From assembly GCA_944325155.1 (NCBI GenBank), contig CALUYY010000002.1, positions 1-64,000 on the forward strand: DNA of 64,000 bases. Direction: 5' to 3'. Numbering within the stretch: position 1 is the first letter of the stretch; each line of letters starts with the position of its first letter. Source of the DNA: Candidatus Gastranaerophilales bacterium. GTDB taxonomy: Bacteria > Cyanobacteriota > Vampirovibrionia > Gastranaerophilales > Gastranaerophilaceae. Under the pieces are notes generated by a model. The model was not told where the DNA came from. It ran no database searches and was given only the letters and a program-made list of their open reading frames with translations. Below are positions 1 to 64,000 of this stretch, piece after piece. The position numbers were made by a program, and so were the translations under genes.

Positions 1-1
1 G

Positions 2-76
2 CGGGGACGACGGGGATCGAACCCGCGACCTCATGCGTGACAGGCATGCGCTCTAACCAATCTGAGCTACGCCCCC
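2..76 (-). tRNA. tRNA-Asp (GTC)
   Basis: The minus strand folds as a full cloverleaf. The 7-bp acceptor stem (70-76 with 3-9) has one G-T pair. The D arm, an anticodon stem CATGC/GCATG with loop CTGTCAC (anticodon GTC) and a T arm with loop TTCGATC are all present. The discriminator base is G, the known identity base for tRNA-Asp. The window edge cuts right after the discriminator, so an encoded CCA cannot be judged beyond its first C. It lies just downstream of rpmA on the same strand. Confidence 0.95.
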
Positions 77-118
77 AACACAAACTATCATATATTAAAA
101 TTTTAAATTTGCAATAAA

Positions 119-373
119 CTATTTGGCGTATACGCTTACTTGTTTTCTTGTGCGTCTGTGAGGTTCAAATTTCACAACGCCGTCAATAAGAGCAAATAAG
201 GTATCATCGGAGCCGATACCCACGTTGTTGCCTGCGTGGATTTTAGTTCCTCTTTGTCTTACCAGAATATTGCCCGCAAGAACTTCTTCGCCGCCGAATT
301 TTTTAACACCGAGACGCTTGCTTTCGGAATCTCTGCCGTTTTTGGTTGAACCAAGTCCCTTCTTATGTGCCAT
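119..373 (-). CDS. rpmA: 50S ribosomal protein L27
   Basis: Large-subunit protein bL27 (84 aa), whose N-terminus reaches the peptidyl-transferase centre. It begins directly with the conserved [15 protein letters not shown] block and continues with the [11 protein letters not shown] and GDDTLFAL-type motifs, so it covers the whole family. There is no cleavable N-terminal extension like that of Firmicutes L27. Its ATG overlaps the rplU stop codon in a TAATG junction, so the two are translationally coupled, as in most bacteria. Confidence 0.97.
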
Positions 374-732
374 TATTCTTCTCCTGCTTCATTTGTATCA
401 GATGCAGCTTTTTTTGAAGCTTTTGCATTGATTTTATTAATCATAACTCTTGTAAATTGTTGTCTGTGGCCTTGTTTTTTTCTGTAACCTTTTTTGGGGC
501 GCTGTTTGAAAACGATAATTTTTTTGGCTTTGTCATGTTTTACGATTGTGCCTTCAACGGTTGCAGAGTCAACATAAGGCGTTCCGACTTTTGATTTTTT
601 GCCGTTGACAAGCATAACGATTTTATCAAAGGTAACTTTATCGTTAACGTTGTTATCCAAAAGTTCAATATCAACGTATCTTCCTTCTTCAAGTTTATAC
701 TGCTTGCCGCCTGTTTCTACGATAGCATACAT
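373..732 (-). CDS. rplU: 50S ribosomal protein L21
   Basis: Large-subunit protein bL21 (119 aa). It has the standard start [17 protein letters not shown], the [13 protein letters not shown] segment and the basic [15 protein letters not shown] block that binds 23S rRNA. The C-terminus carries a roughly 17-residue Lys/Ala/Glu-rich extension beyond the usual ~103 aa. A good Shine-Dalgarno (AAAGGA) lies 8 nt before the ATG. It is first gene of the rplU-rpmA operon, preceded by a structured leader and a near-consensus promoter. Confidence 0.97.
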
Positions 733-756
733 TTTGTTTTGTCCTTTCTTTTAAGG

Positions 757-791
757 GACCGTAGCAAAGAATTTTGCATTTAGACACGGTC
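757..791 (-). promoter_or_regulatory. Structured leader of rplU (L21-leader-like)
   Basis: The rplU 5' leader can form an outer 6-bp stem (786-791 with 757-762, GACCGT/ACGGTC) enclosing a 5-bp hairpin (773-777 with 764-768, GCAAA/TTTGC). It ends about 25 nt before the start codon. L21 autoregulatory leaders are known upstream of rplU in Firmicutes. The architecture here is similar, but I cannot confirm family membership without a covariance search. Confidence 0.5.
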
Positions 792-811
792 AGCCTCTCT
801 TACGATTTATT

Positions 812-840
812 AATATAATTTGAACATATTTAATTGTCAA
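812..840 (-). promoter_or_regulatory. Promoter of rplU-rpmA
   Basis: On the minus strand there is a perfect -35 box TTGACA (840-835), a 17-nt spacer, and a -10 box TATATT (817-812). The predicted transcription start near 805 gives a leader of about 70 nt that contains the L21-leader-like fold. Confidence 0.8.
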
Positions 841-848
841 ATAAAATT

Positions 849-2120
849 TTAAATTCTGCAAACAACAAGGGGCATATCGGAAACCTTTAGTTCATACACG
901 GCTTCCGCTCCAAGCTCCCCGTATCCTTTTAATTTGGCACCGGTTACACATTTTTGATATAAACACGCAACGCCTCCTATTGCTTTAAAATACAAATATC
1001 CCGTATTTTTAATCGTTCTCTCCCCTTTTCCTATTGTGGCTAAAACCCCTTTTTTATATAACTCGGGCGCAAATTTATCCATTCTTTTTGAAGTTGTGGG
1101 ACCGACCGGTCCGATTATTTCCCCTTCTTTTCTGGGGCATGGGCCTGCGTAGAATATAATTGAATTTTTCAATTCAAAGGGAATTTTTTCATTATTTTTA
1201 ATTGCGTTTACGATTTTTAAATGCGCCATATCTCTTGCGGTATAAATTGTTCCCGATAAAAGAATGCATTCTCCTTCTTTTAAATTTTTAATTTCTTCAA
1301 TGTTATCCGTTGAAACCTTTTTATAATTTAAAGGTAATTCAACGTCATCCGGTTCATAATTAATAAAATTATAATTAATTTTATTGTTTTTAATCGTACA
1401 TTCCATATGTCTTAAACTGTGGCAGTTTATATTTATGCATACAGGCAACGATGCAATATGTGTTTGGGATGAAACTATTTTTGTTTCAATGACGTTTTCT
1501 ATTTTATACTCAAGCCTTTTACCTTTAAAAAGCGCATATTTTGCATTAATTGCGGCAGTTTCGGCGCATCCGCCCGCACCGATTCCTACTGTCATCGGAG
1601 GACAGGCGTTTTCGCCCGCCATAAGCGCCGTTTCTTTTGCAAATTCTAAAATTTCATCCAAGGTGCTTGTCGGGTTCATCATTTTCAACCTTGTCATATT
1701 TTCTGCGCCCCCGCCTTTAATTCCGATTAAAATTGAAATTTCATCTCCTTTTTGAAATTTTGTATGGATTATTGAAGGCGTATTTGTATTTGTGTTTGCT
1801 CTGTCAAAAACCGCATCTTTAACGACCGATTTTCTGTAAAAATTATCTTTGTAACAGTCCTCAACCGCTTTATTTATGACATCTTCAATAAAATCTCCTT
1901 CAAGTTTAATATCCTGCCCGATTTTTATAAAAACAACAACCTGTCCGGTATCCTGGCAGAGGGGTCTTTTTGATTTATATGCAAGGTATGCGTTTTTTAA
2001 AATTTCTTTTTTTATTTTTGAATCAAAATTTTTTATTTTCTCGTAATAATTTATATCAAGCCTTGTGTTTGCAAGAATAAGCATATTATAAACGGCTTCA
2101 TAAATAAGTTTCGTATTCAT
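849..2120 (-). CDS. fumA: Class I (4Fe-4S) fumarate hydratase, alpha and beta parts fused
   Basis: Interconverts fumarate and malate; the L-tartrate dehydratase family is the close alternative. Residues 1-250 are the iron-sulfur alpha part: CQDTG (C55), CPPMTVGIGAGGC (C173, C185), with C233 or C241 as a possible further cluster ligand. Residues ~255-423 are the beta part with GPVGPTTSKRMD (338-348). At 423 aa it is much shorter than E. coli FumA (~548) and close to the summed size of archaeal-type alpha plus beta subunits. It overlaps the start of the upstream lipoyl-transferase gene by 23 nt, so the pair is probably co-transcribed. No terminator follows before the rplU promoter. The [4Fe-4S] enzyme fits an anaerobe. 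Confidence 0.88.
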   Translation of the reverse strand: MNTKLIYEAVYNMLILANTRLDINYYEKIKNFDSKIKKEILKNAYLAYKSKRPLCQDTGQVVVFIKIGQDIKLEGDFIEDVINKAVEDCYKDNFYRKSVVKDAVFDRANTNTNTPSIIHTKFQKGDEISILIGIKGGGAENMTRLKMMNPTSTLDEILEFAKETALMAGENACPPMTVGIGAGGCAETAAINAKYALFKGKRLEYKIENVIETKIVSSQTHIASLPVCININCHSLRHMECTIKNNKINYNFINYEPDDVELPLNYKKVSTDNIEEIKNLKEGECILLSGTIYTARDMAHLKIVNAIKNNEKIPFELKNSIIFYAGPCPRKEGEIIGPVGPTTSKRMDKFAPELYKKGVLATIGKGERTIKNTGYLYFKAIGGVACLYQKCVTGAKLKGYGELGAEAVYELKVSDMPLVVCRI

Positions 2121-2751
2121 TTATAAATTCTTTCTTTATTGTTTCAATAATTGTTTCATCGTCTAAATCCGGTTTAATTTGTTTCAATGTTATAATATGG
2201 TTTATATCAATTTTTTCATTGAAAATTTTTTCTAAAAGGTTAGTGTCAATATCTTTTAAAATTGAGCCGTGCTGAAGAAAATATCCTTCTTTTCTGAATT
2301 GCGCGGAGCCTATAAATTTTTTGCCCTTAAAACAAATATCGGCGCCCGAGCTTATATTCATACAATATTTTTTATCGCCCTTTTTTTCTCCCGCTATTTC
2401 AAGCTCAACCCCGAGCTTTTTAAACGCATTTATAAGCGTTTTTGAAATCATCGTATAAGTTTCGATAACACTTTGTTTTTCGGGGATTTTCCCCGCAATT
2501 GAATAAGTTATTTCATTATCGTGTAACAGCGCTCTTCCCCCTGTCGGGCGTCTTACGATATCAATTTTTTCGTCTGTTTGAAATTCTTTTTGGTTTCTTC
2601 CCAAAGTAACGCATTTTGGCTCCCAGCCGTAAAACCTTAAGAAAAAATCTTTACTTTTATTTTTAATTGCATTATCCAAAATCCAAAGGTCAAGGTCCAT
2701 ATTTTCCTTGCCTTTATATTTTTTATATTCAAAATTACAATTGACTTTCAT
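2098..2751 (-). CDS. Lipoate-protein ligase A / octanoyltransferase family protein
   Basis: Attaches lipoate or octanoate to lipoyl-domain lysines. The BPL/LplA/LipB fold is clear: RRPTGGRALLH at 67-77 (lipoyl-AMP/substrate loop), a conserved Lys in GKKFIGSAQ near 143-151, and FLQHGSI at 158-164. Cys130 sits where LipM-type octanoyltransferases carry their catalytic cysteine (C-x5-G-DI context), so an octanoyl transferase is at least as likely as a ligase. Length (217 aa) is short, without the C-terminal accessory domain of E. coli LplA. There is no Shine-Dalgarno; a TATTAT -10 box lies 7 nt before the ATG. Confidence 0.8.
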   Translation of the reverse strand: MKVNCNFEYKKYKGKENMDLDLWILDNAIKNKSKDFFLRFYGWEPKCVTLGRNQKEFQTDEKIDIVRRPTGGRALLHDNEITYSIAGKIPEKQSVIETYTMISKTLINAFKKLGVELEIAGEKKGDKKYCMNISSGADICFKGKKFIGSAQFRKEGYFLQHGSILKDIDTNLLEKIFNEKIDINHIITLKQIKPDLDDETIIETIKKEFINEYETYL

Positions 2752-2774
2752 AAAAAAAATAATATCATGTAATT

Positions 2775-3032
2775 ATGAGGATGATTCAAAAATTAAAAGG
2801 CTTGGAGCGTGCCGTTGTTTTCATGCGTTGGGCAACCGACGGGCAATTCGGCAGGCTTAAATATGTCGGCGATGATTTCGTTGAATTTGAAGTTTTGGAT
2901 ACGGATTCAATGGAATATACAGAAACCGTACTTATTAATTCGCAGCTAATCTTGGAAGTCATAGTTTCAGGTTACGAAGTTGCAAGAATTATTGCGGAAA
3001 TTTCCGTTAATCTTGCTGTCGATGAAAATTAA
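2775..3032 (+). CDS. Small conserved-looking protein of unknown function
   Basis: An 85-aa protein I do not recognise. It is predicted to be compact and mostly beta: VVFMRWATDGQFGRL, YVGDDFVEFEVLD, ETVLINSQLILEVIVSG, then a short helix. No signal peptide or membrane segment is seen. Two in-frame ATGs exist (2775 and 2781); GAGG between them is too close to serve as a Shine-Dalgarno for the second. It is divergent from the lipoyl-transferase with only 23 nt between starts, and its stop codon overlaps the opposing histidine kinase stop by 4 nt (TTAA). Confidence 0.7.
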   Translation: MRMIQKLKGLERAVVFMRWATDGQFGRLKYVGDDFVEFEVLDTDSMEYTETVLINSQLILEVIVSGYEVARIIAEISVNLAVDEN

Positions 3033-3673
3033 AGGCATTTAAGGCAAATTGTATAGCAGACGGTATCATCCGTTTTTGTTGTTCTGAGCTTGCCCTTAAG
3101 GGCTTTTAGTTTCTTTTTTACAATCTCAAGCCCCATTTTGCTTGAGCACTTTTTTATTTCATTTTTATTATACGGGTTTTTAAAACAAATATTAAAACAC
3201 CCCTCGATATTTTCGAAAATAATATGTATGCTGCTCCCGTATGGCGTATACTTAACGGCATTTGTTAAAAGGTTCAGTATAATTTGTCTTATCAGATATT
3301 TATCCGTTGCAATAATAAGTTCATCCGCTTTATCGGTGCTTATTATTATTCTTAAATTTTTTTCTTCTATTAAAAAATTTAAAATGCCGATTTCTTCTTT
3401 TACTATTTTATTTAAGTTTAAAAGTTCAATTTTGGGGCAGTATTTTCCTTTTGACAGGGAATATAAATTCAGCATATTTTCAATATAGTTTAAATTGTGC
3501 CTGTTTATTTTATATATTTCATCCAAAAAATCATCTCTCTCGACATTTTTAAGCGCATAATCAATCCCGATAACGGGCGCTTTTATGTCATGGATTATTT
3601 CAAAGATAAAATCTTCATTTTTACCGAATGTTCTCATAATTCTTTTTATACCAGCTAATTTTAGCTTTATCAT
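3029..3673 (-). CDS. Soluble sensor-less histidine kinase
   Basis: Predicted autophosphorylating kinase of a two-component system. The HisKA H-box is IIHDIKAP (His28). The HATPase_c N-box is ILNLLTNAVKYTP (Asn138), and a G-box-like SKMGLEIVKK lies near 179-188. There is no transmembrane or PAS/HAMP sensor region, so the input must come from a partner, and no response regulator is adjacent. The G1 DxGxG motif is degenerate. A second ATG at 3637 (202 aa) has an extended -10 (TGG TATAAA) 7 nt before it and is a plausible true, leaderless start. Confidence 0.8.
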   Translation of the reverse strand: MIKLKLAGIKRIMRTFGKNEDFIFEIIHDIKAPVIGIDYALKNVERDDFLDEIYKINRHNLNYIENMLNLYSLSKGKYCPKIELLNLNKIVKEEIGILNFLIEEKNLRIIISTDKADELIIATDKYLIRQIILNLLTNAVKYTPYGSSIHIIFENIEGCFNICFKNPYNKNEIKKCSSKMGLEIVKKKLKALKGKLRTTKTDDTVCYTICLKCL

Positions 3674-3699
3674 TCACAAGTCGGGTAATTACCTCTCTA

Positions 3700-3728
3700 T
3701 TTACATCGGGTTATGGTCTATGTATAAT
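3700..3728 (+). promoter_or_regulatory. Promoter of pgi
   Basis: -35 TTTACA (3700-3705), 17-nt spacer, -10 TATAAT (3723-3728), about 25 nt before the pgi ATG at 3754, which is preceded by the Shine-Dalgarno AAGGA. Confidence 0.75.
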
Positions 3729-3753
3729 TATTTAAGGGCTTAAGGATACAGTT

Positions 3754-5160
3754 ATGGCATTAATTACAATTGATTACAAGAATGTTTCAAATAAAGTTAT
3801 TGGCGATGAATTCGGGCTTGATATCGAAAGCGAATTCGGAATTTATGCGCCCAAAATTGAAGACATCATAAAAAATCTTAATTTTAATAAAGATAAACAA
3901 GGTGCTTGGCTTCAGTGGATGAATTTGGGATATAACGAAGAAACCCTCTGGTATGTTAAAGAATATGCCGCAATGGTTGAAGGGCGCTTTGATAATGTTC
4001 TTGTGCTTGGTATCGGCGGCTCCGCTTTGGGTGCGATTGCTTTTTGCCATGCATTATTGAAACCCCACTGGAATCTTTTATCAAAAGAAGAAAGAAACGG
4101 ATATCCGAGAATTTTCTTTTTGGATAATATTGACCCCGATGAAATAAACGGGCTTCTTGATATTTTGGATTTAAGAAAAACTCTTGTTAATGTCATCACA
4201 AAATCGGGTTCAACGGCGGAAACCATGAGCCAGTTTATGATTATTAAAGACAGAATGCAAAATCTTTTGGGCGATGATTACAGGAAAAATTTCGTTGCAA
4301 CAACAGATAAACAATCGGGCATTTTAAGACAAATCGCAAACGAAGAAGGATATAAAACATTTGTCGTGCCGGATGATGTGGGCGGCAGATTTTCCGTATT
4401 TTCACCCGTCGGGCTTGTTCCGATGGCGCTTGTCGGGCTTGATATCGATGAAATTATGAACGGTATCAAAACAATGGATTTGGCCTTGAAAAATACTGAA
4501 ATAAATAAAAACATAGCCGCTCAAAACGCTCTTATTCATTATTTGATGGATACGCAAAAAGGGCACTATATAACGGTTATGATGCCTTATTCTTCAAGAA
4601 TGAAATATGTATCCGACTGGTTTGTCCAGTTGTGGGCGGAATCTTTGGGTAAAGAATTTGACAGAGAAGGAAATAAAGTTAATATAGGTCCCACCCCCAT
4701 AAAAGCACTGGGTGCCACGGATCAGCATTCGCAAATTCAACTCTATAATGAAGGCAAACACGATAAATTAATTAATTTTATCAGAGTCGATAAGTTTGAC
4801 ACAACTCTTGAAATTCCCAAAATCTTTGATTGTACGGGCGTAAATTATCTGGGCGGAAAAACGGTTAATGAATTAATTAATGCCGAAGCCGATGCAACGG
4901 CAGTTGCTCTTGCCGATTTTAAACGTCCCAATTTAACGATACATCTTCCTGAATTAAACGCATATTATCTTGCGCAATTATTTTACATGCTTGAAGTGCA
5001 GACGGCAATTGCGGGAGAATTGTATAACATAAACGCATTTAACCAGCCGGGCGTTGAACAGGCAAAAAATTATACATATGCCCTTATGGGACGTCAGGGA
5101 TATGAAGAATCAAGACATGAACTGGAAGAAAAAATCGGCATAAAAGAAACCGTAAAATAA
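3754..5160 (+). CDS. pgi: Glucose-6-phosphate isomerase
   Basis: Interconverts glucose-6-P and fructose-6-P in glycolysis. SIS-fold signatures are present: VLVLGIGGSALGA near 81-93 and the phosphate-binding VITKSGSTAETM near 146-157. Further family blocks are DDVGGRFSVFSPVGLVP, the catalytic-base region LGATDQHSQIQLYNEG, and FNQPGVEQAKN near the C-terminus. At 468 aa it is of the shorter bacterial type. It is monocistronic with its own promoter, and a strong hairpin terminator follows at once. Confidence 0.96.
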   Translation: MALITIDYKNVSNKVIGDEFGLDIESEFGIYAPKIEDIIKNLNFNKDKQGAWLQWMNLGYNEETLWYVKEYAAMVEGRFDNVLVLGIGGSALGAIAFCHALLKPHWNLLSKEERNGYPRIFFLDNIDPDEINGLLDILDLRKTLVNVITKSGSTAETMSQFMIIKDRMQNLLGDDYRKNFVATTDKQSGILRQIANEEGYKTFVVPDDVGGRFSVFSPVGLVPMALVGLDIDEIMNGIKTMDLALKNTEINKNIAAQNALIHYLMDTQKGHYITVMMPYSSRMKYVSDWFVQLWAESLGKEFDREGNKVNIGPTPIKALGATDQHSQIQLYNEGKHDKLINFIRVDKFDTTLEIPKIFDCTGVNYLGGKTVNELINAEADATAVALADFKRPNLTIHLPELNAYYLAQLFYMLEVQTAIAGELYNINAFNQPGVEQAKNYTYALMGRQGYEESRHELEEKIGIKETVK

Positions 5161-5161
5161 A

Positions 5162-5188
5162 AAATGCCAAAGAATTTCTTTGGCATTT
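5162..5188. terminator. Bidirectional terminator between pgi and the 5208 gene
   Basis: Near-perfect palindrome: 11-bp stem AAATGCCAAAG/CTTTGGCATTT with a 5-nt loop, T-rich on both strands just after the stem. It separates two convergent genes. Confidence 0.88.
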
Positions 5189-5207
5189 TATTTATAAACT
5201 TATTTTT

Positions 5208-5522
5208 TTAAGCGTATAATTTTTGCGGTTGATCTTGAATAACCGCTTCTTCTTTTTTATCGTTTACGGCGGATGCAATCAATGCAAGTCCTGCAACGCC
5301 CGCCGTGATTAATGCTGCAATTTTTCCTTTTGATAAACTTTTTGTTCCTGCTTCCTTTATAACCTGAAGCGCCGTTGTTCCCGTTTTTGCAAGTTCGTTT
5401 TTGCCTGCCAAAGCAAGTGCCGTTGTTCCGCCTGCATTTTTAATTCCGTTTGTTGCGGTTTTTAATACAAAATTTACCGATTGCGCCGCACTTTTTGTTT
5501 GAAGCCCTATGTTTGCCACCAT
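5208..5522 (-). CDS. Small Ala/Gly-rich protein with one C-terminal membrane segment
   Basis: A 104-aa protein I do not recognise. The N-terminal two thirds is rich in Ala, Thr, Lys and Gly and lacks charged clusters. A hydrophobic stretch near 70-88 (IAALITAGVAGLALIASAV) could span the membrane, followed by a short acidic/Gln tail. A GGAAGG Shine-Dalgarno lies 8 nt upstream of the ATG. In composition it resembles the other lineage-type proteins here at 8385, 32025 and 55102, which also combine Lys/Ala-rich soluble parts with Gly/Ala membrane segments. Confidence 0.7.
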   Translation of the reverse strand: MVANIGLQTKSAAQSVNFVLKTATNGIKNAGGTTALALAGKNELAKTGTTALQVIKEAGTKSLSKGKIAALITAGVAGLALIASAVNDKKEEAVIQDQPQKLYA

Positions 5523-5626
5523 TTGTCTAACCTTCCTCTATTTTTCCGTTACTTATTATTAAACAAATTTTTAAGACAAATATTGCTTAAAATTGAAAAA
5601 ATTATTTTACAATTCTTTATAAAAGT

Positions 5627-6946
5627 CTAAATTTCTTCTCCAAAAAGGCACCAGGTTGAAGCCCTGTTTAATTTTACTGCTGCAAAATCGCCGATATTAT
5701 ATCTGTTTGATTCAAAATGAACAACTTTATTATTTCTTAATCTTCCTTCAAGTATTCTTTTGTTGTCTTTAAAATTCTCTTTTTCAATCAAAACTTCAAG
5801 AATTTTTCCTTCATATTTTTTATTTGAATTGAATGTAGCTTCCTTTATTGCTTCGTTCAATTCAAAAAGCCTTCTTTTTTTGATGTCATCGGGGATAAAT
5901 TTATCCGTCATTTTCCCCGCCGGCGTATTTGGTCTCGGGGAATATGCCGCCGTATTTGCGTAATCAAGAGATAATTCTTTTATCATTTTTATCGTATCTT
6001 GAAATTCTTCCTCGGTTTCTGACGGAAACCCCGCTATAAAATCCGACGTTACGGTTACGTTTTCTATTTCATTTTGAACTTTTTTAACGATTTTTGAATA
6101 TTCTTCAACGTTATATCTTCTGTTCATCATTTTTAAAATTCTGTCATTGCCCGATTGCATGGGGATATGAAAGCATTCACAGATTTTTTTGCCGTTTTTT
6201 ACCGTATTTATTACTTTATCGGTTATATCCGTAGGATATGAGGTTGTAAAACGTATTCTAAAATCACCCTCCAGCTTATCAAGCTCATATAAAACATCGC
6301 CAAAATCGGGGCCGTTTTTTAAATCCTTGCCGTAGCTGTCAACGTTTTGCCCGAGAAGTGTTATTTCTTTATACCCTTTTGATAAAATTTCTTTTGCTTC
6401 TTTAATAATGTTATCTAAACTTCTGCTTCGCTCTCTTCCTCTTGTATAGGGAACAACACAGTATGTACAGAAATTGTTGCACCCCTCCGTAACGGGAAGC
6501 CAGGCGTTAATCCCTTTTGTTCTTATAATTTCAAATTTTTTTTCGCTGACGGGTGTATTTGTAATTGCACAAATTCTTCCCTCTTGTTTTAAAAGTTCGG
6601 GCAGCTCGTAAATATTATGAGTGCCGAATACAAGGTCAATATAAGGGAATTTTTTTAAAAGATTTTCTTTTTCCTGCTGTGCAACGCAGCCGCATATGCC
6701 AATCTTTATATCTTCGCCAGCTTTTTTTCTTGCGCCCCAGTTTCCCAATTTTGAATAAGCCTTATCTTCTGATAATTTTCTTATGGAGCAGGTGTTTACA
6801 ATTAAAAAATCAGCGTCATTTTCATCGGCGTCAATGTATCCGAAATGACTCATAATACCTTTTATCCGTTCGGAATCGGATTTATTCATCTGGCAGCCGA
6901 GGGTTTCTATATAAAGTTTTTTATTTTTACTTTCCATTTTATACAA
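5627..6946 (-). CDS. miaB: tRNA-2-methylthio-N6-dimethylallyladenosine synthase
   Basis: Radical-SAM methylthiotransferase that adds the 2-methylthio group to i6A37 in tRNAs. The N-terminal MTTase domain has its cluster cysteines at C18 (LGCQMN), C53 (NTCS) and C87 (GCVAQ). The radical-SAM motif is C156-x3-C160-x2-C163 followed by VVPYTRGRERSR, and a TRAM domain occupies the last ~65 residues. The family blocks favour MiaB over MtaB/RimO. The first ATG or the one three codons later could be used. It overlaps the upstream gene by 8 nt, so the two are probably co-transcribed. Confidence 0.93.
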   Translation of the reverse strand: MYKMESKNKKLYIETLGCQMNKSDSERIKGIMSHFGYIDADENDADFLIVNTCSIRKLSEDKAYSKLGNWGARKKAGEDIKIGICGCVAQQEKENLLKKFPYIDLVFGTHNIYELPELLKQEGRICAITNTPVSEKKFEIIRTKGINAWLPVTEGCNNFCTYCVVPYTRGRERSRSLDNIIKEAKEILSKGYKEITLLGQNVDSYGKDLKNGPDFGDVLYELDKLEGDFRIRFTTSYPTDITDKVINTVKNGKKICECFHIPMQSGNDRILKMMNRRYNVEEYSKIVKKVQNEIENVTVTSDFIAGFPSETEEEFQDTIKMIKELSLDYANTAAYSPRPNTPAGKMTDKFIPDDIKKRRLFELNEAIKEATFNSNKKYEGKILEVLIEKENFKDNKRILEGRLRNNKVVHFESNRYNIGDFAAVKLNRASTWCLFGEEI

Positions 6947-8249
6947 TTAAATGCGACTTAATTTTCTCAAGTCTTTCAATTCTTTCTTTCAGAGCACCCG
7001 TCGGTTTATAGTAAGGTTCAACGGTCATAATTTTTGCCGCAATATTCGGATAGAAATAAATAAATCTTAATTCGCTCTTTGTTAACGGTTTTTGAGTATG
7101 TACGTTTGCATATCTTACAAGTTCAAGAATGTTTCTTGCTTCTTCTTCGTCCTTAAATTCAAGTTCAAGGTTTTGATAAACGTTTCTGAAACCTTTAATG
7201 CCTGAGTATTCTCCGACCGTTATCATTCTTCCCGTTTCAATTATCTCGGGTTCGCCTTTTCCCAATTCTTCATAATCATATAATTCATAATTTCTTCTGT
7301 CCTTTAAGGCGCCGTCGGCATGGATTCCCGATTCATGAGCAAAAGCATTATCGCCTACCGCCACCTGGTTAATGGGAATGGGTACGCCGAATGCGTATGC
7401 CGTATATTTTGCAAGTTTCCAAGCTTTTGAAATATCTATTTGAGGGTCGATTTTATATTTACCTTCAAAACCGCTTGATTTTAAAATTGCTAAAATACAA
7501 GATACCAAATCCGCATTCCCGGCTCTTTCACCCATGCCGTTAATAGCGGTATTTATCCAAGCGTTAACACCGGCATCGATTGCCGCTTTTGCACCCATAA
7601 CGGAACATGCAACCGCCATCCCCAAATCATTATGGAAGTGCATTTCTATATCCATGCCCGTTTCTTTTGCAATTGTATAAATTCTGTCGTATGCGGTTTT
7701 CGGGTCATCGTAGCCTAAAGTGTCGCAGTATCTGAATCTTTGTGCACCGTATCTTTTACATTCGCCCGCATACTTAATCAAATATGATAAATCGGCTCTT
7801 GAAGCGTCCTCCGCATTAACGCCGATTCCCGTGGCATTATATTTAACCGCTTCATTTATTGATTCCAGGGTTTGAGCAAGAATATCGTCTTTTGTTTTCT
7901 TGCCGCCGTATTTCCCGTTTATCATTTGGTCTGAAGTTGATTGAGAAAGGTTAATATTTTTTAATTTCGGAACATTTGTAAAAGCAATTCTTACATCCGA
8001 AGCCAACGCCCTTGTCCAGCCCGACAAAATTGTCTTATCGATTGCACCCCTTTCAACAAGTTCAAGGTTGCCGTTTAAATAGTTAATTTCATGGTCGGTT
8101 GTCGGAAACCCGAATTCCGATTGTGTTATTCCCATGTCATTTAACATTATGTTAATTATTGTTTTTTCTAATTTAGCTAAGCCTAATCTGGACGTTTGAA
8201 CGCCGTCTCTGTTTGTAACATCTACGAATTTAATGTAATTTTCAGTCAT
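6939..8249 (-). CDS. DRE-TIM metallolyase of the homocitrate/citramalate/(Re)-citrate synthase group
   Basis: Condenses acetyl-CoA with a 2-oxo acid. The start FVDVTNRDGVQTSR carries the DRE-TIM catalytic motif, EMHFHNDLGMA gives the His-x-His metal ligands, and INGMGERAGNADL is the conserved glycine-rich block. FAHESGIHADGALKD is the form found in homocitrate/NifV-type enzymes rather than leucine-pathway LeuA. Length 436 aa. No lysine or leucine pathway genes are adjacent; its partner here is miaB. Candidates are homocitrate synthase, citramalate synthase or an anaerobic (Re)-citrate synthase, and sequence alone does not decide. Its Shine-Dalgarno is AAGGGTG. Confidence 0.8.
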   Translation of the reverse strand: MTENYIKFVDVTNRDGVQTSRLGLAKLEKTIINIMLNDMGITQSEFGFPTTDHEINYLNGNLELVERGAIDKTILSGWTRALASDVRIAFTNVPKLKNINLSQSTSDQMINGKYGGKKTKDDILAQTLESINEAVKYNATGIGVNAEDASRADLSYLIKYAGECKRYGAQRFRYCDTLGYDDPKTAYDRIYTIAKETGMDIEMHFHNDLGMAVACSVMGAKAAIDAGVNAWINTAINGMGERAGNADLVSCILAILKSSGFEGKYKIDPQIDISKAWKLAKYTAYAFGVPIPINQVAVGDNAFAHESGIHADGALKDRRNYELYDYEELGKGEPEIIETGRMITVGEYSGIKGFRNVYQNLELEFKDEEEARNILELVRYANVHTQKPLTKSELRFIYFYPNIAAKIMTVEPYYKPTGALKERIERLEKIKSHLIV

Positions 8250-8384
8250 GTTGCACCCTTACTTCAGATATCCATAACCTATATATTACCATCTAAAAAA
8301 ATACTGGCAATTTTTTTTGGTTTGATATAGAATGAGTCATGTGATTTGATAAAGTGGCATGATTTTTTCATGCGGAAGGATAAA

Positions 8385-9224
8385 ATGTCTACTGTCTCGA
8401 AAATTTCATTCGGTGAGTCGTCATTTAATAAAAACAATCTATCCGAGCGACATCGAAAGCGACCTATCCTAAGCAGAATATCCCGAATGTCTGATGAGGA
8501 AATTATAGGCGCAAGCGTGAAAAACGCTAACAAGGAAATGGAACAATCAACAGCTGTGAGTGTCTTGAAAAACGGACCTTTAATGTTTGTAGCAGCAATG
8601 CTGGTGGTGTACGGCGCATTAACAAAAGGAAAATTATCTTCAAAGGTGGCTTCCGCAGCTCAAACATTCGGTGTTTTAGCGGGTGCTTATGCTCTTTCTA
8701 AACCGTTTAATTCACTTGAAGAAAGAATTGAAAATAAATCCGGTAAAGCTAAAAAGTTTAATAATGAACATCCCTTTGTTTCAACAGCATTAAGCGCTGC
8801 CGCATTTGTCGGCGTTGCCGCTCTTGCGCTTAAAGGCGGCAAGGCTGCCGCAGGCAAACTTGCCGATAATTTCAGACCGGCTGCTGACGAATTAAAGGAA
8901 AAGCTTATTAAAACGGCAAATAATATAGATAAATCCAAATTGGGAAAATTAACCGATAAAGTTTCCGGAGCTGCCCGTGATTTTGCATCGAAACATCCTT
9001 CGCTTGCCAAAGCGGCGGGTGCCATGGCAACCGTGCTTCCAGTTATGGGATTTATGGGCGGAACACTTGCTCTTGCAAATAAAGCCGTTGATGACAGAGA
9101 TGAAAAAGCTGCTTCAAATATTAATAAATTATTATTAATGAGAGAATTTGCAAAAGCGGCGCTTGACGATAAAGAAGACGATTCTTTTAAATCGGATAAA
9201 ATTGATGAAGATGCGGAAGATTAG
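8385..9224 (+). CDS. Unknown Ala/Gly-rich membrane-associated protein, possible N-terminal tag
   Basis: Function unknown. The start at 8385 is preferred over the upstream in-frame ATG at 8346 because GGAAGGA lies 4 nt before it; this gives 279 aa. The N-terminus MSTVSKISFGESSF loosely resembles the tag discussed in the findings. After a basic linker come three hydrophobic Gly/Ala-rich stretches (PLMFVAAMLVVYGAL, FVSTALSAAAFVGVAALAL, MATVLPVMGFMGGTLAL) separated by Lys-rich amphipathic helices. The C-terminus is acidic (DKEDD...DEDAED). No signal peptide. It is monocistronic and converges on the glucanotransferase gene. Confidence 0.7.
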   Translation: MSTVSKISFGESSFNKNNLSERHRKRPILSRISRMSDEEIIGASVKNANKEMEQSTAVSVLKNGPLMFVAAMLVVYGALTKGKLSSKVASAAQTFGVLAGAYALSKPFNSLEERIENKSGKAKKFNNEHPFVSTALSAAAFVGVAALALKGGKAAAGKLADNFRPAADELKEKLIKTANNIDKSKLGKLTDKVSGAARDFASKHPSLAKAAGAMATVLPVMGFMGGTLALANKAVDDRDEKAASNINKLLLMREFAKAALDDKEDDSFKSDKIDEDAED

Positions 9225-9256
9225 TTAAATTAATATCAAAAAATTATAATTAAAAA

Positions 9257-9283
9257 AATTCCCGTCTTTATAAGGCGGGAATT
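9257..9283 (-). terminator. Terminator of the glucanotransferase gene (also opposes the 8385 gene)
   Basis: 12-bp stem AATTCCCGTCTT/AAGGCGGGAATT with a 3-nt loop (one G-T pair). On the minus strand it is followed by a run of seven T; on the plus strand the T tract is broken, so it mainly serves the minus-strand gene. Confidence 0.88.
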
Positions 9284-9310
9284 ATAATATTGAATTGAAT
9301 ATTTTCTATC

Positions 9311-11131
9311 CTATTCCCTCTCTTTAAGTACGTTTGCCCAATGTTTCAATGATTCCGATAATTCACGGTTTTCATTAGAGAAATTGGGGTTTCTCAGTCT
9401 GTTTGCTTCCCAGATTACATCAGGCAGGTTAACCGCATCATAATCTTGAAGTTTTTTGTGGTAATCATTGTTAAAGTCGGGAGTCATTCTTAATGACCAG
9501 TTTTGATCACCCGTTGTTCCCGGCTGATTGTATCTTTCTTTTATGCCGAATAAATCGGTCCAGAAAATTTGAATATTTTTAGCCCCCGAGGCAAAAAGTT
9601 CAATGAATTTTTTTCTTCTTTCAAATTTATCGGGATAACGTTCTTTTGCGCTTGCGGTGTCGTGGTTTGCAATCATTGCCGCATTATTTTTAGGTGCTTT
9701 CCAGGTTTCATCGCCGTTTTTCCATTGCGTTACCGTAATTCCGCCGATTTTTAAATCCTGAAGCATTTGTGCGCTGTTTCCCGGCATATAACCTAAATCT
9801 TCCGCTATGATTGCGCTTTCATCAAGCCCGGCTGCTTTTGAAGCGGGAAGAATAATTTTCTTTAAAATTCTGTCGCAGTTGTGTCCGTTTTTGCCTTTAT
9901 AGATTTCCGAATATAATCTTCCTTCTCTTCCGCCGTTTTCGGTATAAACATACGGGTCAATAAGACCTACGATATGATCGATTCTGACTCCGCCTTTGTT
10001 TTCTTCAAAAACTCTTTCGTATTTATCATATAAGAATTTGCCCGCTTCGCCCAATTGATTTGTTCTGTTATCGCTGCTAAACAATTTATTCGGGTCAAGC
10101 ACAAAAAATCCCCATCTTTGAGGTTCATTATTCCAGGGCTCCTTACATCCCATTCTTAAATCCTTTAAGAATAAATGTTTATTTCCCCAAACTTCAGCAT
10201 CCGAGAAAGCAACGGGGATATCCGCAATCGGCTTAATGCCTTTTTCCGTTAATTTCTGGTTGCCGACATCAAGAGCTTTTTTTGCAAGCATTTGCGAGAA
10301 TAAGAACGAATCGATTTCGTCTTTATGAACGGTTCTTAAATGGCTTAGCCTTGCTTCTTTTTGTTTTTGTTCGTGGTAGCTTGATGAAGAATCAAAAAGG
10401 TTTTTATCCGTATCGACATCCCAATCCGATGTATCGCATCCGTATGATTCAAGCCCCCAATTCGGCCAGTAATCGTTATTATATTTATCGGTTAAAATAC
10501 TGTAGAGTGCATTTTTTTCCTGTTCTCTTCCGTGGATTTGCTTGAACGCTTTAAAATCTTTTGTTAATGTTTCGATTCCGTGTCTTTCATCGCTTTCAAG
10601 ATCGTCTAAATTTTCGGATTTATATTTGAAAGTTTGATATGCTTCATCGAGTGCGGTTTTATTTGTATTAACCGCATAAGTAAAATCGGATTTATTTTGC
10701 CCGCGTCTGGGGTTATTGTTTACGGTTGATTCATAAGTATCTCTGCTTAAAATTCTGCCGTATTCGGGCGTTGTTAATTTTTCAAGGTCAATAATTAAAG
10801 TGTTGTACGCACTTGAATTTGAAGCATACGGGGAAGCGTCCGTTCTTTTTCTTAAGCCCGAAGGTTCCTGCTGCCACTTTGTAAAGCCCCATTCCTGAAG
10901 AAAAGGAAACAGCATTTTTTCCGAGCTTTTTGAATAAGGAACGCCGATACCCACATCTTTTGAATATTCGGAAGGCGAACAATTGGTGGGTAAAATAATA
11001 CCTAAATTTTTATCAAGTGTTTTAAGCCCGTCTTGAATGGCTTTTGTACAATGGGGTTTTTCATCTTCTCTCAGTTTTCTTTGGAACGAAGGCGAGTATG
11101 CGCCGTAATTGTTTATTGAGTTAACTTTCAA
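9311..11131 (-). CDS. malQ: 4-alpha-glucanotransferase (GH77) with an N-terminal lineage tag
   Basis: Transfers alpha-1,4-glucan chains in glycogen/maltodextrin metabolism. GH77 signatures: GVRIDHIVG with the nucleophile Asp near residue 387, AIIAEDLGY with the acid/base Glu near 446, and IANHDT carrying the third carboxylate region. The start is placed at the TTG at 11131 (606 aa), not the GTG at 11140, because AAGGAG directly abuts that GTG but lies 8 nt before the TTG. The product then begins MKVNSINNYGAYSPSF, a tag absent from ordinary MalQ and shared with unrelated proteins here. Large insertions bring it above the usual ~500 aa. It has its own terminator and is monocistronic. Confidence 0.9.
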   Translation of the reverse strand: MKVNSINNYGAYSPSFQRKLREDEKPHCTKAIQDGLKTLDKNLGIILPTNCSPSEYSKDVGIGVPYSKSSEKMLFPFLQEWGFTKWQQEPSGLRKRTDASPYASNSSAYNTLIIDLEKLTTPEYGRILSRDTYESTVNNNPRRGQNKSDFTYAVNTNKTALDEAYQTFKYKSENLDDLESDERHGIETLTKDFKAFKQIHGREQEKNALYSILTDKYNNDYWPNWGLESYGCDTSDWDVDTDKNLFDSSSSYHEQKQKEARLSHLRTVHKDEIDSFLFSQMLAKKALDVGNQKLTEKGIKPIADIPVAFSDAEVWGNKHLFLKDLRMGCKEPWNNEPQRWGFFVLDPNKLFSSDNRTNQLGEAGKFLYDKYERVFEENKGGVRIDHIVGLIDPYVYTENGGREGRLYSEIYKGKNGHNCDRILKKIILPASKAAGLDESAIIAEDLGYMPGNSAQMLQDLKIGGITVTQWKNGDETWKAPKNNAAMIANHDTASAKERYPDKFERRKKFIELFASGAKNIQIFWTDLFGIKERYNQPGTTGDQNWSLRMTPDFNNDYHKKLQDYDAVNLPDVIWEANRLRNPNFSNENRELSESLKHWANVLKERE

Positions 11132-11140
11132 AATCGACAC

Positions 11141-11578
11141 TCCTTATATTATATATATGAACCTAACAAACTTTTTTCATGCTACTCAAATAAAACACAA
11201 AAATAAATTTTTTGCACAAACATATAAAATGTTAAAATAAATATTAAGAAATGTTAAAATCTAATTTCAAATATATCCTAATAGTTACACAAATTTAAAA
11301 AAACAATTGCATTTTTTATGTTAAGTAATGTGAACAACGTAGGACAAACTTTAAAAAAAATGATAATATAAATACATAAAGTGTTCTTTTTACCCCTTAG
11401 GGTAATGCAGGAAATAGAGATAATGACTCAGATATGAAGTTTCATTAAGCATAACAACTTAGAAAAGTAAATTTTTGAAGACTAATTTTTTTAATATATA
11501 TAGTGAAGTGTATTTTTATTAAATAGTGTCATTTGTTGACCAAAAGTGTGAAATTGTTATTTGGAGGAATCTGATTAT
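11141..11578. other. Long divergent intergenic region (438 nt)
   Basis: No ORF is supported here. It is about 80% AT. It holds an inverted repeat TTACCC-CTTA-GGGTAA near 11391-11406, a direct repeat of AATGTTAAAAT near 11227-11255, and on the plus strand a possible promoter TTGAAG (11475-11480), 16-nt spacer, TATATA (11497-11502) about 75 nt before the HEAT-protein start. On the minus strand a TATAAT lies just upstream of the malQ Shine-Dalgarno. The inverted repeat could be an operator; this is a guess. Confidence 0.45.
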
Positions 11579-12433
11579 ATGACAATTAGTGTGAACAACC
11601 GCAAAAAACAGGCAAAAAAATCTTTTGAAGAATTAATTAAAGATCTTCAAACTTCTAATTCCGAAAAAGTTCGTTATAATGCCGCAAGAGTTCTCGGTGA
11701 AATGGGCGATTTTAATGCCGTTAAACCGTTAATCGACGTTTTAAAATACGATAAAAACGGCTCAGTTCGTTTATATGCCGCAAGAGCATTGGGCGAATTA
11801 GGCGATACGAATGCAACCGTTCCTTTAATTGAATCATTAAGAGAAGACAGAAACGTTGACGTCAGAGTTCGTGCCGCAAGGGCATTGGGACGTCTCGGCG
11901 GCGCAATTGTCGTTGAACCCCTTGTTGAAGCTCTTAATGACGAAAACCCGCAGGTTTGCATAACGGCAACCGATGCTTTAATTGAAATCGGCGATGTTGC
12001 AACGGACGCTTTGATTGAATCCTTAGACCATGAAAAAGTTAACGTAAGATGCGACGCAACAAGAGCATTGGGTGAAATCGGCAACAAAAAAGCCGTTGAT
12101 AAAATTATAAAAATGTTAAAAGACGAATGGGTTAACGTTCGTATCTATGCGGTTACTTCATTAGGCAAATTGGGCGACACAAAAGCCGTTCCCGCATTAA
12201 TTGAAGTAATGGAAAATAAACAGGAAAACGATCTGGTAAGAGCAGGCGCAGCTGCAGCTTTGGGTGTTTTAAGAGATCAAAGAGCTCTTCTTCCTTTAAG
12301 AAAATTAATTATTGAAGCTGAAGAATTGGGCGAACTTGAAGACACCGCATTAAAATCATTCAAAAAAATAATGGCTGCAAATTGGGAATCAATTCCGGGT
12401 GCTGCTCCCGTTAAAAAACCGGCGCTTTTCTAA
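11579..12433 (+). CDS. HEAT-repeat (PBS-lyase-type) scaffold protein
   Basis: A solenoid of about seven 31-residue HEAT repeats with the periodic pattern VR..AA.ALGE.GD..AV.PLI..L.D, as in CpcE/CpcF/NblB-like proteins and many heat-stable adaptor proteins. No catalytic residues are evident; the likely role is protein-protein binding. In cyanobacteria such repeats occur in phycobilin lyases, but no phycobiliprotein gene is here, so the lyase function should not be transferred. The ATG at 11579 is chosen because GGAGGA lies 10 nt upstream; the longer ORF would start with a TTG overlapping that site. Length 284 aa. It ends in a strong bidirectional terminator. Confidence 0.88.
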   Translation: MTISVNNRKKQAKKSFEELIKDLQTSNSEKVRYNAARVLGEMGDFNAVKPLIDVLKYDKNGSVRLYAARALGELGDTNATVPLIESLREDRNVDVRVRAARALGRLGGAIVVEPLVEALNDENPQVCITATDALIEIGDVATDALIESLDHEKVNVRCDATRALGEIGNKKAVDKIIKMLKDEWVNVRIYAVTSLGKLGDTKAVPALIEVMENKQENDLVRAGAAAALGVLRDQRALLPLRKLIIEAEELGELEDTALKSFKKIMAANWESIPGAAPVKKPALF

Positions 12434-12463
12434 ATAAATCGCACCCTAAGTTATTCAAATAAA

Positions 12464-12491
12464 AAAAGCCCCTTAATTTTAAGGGGCTTTT
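12464..12491. terminator. Bidirectional terminator between the HEAT gene and hisS
   Basis: 11-bp stem AAAAGCCCCTT/AAGGGGCTTTT with a 6-nt loop and T-rich flanks on both strands, between convergent genes. Confidence 0.9.
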
Positions 12492-12498
12492 AATTTAT

Positions 12499-13713
12499 CT
12501 ATATTTTTTCTTCTCTTGCCTGAACACCGGTTGTCAGGTCTTTTACGGTATAATATCCGCCTTTTATCTCGTCTTCACCTATTATGACCGCCTTATTTGC
12601 AATTTTCGAAGCTTTTTCAAGCTGTTTTGCAAATTTTCTTTTTTGCATGTCAAATTCTGCGCTGAAGCCTTTTTTTCTTAATTCAAATACGGTTTTTAGC
12701 GCAATATCGGGCATTGTTGAAACTACAAAATAATCAAGCTTTTTATCTTCAATTTTATTTATTAAGCTGCATAATCTTTCAACTCCCAATGCAAAGCCGA
12801 CGGCCGGTGTCGGTTTCCCGCCGAGCATTTCAACAAGCCCGTCGTATCTTCCGCCTCCGAGTATCGCATTTTGTGAGCCCAGCGAATTACTTTTAACTTC
12901 AAAAACCGTTCTTGTATAATAATCAAGCCCTCTTACAAGCATTTTATCAATTTCATATTTAATATTTATTTCATTTAAATAATTTTTTAATTCTTCAAAA
13001 TGGTTTTTGCATTCATCACATATAAAATCTTTTAAAATAACTTCTTTTATTTCTTCTTTTTCAAAAATAATCTTGCATTCTTCGTTTTTGCAATCAAGCA
13101 TTCTTAAAGGATTTTTCTCGAACCTTACTTTGCAATCATCGCAAAGCTTATCTAAATACGGCTTCAGGGCATTTTTAATTTCTTCTTTATATTTATTCCT
13201 GCAATTGGGGCATCCCAAAGAATTTAAACTTACCGTTAAATCATATAATCCCATTGCTTTTAAAAATTCGGTTGCAATCATAATAACTTCCGCATCCGCC
13301 GCCGGCTCTTTTATACCGAAAAGTTCAAGCCCTATCTGGTGAAATTGCCTTTGGCGCCCTGCCTGCGGTCTTTCATATCGAAACATCGGTCCCATATACC
13401 ATAATTTAACGGGCGGAGAGAGCCTCTCCATGCCGTGTTCTATATAGCTTCTGACGACTCCTGCAGTGTTTTCGGGGCGGAGAGTTATAGAATTTTCATT
13501 ATTTCCGACGGAAAATGTATACATTTCTTTGTTTACGATGTCCGTTGAATCTCCTACCCCTCTTTTAAAAAGTTCCGTTGCTTCAAAAACCGGGGTTCTT
13601 ATTTCTTTATAATTTGCCCTTTGAAATAATTCTTGGGCTTTTTTTTGTATATCCTGCCATGTCAAAATTTCATCGGGCAGTATATCTTTTGTTCCTCTTT
13701 GTGCTTTTATCAT
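12499..13713 (-). CDS. hisS: Histidyl-tRNA synthetase
   Basis: Charges tRNA-His. Class II motifs: motif 2 around [22 protein letters not shown] (residues ~112-133), the HisA motif [14 protein letters not shown], and motif 3 [11 protein letters not shown]. The insertion between them carries cysteine pairs (CPNC, CDDC, and two more cysteines in LDCKNEEC), a potential zinc site like that of clostridial HisS. It is followed by the alpha/beta anticodon-binding domain (~315-404). Length 404 aa. Its start overlaps the prfB stop by 4 nt, so it is coupled to the upstream release-factor gene. Confidence 0.96.
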
Positions 13714-14814
13714 TTTTTTGTTCCTTGTTTTCTTAAATATTCTTCAATAAATCCGTCAATGCCGCCGTCCATGACCATATCGACATTGCCCGCCTCATAA
13801 CCCGTTCTGTGGTCTTTTACCATTTTATAAGGATGAAAAACGTATGAACGGATTTGCGAGCCGAAATTTATATCGACATTTTCGCCTTTAAGGTCCGATA
13901 ATTTTTTTTCGTGTTCAAGCTTTTTAATTAAAAGCAGTTTTGAAGCAAGCATTTGCATTGCGGTTTCCCGGTTTTGCAATTGCGACCTTTCCTGCTGGCA
14001 TTTAACGACAATTCCCGTCGGTTTATGATAAATTCTGACCGCCGTTTCAACTTTGTTTACGTTTTGACCGCCTGCCCCGCCGGAGCGCATGGTTTCAATT
14101 TCAATTTCATCGCTCGGGATTTCTATTTTATTTTCAAAATCTTCTATAACGGGTGTTACTTCAATGCTTGCAAAACTTGTCTGCCTTTTTCCGTTTGCGT
14201 TAAAAGGTGAAATTCTAACCAGCCTGTGCACGCCTTTTTCCGCTTTTAAATATCCGTATGCCCACTTGCCTTCAACTTTAATAGTGGCGGATTTAATTCC
14301 CGCTTCTTCGCCGTCCGATTTGTCAAGCAGTTCCGTTTTATATTTTTTATTATCCGCCCACCTCAGATACATTCTTAAAAGCATATTTGCCCAATCCTGA
14401 GCGTCTGTTCCGCCCGCACCCGCATTCACGGTTAAAATTGCGTCATTTGAATCATATTCATCGGATAACATTTGCTCTAAATCAAATTTATCTAAAAATT
14501 CCTCAAGATTTTTTATATTATTCAGGGCCTCATTTATTAAATCATCATCGTTAATTTCAAGTGCCGTTTTAATGTCATCAAACAATACTTTATTTTTATT
14601 AAAGTCATCAATCGTGTTTTTAATTTCTTTTTGTTCTTTTAAAATTTTTGTTGCCTGATCGGGGTTATTCCAGACATTTTCTTCTTTTGTTTTTTTATCG
14701 AGTTCAATAAGTTTTTTATTCAATGAATCTATGTCAAAGACACCTCGCATAAGAATTAAAGCGGGGCGTAATTTCCGTTATTTTTTGTTTCAATTGTTCC
14801 GAATTTGTTTCCAT
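13710..14814 (-). CDS. prfB: Peptide chain release factor 2, with programmed +1 frameshift
   Basis: Reads UGA and UAA stops. The main frame (14735-13710, 341 codons) has the GGQ loop ([18 protein letters not shown]) and the SPF-type anticodon motif in [13 protein letters not shown]. The N-terminal 26 codons are in another frame: ATG at 14814-14812 begins [15 protein letters not shown] and runs to CTT TGA C at 14739-14733. The in-frame UGA is bypassed by a +1 shift, giving a 367-aa product that aligns with the start of E. coli RF2 (365 aa). A GAGGTG Shine-Dalgarno-like element lies 3 nt before the shift codon. The TAAAAT -10 box ends 6 nt before the ATG, so the mRNA is probably leaderless. Confidence 0.95.
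14733..14748 (-). promoter_or_regulatory. RF2 autoregulatory frameshift site
   Basis: The minus strand reads GAGGTGT CTT TGA C: internal Shine-Dalgarno-like GAGG, slippery CTT, in-frame UGA, then C. This is the classic RF2 site. When RF2 is scarce, slow termination at UGA allows the shift and more RF2 is made. Confidence 0.93.
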
Positions 14815-14886
14815 ATTTGAATTTTACTATAAAATTTTTTTAAGATAAAATATAAAAGTTAAAGCTTGAAAATTAAAGGTTTTTTT

Positions 14887-15402
14887 ATGGAATTTATTAA
14901 AAAAGCAATAAGGGATGTTCCCGATTTTCCCAAAAAAGGTATTTTATTCAGAGATATTACAACCGCAATCAAAGATCCTTTTGTTATGAAAAAGATGATT
15001 GATTGCATTGTTGAAGAATTTAAGGATGATAAGATTGATTACGTTGCGGGGATTGAATCAAGAGGTTTTATCTTCGGCATGCCCGTTGCTTATGCTCTTA
15101 ACTGCGGTTTTGTTCCGATAAGAAAACCCAATAAACTTCCTTGCGAAACATACAGCGTCGAATATGAACTTGAATACGGAAAAGACAGAATTGAAATGCA
15201 TAAAGACGCAATAGAAAAAGGAAAAAGAGTTCTTGTAATTGATGATCTTCTTGCAACGGGCGGAACGGCCGCCGCCGCATGCGAGCTTGTTAAAAAAGCG
15301 GGCGTTCTTGCGGGCGTTGCATTTGTCATTGAACTGTCTGATTTAAAGGGAAGGCAAAAGCTTCCCAAAGATGTTAAGATTTTAACCTTAGCTGAGTATT
15401 AA
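14887..15402 (+). CDS. apt: Adenine phosphoribosyltransferase
   Basis: Salvages adenine to AMP with PRPP. The PRPP-binding motif is VLVIDDLLATGGTAAAACELV, with the substrate loop IESRGFIFG and the conserved IRDVPDFPKKGILFRDITT start. ATG 14887 is chosen over the in-frame TTG at 14866: AAAGG lies upstream, and the resulting 171 aa is the usual Apt length. It is first of a run of closely spaced plus-strand genes ending with aroB, although gmk has its own extended -10 promoter. Confidence 0.95.
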   Translation: MEFIKKAIRDVPDFPKKGILFRDITTAIKDPFVMKKMIDCIVEEFKDDKIDYVAGIESRGFIFGMPVAYALNCGFVPIRKPNKLPCETYSVEYELEYGKDRIEMHKDAIEKGKRVLVIDDLLATGGTAAAACELVKKAGVLAGVAFVIELSDLKGRQKLPKDVKILTLAEY

Positions 15403-15413
15403 TACATTTTTGG

Positions 15414-15428
15414 TGATATAATTTTAAA
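15414..15428 (+). promoter_or_regulatory. Extended -10 promoter of gmk, leaderless mRNA predicted
   Basis: TGATATAAT (TGn plus perfect -10, 15414-15422) ends 6 nt before the gmk ATG at 15429. Transcription would start at or within 2 nt of the start codon, and there is no Shine-Dalgarno. Confidence 0.7.
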
Positions 15429-16010
15429 ATGAACAATAAAAAAGGCAGGCTTTTTGTCGTAACGGGTCCTTCAGGTGTCGGCAAAGGGACTATATTAACT
15501 AAATTTTTTGAAAATAACAAAAACGATGTTTGTTATTCGGTTTCTATGACGACAAGAAAACCCCGCCCCGTTGAATTAAACGGTGTTCATTATTTTTTTG
15601 TGGATGAAGATACATTCAAAAAGGCAATTGAAAATGATGAATTTTTGGAATGGGCAAATTATTCGGGGAACTATTACGGAACAAACAAAAATTTTGTTCT
15701 TGAAAAATTAAACAACGGCATCAATGTTATTTTGGAAATTGAAACAAACGGCGCAAAAAAAGTAATGGAAAAATTTCCCGATTGTATCAGTATCTTTTTT
15801 GCACCTCCGTCTTTAGAAGAACTTGAACACAGATTAAGAGGAAGAAACACCGAAGACGAAGAATCGATTAAAAAAAGGCTTGAGGTTGTAAAATCCGAAC
15901 TTATGATGATTGATAAATATAAATACAGTATTATAAATGACGAAGTTGAAAATGCCCTAAACAAGCTTCAGGCTGTTTATGATTTTGAAACGGGAAATAA
16001 AAATGAGTAA
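15429..16010 (+). CDS. gmk: Guanylate kinase
   Basis: Phosphorylates GMP to GDP. The P-loop is VVTGPSGVGKGTI near residues 9-21. The GMP-binding region has SMTTRKPRPVELNGVHYFFV and YYGTNK, and the lid has RLRGRNTEDEESIKKRL. Length 193 aa is standard. Its stop overlaps the coaBC start (ATGAGTAA). The start is preceded by an extended -10 rather than a ribosome-binding site. The omega subunit gene, often next to gmk, is not seen here. Confidence 0.96.
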   Translation: MNNKKGRLFVVTGPSGVGKGTILTKFFENNKNDVCYSVSMTTRKPRPVELNGVHYFFVDEDTFKKAIENDEFLEWANYSGNYYGTNKNFVLEKLNNGINVILEIETNGAKKVMEKFPDCISIFFAPPSLEELEHRLRGRNTEDEESIKKRLEVVKSELMMIDKYKYSIINDEVENALNKLQAVYDFETGNKNE

Positions 16011-17163
16011 TGTTCTTATAGGAATAACAGGTTCAATTGCCGCATATAAAGCTTGCGAGCTTATAAGATTTTATAAAAAGCAAAACGATGATGTTAAAGT
16101 TGTTTTAACGCCTTCTTCCCTTCTTTTTATCGGCGAAAAAACCCTTGAAACCTTAACCGGTAATCCCGTTTATTATGATATGTTTAAAAAAGCCGATGAA
16201 ACAAAACATATAAGCCTTGCAGACTGGGCTGATATTTTTGTTATTGCGCCTGTTAGCGCAAATTCAATTTCAAAAATCGCAGCGGGAATTGCCGATAACC
16301 TTTTAACTTCAATTGCCTGCGCTTATCTTGGCAAAAATAAACCCTTTTTTATGGCGCCTGCCATGAATGAGGGGATGTGGAACAATGTTTTTATACAAGA
16401 AAACATTGAAAGATTAAAAAAAGCCGGTGTTAAAATAATAAACCCCGTATCCGGGCATCTTGCATGCGGATATGACGGTGTCGGCAAAATGGAAGAACCT
16501 TTAAAAATTTTTGAATTCATAAAAGATAATTTAAGGGTTAAAAAAAATAAAAAAATAATCGTAACATCCGGAGGAACAAGAGAATATATTGACCCCATCA
16601 GGTTTATCACAAACGCTTCATCGGGTAAAATGGGTAATTCTCTTGCGGATTGTGCTTATAATATGGGATATGACGTTTGTTTAATAACTACGATTGATGT
16701 TAAAAAACCCTATAAAACAATTTTTGTACAAACCGCGCTTGAAATGCAAAATGCGCTTGGTGAAGAATTTAAGGATGCCGATTATTTAATTATGGCATCA
16801 GCCGTTTCCGATTTTAAAATAAATAATTATAAAGACCAAAAAATTTCAAAATCAGATATTAATAATGGTTTATATACGATTGAACTTAGTTTAAATCCTG
16901 ATATACTAAAGAATATAGGGCAGATAAAAAAAGAAAACCAAAAAATAATCGGCTTTTCTTTGACAACGGAAAATACGATTGAAATTGCAAAAAAGAAACT
17001 GAAAGAAAAAAATTTGGATTTTATCGTTGCAAATGAAGCTAAAACCGCCCTTAATAAAGACACGAACGAAGTTTGGGTTATTGATAAAAACGAAAAAATA
17101 ACAAAAATTGATAATGCCGATAAAAAAATAATTGCAAAATCAATTCTGGAGATTGTTTTATGA
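16003..17163 (+). CDS. coaBC: Bifunctional phosphopantothenoylcysteine decarboxylase / phosphopantothenate-cysteine ligase
   Basis: Two steps of coenzyme A synthesis. The N-terminal flavoprotein (CoaC) has GITGSIAAYKACELIR, the PAMN motif (APAMNEGMW) and the substrate Cys in GHLACGYDGVGKM. The C-terminal CoaB domain starts near 180 with IIVTSGGTREYIDPIRFITN and has the ASAVSDF motif. The ATG at 16003 (386 aa), overlapping the gmk stop by 8 nt, is preferred to the in-frame upstream ATG at 15979, which would lie well inside gmk and precede the conserved start. Its stop overlaps the next start (ATGA). Confidence 0.95.
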   Translation: MSNVLIGITGSIAAYKACELIRFYKKQNDDVKVVLTPSSLLFIGEKTLETLTGNPVYYDMFKKADETKHISLADWADIFVIAPVSANSISKIAAGIADNLLTSIACAYLGKNKPFFMAPAMNEGMWNNVFIQENIERLKKAGVKIINPVSGHLACGYDGVGKMEEPLKIFEFIKDNLRVKKNKKIIVTSGGTREYIDPIRFITNASSGKMGNSLADCAYNMGYDVCLITTIDVKKPYKTIFVQTALEMQNALGEEFKDADYLIMASAVSDFKINNYKDQKISKSDINNGLYTIELSLNPDILKNIGQIKKENQKIIGFSLTTENTIEIAKKKLKEKNLDFIVANEAKTALNKDTNEVWVIDKNEKITKIDNADKKIIAKSILEIVL

Positions 17164-17897
17164 TAAAAACAGAAGATATTATCTCAAAAATAGAAAAATA
17201 TGCTTCTCTTGATTTAATGGAGCCGTGGGATAATTCGGGCTGGCAGATTAATTTGTGCCACGATTATACAAATAAGGTTCTGGTTGCGCTTTCTTTGACC
17301 AAAGAAAGTCTGGAGCAGGCAATTACAAACGACTGCGATTTAATTATAACCCACCACCCCTTAATTTTTGACAGATTAAACGCAATAGACGACTCGGTTA
17401 TAATTGAAGCAATAAGACACAATATAAGCGTTTATTCGGCACACACAAACCTTGATAAAACTTACGGTTCCACAACCGATGCTTTTGCCGGCGTTTTGGG
17501 GCTGAAAAATTTAATCACGGTTGACGATTATATTAAAATTTCCCATCTTAAAGATGAAATTGCGCTTGAAGATTTTTTGGACAACGTTAAACTGGCGCTC
17601 GGTACGGAAAGAATTAAATTAATTAACCCCTCGGGCGTTACAACCGTTAAAAACATTGCACTGTGCGCAGGCGCAGGCGGAAGCTATATTAAGAAATTAA
17701 GAGAATATGATATTGACCTGTACTTAACGGGCGACATAAAATTTCATTCGGCATTGGAAGTAAGAAATTTTGCCGCAGCCGATGTCGGGCATTTTGATTC
17801 CGAGATTCCCGTTTTGCCTTTAATTCAGGGGCTGATTGCAAAAACGGGCGTTGAAGTCATTATTGCAAATGAACATGTGCCCTGGGTATATATTTAG
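17160..17897 (+). CDS. Nif3-like dinuclear metal centre protein
   Basis: Member of the Nif3/YqfO/YbgI family. Metal-binding motifs: WDNSGWQI near 21-28, IITHHPLIF near 60-68 (two His), SAHTNLD near 92-98, and a C-terminal NEHVPW. Members are often annotated as GTP cyclohydrolase I type 2, but the physiological reaction is not firmly established. At 245 aa it lacks the central PII-like insertion of YqfO. Its start overlaps the coaBC stop by 4 nt. In many bacteria the gene sits next to housekeeping genes without clear linkage. Confidence 0.85.
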   Translation: MIKTEDIISKIEKYASLDLMEPWDNSGWQINLCHDYTNKVLVALSLTKESLEQAITNDCDLIITHHPLIFDRLNAIDDSVIIEAIRHNISVYSAHTNLDKTYGSTTDAFAGVLGLKNLITVDDYIKISHLKDEIALEDFLDNVKLALGTERIKLINPSGVTTVKNIALCAGAGGSYIKKLREYDIDLYLTGDIKFHSALEVRNFAAADVGHFDSEIPVLPLIQGLIAKTGVEVIIANEHVPWVYI

Positions 17898-17910
17898 TTT
17901 GGAGTGAATT

Positions 17911-19020
17911 TTGACAATCAGATTTTTAACCTCGGGCGAATCGCACGGAAAATGTTTAAACGCTATAATTGAAGGAATCGGATACGGTTATGAGCTTGAT
18001 TTTGAATTTATAAATAATGAGCTTAAAAACCGCCAAAAAGGCTACGGGCGCGGCGGAAGAATGCAGATTGAAACCGATACGGTTGAATTTAAATCGGGAG
18101 TCAGGTTTTCCAAGACGACGGGTTCACCCATATGTATAGAAATTAAAAATAAAGACTTTGAAAATTGGATAATTCCGATGAGCAGTTCAAAGTTTGATTT
18201 TAACACAATGGATGAAGCTCAAAAAAATGAAATTTTATCTAAAATAGAAGAAAAGAAAATTACAAAGCTCCGCCCCGGGCATGCGGATTATGCGGGGTCT
18301 GTTAAATTCGGCGCTTGTGATATAAGAGATATTTTGGAAAGATCATCCGCAAGAGAAACGGCAACAAGAGTTGCGGTGGGTGCTATCTGCCAAAATATTC
18401 TTTTAAATTTCGGAATAAAAGGTTCATTTGAAGTTGTTTCAATAAACGGAATAACGGGCGATGATAATATAAAAAATGAAATTGACCGTGCCAAAAAAGA
18501 AGGCGTTAGCCTCGGGGGCGTTATAAGAATTGTATATAAAAATCTTCCCGTAGGTCTCGGCAGTTTTGTTCACTGGGATAAACGCTTAGACGGGCTTTTG
18601 GCTCAAAGTTTAATGAGCATTCCCGCCGTAAAATCCGTAGAAATCGGCTTGGGAAAAGAATGTGCATTTTATGAAGGCGACAAGGTCCATGATGAAATGT
18701 TTGTTCAAAACGGAAAAATAACAAGAAAAACAAATAATGCAGGCGGCATAGAAGGCGGAATGACAAACGGCGAAGATATAATTTTGACGATTGCAATGAA
18801 ACCCATCCCCACAATGAATAAAGCGCTTAATTCGGTTGATATTTTAAATATGACCGAAACCAAGGCTCATTTTGAAAGGGCTGATACCTGCGCCGTTGAA
18901 GCGTGCGGAACTGTTGCCTTAAATATGGCTGCAATTACGATTTTAAACGCATTTTTTGAAAAATTCGGCGGAGACAGCTATATTGAAACAAAAAGAAACT
19001 ATGAACAAAGAAATAAATAA
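17911..19020 (+). CDS. aroC: Chorismate synthase
   Basis: Last step of the shikimate pathway (EPSP to chorismate, reduced FMN). Blocks: GESHGKCLNAIIEG near 8-21, RPGHADYAG, RSSARETATRVAVG, and NNAGGIEGGMTNGEDI near 270-285. It starts at a TTG at 17911, preceded by GGAG with 6-nt spacing; no better ATG exists upstream. Length 369 aa. Followed by aroK and aroB, each overlapping the previous gene, so three shikimate genes form a coupled unit; aroA lies at 59.2 kb. Confidence 0.95.
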   Translation: MTIRFLTSGESHGKCLNAIIEGIGYGYELDFEFINNELKNRQKGYGRGGRMQIETDTVEFKSGVRFSKTTGSPICIEIKNKDFENWIIPMSSSKFDFNTMDEAQKNEILSKIEEKKITKLRPGHADYAGSVKFGACDIRDILERSSARETATRVAVGAICQNILLNFGIKGSFEVVSINGITGDDNIKNEIDRAKKEGVSLGGVIRIVYKNLPVGLGSFVHWDKRLDGLLAQSLMSIPAVKSVEIGLGKECAFYEGDKVHDEMFVQNGKITRKTNNAGGIEGGMTNGEDIILTIAMKPIPTMNKALNSVDILNMTETKAHFERADTCAVEACGTVALNMAAITILNAFFEKFGGDSYIETKRNYEQRNK

Positions 19021-19525
19021 TTCAATTATTCTGACGGGAATGCCGGGGTCGGGGAAAAGCACGATTGCAAAAGAGCTTTCAATAAAAACCGGACTGGATT
19101 TAATTGATCTTGATTTATTAATTGAAGAGAATGAAAATAAAAAAATAACCGAAATTTTTAAAAATTTCGGCGAACAATATTTTAGAAATCTTGAAACAAA
19201 TTATATAAAATCACTGATAAATAAAAATAATTTTATTCTATCAACCGGGGGCGGCACCGTCATTAAAGAAGAAAACATTGTTCTTTTAAAATCAATCGGC
19301 AAGGTTTTTTATCTTGATGTTACACCCGATATAATATATGAAAGAATAAAAGGCGATAAATCACGCCCTTTGTTGAATTGTGAAAATCCTGCCGAAAAAT
19401 TGAATTTTTTATATAATTCAAGAATTAACAGTTATAAAAAAGCGGATTATATAATTAATGCCAATAAAAGTACGGATAAAATAACGGATGAGATAATTAA
19501 AATATATGAAAAAAATAAATGTTAA
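19001..19525 (+). CDS. aroK: Shikimate kinase
   Basis: Phosphorylates shikimate with ATP. P-loop GMPGSGKSTIAKEL, DLDLLIEE (Mg/shikimate aspartates), and STGGGTVI (shikimate-binding glycines), with the lid arginine in KGDKSRPLL. The ATG at 19001 (174 aa, family size) overlaps aroC by 20 nt; the longer upstream frame start at 18956 lies inside aroC and has no conserved residues. There is no strong Shine-Dalgarno, so translation probably depends on coupling to aroC. Confidence 0.94.
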   Translation: MNKEINNSIILTGMPGSGKSTIAKELSIKTGLDLIDLDLLIEENENKKITEIFKNFGEQYFRNLETNYIKSLINKNNFILSTGGGTVIKEENIVLLKSIGKVFYLDVTPDIIYERIKGDKSRPLLNCENPAEKLNFLYNSRINSYKKADYIINANKSTDKITDEIIKIYEKNKC

Positions 19526-20561
19526 CTTAAAAGATAATAATTATGAAATTATAATAAATAAAGGCTTTTTTTCCGATTTGGACAAATATTTTCCTTCTTC
19601 AAGAAGATATTTTTTAATTACAAACGATAACCTTAAAAAGCTTTTTCCCGATTTTATAAATCTTTTTGAAAATAAAATAATTATAAAAGACGGCGAAGAA
19701 CATAAAAATTTTGAAACTTACGAATTTGTTATTGAAGAGCTTTTAAAATTAAAAATTGAAAGAAAAGATTGTATAGTTGCTTTTGGCGGCGGCGTTACGG
19801 GTGATATTGCGGGGTTTGCCGCCGCAACGGTTTTAAGAGGGGTAAAACTTATCCAAATTCCGACCACCCTTCTTGCACAGGTTGATTCATCCGTCGGCGG
19901 AAAAACGGGAATTAATACAAAACAGGGAAAAAATCTTTTAGGAGCTTTTTATCAGCCCGAAAAAGTTTTAATAGATACCGATATTTTATCATTTTTGCCC
20001 GATAAACAAATAAAAACGGGGCTTGGGGAAATCGTTAAATATGCTTTTATTGAAAAAAACTGCACCGATATTGTTGAATTTTATTTATATGATTATCTAA
20101 ACAAAATCGATAAATTCGACCTTTTAAACCGCATTGATGAAATTGTATACAAATGCTGTAATATTAAAGCTTCCGTTGTTTCAATCGATGAAAAAGAAGC
20201 GGGCTTAAGAGCGGTTTTAAATTTCGGGCACACTTTTGCCCATGCAATTGAAACAATTACAAATTACAATAAATTTACCCACGGCGAAGCGGTCAGTCTG
20301 GGTATGAAATATGCTTTTAATTTATCCCTTAATTTGGGGCTGATTAATAATGAATATTTTAATTCCGCAGTTTCACTTATAAATAAATTTGACCTTATAT
20401 CAAATGAAGATTTTAACTTTGATAAAGATGAATTTATAAATATAATGAAACAGGATAAAAAAGTTTTAAATTCAAAAATAAGACTCGTGCTTCCCGTATC
20501 AAAAGGAAAAGTTAAAATTTTTGATGATATAAGTAAACGGGAAATTGAAAAAGTTCTCTAG
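19506..20561 (+). CDS. aroB: 3-dehydroquinate synthase
   Basis: Second step of the shikimate pathway (DAHP to 3-dehydroquinate; NAD+ and a divalent metal). Blocks: DGEEHKNFETYE, FGGGVTGDIAGFAAATVLRG near 96-115, PTTLLAQVDSSVGGKTGIN, and the metal-binding GEIVKYAFIE plus NFGHTFAHAIE and HGEAVSLGM. Length 351 aa. It overlaps aroK by 20 nt. Its TAG overlaps the opposing TPR gene's stop by 4 nt (CTAG), and no terminator is visible. Confidence 0.96.
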   Translation: MKKINVNLKDNNYEIIINKGFFSDLDKYFPSSRRYFLITNDNLKKLFPDFINLFENKIIIKDGEEHKNFETYEFVIEELLKLKIERKDCIVAFGGGVTGDIAGFAAATVLRGVKLIQIPTTLLAQVDSSVGGKTGINTKQGKNLLGAFYQPEKVLIDTDILSFLPDKQIKTGLGEIVKYAFIEKNCTDIVEFYLYDYLNKIDKFDLLNRIDEIVYKCCNIKASVVSIDEKEAGLRAVLNFGHTFAHAIETITNYNKFTHGEAVSLGMKYAFNLSLNLGLINNEYFNSAVSLINKFDLISNEDFNFDKDEFINIMKQDKKVLNSKIRLVLPVSKGKVKIFDDISKREIEKVL

Positions 20562-22117
20562 GCGCTTTCCGCTTTTTGCATTCTTGCAAGCCTTTGATAT
20601 TCTTTTGATTTAACCATAAGCGCATATGACTTTTGTTTGTTTCCTTTTTTATCCATTAACATGGCAGCTTCCATATAATTTTTTGCCAGAGTGTCATAGT
20701 CATCTTGCATAAATTCATTTTGTGCTAACGAGCTGTACACCTGAAGCGCTCTTGTATCATCGCCTACATATTTATAATTATCCGCCGCTTCAAGATACGT
20801 ATTTGCAATTGTTCTTGAATTGTTTGTTTCTCTTGCCGATTCCATCGCAAGTTCGGAAAAACTGATTAAGCCGTCTTTATCAAATCTTTCCGCAAACATT
20901 GATGCGATATATCTTAAGGCTCTCGTTTTCCCCATTGGGTTATTTGCTTCTTCGCTTGATTCGATTGCAAGAGAATATTGATCCATTGCTGGTTCAAATT
21001 GAACGTAATCATCGTAAATGTTGCCCATTTTAATGTGTGCCTGCGCTCTTAAGTTTCCGTCTTTTGCTTTTGTTGCTTTATGATATTCAATCAGTGCAAG
21101 TTCGGCGTAATCATAGCTGTCAAAAACTCTTGCTCTTTCATAATAAATTGCGGATTTTAAATTTGTGTTATCGCTGTTTTGAACAAGTTCAAGCGCCCTG
21201 TCATACATTCTTAAAGTTTCATAAACGTCTCCTTCGTTATCAAGGTTCATTTTGCCTTCAATTAAAAGCTCTTTTGCAATTTCTTCTTCTTTTGTTCTTG
21301 CGGCATATTGCCCTTTGTTTTCGGGTATTTGGGGCGGTTCTTCTGCTTGCTCTTCAGATAGGCCTTCCGCTTCTAGGGGCATAATATCTGCCTCTTTAAC
21401 GTCGTCTAAAGCGGGCTCAAATTCTTCGTCAGGGGTTTCCATGCCTTCGGGAGTTTCTTCAAATGTTTGAATATAGGGGTTATCGTTAATTGTATAATTA
21501 TATTCTTCATTAACCGGCTGTTTTTCTTCGGTTCCGGCGCTTGTAAATTCAACCGTATCTTCATTTAAGGGTTTTAGACCCCCTTTATGTTCAAGAGGCT
21601 TTGTTTGTGCTTTATCGGGAATTTTAACTCTGAAATCTTCGTTTATTTCGTTGGGGTCCGCTTTTAAATTTACTTTTTGTTGAAAAAGTGCATCAACCCA
21701 TTTAATTACAACGCTTGAAGGTTTTTTTAAGCTGTCTTGAATATATTTATCGGTTATTCTTGCAGCGTTTCTTAAATTTGATAAAATAATTTCTCTTGAA
21801 GGGTCGTCTTTTTTTGATTCTTTTTCAACAAGTCCCAGATACGCTTCAACATCTTCAACAACATTTTCGGGAGAATTAATGGCTGCTATTGTGCTTCTGA
21901 AGTCCTGCAAAACCTGTGAAATATTAACCTGATTTTTTGTATAATCTATTGCAACCTTGTTACCGTTGGGAAATCTTTTTTGGGAGCCTTCGGAATCCGG
22001 GTTAATTGCTCTTTGATTGTTCTGTTCATCCGCATTAATTGCAGCATTTTTTTCCTTGTTTCCAAGGTATCTTGTATAGTGAATATTTACAGGATTTACC
22101 AAATTATAATTATACAA
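20558..22117 (-). CDS. TPR-repeat protein with long disordered N-terminal half
   Basis: Function unknown. Residues 1-~275 are low-complexity and acidic (many Glu/Pro), with short hydrophilic helices near 70-160. Residues ~275-515 are tandem tetratricopeptide units (A....RALEL.....N..KSAIYYERARVFD; AHIKMGNIYDDY...AMDQYSLAIE; ALRYIASMFAE; ANTYLEAADNYKYVGDDTRALQVYSSLA). It is probably a cytosolic scaffold; no signal peptide. It starts at a TTG at 22117 with AAAGGA 8 nt upstream. Convergent with aroB and divergent from spmA. Confidence 0.82.
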   Translation of the reverse strand: MYNYNLVNPVNIHYTRYLGNKEKNAAINADEQNNQRAINPDSEGSQKRFPNGNKVAIDYTKNQVNISQVLQDFRSTIAAINSPENVVEDVEAYLGLVEKESKKDDPSREIILSNLRNAARITDKYIQDSLKKPSSVVIKWVDALFQQKVNLKADPNEINEDFRVKIPDKAQTKPLEHKGGLKPLNEDTVEFTSAGTEEKQPVNEEYNYTINDNPYIQTFEETPEGMETPDEEFEPALDDVKEADIMPLEAEGLSEEQAEEPPQIPENKGQYAARTKEEEIAKELLIEGKMNLDNEGDVYETLRMYDRALELVQNSDNTNLKSAIYYERARVFDSYDYAELALIEYHKATKAKDGNLRAQAHIKMGNIYDDYVQFEPAMDQYSLAIESSEEANNPMGKTRALRYIASMFAERFDKDGLISFSELAMESARETNNSRTIANTYLEAADNYKYVGDDTRALQVYSSLAQNEFMQDDYDTLAKNYMEAAMLMDKKGNKQKSYALMVKSKEYQRLARMQKAESA

Positions 22118-22284
22118 TTTTTACATCCTTTAATTTAGGCAATTTTTTAACCTAATCTCCCTACATTCAAGTATAGGTTAATTTTCACCTTTTTTATTCA
22201 TTCAAACGACCTATTTTTAGACTTTCTTTTAACATATTTAATGATTTTTACCGTAAAATCAAATATCAGTCTTAAATAATTGTC

Positions 22285-22866
22285 ATGAACTTTATTTTTG
22301 TTTTTTTAATTTTAATATCTTTTATTGTTGCGATTTATCGGGGCAGACTTGATGAAACGGTTAATGCGATGTTTGAATCATCAATTCTTGCGGTTAAAGT
22401 GTCAATTTCTTTAATAGGTGTTATGGCCCTTTGGCTCGGGTTTATAAAAATTGCCCAAAAATCGGGGCTTATTGAACTATTCTCTAAATTTGTATCGCCT
22501 GTTTTAAAAATAATTTTTAACGAGCTTCCGAAAAATTCTCCCGCTTTTTCAAATATTGCGCTTAATATTTCAGCTAATGCTCTCGGATTATCAAATGCTG
22601 CAACTCCTTTTGGAATTAAAGCAATGAAGGATTTAAAACTTGAATCAAATAAAAAAGATACGGCAACAAATTCAATGTGTATGTTTCTTGCAATGAATAC
22701 ATCCGGATTTCAATTGGTGCCTGCAACCGTTATTGCTATTCTTGCTTCCTGCGGTGCGGATAATCCGACTGAAATTATAATCCCCGCTTTTATTGTTACA
22801 AGCACTACATTCATTTTTGCAATAATTCTTGCTAAAATTTTTGCAAAATTTTGGAAGGAGGTATAA
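22285..22866 (+). CDS. spmA: SpmA-like membrane protein (nucleoside-recognition/Gate domain)
   Basis: Integral membrane protein homologous to Bacillus spore maturation protein A. Family features: RGRLDETVNAMFESS, an early hydrophobic helix, ISANALGLSNAATPFGIKAM near 95-114, and MFLAMNTSGFQLVPATVIAI. About five hydrophobic segments. Immediately followed by spmB. The pair occurs widely in bacteria that do not sporulate, where its role is not defined (envelope maturation or small-molecule transport have been suggested). No sporulation genes are visible in this window. Confidence 0.88.
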   Translation: MNFIFVFLILISFIVAIYRGRLDETVNAMFESSILAVKVSISLIGVMALWLGFIKIAQKSGLIELFSKFVSPVLKIIFNELPKNSPAFSNIALNISANALGLSNAATPFGIKAMKDLKLESNKKDTATNSMCMFLAMNTSGFQLVPATVIAILASCGADNPTEIIIPAFIVTSTTFIFAIILAKIFAKFWKEV

Positions 22867-22869
22867 ATT

Positions 22870-23403
22870 TTGAGAGAAATTTTAAACTTAATCTCGCTTT
22901 TTATCATTCCTTTTATTGTTTCCGTTATTTTAATCCACGGAATTATAAAAAAAGTTCCCTGCTACAATGTTTTTGTTGAAGGTGCAAAAGAAGGGCTTTT
23001 TGTTGCCATAAAAATTCTTCCCTATCTTGTTGCCATAATGATATCAATTGCAATGTTCAGAGCATCAGGTTCAATTGAGTTGATTCAAAATTTATTTAAA
23101 GCCCCTCTTGAATATTTTAAAATTCCCGTTGAAACTATTCCCCTGATGATTACAAGGTCATTGTCCGGAAGTGCAACATTGGGGATTTTATCCGATATTG
23201 TAAATCAAACGGGTGTTGAATCGTATGCTTCAAAATTATCCGCAATAATAGTCGGAAGCTCTGAAACAACTCTTTATGTTCTTGCCGTTTATTTCGGCGC
23301 AGTCGGTATTAAAAATATAAGATATGCTCTTATCGTAGGGCTGTCGGCTGATTTATTCGGTATTATTTTTGCCGTTTTTATTGCTTCTTATTTTTTCGGT
23401 TAA
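22870..23403 (+). CDS. spmB: SpmB-like membrane protein (nucleoside-recognition/Gate domain)
   Basis: Partner of spmA. Family features: VPCYNVFVEGAKEGL near 31-45, IKILPYLVAIMISIAMFRASG, TRSLSGSATLGIL near 98-110, and IVGSSETTLYVLAVYFG near 127-143. Start is TTG at 22870 with a perfect AAGGAGG about 8 nt upstream, lying in the end of spmA, so the two are coupled. It ends with TAA overlapping the opposing stop codon (TTAA). Confidence 0.88.
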   Translation: MREILNLISLFIIPFIVSVILIHGIIKKVPCYNVFVEGAKEGLFVAIKILPYLVAIMISIAMFRASGSIELIQNLFKAPLEYFKIPVETIPLMITRSLSGSATLGILSDIVNQTGVESYASKLSAIIVGSSETTLYVLAVYFGAVGIKNIRYALIVGLSADLFGIIFAVFIASYFFG

Positions 23404-23915
23404 TAAATACCTTCTTCTTCGCCAAAGTATTCATCTTCATCAATTTTAATCAAATAATCTTCAAATGCGCTTCCGTCAAGATTATTGTCTCTTATGGGAA
23501 TTTTTTCAACCATTTCATTTGAACTTTTGGTCGGCTTTGTGGTTTTTTTAAATATTTTGCCCGATATGATATCTTTCATAACCTGAGCTACACCATCGTA
23601 GTTGTCCGAATATTCGCTGATGTTGTATCCTATATGGAATGTTTTTCCCGTTTTGATGTGATCTTTGCCGTTTATTTTATATAATCTGTTATCGGGGTCT
23701 GCGAATAATATTTTTGCTCTGTCATCCGGGCTTTCGGAATCTGCAATAATTACAACATCAACTCCCATATCATCAAGAATGCCTACATCATAATTATACG
23801 CAAGCTTTTTTTCTAAACTTGCTGCCTGCTTTTTTGCAATTGCTCCCATATCTTTTGTTTCAACATAAAGTCCTTTAAAATTCGGGGAATAATTAGAAAC
23901 GGAGTTTATATTCAT
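23400..23915 (-). CDS. Tagged protein of unknown function
   Basis: A 171-aa soluble protein with no recognised domain. It begins MNINSVSNYSPNFKG, the clearest short form of the tag shared with the glucanotransferase and the 25388 protein. The body has an alpha/beta look (DVGILDDMGVDVVIIADSES, AKILFADPDNRLYKING) and an acidic C-terminus (IDEDEYFGEEEG). No signal peptide or membrane segment. An AAAGG Shine-Dalgarno lies 7 nt upstream. It stands alone between spmB (convergent) and ftsZ (upstream, same strand, with its own terminator). Confidence 0.72.
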   Translation of the reverse strand: MNINSVSNYSPNFKGLYVETKDMGAIAKKQAASLEKKLAYNYDVGILDDMGVDVVIIADSESPDDRAKILFADPDNRLYKINGKDHIKTGKTFHIGYNISEYSDNYDGVAQVMKDIISGKIFKKTTKPTKSSNEMVEKIPIRDNNLDGSAFEDYLIKIDEDEYFGEEEGIY

Positions 23916-23987
23916 ATTCTGCCTTTCAATTTAGCTTTTGATTTTATAAAACATATAAATAATTAAATTTGCATTTTAAATAATTAA

Positions 23988-24018
23988 AAAACGGCGCATT
24001 TATTATATGTGCCGTTTT
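23988..24018 (-). terminator. Terminator of ftsZ
   Basis: 12-bp stem AAAACGGCACAT/ATGCGCCGTTTT on the minus strand (one mismatch-tolerant G-T pair), 7-nt loop, followed by TT and AT-rich sequence, 25 nt after the ftsZ stop codon. Confidence 0.82.
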
Positions 24019-24042
24019 AATTCTTTTTTTATTTTGATTAAA

Positions 24043-25221
24043 TTATCTTTTCGGATTTAAAAATTCGGGAATATCCAGCAATCCGCCCGAACCCGGTTCT
24101 GCAGGTTTATTTACGGGCTGGTTAAATTGTGTTTGATTGGGCTGTTTTGCTCCCATATCGCCGAATGATAAACCGCCGCTAAAGATATCCGCTGCGCTTA
24201 ATTTCTTTTCCTGAACTCTGACGGGGTCGTTTCCTTTTAACTGGAAACCGGTTGCAATAACCGTAATTTGGATTTCACCCTGAATTCTGTCATCAATAAC
24301 GGAACCGAAAATAACTTCCGCATTATCCGAAACTGCATCATGAATAACGCTTGCGGCTTCATTTACTTCATGAAGCGTCATATCGGGACCGCCCGATACA
24401 TTCATAATAATACCGGTTGCACCGTTGATTGATGTTTCAAGGAGTTTTGAATTAATTGCAAGTTTAGCTGCTTCCATTGCTCTGCCTTCGCCCGAAGCTT
24501 TTCCTATACCCATTAATGCCGAGCCTGAAGCCTGCATAACGGTTCTTACATCCGCAAAGTCAACGTTGATTAAACCGGGGATAACGATAATATCGGAAAT
24601 ACCCTGAACACCTCTTAAAAGAACTTCATCAACAACAAGGAAAGCATCTCTCATTGTTGTTCTTCTTTCGACAACTTCAATTAATTTATCGTTAGGGATA
24701 ACAATTAAAGCGTCAACGCTTTCTTTTAATTTATCCAAGCCTGCAATTGCCTGGCTCATACGTTTTTTGCCTTCAAAACCGAAAGGTTTTGTAACAACGC
24801 CGATTGTAAGCGCCCCTAATTCTTTTGCAATTTTTGCAACAACCGGAGCAGCGCCCGTTCCCGTTCCGCCGCCCATACCTGCGGTAACAAAGACCATATC
24901 GGAACCGTCGAGCGCAACAAGCAAATCTTCTCTTGATTCTTCAGCCGCTTTTTCGCCGACCGAAGGATCTCCGCCTGCGCCCAATCCTGCGGTTAATTTT
25001 GCGCCCAACTGAATTTTTTTGGGTGCGGAGGACATTTCAAGAACCTGTGCATCAGTGTTCATTGCCCAAAATTCAACGCCGGATAAGCCTGAAGCAATCA
25101 TACGGTTAACCGCATTGCCGCCGCCTCCGCCGACGCCTACAACTTTAATATTTGCCTGGTTTTGATATCTGTCAAATTCGTTTGATTTCCTTCCGAAATT
25201 GTCTAGTCTAAACTTTTCCAC
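24043..25221 (-). CDS. ftsZ: Cell division protein FtsZ
   Basis: Tubulin-like GTPase forming the division ring. The N-terminal GTP-binding domain has [14 protein letters not shown] and the tubulin signature [13 protein letters not shown]; the T7 loop [11 protein letters not shown] supplies the catalytic aspartates. A ~60-residue linker ends in the conserved C-terminal peptide [12 protein letters not shown], which in other bacteria binds FtsA, ZipA or SepF-type partners. It starts at GTG 25221 with AGAGGA upstream. It is monocistronic here, away from a dcw cluster, as in many cyanobacteria-related genomes. Confidence 0.97.
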
Positions 25222-25387
25222 TTTTTTATTGTCCTCTTATTCTTATTGGTTCCTTAGTTAATACAATACTTAAAATATGTCTTAAAGTAAAGTAGTTATC
25301 AATATTATGCTTAATCTTTCACAACAATTCAAATAGTTAATACAACTTAACGAAAAATTTTTTATTTTTAGGTTTTATTTATTTGTT

Positions 25388-26197
25388 ATGAGAATAAACC
25401 CTATAAAAAATAATTTTTATTCCCCGTCTTTTTCTTCAAGAAAAAAAGAAGTAAAAGATGCCGACCATATTTTAAGAAGGACAAAACAGGTTTTTCCTCT
25501 AGTAAGTCCTACTTATATTGATTCTTTTTACGGTTCAATAGATATATCAAATCCTTATGCCGGTTCCAAATCTTCAAGATATGTTAATGCAAAACAGGAT
25601 ACCATTGCCGTTATAAGAGAAATGCAGCAATTTCCTTCGCATTACCAAGACAACCTTTCGGATGAAGATATACAAACCCCATACGGTGTTACGTTATCCC
25701 GAATAAAGAAAGACAAAGCGGGTAATTGTCTTGAAAATTCCATTGCTGCTCTTGCCGCATTATATGCAAACGGCTATACCAATTCAAATCTTGCAAACGT
25801 AAAATTGAAAGTAGGATTTCAAAACCCCGAAACAGGGGAAATTGATGCTGTATACTATATGCCGATGGACCATTCCGTTGCCGTTACGGATATGAATAAG
25901 GGCGGCAAAAAAAATATTGTAATTGACCCCTGGCTTAATTTTGCGGATACAAAAGACAGGGCAATTGCAAAATATAAATCAATGTATGAAATGCGGGAAA
26001 TATCCGAGGCAAAATCCTGGGCAAAATATTATTTCGGTCTGGAGCTTGCAAGGAAAAATTCGGCATTGAAGATTTCAGATTATATACCTGTTGTTAATTT
26101 TGAACTTCTCGAAAATAAAGATTTAGAGCCTGAAGAAATTAAAAAAATACAAGCTTATGCAAAAAAGCATTTTGAAGAGCTTTTAATTAAAAATTAA
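25388..26197 (+). CDS. Tagged protein with a putative Cys-His-Asp (papain/transglutaminase-like) active site
   Basis: A 269-aa protein with no firm family. It begins MRINPIKNNFYSPSF, the tag seen in two other proteins here. Three motifs occur in the order and spacing of papain-like or transglutaminase-like enzymes: GNCLENSIAALAALY (Cys near 117), MPMDHSVAVTDM (His near 164), and NIVIDPWLNF (Asp near 180). This suggests a cysteine peptidase or transglutaminase-like fold, but the substrate is unknown and the call is inference. No signal peptide. Its TAA overlaps the radA stop codon by 4 nt. Confidence 0.7.
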   Translation: MRINPIKNNFYSPSFSSRKKEVKDADHILRRTKQVFPLVSPTYIDSFYGSIDISNPYAGSKSSRYVNAKQDTIAVIREMQQFPSHYQDNLSDEDIQTPYGVTLSRIKKDKAGNCLENSIAALAALYANGYTNSNLANVKLKVGFQNPETGEIDAVYYMPMDHSVAVTDMNKGGKKNIVIDPWLNFADTKDRAIAKYKSMYEMREISEAKSWAKYYFGLELARKNSALKISDYIPVVNFELLENKDLEPEEIKKIQAYAKKHFEELLIKN

Positions 26198-27579
26198 ATA
26201 TTTTTAATGGCATCTATAATTTTTGAAACTTCAATAATTTCAATATTTGTTTTTTGAATTCTTTCTTTTGTTTGGCTTGAATTAATTTTCGGTATTATTG
26301 CACGCCCAAAACCGAGCTTTTTTGCTTCTTTCAGCCTTGCTTCCAGATTATCAACGGATCTTACTTCGCCATTTAACCCGATTTCGCCTAAAATTACCGT
26401 ATTTTCATTTATTGTTGTATCTCTTGCGCTTGTTAAAACGGATAATGCGACTCCAAGGTCGGCAGACGGTTCTTCAATATCAATTCCGCCTATTACATTT
26501 ATATAGACATCCTGTTTTGACAAATTAAGCCCGACTCTTTTTTCCAAAACGGCAAGAATTTGCAACAATCTGTCATATTCAATTCCTCTTGCAACTCGTC
26601 TCGGGTTTGGATAAGGGGTTGTTCCCGTTAATGCCTGAACTTCAAGCAAAAGACATCTTGTTCCTTCCAAAACGGGAATAATTGCGCTTCCCGAGGTTAT
26701 CTGGTTTTGTCTGTCCGATAAAAATAATTCGGAAGGGTTCTTAACTTCAACAAGCCCTTTATCTTCCATATTAAAAACCCCGACCTCGGAAATTGCGCCG
26801 AATCTGTTTTTAATTGCTCTTAAAATTCTTATTGTTTTATATTTTTCGCCTTCAAAATTTAAAACACAGTCCACCATATGTTCTAATACCTTTGGACCTG
26901 CAATATTACCTTCTTTTGTAACATGACCTATAATTATTGTTGTTATATTTAATTGTTTTGAAATGCGCATTAAAATATTTGTACATTCCCTTATTTGTGA
27001 AACGGAACCGGTTGAACTTAAAATTGAAGCACTGAAAACGGATTGAATACTGTCGACAACCAAAAAATCGGGTTTTAGATTTTCAATTTGATTAACGATT
27101 TCTTCAAGGCAGTTTTGCTGTGTTACGTACAAATTGTCGCTTGTAACATCAAGCCTCTTGGCTCTTAATTTTACCTGGCTTGTGGATTCTTCGGCGCAGA
27201 TATATAAAACTGTTTTATTGTTGTTTGAAATAAATTTTACGGTCTGTAAAGTTAAAGTGGACTTTCCTATTCCGGGGTCTCCCGCCAAAAGACATAATGA
27301 CCCTTCAACAAATCCTCCGCCTAAAACTCTGTCTAATTCATCCATTCCGCTTGAAATTCTGATTGATTTATCAATATTTACATCATTAATTTTTGTATAG
27401 CCTGCATCTTTTATGTTTCTTATATTCATTGAAGAATTATTTGATTTAATTTCAACGGTATTTTGTATAACTTCTTCAATAAAAGTTGAAAATTGTCCGC
27501 AATCGGGGCATTTTCCCAAATATGAAGCGGTTTCGTAACCGCAGTTTTGACATATCCATTTTGTTTTTACTTTAGCCAT
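26194..27579 (-). CDS. radA: DNA repair protein RadA
   Basis: RecA-like branch-migration helicase in homologous recombination. N-terminal C4 zinc finger (CQNCGYETASYLGKCPDCG, residues 10-28), Walker A GDPGIGKST near 96-104, Walker B LVVDSIQS, the RadA-specific KNRFGAISEVGVF, and a C-terminal Lon-like domain with DLGVALSVLTS. Length 461 aa. No Shine-Dalgarno; an extended -10 TGGTATAAT ends 6 nt before the ATG, so the message should be leaderless. Confidence 0.96.
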   Translation of the reverse strand: MAKVKTKWICQNCGYETASYLGKCPDCGQFSTFIEEVIQNTVEIKSNNSSMNIRNIKDAGYTKINDVNIDKSIRISSGMDELDRVLGGGFVEGSLCLLAGDPGIGKSTLTLQTVKFISNNNKTVLYICAEESTSQVKLRAKRLDVTSDNLYVTQQNCLEEIVNQIENLKPDFLVVDSIQSVFSASILSSTGSVSQIRECTNILMRISKQLNITTIIIGHVTKEGNIAGPKVLEHMVDCVLNFEGEKYKTIRILRAIKNRFGAISEVGVFNMEDKGLVEVKNPSELFLSDRQNQITSGSAIIPVLEGTRCLLLEVQALTGTTPYPNPRRVARGIEYDRLLQILAVLEKRVGLNLSKQDVYINVIGGIDIEEPSADLGVALSVLTSARDTTINENTVILGEIGLNGEVRSVDNLEARLKEAKKLGFGRAIIPKINSSQTKERIQKTNIEIIEVSKIIDAIKNI

Positions 27580-27594
27580 ATAAAAATTATACCA
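27580..27594 (-). promoter_or_regulatory. Extended -10 promoter of radA, leaderless mRNA predicted
   Basis: Minus strand TGGTATAAT (27594-27586) ends 6 nt before the ATG at 27579, and no ribosome-binding site lies between. The box sits just upstream of the terminator of the preceding SLH gene. Confidence 0.7.
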
Positions 27595-27597
27595 AAA

Positions 27598-27629
27598 AAA
27601 AGCCTTAAGCAGATTTACTTAAGGCTTTT
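27598..27629 (-). terminator. Terminator of the SLH-protein gene
   Basis: 12-bp stem AAAAGCCTTAAG/CTTAAGGCTTTT, 8-nt loop, followed on the minus strand by a run of eight T; 21 nt past the stop codon. Confidence 0.9.
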
Positions 27630-27649
27630 AAAATATTTATATTGTTTTA

Positions 27650-28831
27650 TTATTGAATAATTTTTAAATTGTCGTTAAGGTCAATTTTGACTTCTTCAAG
27701 CAGAATAAAATCTACCTGTTGTGATTTATGTGTATAAAAATTGTGTCCTTTAAAACCTTTAAATCCGATTTTTTGAAGTATCGGGTTATGTGTAAATTCT
27801 CTGACTTTGGGTGTCATTTCGCCCACCGCTTTAAACGGCGCAACGGGTTGTCTTGTGTTTGAATCGATTAAGTTCTCGGTTCTGTATATCATCTGTGAAT
27901 TTTTAATTAATGTTCTTCCGACGGATACTTTATCGATTGTGCCTGTCATTTCGCTTCCTATCGGAATTAAAAGCGTGTTATCTTCACTTACAAAGTTTAC
28001 AAGCGCTCTGGTTAAAATCTGCTGTCCTTCTTTTGCTGTTTTTGTATACCAGCAGTCCATAACACCTAAGGGAAGCTTTGTTCCTGCAGGAATAATTGCA
28101 TAATTATCATCGAAAATTACGTTTTTAATTATGTAGCCTTCGGCTTTTCTCGGACCTTTCGGGGGTTCGGGTTCAAGTTTTTCGCTCGGCTGGATTGCCG
28201 CTCTTTGAAGCATTCCGTATAACCATACGGCAAGTTCGCCTCTTGTTGCATATTTGTGGGGAAGAATATAATCTTCATATCCGGGCAGCAATACGATTAA
28301 TCCCAATTGCTGCGCTTTACCCGTTGTTAAAGTTGCCCAGTAAGGAACGTCTGCCGCATCTTTGTATACGGATAATTGTTCAAGCGCTTCCTGTTCGGTT
28401 ATTTCTTTAATGGATAACGCTTTCATTATAACCATAATAACTTCAAGTCTTGTTATATTATTCTGGGGATAAAACATTTTATCGGGCGTGCCGTGAATTA
28501 AATCATAATATGAGCCGAGCATAACATCATAATATGCCCAGTGGTTTTCATCAATGTCTTTATATTCCGTAAATGTTATTTCATCAAGATTTCTAAGCCC
28601 CAATGCTTTTGTTACGATTGTTGCAAATTCGGCTCTCGTTACTTCCTGATCGGGTCTGTAATATCCGTCTGGGTATCCGCTTAAAACATTTTTATCTTTA
28701 AAATACATAATTGCGTCATATGACCAGTAATCGGGTCCGACATCGGGGAATTCTTCCGTTGCCGATACGGGTAAATTAATTGCAAACAAGATTGCAAAAA
28801 ACCCTAACAAAGCTATAAAAATCTTTCTCAT
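27650..28831 (-). CDS. Exported SLH-domain protein with a C-terminal beta domain
   Basis: Cell-envelope protein. Signal peptide of ~24 residues (MRKIFIALLGFFAILFAINL...VSA). Three SLH repeats follow: FPDVGPDYWSYDAI...GYPDGYYRPDQEVTRAEFA (~28-85), YKDIDENHWAYYDV...FYPQNNITRLEVI (~92-150) and YKDAADVPYWATLTT (~155-210). In diderm relatives SLH domains bind peptidoglycan-linked polymers. A Pro/Lys/Glu linker leads to a ~165-residue C-terminal region with TKLPLGVMDCWY and IPIGSEMTGTIDKV, resembling a segment of the exported protein encoded at 33485. Unlike cyanobacterial SLH porins (SomA), there is no long beta-barrel. It has its own terminator. Confidence 0.85.
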   Translation of the reverse strand: MRKIFIALLGFFAILFAINLPVSATEEFPDVGPDYWSYDAIMYFKDKNVLSGYPDGYYRPDQEVTRAEFATIVTKALGLRNLDEITFTEYKDIDENHWAYYDVMLGSYYDLIHGTPDKMFYPQNNITRLEVIMVIMKALSIKEITEQEALEQLSVYKDAADVPYWATLTTGKAQQLGLIVLLPGYEDYILPHKYATRGELAVWLYGMLQRAAIQPSEKLEPEPPKGPRKAEGYIIKNVIFDDNYAIIPAGTKLPLGVMDCWYTKTAKEGQQILTRALVNFVSEDNTLLIPIGSEMTGTIDKVSVGRTLIKNSQMIYRTENLIDSNTRQPVAPFKAVGEMTPKVREFTHNPILQKIGFKGFKGHNFYTHKSQQVDFILLEEVKIDLNDNLKIIQ

Positions 28832-28952
28832 TTATTCTTTTCTCCCTTATAATGTTTTGATTTTATTATATATAACCATATTTTGCAAGTTATATAAGTT
28901 TTGTAATATCTAAAACTCCTGAATTTTAGATTTTGCATTTTTTAATCAAACA

Positions 28953-29774
28953 TTATTTTGAAAGGAGATAATTTTCCAAGGATTCTTCCCATTCCGGAAG
29001 TATGCGGTTATTTTCCAAAACGCTGAATTTGGGGCGTTTTGCGGGGCGCGGAAAATCGGATTTTTCAATCGGCGTTACAAAAACATTTCTTTTTTTAATG
29101 TCAAAAATTTTCTTTGTTAATTCGGACCAGCTTGCCTTGCCGGATGAACATATATGATAGGTGCCGAATTCTTTTTTATCCTGAATAATCTTAACAATCT
29201 CTCCTGCTAAATCTTTTGTCCAGGTCGGGCATAAAATTTCATCGTCCACAACTGATATGCTGTTATTAAACATTGAATACGTAAGCATTGCATCGACATA
29301 GTTGCTTCCGCCTTTTCCGTACAGCGAACCCGTTCTTATGATATAGTGTTTTTTTGTAATTTTTCTTATCTCTTCTTCGCCTTTTAATTTTGACATACCG
29401 TAGATATTAATCGGATTTGTCATATCATCCGTTTTATAGGGTGTTGTTTTTTCTCCGTCAAAAACGCTTGAAGTTGAAATATAAATAATCGGAACATCTA
29501 ATTTTTTGGCAATTTTTGCCATATTTTTTGTTCCGGTGTGGTTAACAAGAAAAGCGTCATCTTTGTTTACTTCCGCCTGGTCAACGTTTGTGTACGCCGC
29601 AAGATGGATAATTAAATCCAGACTCACTTTATCCATAATCTCATTAACCATTTTTGTGTTGGTTATATCAAAAATTTTACTGTTCGTTGCCCAGTATTGT
29701 GCGCCCATACTATCCAACATCGGGCATAATTCCTGCCCCAAAAGCCCGCTTGCGCCTGTTACCAATATTCTCAT
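28953..29774 (-). CDS. rmlD: dTDP-4-dehydrorhamnose reductase
   Basis: Makes dTDP-L-rhamnose for surface polysaccharide. SDR-type Rossmann start ILVTGASGLLGQEL, AAYTNVDQAEVN near 61-72, the YGMSKLKGE catalytic YxxxK near 127-135, and the IIRTGSLYGKGG block. Length 273 aa is typical. The other rml genes are not in the window. Leader of about 30 nt with a TATACT -10 and GAAAGAA before the ATG. Divergent from the oligopeptide-binding protein gene. Confidence 0.88.
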   Translation of the reverse strand: MRILVTGASGLLGQELCPMLDSMGAQYWATNSKIFDITNTKMVNEIMDKVSLDLIIHLAAYTNVDQAEVNKDDAFLVNHTGTKNMAKIAKKLDVPIIYISTSSVFDGEKTTPYKTDDMTNPINIYGMSKLKGEEEIRKITKKHYIIRTGSLYGKGGSNYVDAMLTYSMFNNSISVVDDEILCPTWTKDLAGEIVKIIQDKKEFGTYHICSSGKASWSELTKKIFDIKKRNVFVTPIEKSDFPRPAKRPKFSVLENNRILPEWEESLENYLLSK

Positions 29775-29867
29775 TAAAATTCTTTCGTGTCTTAAAAAAG
29801 TATAAAACTTTTAATTAACCCTTTTATACACTTTTTATATCAGACAATTATGGTAAAATCAATAATT

Positions 29868-31721
29868 ATGAAAAAAGTTATATATATAATTTTTATCTCT
29901 TTGCTTGTTTTTGTTCTTTTAAAGGGCTGTATTAAAAAAGACCCGGGGTTTGATACATTTGTTACAAATTTTGATGTAAGACCGTTAAATGTCATTGAAT
30001 ATAATATGCAAGAACCCGAAAATAAAACGATAAACGGTGTTGATTATCTTGTTGCAAGAGGTGATACCGGAAAATTCGGCGGTGATATTATAACATCAAC
30101 CATCGGTGAAGGTCCTAAAACCTTTAACCCGTTTAATTCAAATGATGCGACAAGCACAACCCTGACTTCAATTATGTATGACGGTCTGTTATATACAGAC
30201 CCCTACACGGGCGTTGTTCGTCCCCGATTGGCAAAATCCGTTCAAATTCTTCCCGATAAAAAAACATATATCATTCAATTAAGAAAAGGCTTAAAGTGGT
30301 CTGACGGCAGAGAAATTACGGCAGATGACGCATATTATACTTATAATACAATTATATTCGGCGGTTTTGGAGATACAAGCGCAAGAGATTCAATGTATGT
30401 TGAAGGAAAACTGCCGGAAGTGGAATTAATTGATAAATATACTCTTAAATTTACGACCCCGAAACCGTTTGCGCCTTTTTTAAGGAATTTAACGCTTCCC
30501 GTTGCCCCGAAACATATCTTTAAAATTGCAACGGATAAAGGAAAAGATTATTTCAGAACATTTCATTCGACAAATATAAATCCCGAAAGCCTCGTAACCT
30601 CGGGACCTTTTAAATTAAAGGAATATATCCCCGCTCAAAGGCTGATATATGTTAGAAACCCGAATTATTACATAATTGATAAAAACGGAGATAAGCTTCC
30701 TTATCTGGACAGATACCTTGTTTTAATCGTGGGTGATTTAAATAACGATATTATAAAATTTGAAGCCGGAGAAATTGACACAACAACAATCCCGGGATCT
30801 ATGGTTGCAAGATACAGGGAAAATGAAAAGCATTCAAATTATACTTTGTATAATTTAGGGCCTACGACAAATACAAGTTTTATTGTTTTTAATTTAAATC
30901 CGAGAAAAAATAAAACGAATAATAAATATTATGTCGACCCTGTTAAATCTTCCTGGTTTAATGATAAAAATTTCAGAGAAGCAATCGATTATGCAATAGA
31001 CAGGCAAAATCTTGTTTTAAATGTCTTATCCGGTATAGGTGAACCCTTGTTTACCGCAGAAGGTATACCAAGCATTTTTCTGAACGAAGAAATTGCAAAA
31101 GGCCATAAAAGAGATATTGAAAAAGCAAAAGAACTTTTGAAGCAATCGGGATTTTATCTTAAAAACAATATTTTATACGATAAAAAAGGAAATAAAGTTG
31201 AATTCGAACTTTTAACAAATGCGGGGAACACTCAAAGAGAAGCAACGGGTGTAAGTATTAAGGAAGATTTATCGGAACTCGGGATTACGGTTAATTTTAA
31301 ACCGATTGAATTTAATTCTCTCGTTAACCGTCTTTCAAACACTCTTGATTGGGAAGCAATCATAATTGCTTTAACCGGAAACCCGCTTGAACCGCATTCG
31401 GGGTATAATGTTTGGAACCATAACGGAGCATTGCACCTTTTTAACCAGAGAAGCGATAATGATGTAAAATCTACGGATAAAATTCTTGATTTTGAATATG
31501 AACTTGATAAAATCTTTGATTCTGCGGCGCTTGAACTTGATTTTGAAAAAAGAAAACAACTTTATGATAAATATCAGCAAATCGTGGATGAATACAATCC
31601 CGTTATTTATCTCTACAGTCCTTTAAATATAGTTGCAATTTCAAATAAGTTTAAAAATGTTTCCCCGACACCCCTGGGAGGCGTTATTCATAATATCGAA
31701 GAAATTTACATTGATGAATAA
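29868..31721 (+). CDS. Oligopeptide-binding lipoprotein of an ABC transporter (SBP family 5)
   Basis: Solute-binding protein of the OppA/DppA type. The start at 29868 gives MKKVIYIIFISLLVFVLLKGC, a short lipoprotein signal with the lipid-attachment Cys near residue 21. Family blocks: TLTSIMYDGLLYTDPYTG, LRKGLKWSDGREITADDAYYTYN, and DKNFREAIDYAIDRQNLV. Length 617 aa, larger than average but in range. No permease or ATPase gene follows, so it may be an orphan receptor for a transporter encoded elsewhere. TGGTAAAAT ends 8 nt before the ATG and no Shine-Dalgarno is seen. Confidence 0.87.
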   Translation: MKKVIYIIFISLLVFVLLKGCIKKDPGFDTFVTNFDVRPLNVIEYNMQEPENKTINGVDYLVARGDTGKFGGDIITSTIGEGPKTFNPFNSNDATSTTLTSIMYDGLLYTDPYTGVVRPRLAKSVQILPDKKTYIIQLRKGLKWSDGREITADDAYYTYNTIIFGGFGDTSARDSMYVEGKLPEVELIDKYTLKFTTPKPFAPFLRNLTLPVAPKHIFKIATDKGKDYFRTFHSTNINPESLVTSGPFKLKEYIPAQRLIYVRNPNYYIIDKNGDKLPYLDRYLVLIVGDLNNDIIKFEAGEIDTTTIPGSMVARYRENEKHSNYTLYNLGPTTNTSFIVFNLNPRKNKTNNKYYVDPVKSSWFNDKNFREAIDYAIDRQNLVLNVLSGIGEPLFTAEGIPSIFLNEEIAKGHKRDIEKAKELLKQSGFYLKNNILYDKKGNKVEFELLTNAGNTQREATGVSIKEDLSELGITVNFKPIEFNSLVNRLSNTLDWEAIIIALTGNPLEPHSGYNVWNHNGALHLFNQRSDNDVKSTDKILDFEYELDKIFDSAALELDFEKRKQLYDKYQQIVDEYNPVIYLYSPLNIVAISNKFKNVSPTPLGGVIHNIEEIYIDE

Positions 31722-31810
31722 AATATAATTTGCAATTTTAAAATTTTACGGGTATATTATTTGTTGAATAATACATAAAAATTGTAATTTTACTAAAAAA
31801 GGAGTTAAAA

Positions 31811-31990
31811 ATGAAAGTTACTATTGAAGACGGTTGCATCGCTTGCGGCGCTTGCGAATCATTCTGCTCGGACGTATTTAAAGTTGAAGACGTTGCGGTT
31901 GTTGACGAATCAAAAGTTGCAGGTAACGAAGATGCGGTTAAAGAAGCTGCTGAAGGCTGCCCCGTCGGCGTTATTAACGTTGAAGAATAG
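31811..31990 (+). CDS. [4Fe-4S] ferredoxin, single cluster
   Basis: A 59-aa electron carrier that is shorter than usual ORF cut-offs. MKVTIEDGCIACGACESFC supplies three cluster ligands (C9, C12, C15), and the fourth is C50 in EGCPVGVI. An extra cysteine, C19, lies where some thermophilic ferredoxins form a disulfide. The protein is strongly acidic. A perfect AAGGAG lies 8 nt upstream of the ATG, and a strong terminator follows, so it is a monocistronic, probably highly expressed gene. This fits the anaerobic, fermentative metabolism suggested by ppdK and the class I fumarase. Confidence 0.95.
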   Translation: MKVTIEDGCIACGACESFCSDVFKVEDVAVVDESKVAGNEDAVKEAAEGCPVGVINVEE

Positions 31991-32012
31991 AATATTCTTA
32001 AATTGAAATTAC

Positions 32013-32042
32013 AAAAGCCGCTTATTATATCAAGCGGCTTTT
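32013..32042. terminator. Bidirectional terminator after the ferredoxin gene
   Basis: 11-bp stem AAAAGCCGCTT/AAGCGGCTTTT with an 8-nt loop. The loop contains the stop codon of the opposing 32025 gene, so the last codons of that gene are part of the hairpin. Confidence 0.85.
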
Positions 32043-33422
32043 ATTTTCTAAATTTAAAACCGTTTTTGCATCGTCTTGTATTGTGTTAATGTAATCATCA
32101 ATTGTAACGATTGTTTTCGGTGATTTGTCCATTCCTTTTGTTTCAAGATATTTTTTATTAATTTGGTTGCCTAAAATGTTTGATAAGCCGCCGGTTATTA
32201 AACCTAAAACAAGAGCTTTTGCACCGCTTACCATTTTATTTGTCGCAACAAGGGTTGTGCCTAAAGTTGCAAGCAAAGGAATACCCGTTGTCAAACTTAC
32301 GCTTACTCTTTCTTCTTTGGTGTCGGCCTGCGCCGTATATAAGCCTAAAAGCCCCGTTGTTCCGAGCATGCTTAAAATATCATTCGGTGCACAGCCGTAA
32401 TTTATATCTCTTAATTTTTCAAACATATCCAATTGTTCTTTTGTATATGCATTTTTGTATAATTTATGCGCTTTTTTTGCACCGTTTAAAATTGTTTCAT
32501 CGCCTTTTGCAAATGCTTTGATTAATTTATCAAGTTCTTTTGCTTCCGTTTCATCTAATCCGCCGAACATAAATTTTTCAGTCATTTCATTTTGAAGATT
32601 TTTTGCGGCTTCAAGTTTTTTTTCTGCAAGCGGATTTTTTGAATATTTTTCAATATATTCTTTTAATTTTTTCGGTTTAAAATCTTTTACAATCTGCCAG
32701 GCTTCTTCATCAAGTCTTGACATTGATTTATCAAGCTTTTGCATTCTTTCCTTAATTGCTTTTTCGCTTGTAAAGCCTTGGAGTATATCTTGTCTTTTAC
32801 GGATTAATTCTCTTAATCTTTCGGCGCCTTCATCCGTATTGTTTTTAATTGCATCTAAAATTCTTTCATCTGATTCTTTAATTGCGCCGAATGCTTTTTG
32901 ATATTTTTTATTCATTGTTTTAAGGGCTGTTTTTCTGTATAAATTTGAAGCCCATGTGTCAAATTTTTTATACCCCGGAATTTTCATAAGAAAATGTCTT
33001 ACCAATGAATCTTTGGCATTATTTATGTTATCGGCTCCTTTTTGAAGCTCTGCGGCATTTTCAAATTGGGCTTTTAATTTTGCCGTTGCATCTTCCATAT
33101 TTTTCGGAAGTTCGGGTTTTTTCTTAAAAAGATTTTTAAAACTTTTAATCGGACCGCCTTTATGTCTGAATGATGCAATTATTCCCACGCCTGCGCTTAA
33201 TAATATCGCTGCGCCGAGCGCAATTTTTGCTATTGTTTTTTTCTTATTTGATTCGGCGGGAGTTTCTTCCTTTGTAAATGTATCATTTGCTGGAGCCGTA
33301 TTTACGGGGCGCACAATATTATTTTGCGCCATAATATTACCGAGTGCGGAGTTTTGTCCGCCCGTTGTGTTTTGTTGAATATACGCTTGAAGCAAGCTGC
33401 TTTGATTTATGCCGTTTTGCAT
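32025..33422 (-). CDS. Unknown membrane protein with coiled-coil middle
   Basis: A 465-aa protein I do not recognise. The N-terminus (1-60) is Asn/Gln-rich and disordered; a membrane segment (IAKIALGAAILLSAGVGIIASF) lies at ~64-85. A Lys/Glu-rich helical region with coiled-coil character spans ~100-330 (ESDERILDAIKN...ERLRELIRKRQDIL; MQKLDKSMSRLDEEA). Two or three further hydrophobic segments follow (DILSMLGTTGLLGLYTA, GIPLLATLGTTLVAT, ALVLGLITGGLSNILG), then a polar tail. An AAGGGAAA Shine-Dalgarno is present. The last codons overlap a terminator hairpin. Confidence 0.75.
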   Translation of the reverse strand: MQNGINQSSLLQAYIQQNTTGGQNSALGNIMAQNNIVRPVNTAPANDTFTKEETPAESNKKKTIAKIALGAAILLSAGVGIIASFRHKGGPIKSFKNLFKKKPELPKNMEDATAKLKAQFENAAELQKGADNINNAKDSLVRHFLMKIPGYKKFDTWASNLYRKTALKTMNKKYQKAFGAIKESDERILDAIKNNTDEGAERLRELIRKRQDILQGFTSEKAIKERMQKLDKSMSRLDEEAWQIVKDFKPKKLKEYIEKYSKNPLAEKKLEAAKNLQNEMTEKFMFGGLDETEAKELDKLIKAFAKGDETILNGAKKAHKLYKNAYTKEQLDMFEKLRDINYGCAPNDILSMLGTTGLLGLYTAQADTKEERVSVSLTTGIPLLATLGTTLVATNKMVSGAKALVLGLITGGLSNILGNQINKKYLETKGMDKSPKTIVTIDDYINTIQDDAKTVLNLENKSRLI

Positions 33423-33484
33423 TTTAAATACAAATTTCCCTTATGTATTTATAAAAACGGCCGGTTATCCAAAATTGCCAAAAT

Positions 33485-34582
33485 CTACCCTCTTTTTTTA
33501 ACTTTTTTATCTTTATCGGACATTAAATTTGATTCTATTGAATATTTGGCAACCGGTTTTCTTGTTGCTCTGTCCATAAAAACAAGCCAGTGTTTATTTT
33601 TTTTGCTTGTAATTGAAAATGAAATTTTTCCCGTTGCCTTGTCGCCCGATTTTATTGTGCTGAACCATATATCATTGTCGCTGAAGGGAGACGGGTAATA
33701 AATCTTTTTAAAATCATCAATTAAGGCAATATCAAAAGGATAAAAATCCATATTGCTCATATTATCAATTTTTAAATTCAATGTTATGAAATTATCATCG
33801 CCAAACGGATCTTTTGTATATTTGGCGCTGTATATATCTACATTTAATCCTTCAATATAAATATCCTCTTCTTTAAATGCATTGTCTGAAAATACGGGAA
33901 GATTAACTTCTCCTATAATTTTAATTTCAAACTCATCCCCCGGGGTTAAGCTTTCAACATTTCCTTTTTTATTCATCATTGAAATAAGCCCGATGGCACC
34001 CCCGATTGCAGCTCCGCCTGCGGCCGTCATTCCGTGGGAGGCAATTGCCGTTTCAAGCCCCAGAAGGTTTATGCTCATTAAACCCCCTAACGCCCCTCCT
34101 ACAAGTGTTACGCCCGCATGTTCCGCAACGTTTTTTATCGTTCCTTTTGCAAGATTTTCTTTTGTCGATAAATTTCCCTGAATCGGAATTTTTCTTCCGT
34201 CCGGAGTTACAAGATAATCGAACGCCGTTATCATATATCCGTCCCGGTTTAATTTTTTGGGGTCCTGAATATGCTGGATTATTCCGTGAACAATTGAGCC
34301 TTTTGGAATTATAACCCCTTTATCGCCTCTGACATCTTCCGTAATTTCTGCAAAAAACTCATCTCCTTCTTCGTTGATATTGCCGTTAATAATGCTAGAG
34401 ACGGTCAATTTTATCTCGTCTTTTTTATCCAGTGTATCAATTTCGCCCGTAAACATTTTATTATCGGGCAGCTTATTATCTTCGCTGACAGAGCCTTTTA
34501 GGGTTTCAGCCGCTGCAATGCCCCCTGAAAGATAACTTGTTAACAAAATAAAAGATAAGATTTTTTTAAACTTTTTATTCAT
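33485..34582 (-). CDS. Exported protein with beta-barrel-like and DUF4352-like parts
   Basis: A 365-aa envelope protein of unknown role. Signal peptide MNKKFKKILSFILLTSYLSGGIAAAE (cleavage near 25). The region ~60-150 has the pattern IIPKGSIVHGIIQHI...TPDGRKIPIQGNL, which resembles the outer-membrane-type domain of TrbI/VirB10-like proteins and the C-terminal part of the SLH protein at 27650. A glycine-rich hydrophobic stretch (~155-205, GGALGGLMSINL...AAGGAAIGGAIGLISMM) follows. The last ~110 residues look like an immunoglobulin-like DUF4352-type domain (FITLNLKIDNMSNMDFYPFDIALID). TATAAT ends 6 nt before the ATG and no Shine-Dalgarno is visible. Confidence 0.75.
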   Translation of the reverse strand: MNKKFKKILSFILLTSYLSGGIAAAETLKGSVSEDNKLPDNKMFTGEIDTLDKKDEIKLTVSSIINGNINEEGDEFFAEITEDVRGDKGVIIPKGSIVHGIIQHIQDPKKLNRDGYMITAFDYLVTPDGRKIPIQGNLSTKENLAKGTIKNVAEHAGVTLVGGALGGLMSINLLGLETAIASHGMTAAGGAAIGGAIGLISMMNKKGNVESLTPGDEFEIKIIGEVNLPVFSDNAFKEEDIYIEGLNVDIYSAKYTKDPFGDDNFITLNLKIDNMSNMDFYPFDIALIDDFKKIYYPSPFSDNDIWFSTIKSGDKATGKISFSITSKKNKHWLVFMDRATRKPVAKYSIESNLMSDKDKKVKKRG

Positions 34583-34594
34583 AATTAAATTATA
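34583..34594 (-). promoter_or_regulatory. -10 box directly before the 33485 gene start, leaderless mRNA predicted
   Basis: Minus strand TATAAT at 34594-34589, 6 nt before the ATG at 34582; no purine-rich ribosome site between. Confidence 0.65.
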
Positions 34595-34672
34595 CTACCT
34601 TATGTTATTTGTTCAAAATTTGCCCCATGCTTTAAATGTGTGTAATATCTTTTTCTAGTAACGGAGAAATAT

Positions 34673-35005
34673 ATGACTGATTGTATTTTTTGTAAAATCG
34701 CAAACGGCGAATTTAATACGGAATTTATCTATGAAGATGATAATGTCGTTGTTTTTAAAGACATTAATCCCGTTGCCCCCGTTCATCTTCTTGCGGTTCC
34801 CAAAAAACATATCGAAAGTTTAAACGGGCTTAACGATAAAGAATTAATTACAGACTTATTTTTTGCCGTCAAACAGGCTTGCAAAAAATTAAACATTAAA
34901 GAATTCAGAACCGTTATAAATACGGGAAAATCTGTGGGGCAGGAAGTTTTTCATCTTCATATTCATATAATTTCGGGCCGTCCCTTGAACTGGCCTCCGG
35001 GGTAA
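34673..35005 (+). CDS. HIT-family nucleotide hydrolase (HinT-like)
   Basis: Histidine-triad protein that hydrolyses purine nucleoside phosphoramidates in characterised relatives. Start DCIFCKIANGEF with two cysteines (possible zinc site), FKDINPVAPVHLLAVPKKH in the middle, and the catalytic triad HLHIHII near 95-101. Length 110 aa is standard for HinT. GGAG lies 8 nt before the ATG. It is a small single gene followed by a tiny ORF. Confidence 0.93.
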   Translation: MTDCIFCKIANGEFNTEFIYEDDNVVVFKDINPVAPVHLLAVPKKHIESLNGLNDKELITDLFFAVKQACKKLNIKEFRTVINTGKSVGQEVFHLHIHIISGRPLNWPPG

Positions 35006-35084
35006 TATAACTTTACAAACGGGCAATTTTTTTAAACAATAATTCTTTATTATTCTGTAAGAGGAATTAAGGAGTCAACGCTTA

Positions 35085-35222
35085 ATGTATTCAGAAGAAT
35101 TTATGAGCTTTTTAGCTGCTTATCAAAAAGAAGAACGAAAAGAAGAACGAAAAGAAGAAAAGAAAGAAGAAAAACCGAGTTTTTTCATTGTTTTTTTGAA
35201 AAATTTATTCAATTTAGCTTAA
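35085..35222 (+). CDS. Small ORF of 45 aa with Lys/Glu repeats and hydrophobic tail
   Basis: Possible microprotein. An AAGGAG Shine-Dalgarno lies 10 nt before ATG 35085. The product is MYSEEFMSFLAAYQ followed by three near-repeats of KEER/KEEK (a 12-nt tandem repeat at about 35127-35165) and a hydrophobic, basic tail (FFIVFLKNLFNLA) that could be a short amphipathic membrane anchor. No homologue is known to me. The TAA overlaps the -10 box of the following gene. Confidence 0.5.
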   Translation: MYSEEFMSFLAAYQKEERKEERKEEKKEEKPSFFIVFLKNLFNLA

Positions 35223-35225
35223 AAT
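35195..35225 (+). promoter_or_regulatory. Promoter of the 5-FCL gene, leaderless mRNA predicted
   Basis: TTGAAA, 18-nt spacer, TAAAAT (35220-35225), with 6 nt to the ATG at 35232. The promoter lies inside the small ORF at 35085. Confidence 0.65.
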
Positions 35226-35231
35226 AGTTAA

Positions 35232-35741
35232 ATGGATAAAAATTATTTAAGAAAACATAATCTTGCTTTAAGAAAAAATTTAAACCAATCGGTGGCGTCG
35301 GATAAAATCGTGTCTAAAATTCTTTTATCCGGTGAATTTTTGAGTGCGGAAAATATATTAATTTTTTATCCTCTTAAATATGAAATAAATCTTTTAAAAT
35401 TGTTAAATTGTAAAGAAAAATCATTTTATCTGCCGAAAGTTAAAGGCGACTATCTTCAAATCTGCCCCTATAAAGGTAATCTTATAAAGGGTGCGTTTAA
35501 CATAATGGAGCCTGACGGTTGTCCCGTTAACCCTTCTTTTATTGATTTAGCCTATATCCCGTCTCTTGCGGTCGATAAAAATTTAAACAGGCTCGGATAC
35601 GGCAAAGGTTATTATGACAGACTATTTTCAGACACTTCATTTAAAGCGGGAAAAATTGCCGTTATAAATAAAGAACTTGTTGTTGATAAGATTGATGTTT
35701 CTGAATTTGATATTAAAGTTGACGGTTATATAACCGATTAA
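35232..35741 (+). CDS. 5-formyltetrahydrofolate cyclo-ligase
   Basis: Converts 5-formyl-THF to 5,10-methenyl-THF with ATP. Family signatures: the basic N-terminal R/K cluster (YLRKHNLALRKNL), ENILIFYPLKYEINL, FYLPKV near 65-70, IPSLAVDKNLNRLGYGKGYYDR near 109-130 (phosphate-binding loop). At 169 aa it is slightly short. TAAAAT ends 6 nt before the ATG with TTGAAA 18 nt further upstream, so the transcript should be leaderless. Its stop overlaps the opposing aldolase gene by 4 nt. Confidence 0.9.
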   Translation: MDKNYLRKHNLALRKNLNQSVASDKIVSKILLSGEFLSAENILIFYPLKYEINLLKLLNCKEKSFYLPKVKGDYLQICPYKGNLIKGAFNIMEPDGCPVNPSFIDLAYIPSLAVDKNLNRLGYGKGYYDRLFSDTSFKAGKIAVINKELVVDKIDVSEFDIKVDGYITD

Positions 35742-36340
35742 AAAGAGTTTGCGATTTTTACGGCTTCTTTTGCCGTTTCTTTAATTTCATTATAAGTTTT
35801 ATTTAAATATAATGCTCTTCCAAGCCCTACTGCCGTTGCACCCGCTTTAAGATAATCTTTTATATTGTCAACCTTAATTGAGCCTGTCGGCATAACGTTT
35901 AAAAAGCTCATGGGTCTTAGGAGTTCTTCAATATACCCTGCGCCCCCGAGGTCTTTAATCGGATATATTTTAATCAGGGGAATTCTTGCCTGCCATGCCT
36001 GATAAGCTTCATTGGGTGTTGTTGCGGTCAAAACAAGCGGGGTTTTATATCCGCTTGAAAGCTTTACAAGTCCCATTTGTAAAATCGGCGAAACCAAAAA
36101 TTTAGCATTTGCCTTAATTGCTTCAATTGCCTGTTCCCTTGTAATTATTCCGCCTCTTGCAACGTATACGTTTTCGTTTTTTGCAACTTCTTTAATGGCT
36201 TCAATTGATGTTGCCATTTCAATTATTTTTATTCCGCCTTCAATGTATGCGTTTGCAATTTCAATTGCTTTATTTGCGTCATTTTCTCTTATAATTCCTA
36301 TCAGTTTGTTTTCTTTAATTATTTTGATTGCATTTGCCAT
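35738..36340 (-). CDS. KDPG/KHG aldolase family protein
   Basis: Class I aldolase of the 2-dehydro-3-deoxy-phosphogluconate / 4-hydroxy-2-oxoglutarate type (Entner-Doudoroff or glyoxylate-forming). TIM barrel of 200 aa: start IKENKLIGIIRENDANKA, Glu in GIKIIEMATS near 36-45, and the Schiff-base Lys in PLIKIYPIKDLGGAGYIEELLRP near 124-146. The C-terminal phosphate site is PTGSIKVDNIKDYLKAGATAVGLG. The first active-site loop (EMATS instead of EVTLRT) is unusual, so the substrate is uncertain. Its start overlaps the 36319 gene by 22 nt. Confidence 0.85.
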   Translation of the reverse strand: MANAIKIIKENKLIGIIRENDANKAIEIANAYIEGGIKIIEMATSIEAIKEVAKNENVYVARGGIITREQAIEAIKANAKFLVSPILQMGLVKLSSGYKTPLVLTATTPNEAYQAWQARIPLIKIYPIKDLGGAGYIEELLRPMSFLNVMPTGSIKVDNIKDYLKAGATAVGLGRALYLNKTYNEIKETAKEAVKIANSF

Positions 36341-36612
36341 TTTGTCTGGTCCTTGTTTGCTATTATCTCCATATTATCAAGTTTAAAAGGCATGATAATA
36401 TTTTTTACATTTTCATCTTTTACTATCCAGTTTATTTTTTTAAAAGGATTTTTGACATAGCATTTTGTTGAATTTAAAAGAGCCGTTCTTGAAGCTTCGA
36501 TAAAATTTAATCTGCTTATATTAATCGTAAGTTCATTTTGGCTTGAATAAAGAAAGCTTGTAATTTTTTTTGTTAATTTGTCTTGTTCTTTGTTAATTGT
36601 GTTTGCCGTCAT
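36319..36612 (-). CDS. Small protein, weak resemblance to a STAS domain
   Basis: A 97-aa protein overlapping the downstream aldolase gene by 22 nt, so the two are probably co-transcribed. The order strand (LTINISRLNFIEA), helix (SRTALLNSTKCYVK), strand (KINWIVKD), helix (NVKNIIMPFKL), strand (MEIIA) recalls STAS/anti-sigma-antagonist folds. The usual Asp-Ser-Ser/Thr phosphorylation site is replaced by EAS. This is a fold impression only; the function is unknown. Confidence 0.6.
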   Translation of the reverse strand: MTANTINKEQDKLTKKITSFLYSSQNELTINISRLNFIEASRTALLNSTKCYVKNPFKKINWIVKDENVKNIIMPFKLDNMEIIANKDQTKWQMQSK

Positions 36613-36735
36613 TTTGCTTCTCTTATAAAACTGCTTTTATATTAAATTTATCGGCAATGTACGGTTTTTTATTTTGTTTAAACTTAAAAAAATACTCTTT
36701 TTATAGTATAATTTTTTTGTTTAAGGAGACAATTT

Positions 36736-37722
36736 ATGCAAGAGAGCTTAATTAAAAAGGATGATTTAATTTCAAGTGCAATTGAGGTTTTTGATATTGA
36801 AGCAAATTCAATTCTTGCGCTTAAAGATAAAATAACCGATAACTTTAATAAGGCTATTGATATTTTGTATTCCTGCAAGGGAAAAGTTGTTGTAACGGGC
36901 ATGGGAAAATCCGGTCTTATCGGAAGAAAAATTGCGGCAACTTTGTGTTCGACGGGCACTCCCGCCGTTTTTCTCCACCCTGCCGAATCCACCCACGGTG
37001 ATTCGGGGATTATTACCAAACAAGATGTTGTTATTGCAATTTCAAACAGCGGTGAAACGGGCGAGCTTTTAAATTTGCTTCCTTTAATTAAACGTTTCGG
37101 CGTGCCGATTGTGGGGCTAACCGGTAATTTGCACTCAACTCTGGCTGATAAATCCGATGTTGTTTTGGATATATCCGTTGAAAAAGAAGCCTGCCCCCTA
37201 AATAAAGCTCCGACGGCAAGTACGACCGTTACTTTGGCTATGGGAGATGCCATTGCCGTTTGTTTATTAAAAAAACGCGGTTTTTCAAAAGAGGACTTTT
37301 TAATGTTTCATCCTTCGGGTGCTCTCGGTAAAGGCATTTTATATAAAGTTGAAGAGCTTATGATAAAAGGCGATAAACTCCCCGTGTTAAACCAAAATAC
37401 TCCTTTTGATGTTTCGGTTAAATATATATCCGATAAACATCTCGGGTGCAGCCTTGTTGTTGACGATAATAACAAGCTTCAGGGAATTTTAACAGACGGT
37501 GATATAAGAAGAACAATTATCGCTCATACCAATCTTGAAAATTTAAAAGTAAAAGATGTTATGACAAAAACACCGAAAATTATAAAAAAAGATGAGCTTG
37601 CGGCATCTGCCCTTGCTTTAATGGAAAATCATTCAATAACGTCTTTAGCTATTGTTGATGAAAATAATGTTCCTATCGGCTTAATTCATATCCACGATTT
37701 ATTAAAGGCAAAGGTTGCATAA
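36736..37722 (+). CDS. kdsD: Arabinose-5-phosphate isomerase
   Basis: First committed step of Kdo synthesis for lipopolysaccharide (ribulose-5-P to arabinose-5-P). SIS domain: VVVTGMGKSGLIGRKIAATLCSTGTPAVFLHPAESTHGD near 54-92, AISNSGETGELL, and APTASTTVTLAMGDA. Two CBS domains cover ~210-328. Length 328 aa is standard. TATAAT and AAGGAGA precede the ATG. It is immediately followed by kdsC, the phosphatase two steps later, so the cell is expected to make Kdo and an outer membrane. Confidence 0.95.
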   Translation: MQESLIKKDDLISSAIEVFDIEANSILALKDKITDNFNKAIDILYSCKGKVVVTGMGKSGLIGRKIAATLCSTGTPAVFLHPAESTHGDSGIITKQDVVIAISNSGETGELLNLLPLIKRFGVPIVGLTGNLHSTLADKSDVVLDISVEKEACPLNKAPTASTTVTLAMGDAIAVCLLKKRGFSKEDFLMFHPSGALGKGILYKVEELMIKGDKLPVLNQNTPFDVSVKYISDKHLGCSLVVDDNNKLQGILTDGDIRRTIIAHTNLENLKVKDVMTKTPKIIKKDELAASALALMENHSITSLAIVDENNVPIGLIHIHDLLKAKVA

Positions 37723-38250
37723 ATGATAAATGACCTCAATTTAAAATTTAAAGCAAAAAAAATAAAGCTTGTGGCGTTTGATGTTGACGGTGTTATGACG
37801 GACGGTTCCCTGACGTATCTTCCGAACGGCGAACAAATTAAAACATTTAACGCTAAAGACGGGCAGGGAATTGTTATGCTGAATAAAGCAGGTTTTTTAA
37901 CGGCAATTATAACCGCAAAAGACTCCCCTGCCGTCAGAGAAAGAGCGAAAACTTTAGGTATAACAAAGCTTTTTTTGGATCAAAAAAATAAAATTCATGC
38001 TTTTAATCAGCTCTTAAATGAATTTAATTTACAAAAAGATGAAATTGCTTATATGGGAGATGATTATCCGGATTTAGCAATAATTAAAGAAGCGGGCTTA
38101 TCTTTTGCGCCGAATGATGCAATTGATGATGTTAAAAAATTTGCATCCGCCGTGTCTTCATTTGGCGGCGGAAAGGGTGCAGTGAGAGAATTTTGCGATT
38201 TTATTTTGTACTCTAACGGTATCGCATATGATGATATTTTATTAAAATAA
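37723..38250 (+). CDS. kdsC: 3-deoxy-D-manno-octulosonate 8-phosphate phosphatase
   Basis: Dephosphorylates Kdo-8-P. HAD-superfamily C0-type protein: motif I FDVDGVMTDGSL near 19-30, ITAKDSPAVRERAKTLG, motif III Lys in LDQKNK, and motif IV MGDDYPDLAI near 109-118. Length 175 aa. The start directly abuts the kdsD stop. kdsA and kdsB are not in the window. There is no obvious terminator before the next gene. Confidence 0.94.
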   Translation: MINDLNLKFKAKKIKLVAFDVDGVMTDGSLTYLPNGEQIKTFNAKDGQGIVMLNKAGFLTAIITAKDSPAVRERAKTLGITKLFLDQKNKIHAFNQLLNEFNLQKDEIAYMGDDYPDLAIIKEAGLSFAPNDAIDDVKKFASAVSSFGGGKGAVREFCDFILYSNGIAYDDILLK

Positions 38251-38356
38251 TTCTTCTTATTTGTAACAATTTTGTAATATATATTAAATATATACTAAAG
38301 ATATAAATATTTTTTCCGATACAGAATTATGTATTTAATGTTGAGGAAAAAATTTA

Positions 38357-40027
38357 ATGAGTATTGAAATTAACCGCCGGGCACAATTGTATGACACGCA
38401 GGTTCAAAATACGCAAGCTCAGGAAAGAACAAATGATGCGTCAGGCGCTCTTTTTGATGAAGATTTAAGCGTAGATGATATTGAAATGCTCTATGATACA
38501 ACCGAGCTTGCAGAAGAGGCGGAAGCGCTTGCTGAAGATGCGGAAATTTCAATTGATGTAAATTCAAGCGATTTTTCTCTTGAAAATATTGACGCTCTTA
38601 ATGAGGAACTTCAAAGAGTAATCGATACCGCAAACCGTGCGCTTGATGAGCTTGAAGAAAGACAAGAAGCACTTGAAAGAGAACAAGCCGTTTTAGATGA
38701 GCAAACATCCGAATATAATGACACTTTGGATGATATAAATGATAAACAGGAAGAATTTGACGAACTTCAGGACGCAATTAATAAAGCTGTTGAAGATTAT
38801 GAAAAAAGCGACGCAGACAATAAAAGAGCCGCTATAAATAAAGCAATGGCGGAATATGACCCCAATAAAGACGGCGATTGGAATGCTTATCTGCAGGAAG
38901 AATTAAAAGGCGTTGTGGGTGATTCATCCTTTAAAACGCTTATAGCAGACCTTGAAGGAACATCCTCATCAACTGCAAGCGAACTTGCGTCTTTGCAAAT
39001 TACCGCAGAAAGCCAAAAGAGAATGGTTGACGCTTCAACCGCAATTGTAACGGGCATTCAAAACGACATCGCCCTTCTTGAAGAAACAATTACCGTAAGT
39101 GAAGCTTCCATGCAGGTTTTAAGAGAAAAAATCCTGGAGGCGATTACAAACAGTATTTCACCTGAAGAAATGGCTCTTGTTGAAGAAAATAATATTGATT
39201 TATCGGAAAAACTCCCCGATGGCAGTCCTAAGTATATTTTTGCAAAAGGTAAAGAGGACGGCAAATATCATATCTATGAAATGAATGAAGACGGTACGAG
39301 CGCTTCTTCGCTTGCAAGGCGCTATGCTCCAGATGGCGGATATGATATTATAGCAAGCGGAAACGGCAATCTTAACGGTTTGCAGAAATCTGAAGGCGAC
39401 TGTCCTGAAGGGGAATCAATTTATTATATCGGCGACTGCGGCACCGCTTGCAGCTTTAAAGGCAATTATTCAACATGCTCTCCGTTATCTTTTGATTTAA
39501 ACGGCGACGGCGTTCAATTGTCCGATGAGGTCATCAATTATGATATTGACGGCGATGGTATTGTGGATAAAATTAACGACTCGGCAGATGCCGTTCTTGT
39601 ATTTGACTCTGACGGCGACGGAATATCGGGCGAAGACGGCTCGGAGTGTTTCGGTAACAATACCGACCTTGACGGCGATGGCGTCAAAGACGAGTTTTCA
39701 GACGGTTTTGCGGCTTTAAAATCACTTGCATTCAAAGCAGGCGTGATAGACGGTGCGGATGATATGGTTCTTGATTCTAATGACCTTAAAACTCTGGAAG
39801 AACAGTACGGCTTAAAAATTAAAACAGACGGATATAATTCATTTGCCCAATCGTTATCGGATGTCGGCATAACGGAAATTAATCTGGCAGATACCGATGA
39901 AACAACCCTCGTTGATAACGTTGACGGTAACGGAAACCAGATAATGTATCAAGACGGCGCAAGCTTTACCGTTAACGGTGAAGAAAGAGAATATGCCGAT
40001 ATCTGGCACAGAAAACTTGATGAATAA
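38357..40027 (+). CDS. Large coiled-coil protein with EF-hand/dockerin-like Ca-binding repeats
   Basis: A 556-aa acidic protein of unknown role. The N-terminus (1-50) is hydrophilic with no signal peptide. Glu/Gln-rich coiled coil runs ~65-285 (ELQRVIDTANRALDELEERQ; EQAVLDEQTSEYND). A small Cys-rich patch near 345-375 (GDCPEG, GDCGTACS, STCSP) precedes a run of DxDxDG-type loops: DLNGDGVQLSDE, DIDGDGIVDK, DSDGDGISGEDG, DLDGDGVKDE, and a weaker later one. Such repeats bind Ca2+ and are typical of extracellular proteins, so a non-Sec export route is possible. GAGGAAAAAA precedes the ATG. Confidence 0.8.
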   Translation: MSIEINRRAQLYDTQVQNTQAQERTNDASGALFDEDLSVDDIEMLYDTTELAEEAEALAEDAEISIDVNSSDFSLENIDALNEELQRVIDTANRALDELEERQEALEREQAVLDEQTSEYNDTLDDINDKQEEFDELQDAINKAVEDYEKSDADNKRAAINKAMAEYDPNKDGDWNAYLQEELKGVVGDSSFKTLIADLEGTSSSTASELASLQITAESQKRMVDASTAIVTGIQNDIALLEETITVSEASMQVLREKILEAITNSISPEEMALVEENNIDLSEKLPDGSPKYIFAKGKEDGKYHIYEMNEDGTSASSLARRYAPDGGYDIIASGNGNLNGLQKSEGDCPEGESIYYIGDCGTACSFKGNYSTCSPLSFDLNGDGVQLSDEVINYDIDGDGIVDKINDSADAVLVFDSDGDGISGEDGSECFGNNTDLDGDGVKDEFSDGFAALKSLAFKAGVIDGADDMVLDSNDLKTLEEQYGLKIKTDGYNSFAQSLSDVGITEINLADTDETTLVDNVDGNGNQIMYQDGASFTVNGEEREYADIWHRKLDE

Positions 40028-40131
40028 TAAAAATCCATACTAATATCTATATTCTACTCCATACTCCATCACATTACACCTCTCCATAACTCTACTACTT
40101 TTCTTAACACCTCCACTTTTTCAAATTCTCC
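40024..40131 (+). promoter_or_regulatory. G-free, C-rich stretch: candidate Rho utilisation region
   Basis: 108 consecutive nucleotides without a single G on the plus strand, rich in CT and CA steps, beginning 4 nt before the end of the coiled-coil gene's stop region and ending before an intrinsic terminator. Transcribed RNA would be unstructured and C-rich with many YC steps, the hallmark of rut sites. The function is inferred. Confidence 0.45.
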
Positions 40132-40147
40132 GTTAAGAAAAATTTAC

Positions 40148-40179
40148 AAAAGCGCATTTCACCACTAAGTGCGCTTTTT
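40148..40179 (+). terminator. Intrinsic terminator after the coiled-coil gene
   Basis: 9-bp stem AAAAGCGCA/TGCGCTTTT with a 13-nt loop, followed by TTCTTTTTG. Confidence 0.8.
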
Positions 40180-40308
40180 CTTTTTGTTTATATAACATTT
40201 ATATAAAAATTATTTAAAAATTGCTTAATATTGCTTAACAATTAAAAAAAATAAGGCAATTAATTTAACCCCGATTTCTTTATTAAAATATCAGGAGAGC
40301 ACACTATC

Positions 40309-40521
40309 ATGACTAAGATGAACGAAAGAACTATTAACACTTTGTTTGGAATAGTTTCAGACCCCGTTAAAAATGCATATGATGTTAAAAACCCCAAACA
40401 TTTAGCTGAAATTAAGCGTTTGGTAAGAATTTTTAATATAACGGAAAGCCAGAAAGAATTATCGGGCGAAATTTCCGCAAGAGGGCTTGTTGCTTTTAAA
40501 ATGCTTGTCAGCAACAACTAA
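40309..40521 (+). CDS. Small helical protein of unknown function
   Basis: A 70-aa basic protein (MTKMNERTINTLFGIVSD start) predicted to be all-helical. An AGGAG Shine-Dalgarno lies 11 nt upstream. It could be a small regulator, but no known domain is seen. Its TAA overlaps the opposing gene's TAG by 4 nt (CTAA). The 40180-40308 upstream gap is AT-rich and holds no other ORF. Confidence 0.7.
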   Translation: MTKMNERTINTLFGIVSDPVKNAYDVKNPKHLAEIKRLVRIFNITESQKELSGEISARGLVAFKMLVSNN

Positions 40522-41972
40522 TTTTCGCTTAAATAATTTTTATATTCTTCTATCATTGTGTCTAAAATGACTGCAAGCTTTCTGGAGTCAAATTCCATAA
40601 CGTCCATTTCAAATTCATCCGTTTCGATTTCCGTGCCTAAAGCCGAAACCGAAAGATTGAATTTTATCGTTTTGAGCCCGTCATAATCCATTTCAAAATC
40701 AAGTTTAATGTCGTCTTTATCAAGCTTCATAAATGTTTTATCGACGTTTACGCTTATATTGGCGTCAAGCAGCTTATATTGGCTTTGAAGCTTACCGGCA
40801 TATTTTTCAAGCATAGGTTCAATTATCATTGAAAGTTTTTTTGCATACGCCTGTTTATATAATATTGCGTTTCTTTCATCTATTTCTTTTTCGTTTTCTG
40901 CGTTTGAAATATTATGAACTTTCTTTAATCCGCCTTTTTTTTCAATTTCTTTTACTTTTTCCTGCATTATTTTAAGCCCGAGATTAACTTTATCTTCCTC
41001 GGTTTCTTCTTTTTTTACGGTTCTTTGAACGGGTGAATCATTTGCAACCGCTTTATTATTCAGGATTTTTGCAATTTCAAGCTCTTCTTTTTCTTCGTTT
41101 TTGTACATATTAAGAAAATCTTGTCTTTGTACAACCGCAATTTCACCGTTTTTGGGCGCTTTATTTATGGAAAATTCAAGAACATTTATAATATCGTCAA
41201 AAAGTTCATCCTGAATTTCAACAACGCTTGCACTGATTGCGGTCATTGAGCCTAATTTGGATAATAATCTTTCATAAATTGAATAAACGCCGTTTAATTT
41301 TGCTCTTGATAAAAAGACATAATATGTGTTTTCATCTTTCATTGCTATTGTGTCGTTTATTCTGATTGAAGATTTCAGAGCGCCTGCAAATGCGTCTTTA
41401 TCAATTTCAACATCAATTGCGGGTGCAATCTTGATTAAAATAAGGCAAGATTTTTGTCTTTCCGCTTTTGATTGCTTTATTACGCTCTCTAAAAATTTTA
41501 AGCTGAATTCTTCTTTATAAAAGCCTGTTTTAGGGTCAATTATGCCTAATTCCGATAAAAATTTATCTTCCGTTTCTTTTATTGAATAAATTTCGTTTTT
41601 CTGAATTGCCCAAATAACTCTTATTACAAGCTCATAATCTTTAAGCGGCGTCGAGATTATATCGCTTATGCCGTTATCAAACGCTTCAACTATATAATCC
41701 GTGCTGCAATAGTCCGCATACAAAAGAACGGGAAGATCTTTCGTTTTTTGGTTCATTCTTATTTTTTTTAGAAGTCTTATACAGTTTTTGTCGTTATCGG
41801 TTGCATGTAAAATGATAACATTGGGGCGTGATTGTTTGATTATATCTTCTGCGTCATAGTAATCAATGCTTACAACCTGATCAATATCTCTTAAAAGCAC
41901 AAGCATGCTTTTAAGTTCCTGTATCGTAAATTCGCTGTTTGATATTATGGCAACGGTATTATTATATCCCAT
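40518..41972 (-). CDS. Pseudo-receiver plus degenerate GGDEF-like protein
   Basis: Signalling or scaffold protein of 484 aa. Residues ~5-125 fold like a response-regulator receiver: strands VAIISNSE and NVIILHATDN, and the later VLLYADY and DIISTPL. The phospho-acceptor Asp is replaced (ILHAT where LLDLM would be), so it is probably not phosphorylated. Residues ~145-290 resemble a diguanylate cyclase fold (RINDTIAMKDENTYYVFLS) but lack GGDEF, so no catalysis is expected. A Lys/Glu coiled region (~300-370) leads to a C-terminal beta-rich domain I do not recognise. AAGGAAAG precedes the ATG. Confidence 0.72.
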   Translation of the reverse strand: MGYNNTVAIISNSEFTIQELKSMLVLLRDIDQVVSIDYYDAEDIIKQSRPNVIILHATDNDKNCIRLLKKIRMNQKTKDLPVLLYADYCSTDYIVEAFDNGISDIISTPLKDYELVIRVIWAIQKNEIYSIKETEDKFLSELGIIDPKTGFYKEEFSLKFLESVIKQSKAERQKSCLILIKIAPAIDVEIDKDAFAGALKSSIRINDTIAMKDENTYYVFLSRAKLNGVYSIYERLLSKLGSMTAISASVVEIQDELFDDIINVLEFSINKAPKNGEIAVVQRQDFLNMYKNEEKEELEIAKILNNKAVANDSPVQRTVKKEETEEDKVNLGLKIMQEKVKEIEKKGGLKKVHNISNAENEKEIDERNAILYKQAYAKKLSMIIEPMLEKYAGKLQSQYKLLDANISVNVDKTFMKLDKDDIKLDFEMDYDGLKTIKFNLSVSALGTEIETDEFEMDVMEFDSRKLAVILDTMIEEYKNYLSEN

Positions 41973-42118
41973 TATTCTTTCCTTTTAGCTATCTAAAAGA
42001 TACATTATATTTAAAAACTTGGCAAATTTTTAAAGTTTTTATAAGCAATATGTAGAATTTGTTAAATTTAAAAAATTATTCTATATTTAAGAAACTGAAT
42101 TTTAATAAGGTTATTTTT

Positions 42119-43804
42119 ATGGATAAAAAGAAATTATTCGGATTTTTATTTTTGATTTTTATATTGGGGCTCGGGTTAAGGTTTATCAATTTAAATAAAC
42201 CCGAAGGCATGTGGAATGATGAATATTTAACCTGGGAAATCGCAAAAGCAGCTTTTCCTTATGAATTTTTTCAGGCAATTTTAAGAAACTGCCATGCGCC
42301 TCTTCATTATCTCTATCTTAAAATTTGGATAACTTTATTTTCCGATTCCGATTTTTCATTAAGAATGTCATCTTTATTTCCCGGAGTTTTATCGATAATA
42401 ATGATGTTTTTCCTTGGGCGTGAAGCGGGCAAAAAGAAATCGGATATCCAGGGGCTTTTTGCGGCGGGGATTTGCGCAACAAGCGCATTTTTAATTTATT
42501 TTTCGCAGGAAGTCAGAATTTATTCGCTTTTGTTTTTCTTATCTGCTTTAAATATTTTTACCGCAATCAAAACTCTGGAAGACCCTTCAAAGAAAAATTC
42601 GGCGTTTTTTGTTTTGACTTCGTTATTGGTTATGCTTGAACATACGATAGGCTTTGTTTTTGTATTTTTTGAAGCTGTATCTTTGATTTTGTTTGCAACA
42701 AAAAAAGGCGCATTTAAAAAATTTCTTTTTGCAGCATTAATTGCGGCTTTAATTATATTTATCCCGCTTGCGGGAATTCATATTTATAACGTTATGTTTA
42801 ACCAGCAATATTTCAGCCAGTGGTGGGCGCCTTTCAGCTGGGCAAAACTTGCCTTTTTCTTTACGGATTTATTTTCGCCCTATATTGTAAATATAACAAA
42901 TGCTCCCCCTTCTTTCTGGTCGATGGTATATAACGGCTATAAAATTAACTGGGGTTTTACGCTTTTTGCGTTTATTCCTTTGGGTATTGCTTCAGTTTGT
43001 ATGATAAAGGCGGTTTTTGATTTTGATAAAAAAGTTAAATATATTTTATTGACTTCACTTGGCGTTTATATAGTTGTTTTTATAGCGTCTTTATTCGGTA
43101 AAATTTTATTTTTAACAAAATATATGACGGAAATTTATCCGCTTTTAATTCTGCTTTTTGCTCTCGGGTTTGTAAGTTTTAAAAATAAAGGATTAAAAAT
43201 CGTTCTTGCTACCGTATATTTTGTTGTCAGTCTGTTTTTTATTTTTGCTTCGCAATATTCTCCCGTTAAATTAATAAGAACGGAAGGACAGAATATCCCC
43301 GTTGTAATGCTTAATGTTTTGGAATACAAAAATAACGATAAAGTTTTATTTCTCTATTACCCGAAAGAAAGATTTTTAAAGTATTCAAAAGATATTCCCT
43401 TAAACGATAACACCTCGCATGTTTCAAAGTATGATTTTCTTTTTATAAAAAGTCCGAATGAAGTTATGGAAAATACTTTTAAAGACGGAAAAAAAACATA
43501 TAAAGCCGTTTTTAACAGCGATAAAAATAAAGGACTGGACGAATTTTTAAATAAAAACGTATACTCTAAAATTTCCAAAGGAGATAAATTTTTCCTTGTC
43601 GATTTTTCGCCCGTATCAATTTTTTCGGAAAAAGAATTTTTAAACGTTGTGAAAAGCGAAAAAAGATATGAAAAAACTCCGTTTTTATATCTTGTCTTTT
43701 CGTATATAAGAAATTATATAGTAAGAAGTGCGGATAATCTTTTAAGTTTTTCAGGCGTTGTTGAACAGTTCGACTGGAGAATTTTTATATTTGAAAAAAC
43801 ATAA
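42119..43804 (+). CDS. GT-C (GT39/ArnT-like) membrane glycosyltransferase
   Basis: Polyprenyl-phosphate-sugar-dependent transferase. The conserved first periplasmic loop GMWNDEYLTWEIA carries the catalytic Asp-Glu, followed by LHYLYLKIWITLF and about ten further membrane segments to residue ~400. A soluble C-terminal domain with no clear motif covers the remaining ~160 aa. The start at 42119 (MDKKKLF, 561 aa) is preferred to the TTG at 42059, which lacks a ribosome site; AAGG lies 8 nt before 42119. The likely product is glycosylated lipid A, protein or polymer; the substrate is unknown. Confidence 0.85.
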   Translation: MDKKKLFGFLFLIFILGLGLRFINLNKPEGMWNDEYLTWEIAKAAFPYEFFQAILRNCHAPLHYLYLKIWITLFSDSDFSLRMSSLFPGVLSIIMMFFLGREAGKKKSDIQGLFAAGICATSAFLIYFSQEVRIYSLLFFLSALNIFTAIKTLEDPSKKNSAFFVLTSLLVMLEHTIGFVFVFFEAVSLILFATKKGAFKKFLFAALIAALIIFIPLAGIHIYNVMFNQQYFSQWWAPFSWAKLAFFFTDLFSPYIVNITNAPPSFWSMVYNGYKINWGFTLFAFIPLGIASVCMIKAVFDFDKKVKYILLTSLGVYIVVFIASLFGKILFLTKYMTEIYPLLILLFALGFVSFKNKGLKIVLATVYFVVSLFFIFASQYSPVKLIRTEGQNIPVVMLNVLEYKNNDKVLFLYYPKERFLKYSKDIPLNDNTSHVSKYDFLFIKSPNEVMENTFKDGKKTYKAVFNSDKNKGLDEFLNKNVYSKISKGDKFFLVDFSPVSIFSEKEFLNVVKSEKRYEKTPFLYLVFSYIRNYIVRSADNLLSFSGVVEQFDWRIFIFEKT

Positions 43805-43844
43805 TAAATATTCATATTCCTGATGTAGCTCAAAGCTTCAAATG

Positions 43845-43873
43845 TTGCCAAGGACTTTAAATAGTTGTATGAT
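43845..43873 (+). promoter_or_regulatory. Promoter of the symporter operon
   Basis: -35 TTGCCA (43845-43850), 17-nt spacer, -10 TATGAT (43868-43873), about 40 nt before the symporter Shine-Dalgarno (AAGAAGGA) and ATG. Confidence 0.7.
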
Positions 43874-43918
43874 AAAATTCGGTTGAAATGTAGTTTAATG
43901 TAAGAAGGAAATATACAA

Positions 43919-45241
43919 ATGGGTTTTCATATGCAGATTTTAATTGCACTTTTACTTGGAATTAAGCGCAACTGGCATATCTTTTTGGGCTTAATCTTAG
44001 GTGTAATTTGCGGGATAGTTTTTCCGCAGACGCAATATCCTCTTGCACATAAAATCTTTACGTTTATCGGACAGGCATTTATTAATATTATCCAGATGGT
44101 TGTTATCCCGCTTGTAATTTCCGCTATCGTAATCGGTATATCAAGCGTCGGTGATAATAAACAGCTTGCCAAATTCGGCAAAAAAATGATTTTATTCTAT
44201 ACGATAATAACCGTTGCCGCCGTTTCCATCGGTGCATTATTGGCAGTGTTTATGCGCCCGGGAGAAGGTGCTAAAGAATTTATCAACCCTGCCATTGCAC
44301 AGGAATTGCAGGGACTTGTTTCAACAATGATTGCAGACCAGCATTCTCACCTTGCGCAGATTCTCCTTAATCTGATTCCGAGAAACCCCTTCTATGCTCT
44401 CAGCCTCGGAGATATGATACCTATTATAATTTTTGTACTTGTTTTTGCGATTGCACTTTCCAAAATCGGCGAAATCAACCGTCCCGTTGTTTCTTTCTTT
44501 GAAAGTGTTTTTGCCGCAACGATGAAAGTAACCGATTGGATTATGTATCTTGCGGCTCCCGGTATCTTTGCCCTTGTTGCAAGCTCAATTTCAAGCTTCG
44601 GTGTTGAGATGTTTCAGGGGATTTGGAAATATCTTCTCGTTGTTGCAATCGGATTGTTGATACAATTTGTTGTTATTTATCCTTTAATGTTAAAAATATT
44701 TTCAAAGGTTTCCGTTTCTAAATTATACGGCGCCATAACAGAAGCCGTTATGGTTGCGTTCGGTACGGCGTCAAGCTCGGCTACTCTGCCTTTGACGATA
44801 ACATGCTGCGAAAAAAGAGGCATTTCAAGCAAAATTTGCTCGTTTGTTCTTCCTTTGGGCGCAACGTTAAATATGGACGGAACGGCGCTTGTGCAGACAA
44901 TAGCGGTTATCTTCTTAACGCAGGCATACGGTATTGAATTATCGGCTCTTGTTATCGTTCAAATCGCATTCCTTGCAATTGTTGCATCATCAACTTGTGC
45001 GGGAATCCCGGGGGCAGGATTAATTACAATTGCTCTTGTATTAAACGGCATAGGTCTAACGCCGGAACAGATGGTTGTCGGTTTTTCATTCCTTTTTGCA
45101 TTGGACAGATTTACCGATATGTTAAGAACGACCGCAAACGTTACATCTGATGCTGTTGTTGCGGCAATTATCGCCGATAATGCCAATGAAATTAATTATG
45201 AACTTTTTAATAACCCCGAGCTTCAAAAAGATATAATATAG
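43919..45241 (+). CDS. Dicarboxylate/amino acid:cation symporter (DAACS family)
   Basis: Inner-membrane carrier for glutamate/aspartate or C4-dicarboxylates driven by Na+ or H+. Eight or so membrane helices with the two re-entrant hairpins: FGTASSSATLPLT near 281-293 (serine-rich HP1), LGATLNMDGTALVQT near 305-319 (NMDGT cation site), and the HP2 AIVASSTCAGIPGAG. Length 440 aa. Its stop abuts the rlmH start. It may serve dicarboxylate uptake for the fumarase and oxaloacetate reactions in the window. Confidence 0.93.
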   Translation: MGFHMQILIALLLGIKRNWHIFLGLILGVICGIVFPQTQYPLAHKIFTFIGQAFINIIQMVVIPLVISAIVIGISSVGDNKQLAKFGKKMILFYTIITVAAVSIGALLAVFMRPGEGAKEFINPAIAQELQGLVSTMIADQHSHLAQILLNLIPRNPFYALSLGDMIPIIIFVLVFAIALSKIGEINRPVVSFFESVFAATMKVTDWIMYLAAPGIFALVASSISSFGVEMFQGIWKYLLVVAIGLLIQFVVIYPLMLKIFSKVSVSKLYGAITEAVMVAFGTASSSATLPLTITCCEKRGISSKICSFVLPLGATLNMDGTALVQTIAVIFLTQAYGIELSALVIVQIAFLAIVASSTCAGIPGAGLITIALVLNGIGLTPEQMVVGFSFLFALDRFTDMLRTTANVTSDAVVAAIIADNANEINYELFNNPELQKDII

Positions 45242-45670
45242 ATGAATATTGATATCGTACTTGAAGGAAAATTGAAAGAGCCGTATTTTAAAGACGGTGT
45301 TAACGAATTTAAAAAAAGGCTCAAAGGGTATATAGATTTAAAAATAAATGAAGTCGGTTCCGTTGATGATTATCTTAAAAATAATCTTAAATCCAATGAT
45401 TTTGTAATAACTCTGGAAATAGAAGGCATAATGCTCGACAGCATTGAATTTGCACAAAAAATAAGACAAATTGAAAATGACGGGTTTTATAACAGAATTC
45501 TTTTTTTAATCGGCGGGTCAGACGGGCTTTCCGATTACGCAAAACAAAAAAGCACATTTAAATTTTCAATGTCGAGGTTGACTTTTCTTCATCAGGAAGC
45601 TTTATTTATATTAACGGAACAAATATACAGATCGATGAGAATTTTAAATAACGAACCGTACCATAAATGA
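45242..45670 (+). CDS. rlmH: 23S rRNA (pseudouridine1915-N3)-methyltransferase
   Basis: SPOUT methyltransferase acting on helix 69 of 70S ribosomes. It has LFLIGGSDGLSD near 97-108 (SAM-binding trefoil knot), KFSMSRLTFLHQEALFILTEQIYRS, and the canonical C-terminus EPYHK. Length 142 aa, close to the usual 155-160. Its ATG lies 1 nt after the symporter stop, so it is co-translated with it. Confidence 0.95.
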   Translation: MNIDIVLEGKLKEPYFKDGVNEFKKRLKGYIDLKINEVGSVDDYLKNNLKSNDFVITLEIEGIMLDSIEFAQKIRQIENDGFYNRILFLIGGSDGLSDYAKQKSTFKFSMSRLTFLHQEALFILTEQIYRSMRILNNEPYHK

Positions 45671-45680
45671 GGAATTTATT

Positions 45681-46979
45681 ATGAGAGCAGTTGATATAAT
45701 TGAAAAGAAAAAACAGGGTCAGGTTTTATCTAAAGAAGAAATCGACTTTTTTATAAAAGGATATATGGACGGTTCAATTGAAGATTATCAAATGTCTGCC
45801 TGGCTTATGGCGGTTTGTTTTCAAGGATTGAATTTTGATGAAACCGCACATTTAACAAAAGTTTTTATAGATTCCGGCGATAAACTTGATTTTTCGGACT
45901 TTGGCGTTCATATAGCAGATAAACATTCAACGGGCGGTGTCGGCGATAAAGTTACATTGGTTTTAATTCCCCTGTTATCTTCATTGGGTGTTGCCTGCGC
46001 AAAATTATCGGGCAGAGGGCTTGGAATGACGGGAGGCACCATTGATAAACTTGAATCTATTAAAGGTTTCAATTGCATGCTCTCCGAAGATAAATTTAAA
46101 AATCAAATAAAAGCAATAAATGCGGCAATTTCCGCTCAAACACCCAATCTTGTTCCTGCGGACGGAAAAATATATGCGCTCAGGGATGTAACCGCCACCG
46201 TTGATAATATGTCTTTAATCTGCGCTTCGGTTGTGAGCAAAAAAATTGCATCGGGCGCCGATATTATTGTTTTGGATGTTAAATACGGCTCGGGCGCCTT
46301 TTTAAAAACAAAAGAAGAAGCGCTTGAATTGTCGGATTTAATGATTAAAGTCGGAGCTAAACTGAACAGAAAAATTGATGCCGTTATTTCATCTATGGAA
46401 CAGCCTTTGGGCAACTGTATCGGCAATTCGCTTGAAGTTATTGAGGCAATTGAATTTTTAAAAGGCAATATGGCTGAAGATTTGTATGACGTTACGCTTG
46501 AAATTGCCGCAAGAACCCTAATGCTTGCAAATTTAGCTTTTGATTTTGATGAAGCAAAAAATTTAATAGACGATGCGATTAATTCGGGTCGTGCTTTAAA
46601 TAAATTAAAAGAAATTATTGAAGCTCAGGGCGGTAATAAAAATGTAATTGATGATTATTCTCTTTTTGATATAGGCAAAAACAAATATGAATTAAAAGCC
46701 CAATTCGGTGCTTATATTAAAAATATCGATGCTCTTGATATTGCCCATGCCTGCAAGCTTTTGGGCGCAGGCAGAGATAAAAAATCCGATAAAATTGATT
46801 TTGGCGCAGGGTGTGTTTTGAATTTTAAAACGGGCGATAAAGTTTCAAAAGATGATATTTTACTTACTCTTTTTTATTCGGATAACATAAACAAAGAAAG
46901 ATTGAATGAAGCAATAGAATATGCAAATAAAGCTTATAAATTTTCTGTTGAAAAAGTTGATAAAATAAGAGTTGTTTAA
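45681..46979 (+). CDS. pdp: Pyrimidine-nucleoside phosphorylase
   Basis: Phosphorolysis of uridine/thymidine to base plus (deoxy)ribose-1-P. Blocks: DYQMSAWLMAVCFQGL, KHSTGGVGDKVTLVLIPLLSSLG near 85-107, SGRGLGMTGGTIDKLESIKG near 114-133, and VDNMSLICASVVSKKIASGAD. Length 432 aa. The Shine-Dalgarno TGAGGA follows the rlmH stop closely, so it belongs to the symporter-rlmH-pdp operon. Its stop directly abuts the opposing dnaX stop without overlap or terminator. Confidence 0.94.
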   Translation: MRAVDIIEKKKQGQVLSKEEIDFFIKGYMDGSIEDYQMSAWLMAVCFQGLNFDETAHLTKVFIDSGDKLDFSDFGVHIADKHSTGGVGDKVTLVLIPLLSSLGVACAKLSGRGLGMTGGTIDKLESIKGFNCMLSEDKFKNQIKAINAAISAQTPNLVPADGKIYALRDVTATVDNMSLICASVVSKKIASGADIIVLDVKYGSGAFLKTKEEALELSDLMIKVGAKLNRKIDAVISSMEQPLGNCIGNSLEVIEAIEFLKGNMAEDLYDVTLEIAARTLMLANLAFDFDEAKNLIDDAINSGRALNKLKEIIEAQGGNKNVIDDYSLFDIGKNKYELKAQFGAYIKNIDALDIAHACKLLGAGRDKKSDKIDFGAGCVLNFKTGDKVSKDDILLTLFYSDNINKERLNEAIEYANKAYKFSVEKVDKIRVV

Positions 46980-48794
46980 TTATTCGATAACTCTTCCGCT
47001 GTATGCTTCAAGCATATCTTTCGTTACTTTTGTATAATTTTTTGTATTTTCTTTGTTTGAAATATCGGTTTCCTCATCCGCCGTCTTTTTAATTTCCGTT
47101 TTTGAAGGAATTACAGGTTCAATATTTTCTTTAATTTCACTGTTTGTTTTTAATGTTTGATTTTGTGCAGGAGTGCTTATTTTAACGTTTAATTTTGTAT
47201 CTATTATTTTTGTATCTTTTGTAACCGTTATAAATTCAATATTTCCTTCATTCCCCAAAACCGATTTTATTGCTTTTAATAAAGGGTTATATTTTGAATC
47301 GCTTTTTGCCTGAATTATTGCGTTTTGATTTACAAACCCGAGCGTTATAAGATTTTGTGAAATGTTAACAAGCTTGCCGACGCCTGAATAAAAGAATTTA
47401 GCCGGAATTGATTCAACTTTATTTAAAATCTCTATCCAAATTTTGGCCGGGTCATTTTCATTTGTTAAAGAAGGCTTAATTTCTTCTTTTGTTTCAATCG
47501 GAGCTTCTTTTTTTATTTCTTCAATATCGGTTTTTTTTGTTTCTTCTTTTATCTCTTCCCTTATTTCTTCTTTCGGTGTTTCTTTTTTAATTTCTTCTTC
47601 TTTAATTTCAACTTCTTTTATAACCGGCGGAAGCTCTTTTGTTTTTTGAACGGAAACGCTTTTTTCGGGCATTTTATCATCAACGGAACAAACGTTTATA
47701 ACCGCAAGCTCTGCCCAAAGATATGGGTTTGTCGAAATTTTTATTTCTTTATAATATTCAATGATTTTATCTAAAATTTTGATAATTTTTGTTTGGTTAA
47801 AAAGAGGCTCGTTTTTTACTTTTTTAATATTATCAATATCAATTAAGGTTAAATTCTTTGCCTCGTCATCGTTTTTGGAGCTTAGTATAAGAATTATATT
47901 TTTTAAAAACTCAATAAAATTTTCAATAAAGTTTCTGGGCTCAGACCCTTTTTCATAAATTTTTTCAACATCCTGAACCGCTTTTTCAATATCACGGGAT
48001 AAAATATCAAAAATTAAATTATATAAAACATCAAATGTAATTTTTCCGATTAAATCTTCGATTGTTTCTTTTGTAATTTTTTTCTCTGTCCCTAAAACAG
48101 AAGCCTGATCCAAAAGTGCAAGAGAATCTCTCATACCGCCCGATACGTTTTTTGCAATCGTATAAAGCGCTTCATCATCAATATTAATTTTTTCAATGTC
48201 TGAAATTTCTCTTAATCTTTTTACGATATCATCTATCGTTATTCTTCTGAAATCAAACCTTTGACATCTGCTTACAATCGTTTCTATTACTTTATGAGGT
48301 TCGGTTGTTGCAAGTATAAAAATAACGTTTTTTGGCGGTTCTTCAAAAGTTTTTAAAAGTGCGTTAAATGCTTCTTTTGAGAGCATATGAACTTCATCTA
48401 TAATAAAAATTTTATATTTTCCGTTCATCGGCGCATATTGAACTTTGTTTATCAATTCTTTTGCATCGTCTATCCCCCTGTTTGTGGCGGCGTCAATTTC
48501 TATAACATCCAAACCGGATGCATTTGTTACATCAAGACAGCTCCGGCATTTCTGGCAAGGTGTTACGGTCGGGCCTTCCATGCAGTTTAATGACTTTGCA
48601 AAAATCCTTGCGCTTGAAGTTTTTCCCGTTCCTCTGGGTCCGCAAAAAAGATAGGCGTTTGCAATTTTATTTAATTTAATTGCATTTTCAAGCGCCTTAA
48701 CGGTAAACTCCTGTCCGATAACGTCTTTAAAAGACTGCGGACGATATTTTCTGAATAACGGCAAATAACTGTTTTGAACTTTATTTTCCTGCAT
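46980..48794 (-). CDS. dnaX: DNA polymerase III subunit gamma/tau
   Basis: Clamp-loader ATPase. Walker A GPRGTGKTSSARI near 44-56, a zinc-binding set of cysteines (CMEGPTVTPCQKCRSCLD), DEXX-type IIDEVHML near 122-129, SRC arginine-finger motif (IVSRCQRFDFRRI), then domain III to ~365. A Lys/Glu-rich tether (~380-445) leads to a tau-specific domain (~450-550) and a polar tail, total 604 aa. Poly-A runs in the tether could yield a shorter gamma form (see findings). TATAAT ends 6 nt before the ATG, and there is no Shine-Dalgarno. Confidence 0.95.
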   Translation of the reverse strand: MQENKVQNSYLPLFRKYRPQSFKDVIGQEFTVKALENAIKLNKIANAYLFCGPRGTGKTSSARIFAKSLNCMEGPTVTPCQKCRSCLDVTNASGLDVIEIDAATNRGIDDAKELINKVQYAPMNGKYKIFIIDEVHMLSKEAFNALLKTFEEPPKNVIFILATTEPHKVIETIVSRCQRFDFRRITIDDIVKRLREISDIEKINIDDEALYTIAKNVSGGMRDSLALLDQASVLGTEKKITKETIEDLIGKITFDVLYNLIFDILSRDIEKAVQDVEKIYEKGSEPRNFIENFIEFLKNIILILSSKNDDEAKNLTLIDIDNIKKVKNEPLFNQTKIIKILDKIIEYYKEIKISTNPYLWAELAVINVCSVDDKMPEKSVSVQKTKELPPVIKEVEIKEEEIKKETPKEEIREEIKEETKKTDIEEIKKEAPIETKEEIKPSLTNENDPAKIWIEILNKVESIPAKFFYSGVGKLVNISQNLITLGFVNQNAIIQAKSDSKYNPLLKAIKSVLGNEGNIEFITVTKDTKIIDTKLNVKISTPAQNQTLKTNSEIKENIEPVIPSKTEIKKTADEETDISNKENTKNYTKVTKDMLEAYSGRVIE

Positions 48795-48835
48795 AAAAAC
48801 ATTATATTATAAAATTTTTTGTTATAATAATTTTT
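48795..48835. promoter_or_regulatory. Divergent leaderless promoters of dnaX and ldcA
   Basis: In 41 nt, a minus-strand TATAAT (48806-48801) ends 6 nt before the dnaX ATG, and a plus-strand extended -10 TGTTATAAT (48820-48828) ends 7 nt before the ldcA ATG. Neither gene has a ribosome-binding site. Confidence 0.7.
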
Positions 48836-49627
48836 ATGAAAAATATTGCAATTATTGCGCCCTCGGGCAACAGCGATGAAGTTGATGAAAAGAAAATCAA
48901 AGAATTTTTTAATTCGTTTAATTTAAACGTTCAAATTTATCCTTCATGTTATAAAAAATTCAGATATATGGCGGGAGATGATAATCAAAGGCTTAATGAT
49001 ATACATAATGCTTTTTTAAATAAAGATATAGATACAATCCTTTGTTTAAGGGGCGGATACGGCGCAATAAGGCTTTTGGATAAAATTGATTATGAGCTTA
49101 TAAATGAAAATAAAAAAACATTCATAGGTTTTTCCGATATCACGCTTCTTTTAATCTCCTTTTATAAAAAAGCAAATCTTATGTCCTATCATGCCAAAAT
49201 GGCTCTAAACGGCGTTATTAAAATGCATAAAGATGAATTTTTAAATTATAAAAATTCAATTGAAAATAACCTCTTTAACTCAAGCCTTAAAGGGGGAATT
49301 CTCTGGGGCGGAAATCTGGCTTCGGTTGTATCGTTGTTCGGGTCAAACACAAATGATTATATTCCCGATGAAGATATTATTTTATTTTTGGAAGATATAA
49401 ATGAGCCCGATTATAAAATAGATAGAATGTTAAATCAGATTTTAAGAAATTCTTTTCTGAAAGAAAAAATAAAAGGCGTAATATTCGGCGATTTTTCGGG
49501 TACCGGGAAATATCTTGAGGACATTAAAAAAGAATTTATTGATGTTTTGGGTGTTCCTTTTGAAAATAATTTAAACATCGGACACAATGAAAATAATATT
49601 GTTGTTCCCTTCGGTTTAAAACTCTAA
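48836..49627 (+). CDS. ldcA: Muramoyltetrapeptide (LD-) carboxypeptidase, S66 family
   Basis: Cleaves the terminal D-Ala from the peptidoglycan tetrapeptide during recycling. S66 features: LCLRGGYGAIRLLDKIDYELI near 62-82, nucleophile Ser in FIGFSDITLLL, YHAKM, GGILWGGNL, FLEDINEPDYKIDRML, and the catalytic His in IGHNENNIVVPFG near the C-terminus. At 263 aa it is shorter than the usual ~300 but retains all blocks. No signal peptide, as expected for the cytosolic enzyme. Extended -10 promoter, leaderless start. Confidence 0.9.
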   Translation: MKNIAIIAPSGNSDEVDEKKIKEFFNSFNLNVQIYPSCYKKFRYMAGDDNQRLNDIHNAFLNKDIDTILCLRGGYGAIRLLDKIDYELINENKKTFIGFSDITLLLISFYKKANLMSYHAKMALNGVIKMHKDEFLNYKNSIENNLFNSSLKGGILWGGNLASVVSLFGSNTNDYIPDEDIILFLEDINEPDYKIDRMLNQILRNSFLKEKIKGVIFGDFSGTGKYLEDIKKEFIDVLGVPFENNLNIGHNENNIVVPFGLKL

Positions 49628-49677
49628 ATTTTTATATTGTGCAAATTTATTTTGTTTGAAATATAATTAAAGCTGAT

Positions 49678-50250
49678 ATGCAATATAACGTAATCAAATT
49701 GGATAGTGTTGATTCTACAAACCTTTGGGCAAGAAAAAACTTGTCCGAATTAAAAAATTTTGACGTTATAAGCGCCGATATTCAATCAAACGGTCATGGA
49801 CAGTTTGAAAGAAAATGGTTTTCATCTTCAAATAACGGCGGAAATATTTATCTTTCAATCATATTAAAGCCGGATAACATTGAACATTTAAACGAACTAA
49901 CAAGATACACAAGCTTAATTGTTTCAAACGTTCTAAAAAAATATGACTTATCCCCCGACTTTAAATTCCCCAATGATGTTTTAATTAAAGGTAAAAAAAT
50001 ATCGGGAATTTTGGCCGAATCCGTTTTTGTGGGTTCAAATTTTAAAGGTGTTATAGTCGGTGTCGGGATAAATTTAAATTTGGATGAAATTGAGCTTAAA
50101 AATATTGATATAGAAGCAACTTCGGTGTTTGCGGAAACCGGACTTATGATTAATAAAGATAAATTTTTAACGGAATTTTTAAATGAGTTTTTTGATAACT
50201 ATGATGAATTTATCAAAAACGGTATAGAAGAATTAACTTATGTTAAATAA
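49678..50250 (+). CDS. birA: Biotin-[acetyl-CoA-carboxylase/decarboxylase] ligase, monofunctional
   Basis: Attaches biotin to carrier domains. Blocks: DSTNLWARKN near 10-19, the GRGRxGR-like biotinyl-AMP loop SNGHGQFERKWFSS near 40-53, FPNDVLIKGKKISGILAE near 97-114 (catalytic Lys) and VGVGINLN. It lacks the N-terminal DNA-binding domain of E. coli BirA and most of the C-terminal SH3-like domain (190 aa), so it cannot be a repressor of this type. It lies directly before oadA, whose biotinyl domain it can modify. A TATAAT ends 10 nt before the ATG. Confidence 0.93.
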   Translation: MQYNVIKLDSVDSTNLWARKNLSELKNFDVISADIQSNGHGQFERKWFSSSNNGGNIYLSIILKPDNIEHLNELTRYTSLIVSNVLKKYDLSPDFKFPNDVLIKGKKISGILAESVFVGSNFKGVIVGVGINLNLDEIELKNIDIEATSVFAETGLMINKDKFLTEFLNEFFDNYDEFIKNGIEELTYVK

Positions 50251-50287
50251 CTATTGATACTTGATATAGGAGAAAAGGGGACACAAA

Positions 50288-52078
50288 ATGACAAAAAAAC
50301 AAATTAAAGTTATGGATACCTCATTCCGTGACGGTTTCCAATCCGTATACGGTGCAAGGGTGTTTACTAAAGACTTTTTACCCGCTCTTGAATCTGCGGT
50401 TGCCGCAGGTATTCGCCACTTTGAAGTCGGCGGCGGTGCAAGATTTCAATCGCCTATTTTCTATTGCAACGAAAATGCGTTTGAAATGATGGACACAATC
50501 AGAAGAACGGTCGGAGATGATATTAATCTTCAAACTCTGGCCAGAGGCGTTAATGTCGTAGGTCTTGAATCCCAACCCAAAGACATAATTAATCTTCATG
50601 CCAAACTCTTTAAAAAACACGGTATGACGACAATCAGAAATTTTGATGCTCTAAATGATGTCAATAATCTCATTTATTCGGGGCAATGTATTGTTGATAA
50701 CGGCTTAAACCATGAAGTTACAATCACGATGATGGAACTTCCGATAGGCTGCAGCGGCGCTCATGATGTAGATTTTTATATCAGAGTTTTAAGAAATATT
50801 CTGGATGCGGGCATTCCTTTTACGTCTTTGGCATTTAAAGATGCATCGGGTACTTCCGCTCCCAAAAAAGTTTTTGAAACAATTAAAAAGACAAGAGAAA
50901 TTTTAGGCTCTGATGCTCATATCAGATTCCACTCCCACGAAACGGCAGGAACAGGCCTTCAAGCATATATTGCGGCTTTAGACGGCGGTGCGGACGGTAT
51001 TGACCTTGCAATGAAACCCGTATCCGGCGGAACAAGCCAGCCTGACATTGTTTCTATGTGGCATGCTCTTAAAGGAACGGATTATGATTTAGGTATTGAT
51101 GTTGAAAAAATTCTTGAAACCGAAGAAATCTTCAAAGAATGCATGAAAGATTATTTCCTGCCTCCGGAAGCTCTTGCGGTTAATCCGAAAATCATTTTAT
51201 CTCCCCTGCCGGGCGGTGCCTTGACTGCTAACACGCAGATGATGAGAGATAACGGCACAATGGATAAATTCCCCGAAGTTGTTGCCGCAATGAAAGAAGT
51301 TGTTGAAAAAGGCGGTTTTGCAACAAGCGTAACTCCCGTATCACAATTCTATTTCCAACAGGCATATTCAAACGTAATGTTTGGCAACTGGACAAAAATG
51401 ACCGAAGGCTACGGAAAAATGGTTTTGGGTTATTTCGGGAAAACTCCCTGCGAGCCGGATCCTGAAATTGTTAAAGAAGCAAGCAAACAATTGGAACTTG
51501 CTCCGACAACGGAAACCGTTCTTGAATTAAACGAAAAAGATCCTTCAAAAGGTGTTGCACCCGCAACAAAAATGCTCGAAGACGCCGGTCTTCCCGTTAA
51601 CGATGAAAATATCTTTATTGCTGCAACCTGCAAAGAAAAAGGTATTTTATTCCTTCAGGGAAAAGGACAAATCGGTGTCAGAAAAAATGCGGATGTTAAA
51701 CCCCAGGCTTCAAGTGCTGATAAGCCCGAAGGTTATACCGTATCCGTTAACAATAAAAAATATGCGGTCAGAATTGAAGGCAAAAAAGCTCTTGTTAACG
51801 GAAAAGCTTATGATATTGACGTTAAAGAAGGTCTTGAAGCAAAAGTCGGTATTGCACCTTCTGAAGGCGTTCCCGTTAAAGCGCCTGTTCCGGGGCTTGT
51901 ACTTAAACTTTTGGTTTCTGAAGGCGATTTTGTAAATAAAGATGATGAAATTTTGACGCTTGAAGCTATGAAAATGGAATCTGCAATTAAATCACCTCAG
52001 GCAGGAACCGTTAAAAGTATTGAAGTATCTGTCGGCGATCAGGTTAAAACTTCTCAAGTGCTGGTAGTTTTAGGATAA
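50288..52078 (+). CDS. oadA: Oxaloacetate decarboxylase alpha subunit (biotin carboxyltransferase)
   Basis: Transfers the carboxyl group from oxaloacetate (or a related acid) to biotin. HMGL-type TIM barrel with VMDTSFRDGFQS at 8-19 (metal and catalytic residues), the substrate Lys in SLAFKDASGT, and the HSHET metal ligands. A conserved OadA helical domain covers ~300-460. A flexible linker leads to the C-terminal biotinyl domain with EAMKMES near 561-567 (Lys564). Length 596 aa. In pyruvate carboxylase 5S subunits the layout is similar, but the oadB neighbour favours a Na+-pumping decarboxylase. GGAGAAAAGGGG precedes the ATG. Confidence 0.92.
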   Translation: MTKKQIKVMDTSFRDGFQSVYGARVFTKDFLPALESAVAAGIRHFEVGGGARFQSPIFYCNENAFEMMDTIRRTVGDDINLQTLARGVNVVGLESQPKDIINLHAKLFKKHGMTTIRNFDALNDVNNLIYSGQCIVDNGLNHEVTITMMELPIGCSGAHDVDFYIRVLRNILDAGIPFTSLAFKDASGTSAPKKVFETIKKTREILGSDAHIRFHSHETAGTGLQAYIAALDGGADGIDLAMKPVSGGTSQPDIVSMWHALKGTDYDLGIDVEKILETEEIFKECMKDYFLPPEALAVNPKIILSPLPGGALTANTQMMRDNGTMDKFPEVVAAMKEVVEKGGFATSVTPVSQFYFQQAYSNVMFGNWTKMTEGYGKMVLGYFGKTPCEPDPEIVKEASKQLELAPTTETVLELNEKDPSKGVAPATKMLEDAGLPVNDENIFIAATCKEKGILFLQGKGQIGVRKNADVKPQASSADKPEGYTVSVNNKKYAVRIEGKKALVNGKAYDIDVKEGLEAKVGIAPSEGVPVKAPVPGLVLKLLVSEGDFVNKDDEILTLEAMKMESAIKSPQAGTVKSIEVSVGDQVKTSQVLVVLG

Positions 52079-52093
52079 CGGAGGGCTTTAACC

Positions 52094-53266
52094 ATGAACT
52101 TTTTTGACAGTTTAAAATCTCTCTGGGGCTCAACCGGTTTTGCAAATATGTTCCCTGCTCCCGACCCTTCATTATCGGGCTTTGAACAAATTTTACACCA
52201 GTTCGGCTCACCCATCATGTTAATTGTATGCTGTTTTTTACTCTGGCTCGGTATTAAAAAACAGTTCGAACCTTTATTACTTGTCCCTATCGCATTCGGC
52301 GGTATTTTATCAAATATCCCGGTTGTTGACATGGCCGGACCTACGGGGTTTTTGGGCGTTATATATGAAGCCGGTATTCATCAGGGGCTTTTCCCTTTGA
52401 TGATATTTATGGGCGTCGGCGCCATGACCGATTTCGGTCCGTTGATTGCTAACCCTAAAACGGCACTTTTGGGCGGCGCCGCACAGTTCGGTATATTCGG
52501 CGCACTGCTTCTTGCATTATGCGTGTTCGGGTTTTCAATGCCTCAGGCGGCTTCAATCGGTATCATAGGCGGTGCGGACGGTCCTACTTCAATTTTTGTT
52601 ACAAGCAGACTTGCCCCCGAATTATTGGGTGCAATTGCGGTTGCGGCATATTCATATATGGCTTTGGTTCCCGTTATTCAGCCGCCGATTATGAAACTGC
52701 TTACAACGGAAGAAGAACGTAAAATTGAAATGGTTCAATTGAGAGAAGTTTCTCAAAGAGAAAAAATCGTATTCCCGCTTGTGGTTTTGGGATTATGCAT
52801 TTTGCTTCTGCCTGATGCATGCCCTCTTGTAGGCGCTCTTGCATTCGGCAACTTATGTAAAGAATCGGGCGTTGTTGAAAGGTTATCCAACACTCTTCAA
52901 AACGAATTTATTAACATTGTTACTATTCTTTTGGGGTTATCGGTCGGCTCTAAGCTTTCCGCAAGCCAATTCTTAACCGTTCAAACTTTGTTTATTTTAA
53001 TCCTCGGTATTATTGCATTCGGTTTAGCTACCGCAATGGGCGTTATATTCGGTAAAATTATGAATAAATTCTCTAAAACACCGGTTAACCCTTTAATCGG
53101 TGCAGCCGGCGTTTCGGCAGTGCCTATGGCAGCAAGGGTTGTAAACAAGGTCGGTTTGGAAGCAAACAACCAAAACTACTTATTAATGCACGCTATGGGA
53201 CCTAACGTATCGGGCGTTATCGGCTCTGCTGTTGCCGCAGGCGTTTTGCTTTCGATGTGCAGATAA
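52094..53266 (+). CDS. oadB: Na+-translocating decarboxylase beta subunit
   Basis: Integral membrane part of a sodium-pumping oxaloacetate/methylmalonyl-CoA/glutaconyl-CoA decarboxylase. It decarboxylates carboxybiotin and expels 2 Na+. Signature: [38 protein letters not shown] near 155-192 and [19 protein letters not shown] near the end. About nine membrane helices; 390 aa. GGAGGG lies 10 nt before its ATG, 15 nt past oadA. The small gamma anchor (oadG) is not seen in the operon. A strong terminator closes the birA-oadA-oadB unit. Confidence 0.93.
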
Positions 53267-53283
53267 TAATTAATAAAAATATT

Positions 53284-53314
53284 AAACGGCCGAATAGATT
53301 TTATTCGGCCGTTT
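53284..53314 (+). terminator. Terminator after oadB
   Basis: 12-bp stem AAACGGCCGAAT/ATTCGGCCGTTT with a 7-nt loop, followed by a run of T on the plus strand. Confidence 0.92.
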
Positions 53315-53439
53315 TTTTATGTTTCCTTATTAACCAATTTTGGCGCTTAATTTAACCAAATTGGCATTATATTTTTTGTTAACAAATGTAAAAATTTTGA
53401 CAAAAAACTTGCTCCATGACGCAAAAAACTTTTTTTACG

Positions 53440-53527
53440 AGTATTATTATAGTCGTAAACTCCTCTATAAACTCCGTAATACTAATTCTATCCATCACGG
53501 CTAATCTATATGATTGCCGTTTTTTTT
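53440..53527 (+). ncRNA. Candidate small RNA with anti-Shine-Dalgarno loop
   Basis: The gap between oadB and the ATPase gene holds a plus-strand RNA-like unit. An outer 7-bp stem AGTATTA/TAATACT (53440-53446, 53477-53483) encloses a stacked 6-bp stem TTATAG/CTATAA (53447-53452, 53465-53470). Its 12-nt loop carries AAACTCCT, and a second unpaired ACTCC lies at 53471-53475. A 13-nt linker leads to a terminator hairpin with eight T. No plus-strand gene lies between the oadB terminator and this one. CUCC loops can pair with AGGAG ribosome sites. The 5' end is unknown; no good promoter is seen closer than ~53370. Confidence 0.5.
53497..53527 (+). terminator. Second plus-strand terminator, 3' end of the candidate small RNA
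   Basis: ACGGC-t-AATC/GATT-GCCGT hairpin (9 bp, one bulged T, 5-nt loop) followed by eight T (53520-53527), reaching the stop codon of the opposing ATPase gene. The minus strand has no T run after the stem, so the orientation is plus. Confidence 0.75.
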
Positions 53528-54872
53528 ATATATTAACATCCCTCATCATATCTTTAAGCGCCTTAATGGTGGTATCCATCGAAACCAAGTCCGTTGTTTT
53601 TTGCTGTAAAAAGCCGTTAATCTTGGGCATTAATTCTATCGCAATGTCAAGTTTGGGGTTTGAGCCCGTTTGATACATGCCTACATCTATAAGGTCTTTA
53701 TTTTCCCTGTATAATGCAAGTAACTGCCTCATTTTAGAGGCGGCTGCCTGATGTTCTTTATCGGTAATTTCGGTAAATAACCTTGAAACAGATCCTAAAA
53801 CATCAATGGCAGGGTAATGATTCATCTCGGCAACTTTTCTTGACAGGAAAATGTGCCCGTCAACTATACCTCTTACTATGTCTACAATCGGGTCTGTTAT
53901 ATCGTCCCCTTCCATAAGTACGGTATACAATGCCGTGATTGAACCTTTTTCTGAATTTCCCGTGCGCTCCAATGCTCTTTGAAGCCAAGAAAAAATTGAA
54001 GGCGGATACCCCTTCATTGTGGGCGGCTCTCCGATTGATAATCCGACTTCACGTCCCGCCATGGCGCACCTTGTAACGGTGTCTGTCATTAAGAAAACTT
54101 TTTTTCCTTTATCTCTGAAATATTCACAAACCGATGTTGCTGCCAAAAGACATTTCATTCTGATTAACGGGGGAAGGTCGCCCGTGGCGCAAACGATGAC
54201 GGATTTTTTCATGCCTTCTTCGCCAAGTGAATTTACCATAAATTCTTTAACTTCTCTGCCGCGTTCTCCAATCAGCGCCATAACGTTAACATCGGCTTCC
54301 GAATTTCTTGCAATCATTCCGAGCGTCGTACTTTTTCCGACCCCCGAACCTGCAAATAACCCCATTCTCTGTCCGCCGCCAAGCGTTAAAAGCCCGTCAA
54401 TTGCTCTTATTCCTGTTGATATCATATCTTTTATTATGGGTCTGTGAAATGCATCGGGTACATTTCCGTTAATATTTACGTATTCCGCCCCCTCTAAATC
54501 TAATGGTCTGCCATCCATTGGTTCCCCGAGCGGGTTAATTAACCTTCCGAGCAAAAAATCACCGACCGGAAGCATAATGGGGCCCCCCGTTGTTTCAACC
54601 AAAGACCCCTGACCTATCCCCGCACCGTCATACAAAAGAAGCAATTGTGCCATCTCGCCTTTAAAGGCAACAACTTCCGCCGCCTTTTTTTCGCCCGTAT
54701 AGGTTTGAATATAACATAAATCGCCGATTTTAAGCCCGGGCAGCTTAACTTCAACGGTGAGACCCACAAGTTTTGAAACAACGCCTTTATATTTATATAA
54801 CGGAAGATTTTCCAATGTTTCAAGAGCTTTTATTTTTGTATTATGAATTTTATATTCAAATTCTTCATTCAT
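53526..54872 (-). CDS. FliI/SctN-type export ATPase
   Basis: Hexameric ATPase that energises flagellar or virulence type III export. Features: N-terminal beta barrel (~20-95), Walker A GLFAGSGVGKST near 168-179, ALIGERGREVKEF (F-type catalytic Glu), the Walker B region KVFLMTDTVTRCAMAGREVGLS, and GYPPSIFSWLQRALERTGN. The AGREVGL and TGNSEKGSITALYTVL blocks are typical of FliI/SctN rather than F1 beta subunits. Length 448 aa. No other flagellar or secretion gene is next to it, so flagellum versus injectisome cannot be decided. Upstream and downstream genes are unrelated. Confidence 0.88.
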   Translation of the reverse strand: MNEEFEYKIHNTKIKALETLENLPLYKYKGVVSKLVGLTVEVKLPGLKIGDLCYIQTYTGEKKAAEVVAFKGEMAQLLLLYDGAGIGQGSLVETTGGPIMLPVGDFLLGRLINPLGEPMDGRPLDLEGAEYVNINGNVPDAFHRPIIKDMISTGIRAIDGLLTLGGGQRMGLFAGSGVGKSTTLGMIARNSEADVNVMALIGERGREVKEFMVNSLGEEGMKKSVIVCATGDLPPLIRMKCLLAATSVCEYFRDKGKKVFLMTDTVTRCAMAGREVGLSIGEPPTMKGYPPSIFSWLQRALERTGNSEKGSITALYTVLMEGDDITDPIVDIVRGIVDGHIFLSRKVAEMNHYPAIDVLGSVSRLFTEITDKEHQAAASKMRQLLALYRENKDLIDVGMYQTGSNPKLDIAIELMPKINGFLQQKTTDLVSMDTTIKALKDMMRDVNI

Positions 54873-55033
54873 CTTTTTTGCCCGTTTTAATATTAATAAT
54901 CTATCAGATTATTTCAAATAGGGCAATTAAAACCTATAAACCAGTTTTATTTAAAACATTTCATTTTTTATAATGTTAAAAATTTTTGTTCCCGTAAAAC
55001 CGTTGATTTTTTTGTAATTATATTTTTTATATT

Positions 55034-55069
55034 AAAATGCCCTTTTATTTTAATATTAAAAGGGCATTA
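55034..55069 (-). terminator. Terminator of the 55102 gene
   Basis: Minus-strand stem AATGCCCTTTTA/TAAAAGGGCATT with an AT-only loop and T-rich flank, 33 nt past the stop codon. On the plus strand it is also T-rich, but no plus-strand gene precedes it. Confidence 0.8.
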
Positions 55070-55101
55070 ATTTTTAATGAATTATAAATTGTGCTTAATT
55101 A

Positions 55102-55689
55102 TTATTTTGTTTCATGTTTGGCTTCAACATAGCCTGCTTTTGCCGAGCTGTTAATTAAAGCTATGGGAGTTGCTATTGCTAAAATTGCAGCACCGACAAG
55201 TGCTGCCGCTTTTGCAGCCGGAGTTGCGTTTAAGAATTTTTTAACTATTTTTGCACCTTTTAATTTATCTTTAAGAGTTATTGTCTTTGGAAGTTCCACA
55301 GGTACTATGGAATCTACCAATTGATTGCGCGGTATTGATATTTTGTCTAATGATTTGCCTATATTACCTACAAGCGTATTAACGCCTTTTTGTACATTTT
55401 TGGAAAGACCCGTTACAAGCGCTGCCGCACCTGCGCCTATTCCTGCGGCGCCAAAAAGTTTTCCCGTATCTTTTAAGCTTTCTTTGGTTATTTCAGCTAA
55501 TGCACTTTTTTTGTTTTCAATTTTATCGTTTGTTATAATATGTGCATAGCTTCCGATTGCACCGACGGGTTTTTCGGTTTTTTCATCAACCTTTTCATAA
55601 AATTTCTTTGTAAGAGCCAGAGTTCCTATTCCTGCTCCTAAACCCGCTGCTGCTGCAAATGCGCCTACACCTAATTTTTGAACATTCAT
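55102..55689 (-). CDS. Unknown membrane-associated protein, Gly/Ala hydrophobic segments
   Basis: A 195-aa basic protein. Hydrophobic stretches: ~5-26 (LGVGAFAAAAGLGAGIGTLAL), ~78-93 (LFGAAGIGAGAAALVTGL) and ~158-180 (AAKAAALVGAAILAIATPIALI). The first could act as an uncleaved signal anchor. Between them are Lys-rich amphipathic segments. Composition resembles the proteins at 5208, 8385 and 32025, suggesting a related group of envelope or internal-membrane proteins, but sequence identity is not obvious by eye. AAAGGA precedes the ATG. Confidence 0.72.
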   Translation of the reverse strand: MNVQKLGVGAFAAAAGLGAGIGTLALTKKFYEKVDEKTEKPVGAIGSYAHIITNDKIENKKSALAEITKESLKDTGKLFGAAGIGAGAAALVTGLSKNVQKGVNTLVGNIGKSLDKISIPRNQLVDSIVPVELPKTITLKDKLKGAKIVKKFLNATPAAKAAALVGAAILAIATPIALINSSAKAGYVEAKHETK

Positions 55690-55788
55690 ACTTCATATTC
55701 CTTTCTTTGATGGCATTCAATGCCGATATAAAGAAGATGAACAAAATAAATTGCCTGCATTTTATTTATTATTAAGTTTTTTTACAAT

Positions 55789-56937
55789 TTATAAATCGGT
55801 GTTGTTTGAATAAAAAAGAACGTATCCTTCATTTATTGCATCAACCAGAATTTTTGCATATCTTTTTGCGGTTTTAAAATATGCGAGATGGGCCAAAAGA
55901 AAAGTTCTTCTTGATGTTTTATCCGACTTGTCGTAAATAAAGCCGCCGTTTGGATTAATATCAAGATTAATTTCTTTTTCTATTTCGTCAAACGTTAAAT
56001 TGCCGCTTGTCGGGAACCCTAAAGGGTCGTCCGAATAATTAACGGTAAGCCAGAACATATTATTTTCAACGATAAATTTATAAGATAATGCCATAATTTC
56101 GCTCATTTTATAGTTTTTATCATAAAGGTCGCTGTAAAATAAAGTATACGGGCTTGCATAATTAATTCCGCCTATAATTGCGTCTTTCGGGGTGCATAAT
56201 TTCTTTGTATATTCGTTTAAAGTATCAATTTTTGTTTTAAAACTTTTGATATCATTTTCAAAAACAAATTCATCAACAATGTCATAGGTAACGAGTTTTG
56301 AATTAAAAATTGCATCCGTACAAGTGTCGTCAAGATTTCTGTATGATACGTAGTTTTTATAATTGTCATCAAGTTTTGATTTTAAAATCGAATCTTTAAT
56401 TTTAATAACGGGCATTTTGATTGTCATATACTGCTGCACTATAAATGTTCCCGCACTGTATCCTATAAGAACCAGTTTATTTCCCTTATTATATTCATTC
56501 ATTATTTCTTTGTGGAGTTTTTGAATAATCGGGTACATATTTTCGGTTTTTGAAACCCAAATGGCGTCATGCAGACACATTGCAATAAATTTTCTTACAT
56601 AGTTTGCCGGTTTCGGGCTGATTGCTTTTAAAATGTTAAATTCTTCATTTATGATTTCAATTTCATCCCTGCTCATATCGCCCCAATAAAAAGGATACGG
56701 GGTTTTATTTATTGTTAAATTTCCTTCTTTTAAATATTTTTGATTAATTAATTCATCGGCCGAAAACTGTTTCACTATTTCTTTGTGCAGTTTGTTAACG
56801 CCTTTTATAAAATCTTCTTTGGATTCTTCGGTATTTGTGTTTGAACCGTTGAGATAGATAAAACTGACTTCGTTTTGAGCATGGCTTAAATTAACACCGA
56901 GTGCTAAAAACATCAGTAAAATTATAAATTTTTTCAT
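55789..56937 (-). CDS. Exported alpha/beta-hydrolase-like protein
   Basis: Secreted protein of 382 aa. The start at 56937 gives MKKFIILLMFLALGVNLSHAQ, a cleavable signal peptide; the longer ORF from 57069 runs through the structured leader and adds non-conserved sequence. A nucleophile elbow VLIGYSAGTFIVQQ (G-x-S-x-G, Ser near 160) and an early strand SFIYLNGSNTNT (possible oxyanion region) suggest an esterase/lipase-type fold. The acid and His of the triad are not certain; HLAYF near the C-terminus holds a candidate His. Substrate unknown. GAGGGAG precedes the ATG. Confidence 0.75.
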   Translation of the reverse strand: MKKFIILLMFLALGVNLSHAQNEVSFIYLNGSNTNTEESKEDFIKGVNKLHKEIVKQFSADELINQKYLKEGNLTINKTPYPFYWGDMSRDEIEIINEEFNILKAISPKPANYVRKFIAMCLHDAIWVSKTENMYPIIQKLHKEIMNEYNKGNKLVLIGYSAGTFIVQQYMTIKMPVIKIKDSILKSKLDDNYKNYVSYRNLDDTCTDAIFNSKLVTYDIVDEFVFENDIKSFKTKIDTLNEYTKKLCTPKDAIIGGINYASPYTLFYSDLYDKNYKMSEIMALSYKFIVENNMFWLTVNYSDDPLGFPTSGNLTFDEIEKEINLDINPNGGFIYDKSDKTSRRTFLLAHLAYFKTAKRYAKILVDAINEGYVLFYSNNTDL

Positions 56938-56960
56938 TTCTCCCTCATAAAAAATAAAAA

Positions 56961-57069
56961 TTGCTCTACACGGGTAAATTTTGTTACCTGCGGTGCTCCC
57001 ACAGGTGGGTGAGCGCCTCGACAAATCCGTTTCCTTTAAAAATGATAAAATCACCAAGGTATACTTCAA
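56961..57069 (-). ncRNA. GC-rich structured leader or small RNA upstream of the exported hydrolase
   Basis: In an AT-rich genome this intergenic stretch is strikingly GC-rich. On the minus strand a possible promoter (TTGAAG 57069-57064, 16 nt, TATCAT 57047-57042) precedes two adjacent hairpins. Hairpin A (57014-56995) pairs GCT-CCCA with TGGG-AGC; hairpin B (56992-56969) pairs CGC-A-GGTAA with TTACC-C-GTG. A short T-rich tract precedes the hydrolase ribosome site. It matches no riboswitch class I can recognise; a cis-regulatory leader, an independent RNA or a mobile-element remnant are all possible. Confidence 0.45.
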
Positions 57070-57200
57070 TTGTCTTTTAATTTTAAAGAGCAGGCTCTCC
57101 CGTTTTATTAAAATGTAGGAACAAAATTACAACCCGCATAAAGCAATTAACATTTTATCATTAATTTTTATCTTTTGTCTATTAATTAAAATGTTATTGC

Positions 57201-57476
57201 CTATCCCAAAAGACGTTTTAATTCTTTCTCTCTTTTCTTTTTTAAGAGCTTGTTTGTTCTTTTTCTGATTACAACCTGGGGAGTATCTTCAGGCATTGCG
57301 GCCTTAAAGAAATCTTCCCTCATGGCGTCAAACTCTCTTAATTTTTGAAGAGCTTCTTCCATACGGGATTTTTTAGCCTGTTTAATCAACACCTGAAATT
57401 TGGCTTTTTCGCTGATATCCATTGAAATTAAGCTGTAAAAACTCATACATATATAATGAGCTTTTATTTTGGGCAT
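57201..57476 (-). CDS. Small basic protein of unknown function downstream of engB
   Basis: Up to 91 aa; starts at M1, M12 (57443) or M19 (57422) are all possible and none has a clear Shine-Dalgarno. The conserved-looking part starts at MDISEKAKF and is a helical, Lys/Arg-rich protein (KQAKKSRMEEALQKLREF...RKRTNKLLKKKREKELKRLL). It superficially recalls small ribosomal proteins such as bS21, but the bS21 signature is absent. Possibly nucleic-acid binding. It follows engB by 11 nt on the same strand, so it is co-transcribed. Confidence 0.6.
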   Translation of the reverse strand: MPKIKAHYICMSFYSLISMDISEKAKFQVLIKQAKKSRMEEALQKLREFDAMREDFFKAAMPEDTPQVVIRKRTNKLLKKKREKELKRLLG

Positions 57477-57487
57477 GGCAAGTTTTT

Positions 57488-58069
57488 TTAATTAATGTTA
57501 CATTCAAAAAAATCAAGAATTTTGTCTTTATATAAAGATTTTTTTGTTGAAAAAGGAATACACATTGTTTTTGTAAAGCCTTCAGTTTCTTTTATTCTTT
57601 TTGAAATTTCGCCCTGTTTTACTAAATCGCACTTGGCTAAAACGTTTATAAAAGGAATTTTATTTATAATAAGCCAATCAATCATTTTAATATCATTATC
57701 CAAAAGCCCGTGTCTTGAATCAATAAAAATAAGGCAGTATTTTAAATTTTCTCTTTTGAGCAGGTATTCTTCAAGATTTTTTTGCCATTCATTCTGCATT
57801 GTTTTTGAAACTTTTGCATATCCGTATCCGGGAAGGTCGGCAATAATAAAATTTCCCTTATCGCTTATAACTTCAAAATGGTTTATAAGCCTTGTTTTAC
57901 CCGGGGTGTTTGACGTTTTTGCAAGTTTTAAATTATTAACAAGAAAATTAATGAAGCTTGATTTTCCCGCATTTGAACGTCCGAGAAGCGCAAATTCAGC
58001 TTCATTGAACGTTGGTGCCGATTTGAGCGACGGCGAGCTTGTTATGAACTTTGCCTGTTTTATCTTCAT
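57488..58069 (-). CDS. engB: Ribosome biogenesis GTPase YsxC/EngB
   Basis: Essential GTPase in 50S assembly. G1 GRSNAGKSSFIN near 31-42, G2 region TSNTPGKTRLINHF, G3 DLPGYGYAKVS near 78-88, G4 LAKCDLVKQ near 145-153, with the KxxPFI... spacing of the family. Length 193 aa. The start MKIKQAKFITSS matches the family N-terminus, so the 68-nt overlap with the upstream frame is real if that ORF is a gene. The equally long plus-strand frame here is a shadow. Confidence 0.95.
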   Translation of the reverse strand: MKIKQAKFITSSPSLKSAPTFNEAEFALLGRSNAGKSSFINFLVNNLKLAKTSNTPGKTRLINHFEVISDKGNFIIADLPGYGYAKVSKTMQNEWQKNLEEYLLKRENLKYCLIFIDSRHGLLDNDIKMIDWLIINKIPFINVLAKCDLVKQGEISKRIKETEGFTKTMCIPFSTKKSLYKDKILDFFECNIN

Positions 58070-58307
58070 TAATTAAATGCCTTAATTCGCTTGCCTGTCT
58101 TTTATACATAACGGTAGATAAAAGATTATATGCATTTTTGGAATTTATAACGTTGATTTGAATGCCGTTTTCCGTTGTTTCGACGGTTATTGAGCTTTCT
58201 TTCGTAAAATCCGATTCAATGCCCGTTATGTTTATAATGGTCTTTTTTAAGATACTTAACGGTTCCCTTAAAAAATCTTCAAAAGTTTTTAAAATGTTAG
58301 TTTTCAT
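58002..58307 (-). CDS. Small unknown protein overlapping engB
   Basis: A 101-aa ORF whose last 68 nt overlap engB in another frame. The product has an alternating helix/strand pattern (MKTNILKTFEDFLREPLSIL; SITVETTENGIQINVIN) without a known domain. A TAGAAT box lies 8 nt before the ATG and no Shine-Dalgarno is present, as for other leaderless starts here. The long overlap makes the C-terminal part doubtful; the real gene could end earlier by a different start or be non-coding. Confidence 0.5.
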   Translation of the reverse strand: MKTNILKTFEDFLREPLSILKKTIINITGIESDFTKESSITVETTENGIQINVINSKNAYNLLSTVMYKRQASELRHLINEDKTGKVHNKLAVAQIGTNVQ

Positions 58308-58391
58308 TTATGTTAATTCTATCAAAAAACATTATTTTTTTGTATAATCAACATATTGTTTTTAATAATTCGTTATAAGGAAGTTTAAATT

Positions 58392-59243
58392 ATGTTGATT
58401 AAAGAAAATCTCTACAAAGAAATTACCCCGAACGGCTACGGCATTGCAATCGAAACGGAAGGTAACGTTTTATATTCCAAAAAATCCGAATTTCAACAGG
58501 TTGATATCTTTAAATCAAAAGGACTCGGTAACGTTCTTACTTTAGACGGACTTATGATGACAACGGTTGAGGATGAATTTTTCTACCATGAAATGATTGC
58601 TCATATTCCCTTATGTTCTCATTTGAATCCGGAAAATGTTCTTGTAATCGGTGGCGGCGACGGCGGAACGGTCAGAGAAGTTTTAAAACATCCTACCGTT
58701 AAAAATGTTGATTTATGTGAAATTGACGCTCTTGTTATAGAAGCAAGCAAAATGTATCTTCCGACTATTGCGGGAAAATTAACCGATGAAAAAGTTCATA
58801 TATATGTTGAAGACGCTATTGAATTTATAAAAACCAAAAAGAATTGTTATGACGTTGTTTTAATTGATTCAACGGATCCTATGGGCCCGGGTGAAGGGCT
58901 TTTTACGGAAGAATTTTATAATAACGTTAAAATGAGTTTGAAGCCGGGCGGAATTGTTGCTCCGCAGTCTGAATCTCCTTTTGCAAACAAAGAAGAAATG
59001 AGAAAAATGTATATTTTATTAAATAAAGTCTTTAAAACCGTCCTGCCGTACTGCGGCCCCATTCCCACATACCCGGGCGGCTATTGGTCCTGGGCATTTT
59101 GTTCCGATGATACCGATAACAGCGTTAAAGATGTAAAAAGGGCAAAATTGATTGAAAATCAGGCAAAATTATATAACACAGACCTTCATAATGCCGTATT
59201 TTGCACTCCCAATTTCGTAAGGAAAATTGCAAATAATGAATAA
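58392..59243 (+). CDS. speE: Spermidine synthase
   Basis: Transfers aminopropyl from decarboxylated AdoMet to putrescine. Rossmann core VLVIGGGDGGTVREVLKHPTVKNVDLCEID near 83-112, catalytic region VVLIDSTDPMGPGEGLFTEEFY near 155-176, and the C-terminal PTYPGGYWSWAF. Length 283 aa is standard. TATAAT at 58343-58348 and AAGGAAG before the ATG give a normal 5' leader. The aroA start overlaps the stop by 8 nt, so polyamine and shikimate genes are co-transcribed. Confidence 0.95.
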   Translation: MLIKENLYKEITPNGYGIAIETEGNVLYSKKSEFQQVDIFKSKGLGNVLTLDGLMMTTVEDEFFYHEMIAHIPLCSHLNPENVLVIGGGDGGTVREVLKHPTVKNVDLCEIDALVIEASKMYLPTIAGKLTDEKVHIYVEDAIEFIKTKKNCYDVVLIDSTDPMGPGEGLFTEEFYNNVKMSLKPGGIVAPQSESPFANKEEMRKMYILLNKVFKTVLPYCGPIPTYPGGYWSWAFCSDDTDNSVKDVKRAKLIENQAKLYNTDLHNAVFCTPNFVRKIANNE

Positions 59244-60537
59244 TCTGAAAGTTAATCCTTTAATCGGTCCGCTTACGGGTGAGATTACAATCCCTTCGGA
59301 TAAATCAATATCCCATAGGAGCATAATAATAGGAGCGCTTACAAACGGCAAAGTTAAAATTTCAAATTTTTCATCCTGCGCCGATTGTCATTCAACCTTA
59401 AATATTTTTAAAAATTTAGGGCTTGATGTCGATTTTATTGACGATAAAACTCTTATTATAAATTCCAAACAAGGATTAATTAAACCGGATTGTCCGCTTG
59501 ATTGCGGAAATTCGGGAACTTCAATGAGATTAATTGCGGGGATTTTATCGGGTCAAAAATTTAATTCCGAATTAATCGGAGATATCAGTCTTTCAAAACG
59601 CCCCATGAAAAGAATAATAGAGCCTTTAAGTTTAATGGGTGCAAAAATTGAATCCGATGAAAATAAGGCGCCTTTAAAAATTAAGGGCTCAAAACTTACC
59701 GGCATTAGCTATGAATCAAAAATAGCATCCGCTCAGGTAAAATCTTCAATTCTTCTTGCGGGGCTTTTTGCTTCCGGCGAAACTACCGTTATTGAACCTT
59801 ATTTATCAAGAAACCATTCCGAATTAATGCTTGAATATTTTGATTCCGACATTAAAGCTTATAATTCGGATAATAAATTTTATACAAAAATAAGAAGCTC
59901 GTTTTTAATGCCAAAAGATTTATTTATCCCGGGCGATATTTCATCTTCCGCATTTTTCCTTGTTGCTTCATCAATTGTTAAAGGAAGCGATGTTATTATA
60001 AAAAATGTCGGTCTGAACCCTACAAGAACGGGTATAATAGATGTTATGAAACAAATGAATGCCGATATTGAAATTTTGGACTACAGAGTTGTAAATAATG
60101 AACCGATTGGAGATATCAGGGTTAAATATTCTCCCGATCTTAAAGGTATTGAAATTAAAGGAGAAATTATACCGAGATTAATTGATGAAATTCCGGTAAT
60201 TGTCGTTCTTGCGCTTTGCGCTGACGGCAAAACGGTTATAAAAGACGCATCCGATTTAAAAAATAAAGAATCGGACAGAATTAATTCCCTTTGTTTTGAA
60301 TTAAATAAAACGGGCGCCGATATTATTCCGACCGATGACGGATTTATAATAAATTCAAACGGCAAAAAGCAATTAAAAGGCGGTGCTGAATTAAATTGTT
60401 ACCATGACCACCGTTTAATTATGAGTTTTTATGTTGCAAGCCTGGTTTCAAAAAATGCAAATATAATTAACGATTTCAACTGGGTTAATACATCATTTCC
60501 CGAATTTTTGGAATTATTCGGTATGCTCGGAGCATAA
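59236..60537 (+). CDS. aroA: 3-phosphoshikimate 1-carboxyvinyltransferase (EPSP synthase)
   Basis: Sixth step of the shikimate pathway. Blocks: IPSDKSISHRSIIIGAL near 18-34, CGNSGTSMRLIAGILSG near 90-106 (in place of the class I GNAGTAMR), SAQVKSSILLAGL and KESDRI. The LISGQ-like and GNSGTSMRL forms resemble class II (glyphosate-tolerant) enzymes. The ATG at 59236 overlapping the speE stop is preferred to the one at 59227; 433 aa. It completes the aroCKB set at 17.9-20.6 kb. Confidence 0.95.
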   Translation: MNNLKVNPLIGPLTGEITIPSDKSISHRSIIIGALTNGKVKISNFSSCADCHSTLNIFKNLGLDVDFIDDKTLIINSKQGLIKPDCPLDCGNSGTSMRLIAGILSGQKFNSELIGDISLSKRPMKRIIEPLSLMGAKIESDENKAPLKIKGSKLTGISYESKIASAQVKSSILLAGLFASGETTVIEPYLSRNHSELMLEYFDSDIKAYNSDNKFYTKIRSSFLMPKDLFIPGDISSSAFFLVASSIVKGSDVIIKNVGLNPTRTGIIDVMKQMNADIEILDYRVVNNEPIGDIRVKYSPDLKGIEIKGEIIPRLIDEIPVIVVLALCADGKTVIKDASDLKNKESDRINSLCFELNKTGADIIPTDDGFIINSNGKKQLKGGAELNCYHDHRLIMSFYVASLVSKNANIINDFNWVNTSFPEFLELFGMLGA

Positions 60538-60542
60538 AAAAG

Positions 60543-61268
60543 ATGTTTTATTTTGATAAAACGGATAGCCTTTTGGTTTTAAAATCGGATAAATTAAAAA
60601 TTAACCACTTTTTTACGACAAGAAATTCAATTATTAAAACAAAAGAAAAAGAATTTATCGAACTTGCAAATAAAAATAAAGAAATAATAAAAAAATATTT
60701 TAATCTTAAATCTCTTATAAGCCCTTCCCAAAGGCACACTTCAAACATAGAAATCGTTGATGAGAGAATTGAATACCCCGATACCGACGCTTTAATTTTA
60801 AATAATAAAGACATAGGAATTTTTCTTAATTTTGCAGACTGCACGCCCGTAATTTTATTTGATACAAAAAATAATGCGGGCGCAATCATCCATGCGGGCT
60901 GGAGAGGAACAAAAGAAAAAATCGTTCAAAAAACTTTTTATAAAATGAATTCGGAATTTAAAACTTCCCCCGATGATGTTATCGCCGTTATAGGGCCTTC
61001 AATTTGCAAAGACTGTTTTGAAACAAATAATGAAATAGCCGATATGTTGTCTGAAAGCGTTATTGATAATAAGGATTGTATATTTTATAAAAACGATAAA
61101 TATTATGCGGACTTAAAAGAAATCAATAAAAGACAGTTAAATGAAACCGGCATTTTAAACGTTGATGTCTGCGATTTTTGCACATATCATAATAATGATA
61201 AATTCTTTTCATACAGAAAAGAAAATAAAACAACAAACAGGATAAGTGCGTTTTTAACCCTTAATTAA
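60543..61268 (+). CDS. pgeF: Purine nucleoside phosphorylase / polyphenol oxidase-family protein
   Basis: YfiH/LACC1-type protein, described as a multicopper-oxidase-like or purine nucleoside-cleaving enzyme and linked to peptidoglycan editing. Signatures: SPSQRHTSNIEIVDE (His), the Cys in FADCTPVILF near 98-107, and IIHAGWRGTKEKIVQKT near 113-129. Length 241 aa. It starts 5 nt after the aroA stop and ends with TAA overlapping the opposing stop (TTAA). Confidence 0.9.
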   Translation: MFYFDKTDSLLVLKSDKLKINHFFTTRNSIIKTKEKEFIELANKNKEIIKKYFNLKSLISPSQRHTSNIEIVDERIEYPDTDALILNNKDIGIFLNFADCTPVILFDTKNNAGAIIHAGWRGTKEKIVQKTFYKMNSEFKTSPDDVIAVIGPSICKDCFETNNEIADMLSESVIDNKDCIFYKNDKYYADLKEINKRQLNETGILNVDVCDFCTYHNNDKFFSYRKENKTTNRISAFLTLN

Positions 61269-61801
61269 AAAAGCCCGCCTTCTTTTTTTTCGCTTGAACC
61301 CATAATGGGTTTTTCACTTTCAATAAATTTTTCTTTTGCTTTTATTTCTTTTTCAATGTCCTCGGGCGTAAGGGTTTCAATCATTTTGGCATAGGGTTCT
61401 GCCGCTTCTTTTATTCTTTCCGCAAGTTTATCTATGTATTCCGAATATGAAACGGCATCATCGTGTTTAAATCTCCAATTGTCAAATTCATAAGCATCAA
61501 GAACATCTTTTTTCCAATCGGATAAAATTCCGTCCATTGTTTCTCTGAATGTGTTCGCCATTTCTTTTGAGGGGAATAGCCTTATTTTTTTATACGTATT
61601 TTCAAGAATTATCATTGATTTTTTGGTTGCAAGCCTTGTTGAAACACCGCGCATAAAATAGCGGTCTTCTTCTTCTTTTGAAATTTTTAAATCAAAAGGA
61701 AAAATCAAAGCGCACATATTTGTGGCATCTGTCAGTTGAACCATTAACTCCTGTTTTAAATATTCGTATTCTTCACGAAGGCCCATAATAAAATTGCTCA
61801 T
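61265..61801 (-). CDS. Helical protein of unknown function
   Basis: A 178-aa soluble protein with several long amphipathic helices (LREEYEYLKQELMVQLTDA; EYIDKLAERIKEAAEPYAKMIETL; a Lys/Glu tail) and a basic patch FMRGVSTRLATKKSMIIL. No domain recognised. It ends in a Ser/Lys/Glu tail. There is no clear Shine-Dalgarno; a TATACA lies 8 nt before the ATG. It converges on pgeF with a 4-nt stop overlap and lies downstream of ppdK, which has its own terminator. Confidence 0.68.
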   Translation of the reverse strand: MSNFIMGLREEYEYLKQELMVQLTDATNMCALIFPFDLKISKEEEDRYFMRGVSTRLATKKSMIILENTYKKIRLFPSKEMANTFRETMDGILSDWKKDVLDAYEFDNWRFKHDDAVSYSEYIDKLAERIKEAAEPYAKMIETLTPEDIEKEIKAKEKFIESEKPIMGSSEKKEGGLF

Positions 61802-61858
61802 TAAATGTTTGTATACATATATTTTAACAAATCGTCCCCAATTTGCAACTTTTAAAAT

Positions 61859-61893
61859 AAAAGCGCCCCTCTTTTTTTTAAGGCGGCGCTTTT
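61859..61893 (-). terminator. Terminator of ppdK
   Basis: Stem AAAAGCGCC/GGCGCTTTT extended by CCT/AGG with one bulge; loop of A/T. On the minus strand the stem is followed by ATTTT. It lies 22 nt past the ppdK stop codon. Confidence 0.8.
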
Positions 61894-61914
61894 ATCAAAT
61901 AATAATAAAAAGAT

Positions 61915-64000
61915 TTATTTACCTTTCTTTTCTTCAATTGCAGCCTGTGCAGCGGCAAGCCTTGCCTGAGGAACTCTGAAAGGCGAGCATGAAACGTAAT
62001 TCAAGCCGATTTTGTGGCAGAATTTAACCGAATTGGGGTCTCCGCCGTGTTCGCCGCAAATGCCTCTTTTTAAGTTCGGTCTGACGGGCAGCGCTTTTGA
62101 AAGTGCAATTTCCATTAACTGTCCGACACCTTTTGTATCCAGGGTTTCAAACGGGTTTGAAGGCAAAATTTTATCTTCAACATATTTTGCAAGGAATTTG
62201 CCTTCGGCATCATCTCTTGAATATCCGAATGTCATCTGCGTTAAATCGTTTGTTCCGAATGAGAAGAATTCCGCATATTTTGCAACTTCATCTGCCGTGA
62301 GCGCGGCACGGGGAATTTCAATCATCGTACCGAACATATATTCAACACATACGCCCTTTTCGTCCATAACTTCTTTTGCAACTTTTTCAAGAAGCTCTCT
62401 GTCAATTTTTAATTCATTAACATGGGATATTAAAGGAATCATAACTTCGGGTTTAACTTCAAGCCCCTCTTTTTTAAGATCGCAAGCCGCTTCAAAAATT
62501 GCTCTTACCTGCATTTCGTTAATTTCGGGGAACATAAGCCCTAATCTGCAGCCTCTTAAGCCCATCATCGGGTTTGATTCCGATAATTCTTCAACCGTAT
62601 GCAATAAAGCTTCTTTTTCGCTTGCATCTTTTCCCAGTGCCTTAAGTGCGGCAACTTCCGCTATTAATGTTTCTTTATCGGGTAAAAATTCATGGAGCGG
62701 GGGGTCAAGAAGTCTTATTGTCATGGGATACCCGTTTAAGGCTTTAAACATATCTTTAAAGTCTTGATATTGCATTGGAAGAAGTTTTGATAAAGCTTCC
62801 TTTCTTGCTTCTTTTGTGCCTGCAATAATCATTTTTTGAACCCACGGGAGCCTTGAAGGATCCATAAACATATGTTCAGTTCTGCATAAACCGACGCCTT
62901 TTGCGCCTAATTTAAGAGCGTTTTGAACATCTAAAGGTGTGTCTGCATTTGCTCTTACGGTTAAAGTTTTAAATTCATCAACCCATTTAAATAAGGTTTC
63001 AAAATTTTCATCCATAGTAGCACTCATTGTTTTGACTTCGCCCGCCATAACTTCGCCGGTTCCGCCGTCAAGCGAAATAATATCGTTTTCATGGTAAATT
63101 GTGCCGTCTGCGGCGGTAAGCGTTTTATTTGCAAGGTCGATTTTTAAATCTTCACATCCCGAAACACAGGGTTTGCCCATGCCTTTTGCAACAACGGCAG
63201 CATGGCTTGTCATACCGCCTCTTAAAGTTAAAACGCCTTGAGAAGCAATCATACCGTGGATGTCATCCGGGCAGGTTTCAATTCTGACCAGAATAACTTT
63301 TTCGCCCGCTTCGCCTCTTTTTGCCGCTTCATCGGTATCAAAAACGATTTTACCTATTGCGGCACCCGGAGATGCATTTAAACCCTGAGCGATTTTATGA
63401 GCTTCTTTTTTTGCTTTGGGGTCGAATGAAGGAAGAAGTAATTGATATAATTGATATGCATCAACGAGTTCAACCGCTCTTTCTCTTGTGATAATTCCTT
63501 CATTTGCCATCTCAACCGCAATTCTGACGGCAGCTGCCGCGGTTCTTTTGCCGTTTCTTGTTTGAAGGATGTATAATTTGCCTTTTTCAATCGTAAATTC
63601 CATATCCTGAACATCTTTATAATGTTTTTCAAGGTTTTTTGCGATTTCTACGTATTGTTTGTATAATTCGGGCATTTCATTTTCAAGCTCCGATATCGGT
63701 TTCGGGGTTCTTATTCCCGCAACGACATCTTCGCCCTGTGCGTTTGTTAAATATTCGCCGTAAAATTTGTTTTCGCCCGTTGCGGGGTTTCTTGTAAAGG
63801 ATACGCCTGTTGCACAGTCATTTCCCATATTCCCGAATACCATGGTTTGAACGTTAACCGCCGTTCCGTAGTTGTGGTCAATTTTGTTTAAGTTTCTGTA
63901 TGCAACGGCTCTGGGGATATTCCAGCTTCTGAATACCGCCTCGATTGCTTCCTGCAATTGAATATAAGGGTCTTGCGGAAATTCTTTTCCCGTTTCTTTT
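61915..64000 (-). CDS. ppdK: Pyruvate, phosphate dikinase, 3' part (runs off the window edge)
   Basis: Interconverts pyruvate + ATP + Pi and PEP + AMP + PPi. The reading frame continues to base 64000 without a start (GKEFPQDPYIQLQEAIEAVFRSW is in frame), so only the last ~695 of ~880 residues are here. Present: the end of the ATP-grasp domain (CATGVSFTRNPATGENKFYGEYL), the phosphohistidine domain with GGMTSHAAVVAKGMGKPCV, and the PEP-binding barrel with FGTNDLTQM and the catalytic Cys in RGICGEHGGDP. With the decarboxylase and ferredoxin it suggests PPi-linked fermentative metabolism. Confidence 0.95.
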   Translation of the reverse strand, partial: KETGKEFPQDPYIQLQEAIEAVFRSWNIPRAVAYRNLNKIDHNYGTAVNVQTMVFGNMGNDCATGVSFTRNPATGENKFYGEYLTNAQGEDVVAGIRTPKPISELENEMPELYKQYVEIAKNLEKHYKDVQDMEFTIEKGKLYILQTRNGKRTAAAAVRIAVEMANEGIITRERAVELVDAYQLYQLLLPSFDPKAKKEAHKIAQGLNASPGAAIGKIVFDTDEAAKRGEAGEKVILVRIETCPDDIHGMIASQGVLTLRGGMTSHAAVVAKGMGKPCVSGCEDLKIDLANKTLTAADGTIYHENDIISLDGGTGEVMAGEVKTMSATMDENFETLFKWVDEFKTLTVRANADTPLDVQNALKLGAKGVGLCRTEHMFMDPSRLPWVQKMIIAGTKEARKEALSKLLPMQYQDFKDMFKALNGYPMTIRLLDPPLHEFLPDKETLIAEVAALKALGKDASEKEALLHTVEELSESNPMMGLRGCRLGLMFPEINEMQVRAIFEAACDLKKEGLEVKPEVMIPLISHVNELKIDRELLEKVAKEVMDEKGVCVEYMFGTMIEIPRAALTADEVAKYAEFFSFGTNDLTQMTFGYSRDDAEGKFLAKYVEDKILPSNPFETLDTKGVGQLMEIALSKALPVRPNLKRGICGEHGGDPNSVKFCHKIGLNYVSCSPFRVPQARLAAAQAAIEEKKGK

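Follow-up and report, generated by a model that had tools for sequence, protein, structure and literature searches.

A GC-rich island ahead of an exported hydrolase gene in a Candidatus Gastranaerophilales bacterium: very probably part of a divergent 6S RNA (ssrS) gene

The closest described systems are the 6S RNAs. In one published account (PMC8414754), 6S RNA sequesters the housekeeping RNA polymerase and is released by synthesis of a product RNA. According to the same account, these molecules are ~160-200 nt long and share a canonical form, which combines a closing and an apical stem with a 5′ central bulge, where the product RNA starts, and a hairpin opposite this bulge; their product RNAs are expected to carry GG at positions 4/5 or 5/6 (PMC8414754). 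In cyanobacteria, the 6S homologue goes by the name of Yfr7 (PMC2662882). A literature search that covered only a minority of subscription papers found no publication that mentions 6S RNA alongside Melainabacteria, Gastranaerophilales or Vampirovibrio. As for the genes that follow 6S, the E. coli ssrS transcription unit is reportedly dual-function (to go by the title of a 1985 paper by Hsu and colleagues). The gene downstream of it is ygfA.

The locus described here lies in the window, by which we mean the whole 64,000-nucleotide stretch of Candidatus Gastranaerophilales DNA that was analysed, where the original prediction had singled out positions 56961-57069 as a GC-rich non-coding island. 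This island is almost certainly the 3′ half of a gene, with a promoter of its own, for a divergent 6S RNA (ssrS). The gene occupies 56957-57148 of the minus strand and specifies a free-standing RNA of ~190 nt (192 nt for 57148-56957), with its 5′ end at ~57148-57144 and its 3′ end at ~56959-56949, inside a U-rich tract. The island is indeed non-coding, upstream of the ATG at 56937 that opens the neighbouring gene, but its GC excess is modest: 44% against 35.3% for the window, a value that 13% of all 109-nt windows match or exceed, with 58% GC in the inner 50 nt (reached by 1.5% of 50-nt windows). Its boundaries did not hold, the true element being ~57148-56957. Among 58 genomes, comprising the window's own and those of 57 relatives, 41 gave blastn matches to a 501-nt query around the island. 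Within the genus, most matches begin at query position 118 and end at ~347-355, corresponding to ~57183-56946 of the minus strand, so that conservation reaches well upstream of the island.

The gene that follows on the same strand (55789-56937), a neighbour outside the RNA, encodes an exported alpha/beta-hydrolase-like protein with an N-terminus that reads as signal-peptide-like and with weak Pfam matches to alpha/beta-hydrolase families, none above cut-off. Its longest ORF starts at TTG 57069, 44 codons ahead of ATG 56937, and the original warning that annotation could thus acquire 44 false residues was sound: the TTG adds exactly that number, and the extension is not conserved since the extra frame, open for 33 codons in G001, closes after 4 in G003 and 9 in G007. 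In the window, the hydrolase start lies ~20 nt beyond the closing stem of the RNA, and the two genes adjoin in four of the nine genus genomes (the window's own, G001, G003 and G007), the start codon standing 37-39 nt past the end of the GGTAACAAAATT motif in all four. This proximity, which leaves scant room for a separate promoter, is what would favour reading the RNA as a cis-acting leader of the hydrolase, either a riboswitch or an attenuator, in line with the original suspicion of an unfamiliar riboswitch. We nevertheless regard a leader as very unlikely, since the RNA sits beside different genes in different genomes and is therefore not a hydrolase leader in general. A hydrolase homologue is found in 17 of 33 genomes searched, and beside the RNA in only four of these, so that linkage is not conserved; in the others it lies far from the RNA (in G002, on a different contig). 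In the other five genus genomes, the RNA is followed by a gene other than the hydrolase, be it that of a FliI/YscN-type ATPase or a further one, and neighbours differ again in other genera (11 loci of the same family and that of G040 were read). Riboswitches have also been considered in their own right and rejected: at gathering level, an Rfam search of the whole window gave only a tRNA, and no Rfam riboswitch family matched the locus even at E ≤ 10. What stood of the original prediction is that the RNA is structured, as borne out by the 6S match and a rod-like fold; what did not is the riboswitch or leader, given that the RNA matches a known family, has its own promoter motif and has unrelated neighbours in most relatives.

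On its other side, the RNA is preceded by ysxC and a small ORF in the window, G002, G003, G005 and G007, and by other genes in G001, G004, G006 and G008. The small ORF (57201-57476, minus strand), which lies between ysxC and the RNA, encodes a basic protein of 91 aa with counterparts at 47-55% in G002, G003, G005 and G007, and it matched nothing in Pfam or NCBIfam. The window also has a FliI/YscN-type export ATPase gene near the RNA (53526-54872, minus strand; TIGR01026 above cut-off); no further export genes were noted beside it among the neighbours scanned, and a FlhB-family gene (PF01312) sits on contig C5 of the same genome.

The assignment to 6S comes from covariance models; a covariance search, with riboswitch models, had been recommended in the original prediction. 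In permissive mode, the Rfam 6S model (6S RNA/SsrS, RF00013) aligned to the locus over all its 187 positions (1-187) with 20.5 bits (E 0.029). This differs from an ordinary family member in falling below the gathering cut-off of 46.4 bits, which is a detection threshold and no biological feature, and a search of the whole genome with RF00013, even at E ≤ 10, did not find the window copy. Apart from 6S, the permissive search of 56900-57220 returned two snoRNA models and one Yersinia sRNA, all at chance level (E 3.3-7.2). Among the same 58 genomes, RF00013 matched in 40, in 22 of them above cut-off, at positions that coincide with the homologues found by blastn for the window locus; Synechococcus elongatus gave a match in the Rfam 6S control. 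In the window's family, 21 of the 35 genomes examined matched at E ≤ 10 and four above cut-off, and in its genus one of nine and none, respectively.

These low scores in the genus, where RF00013 at E ≤ 10 finds a single genome in nine, are what could suggest a new and unrelated family of conserved non-coding RNA that merely resembles 6S. That we consider highly improbable because homologues in sister genera and families exceed the 6S cut-off over their full length, and because a model built solely from such homologues recovers the locus. This model, R2 (22 copies above the Rfam cut-off, with no sequence from the window's genus), gave 93.2 bits at the locus and 89.6-100.1 bits in all eight genus-mates, the second-best site in the window genome, at 18.6 bits, not being comparable. 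The chain from curated 6S to the window locus is therefore direct, and it is on this chain of homology, i.e., orthologues above cut-off in 22 of 58 genomes and R2 at 93.2 bits here, that membership of the 6S family rests. A broader model, R1, made from 39 Rfam-located copies with the window's genus excluded, scored 112.9 bits (E 8.3e-23) at the locus and found nothing elsewhere in the window genome at E ≤ 1. Of 38 genomes searched with it, 23 had supplied training sequences, and it detected the RNA in 37; on the 15 genomes outside training it matched 14 (the miss being G048), and across a sample of the class it matched 115 of 146 genomes, some of them training sources. Between them, the custom models find the RNA in all nine genomes of the window's genus.

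Some of these searches turned up observations of a different kind. The G016 copy (L027:1062-1340, contig C13) has an insertion of ~90 nt in the apical arm, and R1 matches it with 85.2 bits over 238 nt despite this insertion. In G106, two similar R1 matches (C70:1276-1480, 69.9 bits, and C7:68985-69181, 64.7 bits) mean that this genome of the class possibly carries two 6S RNAs. A scan of titled genome records with a specific 6S pattern found 115 loci, and among the 80 of these that were listed are many Candidatus Gastranaerophilales and Melainabacteria records. Three public genome records that contain the Gastranaerophilales-type pattern, L089 and L103 (labelled Acinetobacter) and L135 (labelled Fusobacterium), are probably mislabelled assemblies. 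In two families of the class, f10 and f12 (with genomes such as G059, G064 and G061), R1 at E ≤ 0.01 and with stricter filters matched none of the listed f10 genomes and failed to match several from f12, where 6S may have been lost or have diverged too far.

The structure of the RNA points the same way. The fold of 57148-56957 reaches −62.5 kcal/mol, against −40.0 ± 4.4 for shuffled sequences (z −5.09), and takes the shape of a rod. Its 17-bp closing stem (57132-57148 with 56959-56975, minus strand as throughout) is followed by a 9-bp inner helix (helix 3) between AAUUUUGUU at 57120-57128 and AACAAAAUU at 56977-56985, paired in 90% of alignment cells. Then comes an unpaired 5′ central bulge of 18 nt, CCUACAUUUUAAUAAAAC (57102-57119), which starts with an invariant CC (invariant alignment columns) and faces an 8-bp hairpin with the loop GAGCA on the 3′ side (56986-57006; helix 8), which is 90% paired and changes on both sides in five of its eight pairs. 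Above the bulge, 57094-57101 (GGG.GAGC) pairs with 57007-57014 (helix 4, 95%), and the rod ends in an apical arm and terminal loop (57020-57074), in which helices 6 and 7 are 98-100% paired; helix 5, in the lower apical part, is weakly supported at 52% of cells, for which alignment gaps are partly responsible. With its large bulge and the hairpin opposite, its 192 nt and a rod that runs from closing stem to apical arm, the RNA has the features and the size (about 160-200 nt) of 6S, and the agreement of bulge, opposing hairpin and rod with the canonical form given in PMC8414754 likewise speaks against an unrelated family. The likeness to RF00013 extends from length, rod shape and full-length model alignment to details such as the CC and the A/U-rich strand that follows it in the 5′ bulge, GGGAG after the bulge and the opposing hairpin CACCCACCUG...GCAGGU. 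The window's RNA differs in its somewhat longer apical arm and in its closing stem, the 17 bp of which are unbroken. The cyanobacterial 6S (Yfr7) would be the same RNA in photosynthetic relatives.

The conservation of this structure was assessed on two alignments drawn from 52 located copies. A1 holds 39 of them and omits (i) eight genus copies, (ii) G010, G019 and G020, whose blastn ends are partial or misplaced, (iii) G016, owing to its insertion, and (iv) G029, which has no RF00013 match; A3 has 51 rows, with G016 and G020 out and the window added. Over the 51 sequences, 85.9% of cells are paired, and both sides change in 32 of 52 pairs. When partners are slid, pairing falls to 36-48%, a comparison that favours the structure since it was drawn from the window sequence. 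A consensus structure from the 39 non-genus copies is paired in 94.1% of cells, with changes on both sides in 30 of 46 pairs.

The two adjacent hairpins on which the original prediction was built fare less well. Both inverted repeats exist and appear in a plus-strand fold, but they are not the conserved structure. A plus-strand RNA was tried and rejected, its fold being weak (z −1.36), and the minus-strand fold of 56955-57075 is barely better than shuffles (z −0.96). On the RNA strand, one pair of the first hairpin becomes C-A, and the two hairpins together are paired in 60.0% of cells over the 51 sequences, against 85.9% for the 6S structure. That 60.0% lies above the values for shuffles (56.1%) and for slides (33-45%) is expected because the hairpins have columns in common with the true helices. 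They are local alternatives that relatives have not kept. The modest GC excess and a local fold so close to that of shuffles could also be those of a GC island and hairpins that arose by chance, or the whole could be a mobile or repeated element, but the RNA has a copy number of one in the window genome (a search for further copies, also recommended originally, found it to be no repeat), R1 finds orthologues in 37 of 38 genomes and covariation is strong, so that conservation contradicts this reading and leaves it a vanishingly small probability.

Signals fit for a free-standing gene independent of its neighbours flank the RNA, judging by sequence motifs. The possible promoter that the original prediction had placed upstream, with no coordinates given, has a conserved counterpart at 57181-57152 of the minus strand, consisting of a −35 TAGACA (57181-57176), an 18-nt spacer and an extended −10 TGATAAAAT (hexamer 57157-57152). 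This promoter-like site has 10 of 12 consensus matches and ends at 57152, a few bases ahead of the closing stem. At the corresponding place, 48 of 51 copies carry an extended −10 that fits TGnnAnn[AC]T, where shuffles give 2.8, an excess that is descriptive only because the pattern was chosen after the sequences had been viewed. The looser TAnnnT occurs in 46 of 51 copies (a count without a control) and stricter hexamers in 30 of 51, against 12.6 in shuffles. At the other end, a U-rich tract, UUUUUAUUUUUU, lies at and beyond the end of the closing stem (56949-56960), and 46 of 51 copies have such a tract behind the stem, where shuffles give 31.8. To judge from its sequence it is a possible terminator; a simple terminator scan of the window called none.

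By analogy with known 6S RNAs, we infer that the locus is transcribed, binds polymerase and templates a product RNA. By homology, the RNA would mimic an open promoter and occupy RNA polymerase carrying the housekeeping sigma factor, from which it would be released once the polymerase had used the 5′ bulge to make a short product RNA. With the 5′ central bulge as template and a start opposite ~57115-57113, this product is predicted to be 5′-GUAGGAACAAAAUU or a form extended at the 5′ end by 1-2 bases. If the start were opposite 57115 or 57114, the GG of the product would be encoded by the invariant CC. The downstream hydrolase may, in this genome, be read from the 6S transcript, and co-transcription is plausible in the four genomes in which the two adjoin. 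The arrangement recalls E. coli ssrS-ygfA in that a protein gene stands close behind 6S and one transcript may be common to both, but here it is a hydrolase gene that follows, and only four of nine genus genomes have this link. A more elaborate scenario, which we put forward as improbable, is that 6S in this subgroup also serves as the 5′ end portion of the hydrolase mRNA, in which case secretion of the hydrolase would be tied to growth phase through release of the polymerase or through transcription beyond the U-tract.

In conclusion, the RNA is a divergent further member of a known family, 6S, and its version in this gut relative of cyanobacteria has drifted out of reach of the standard model. 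Its recognition fills a gap in annotation, which, when based on cut-offs, would report 6S as missing in the window's genus and may also extend the hydrolase by 44 false residues.
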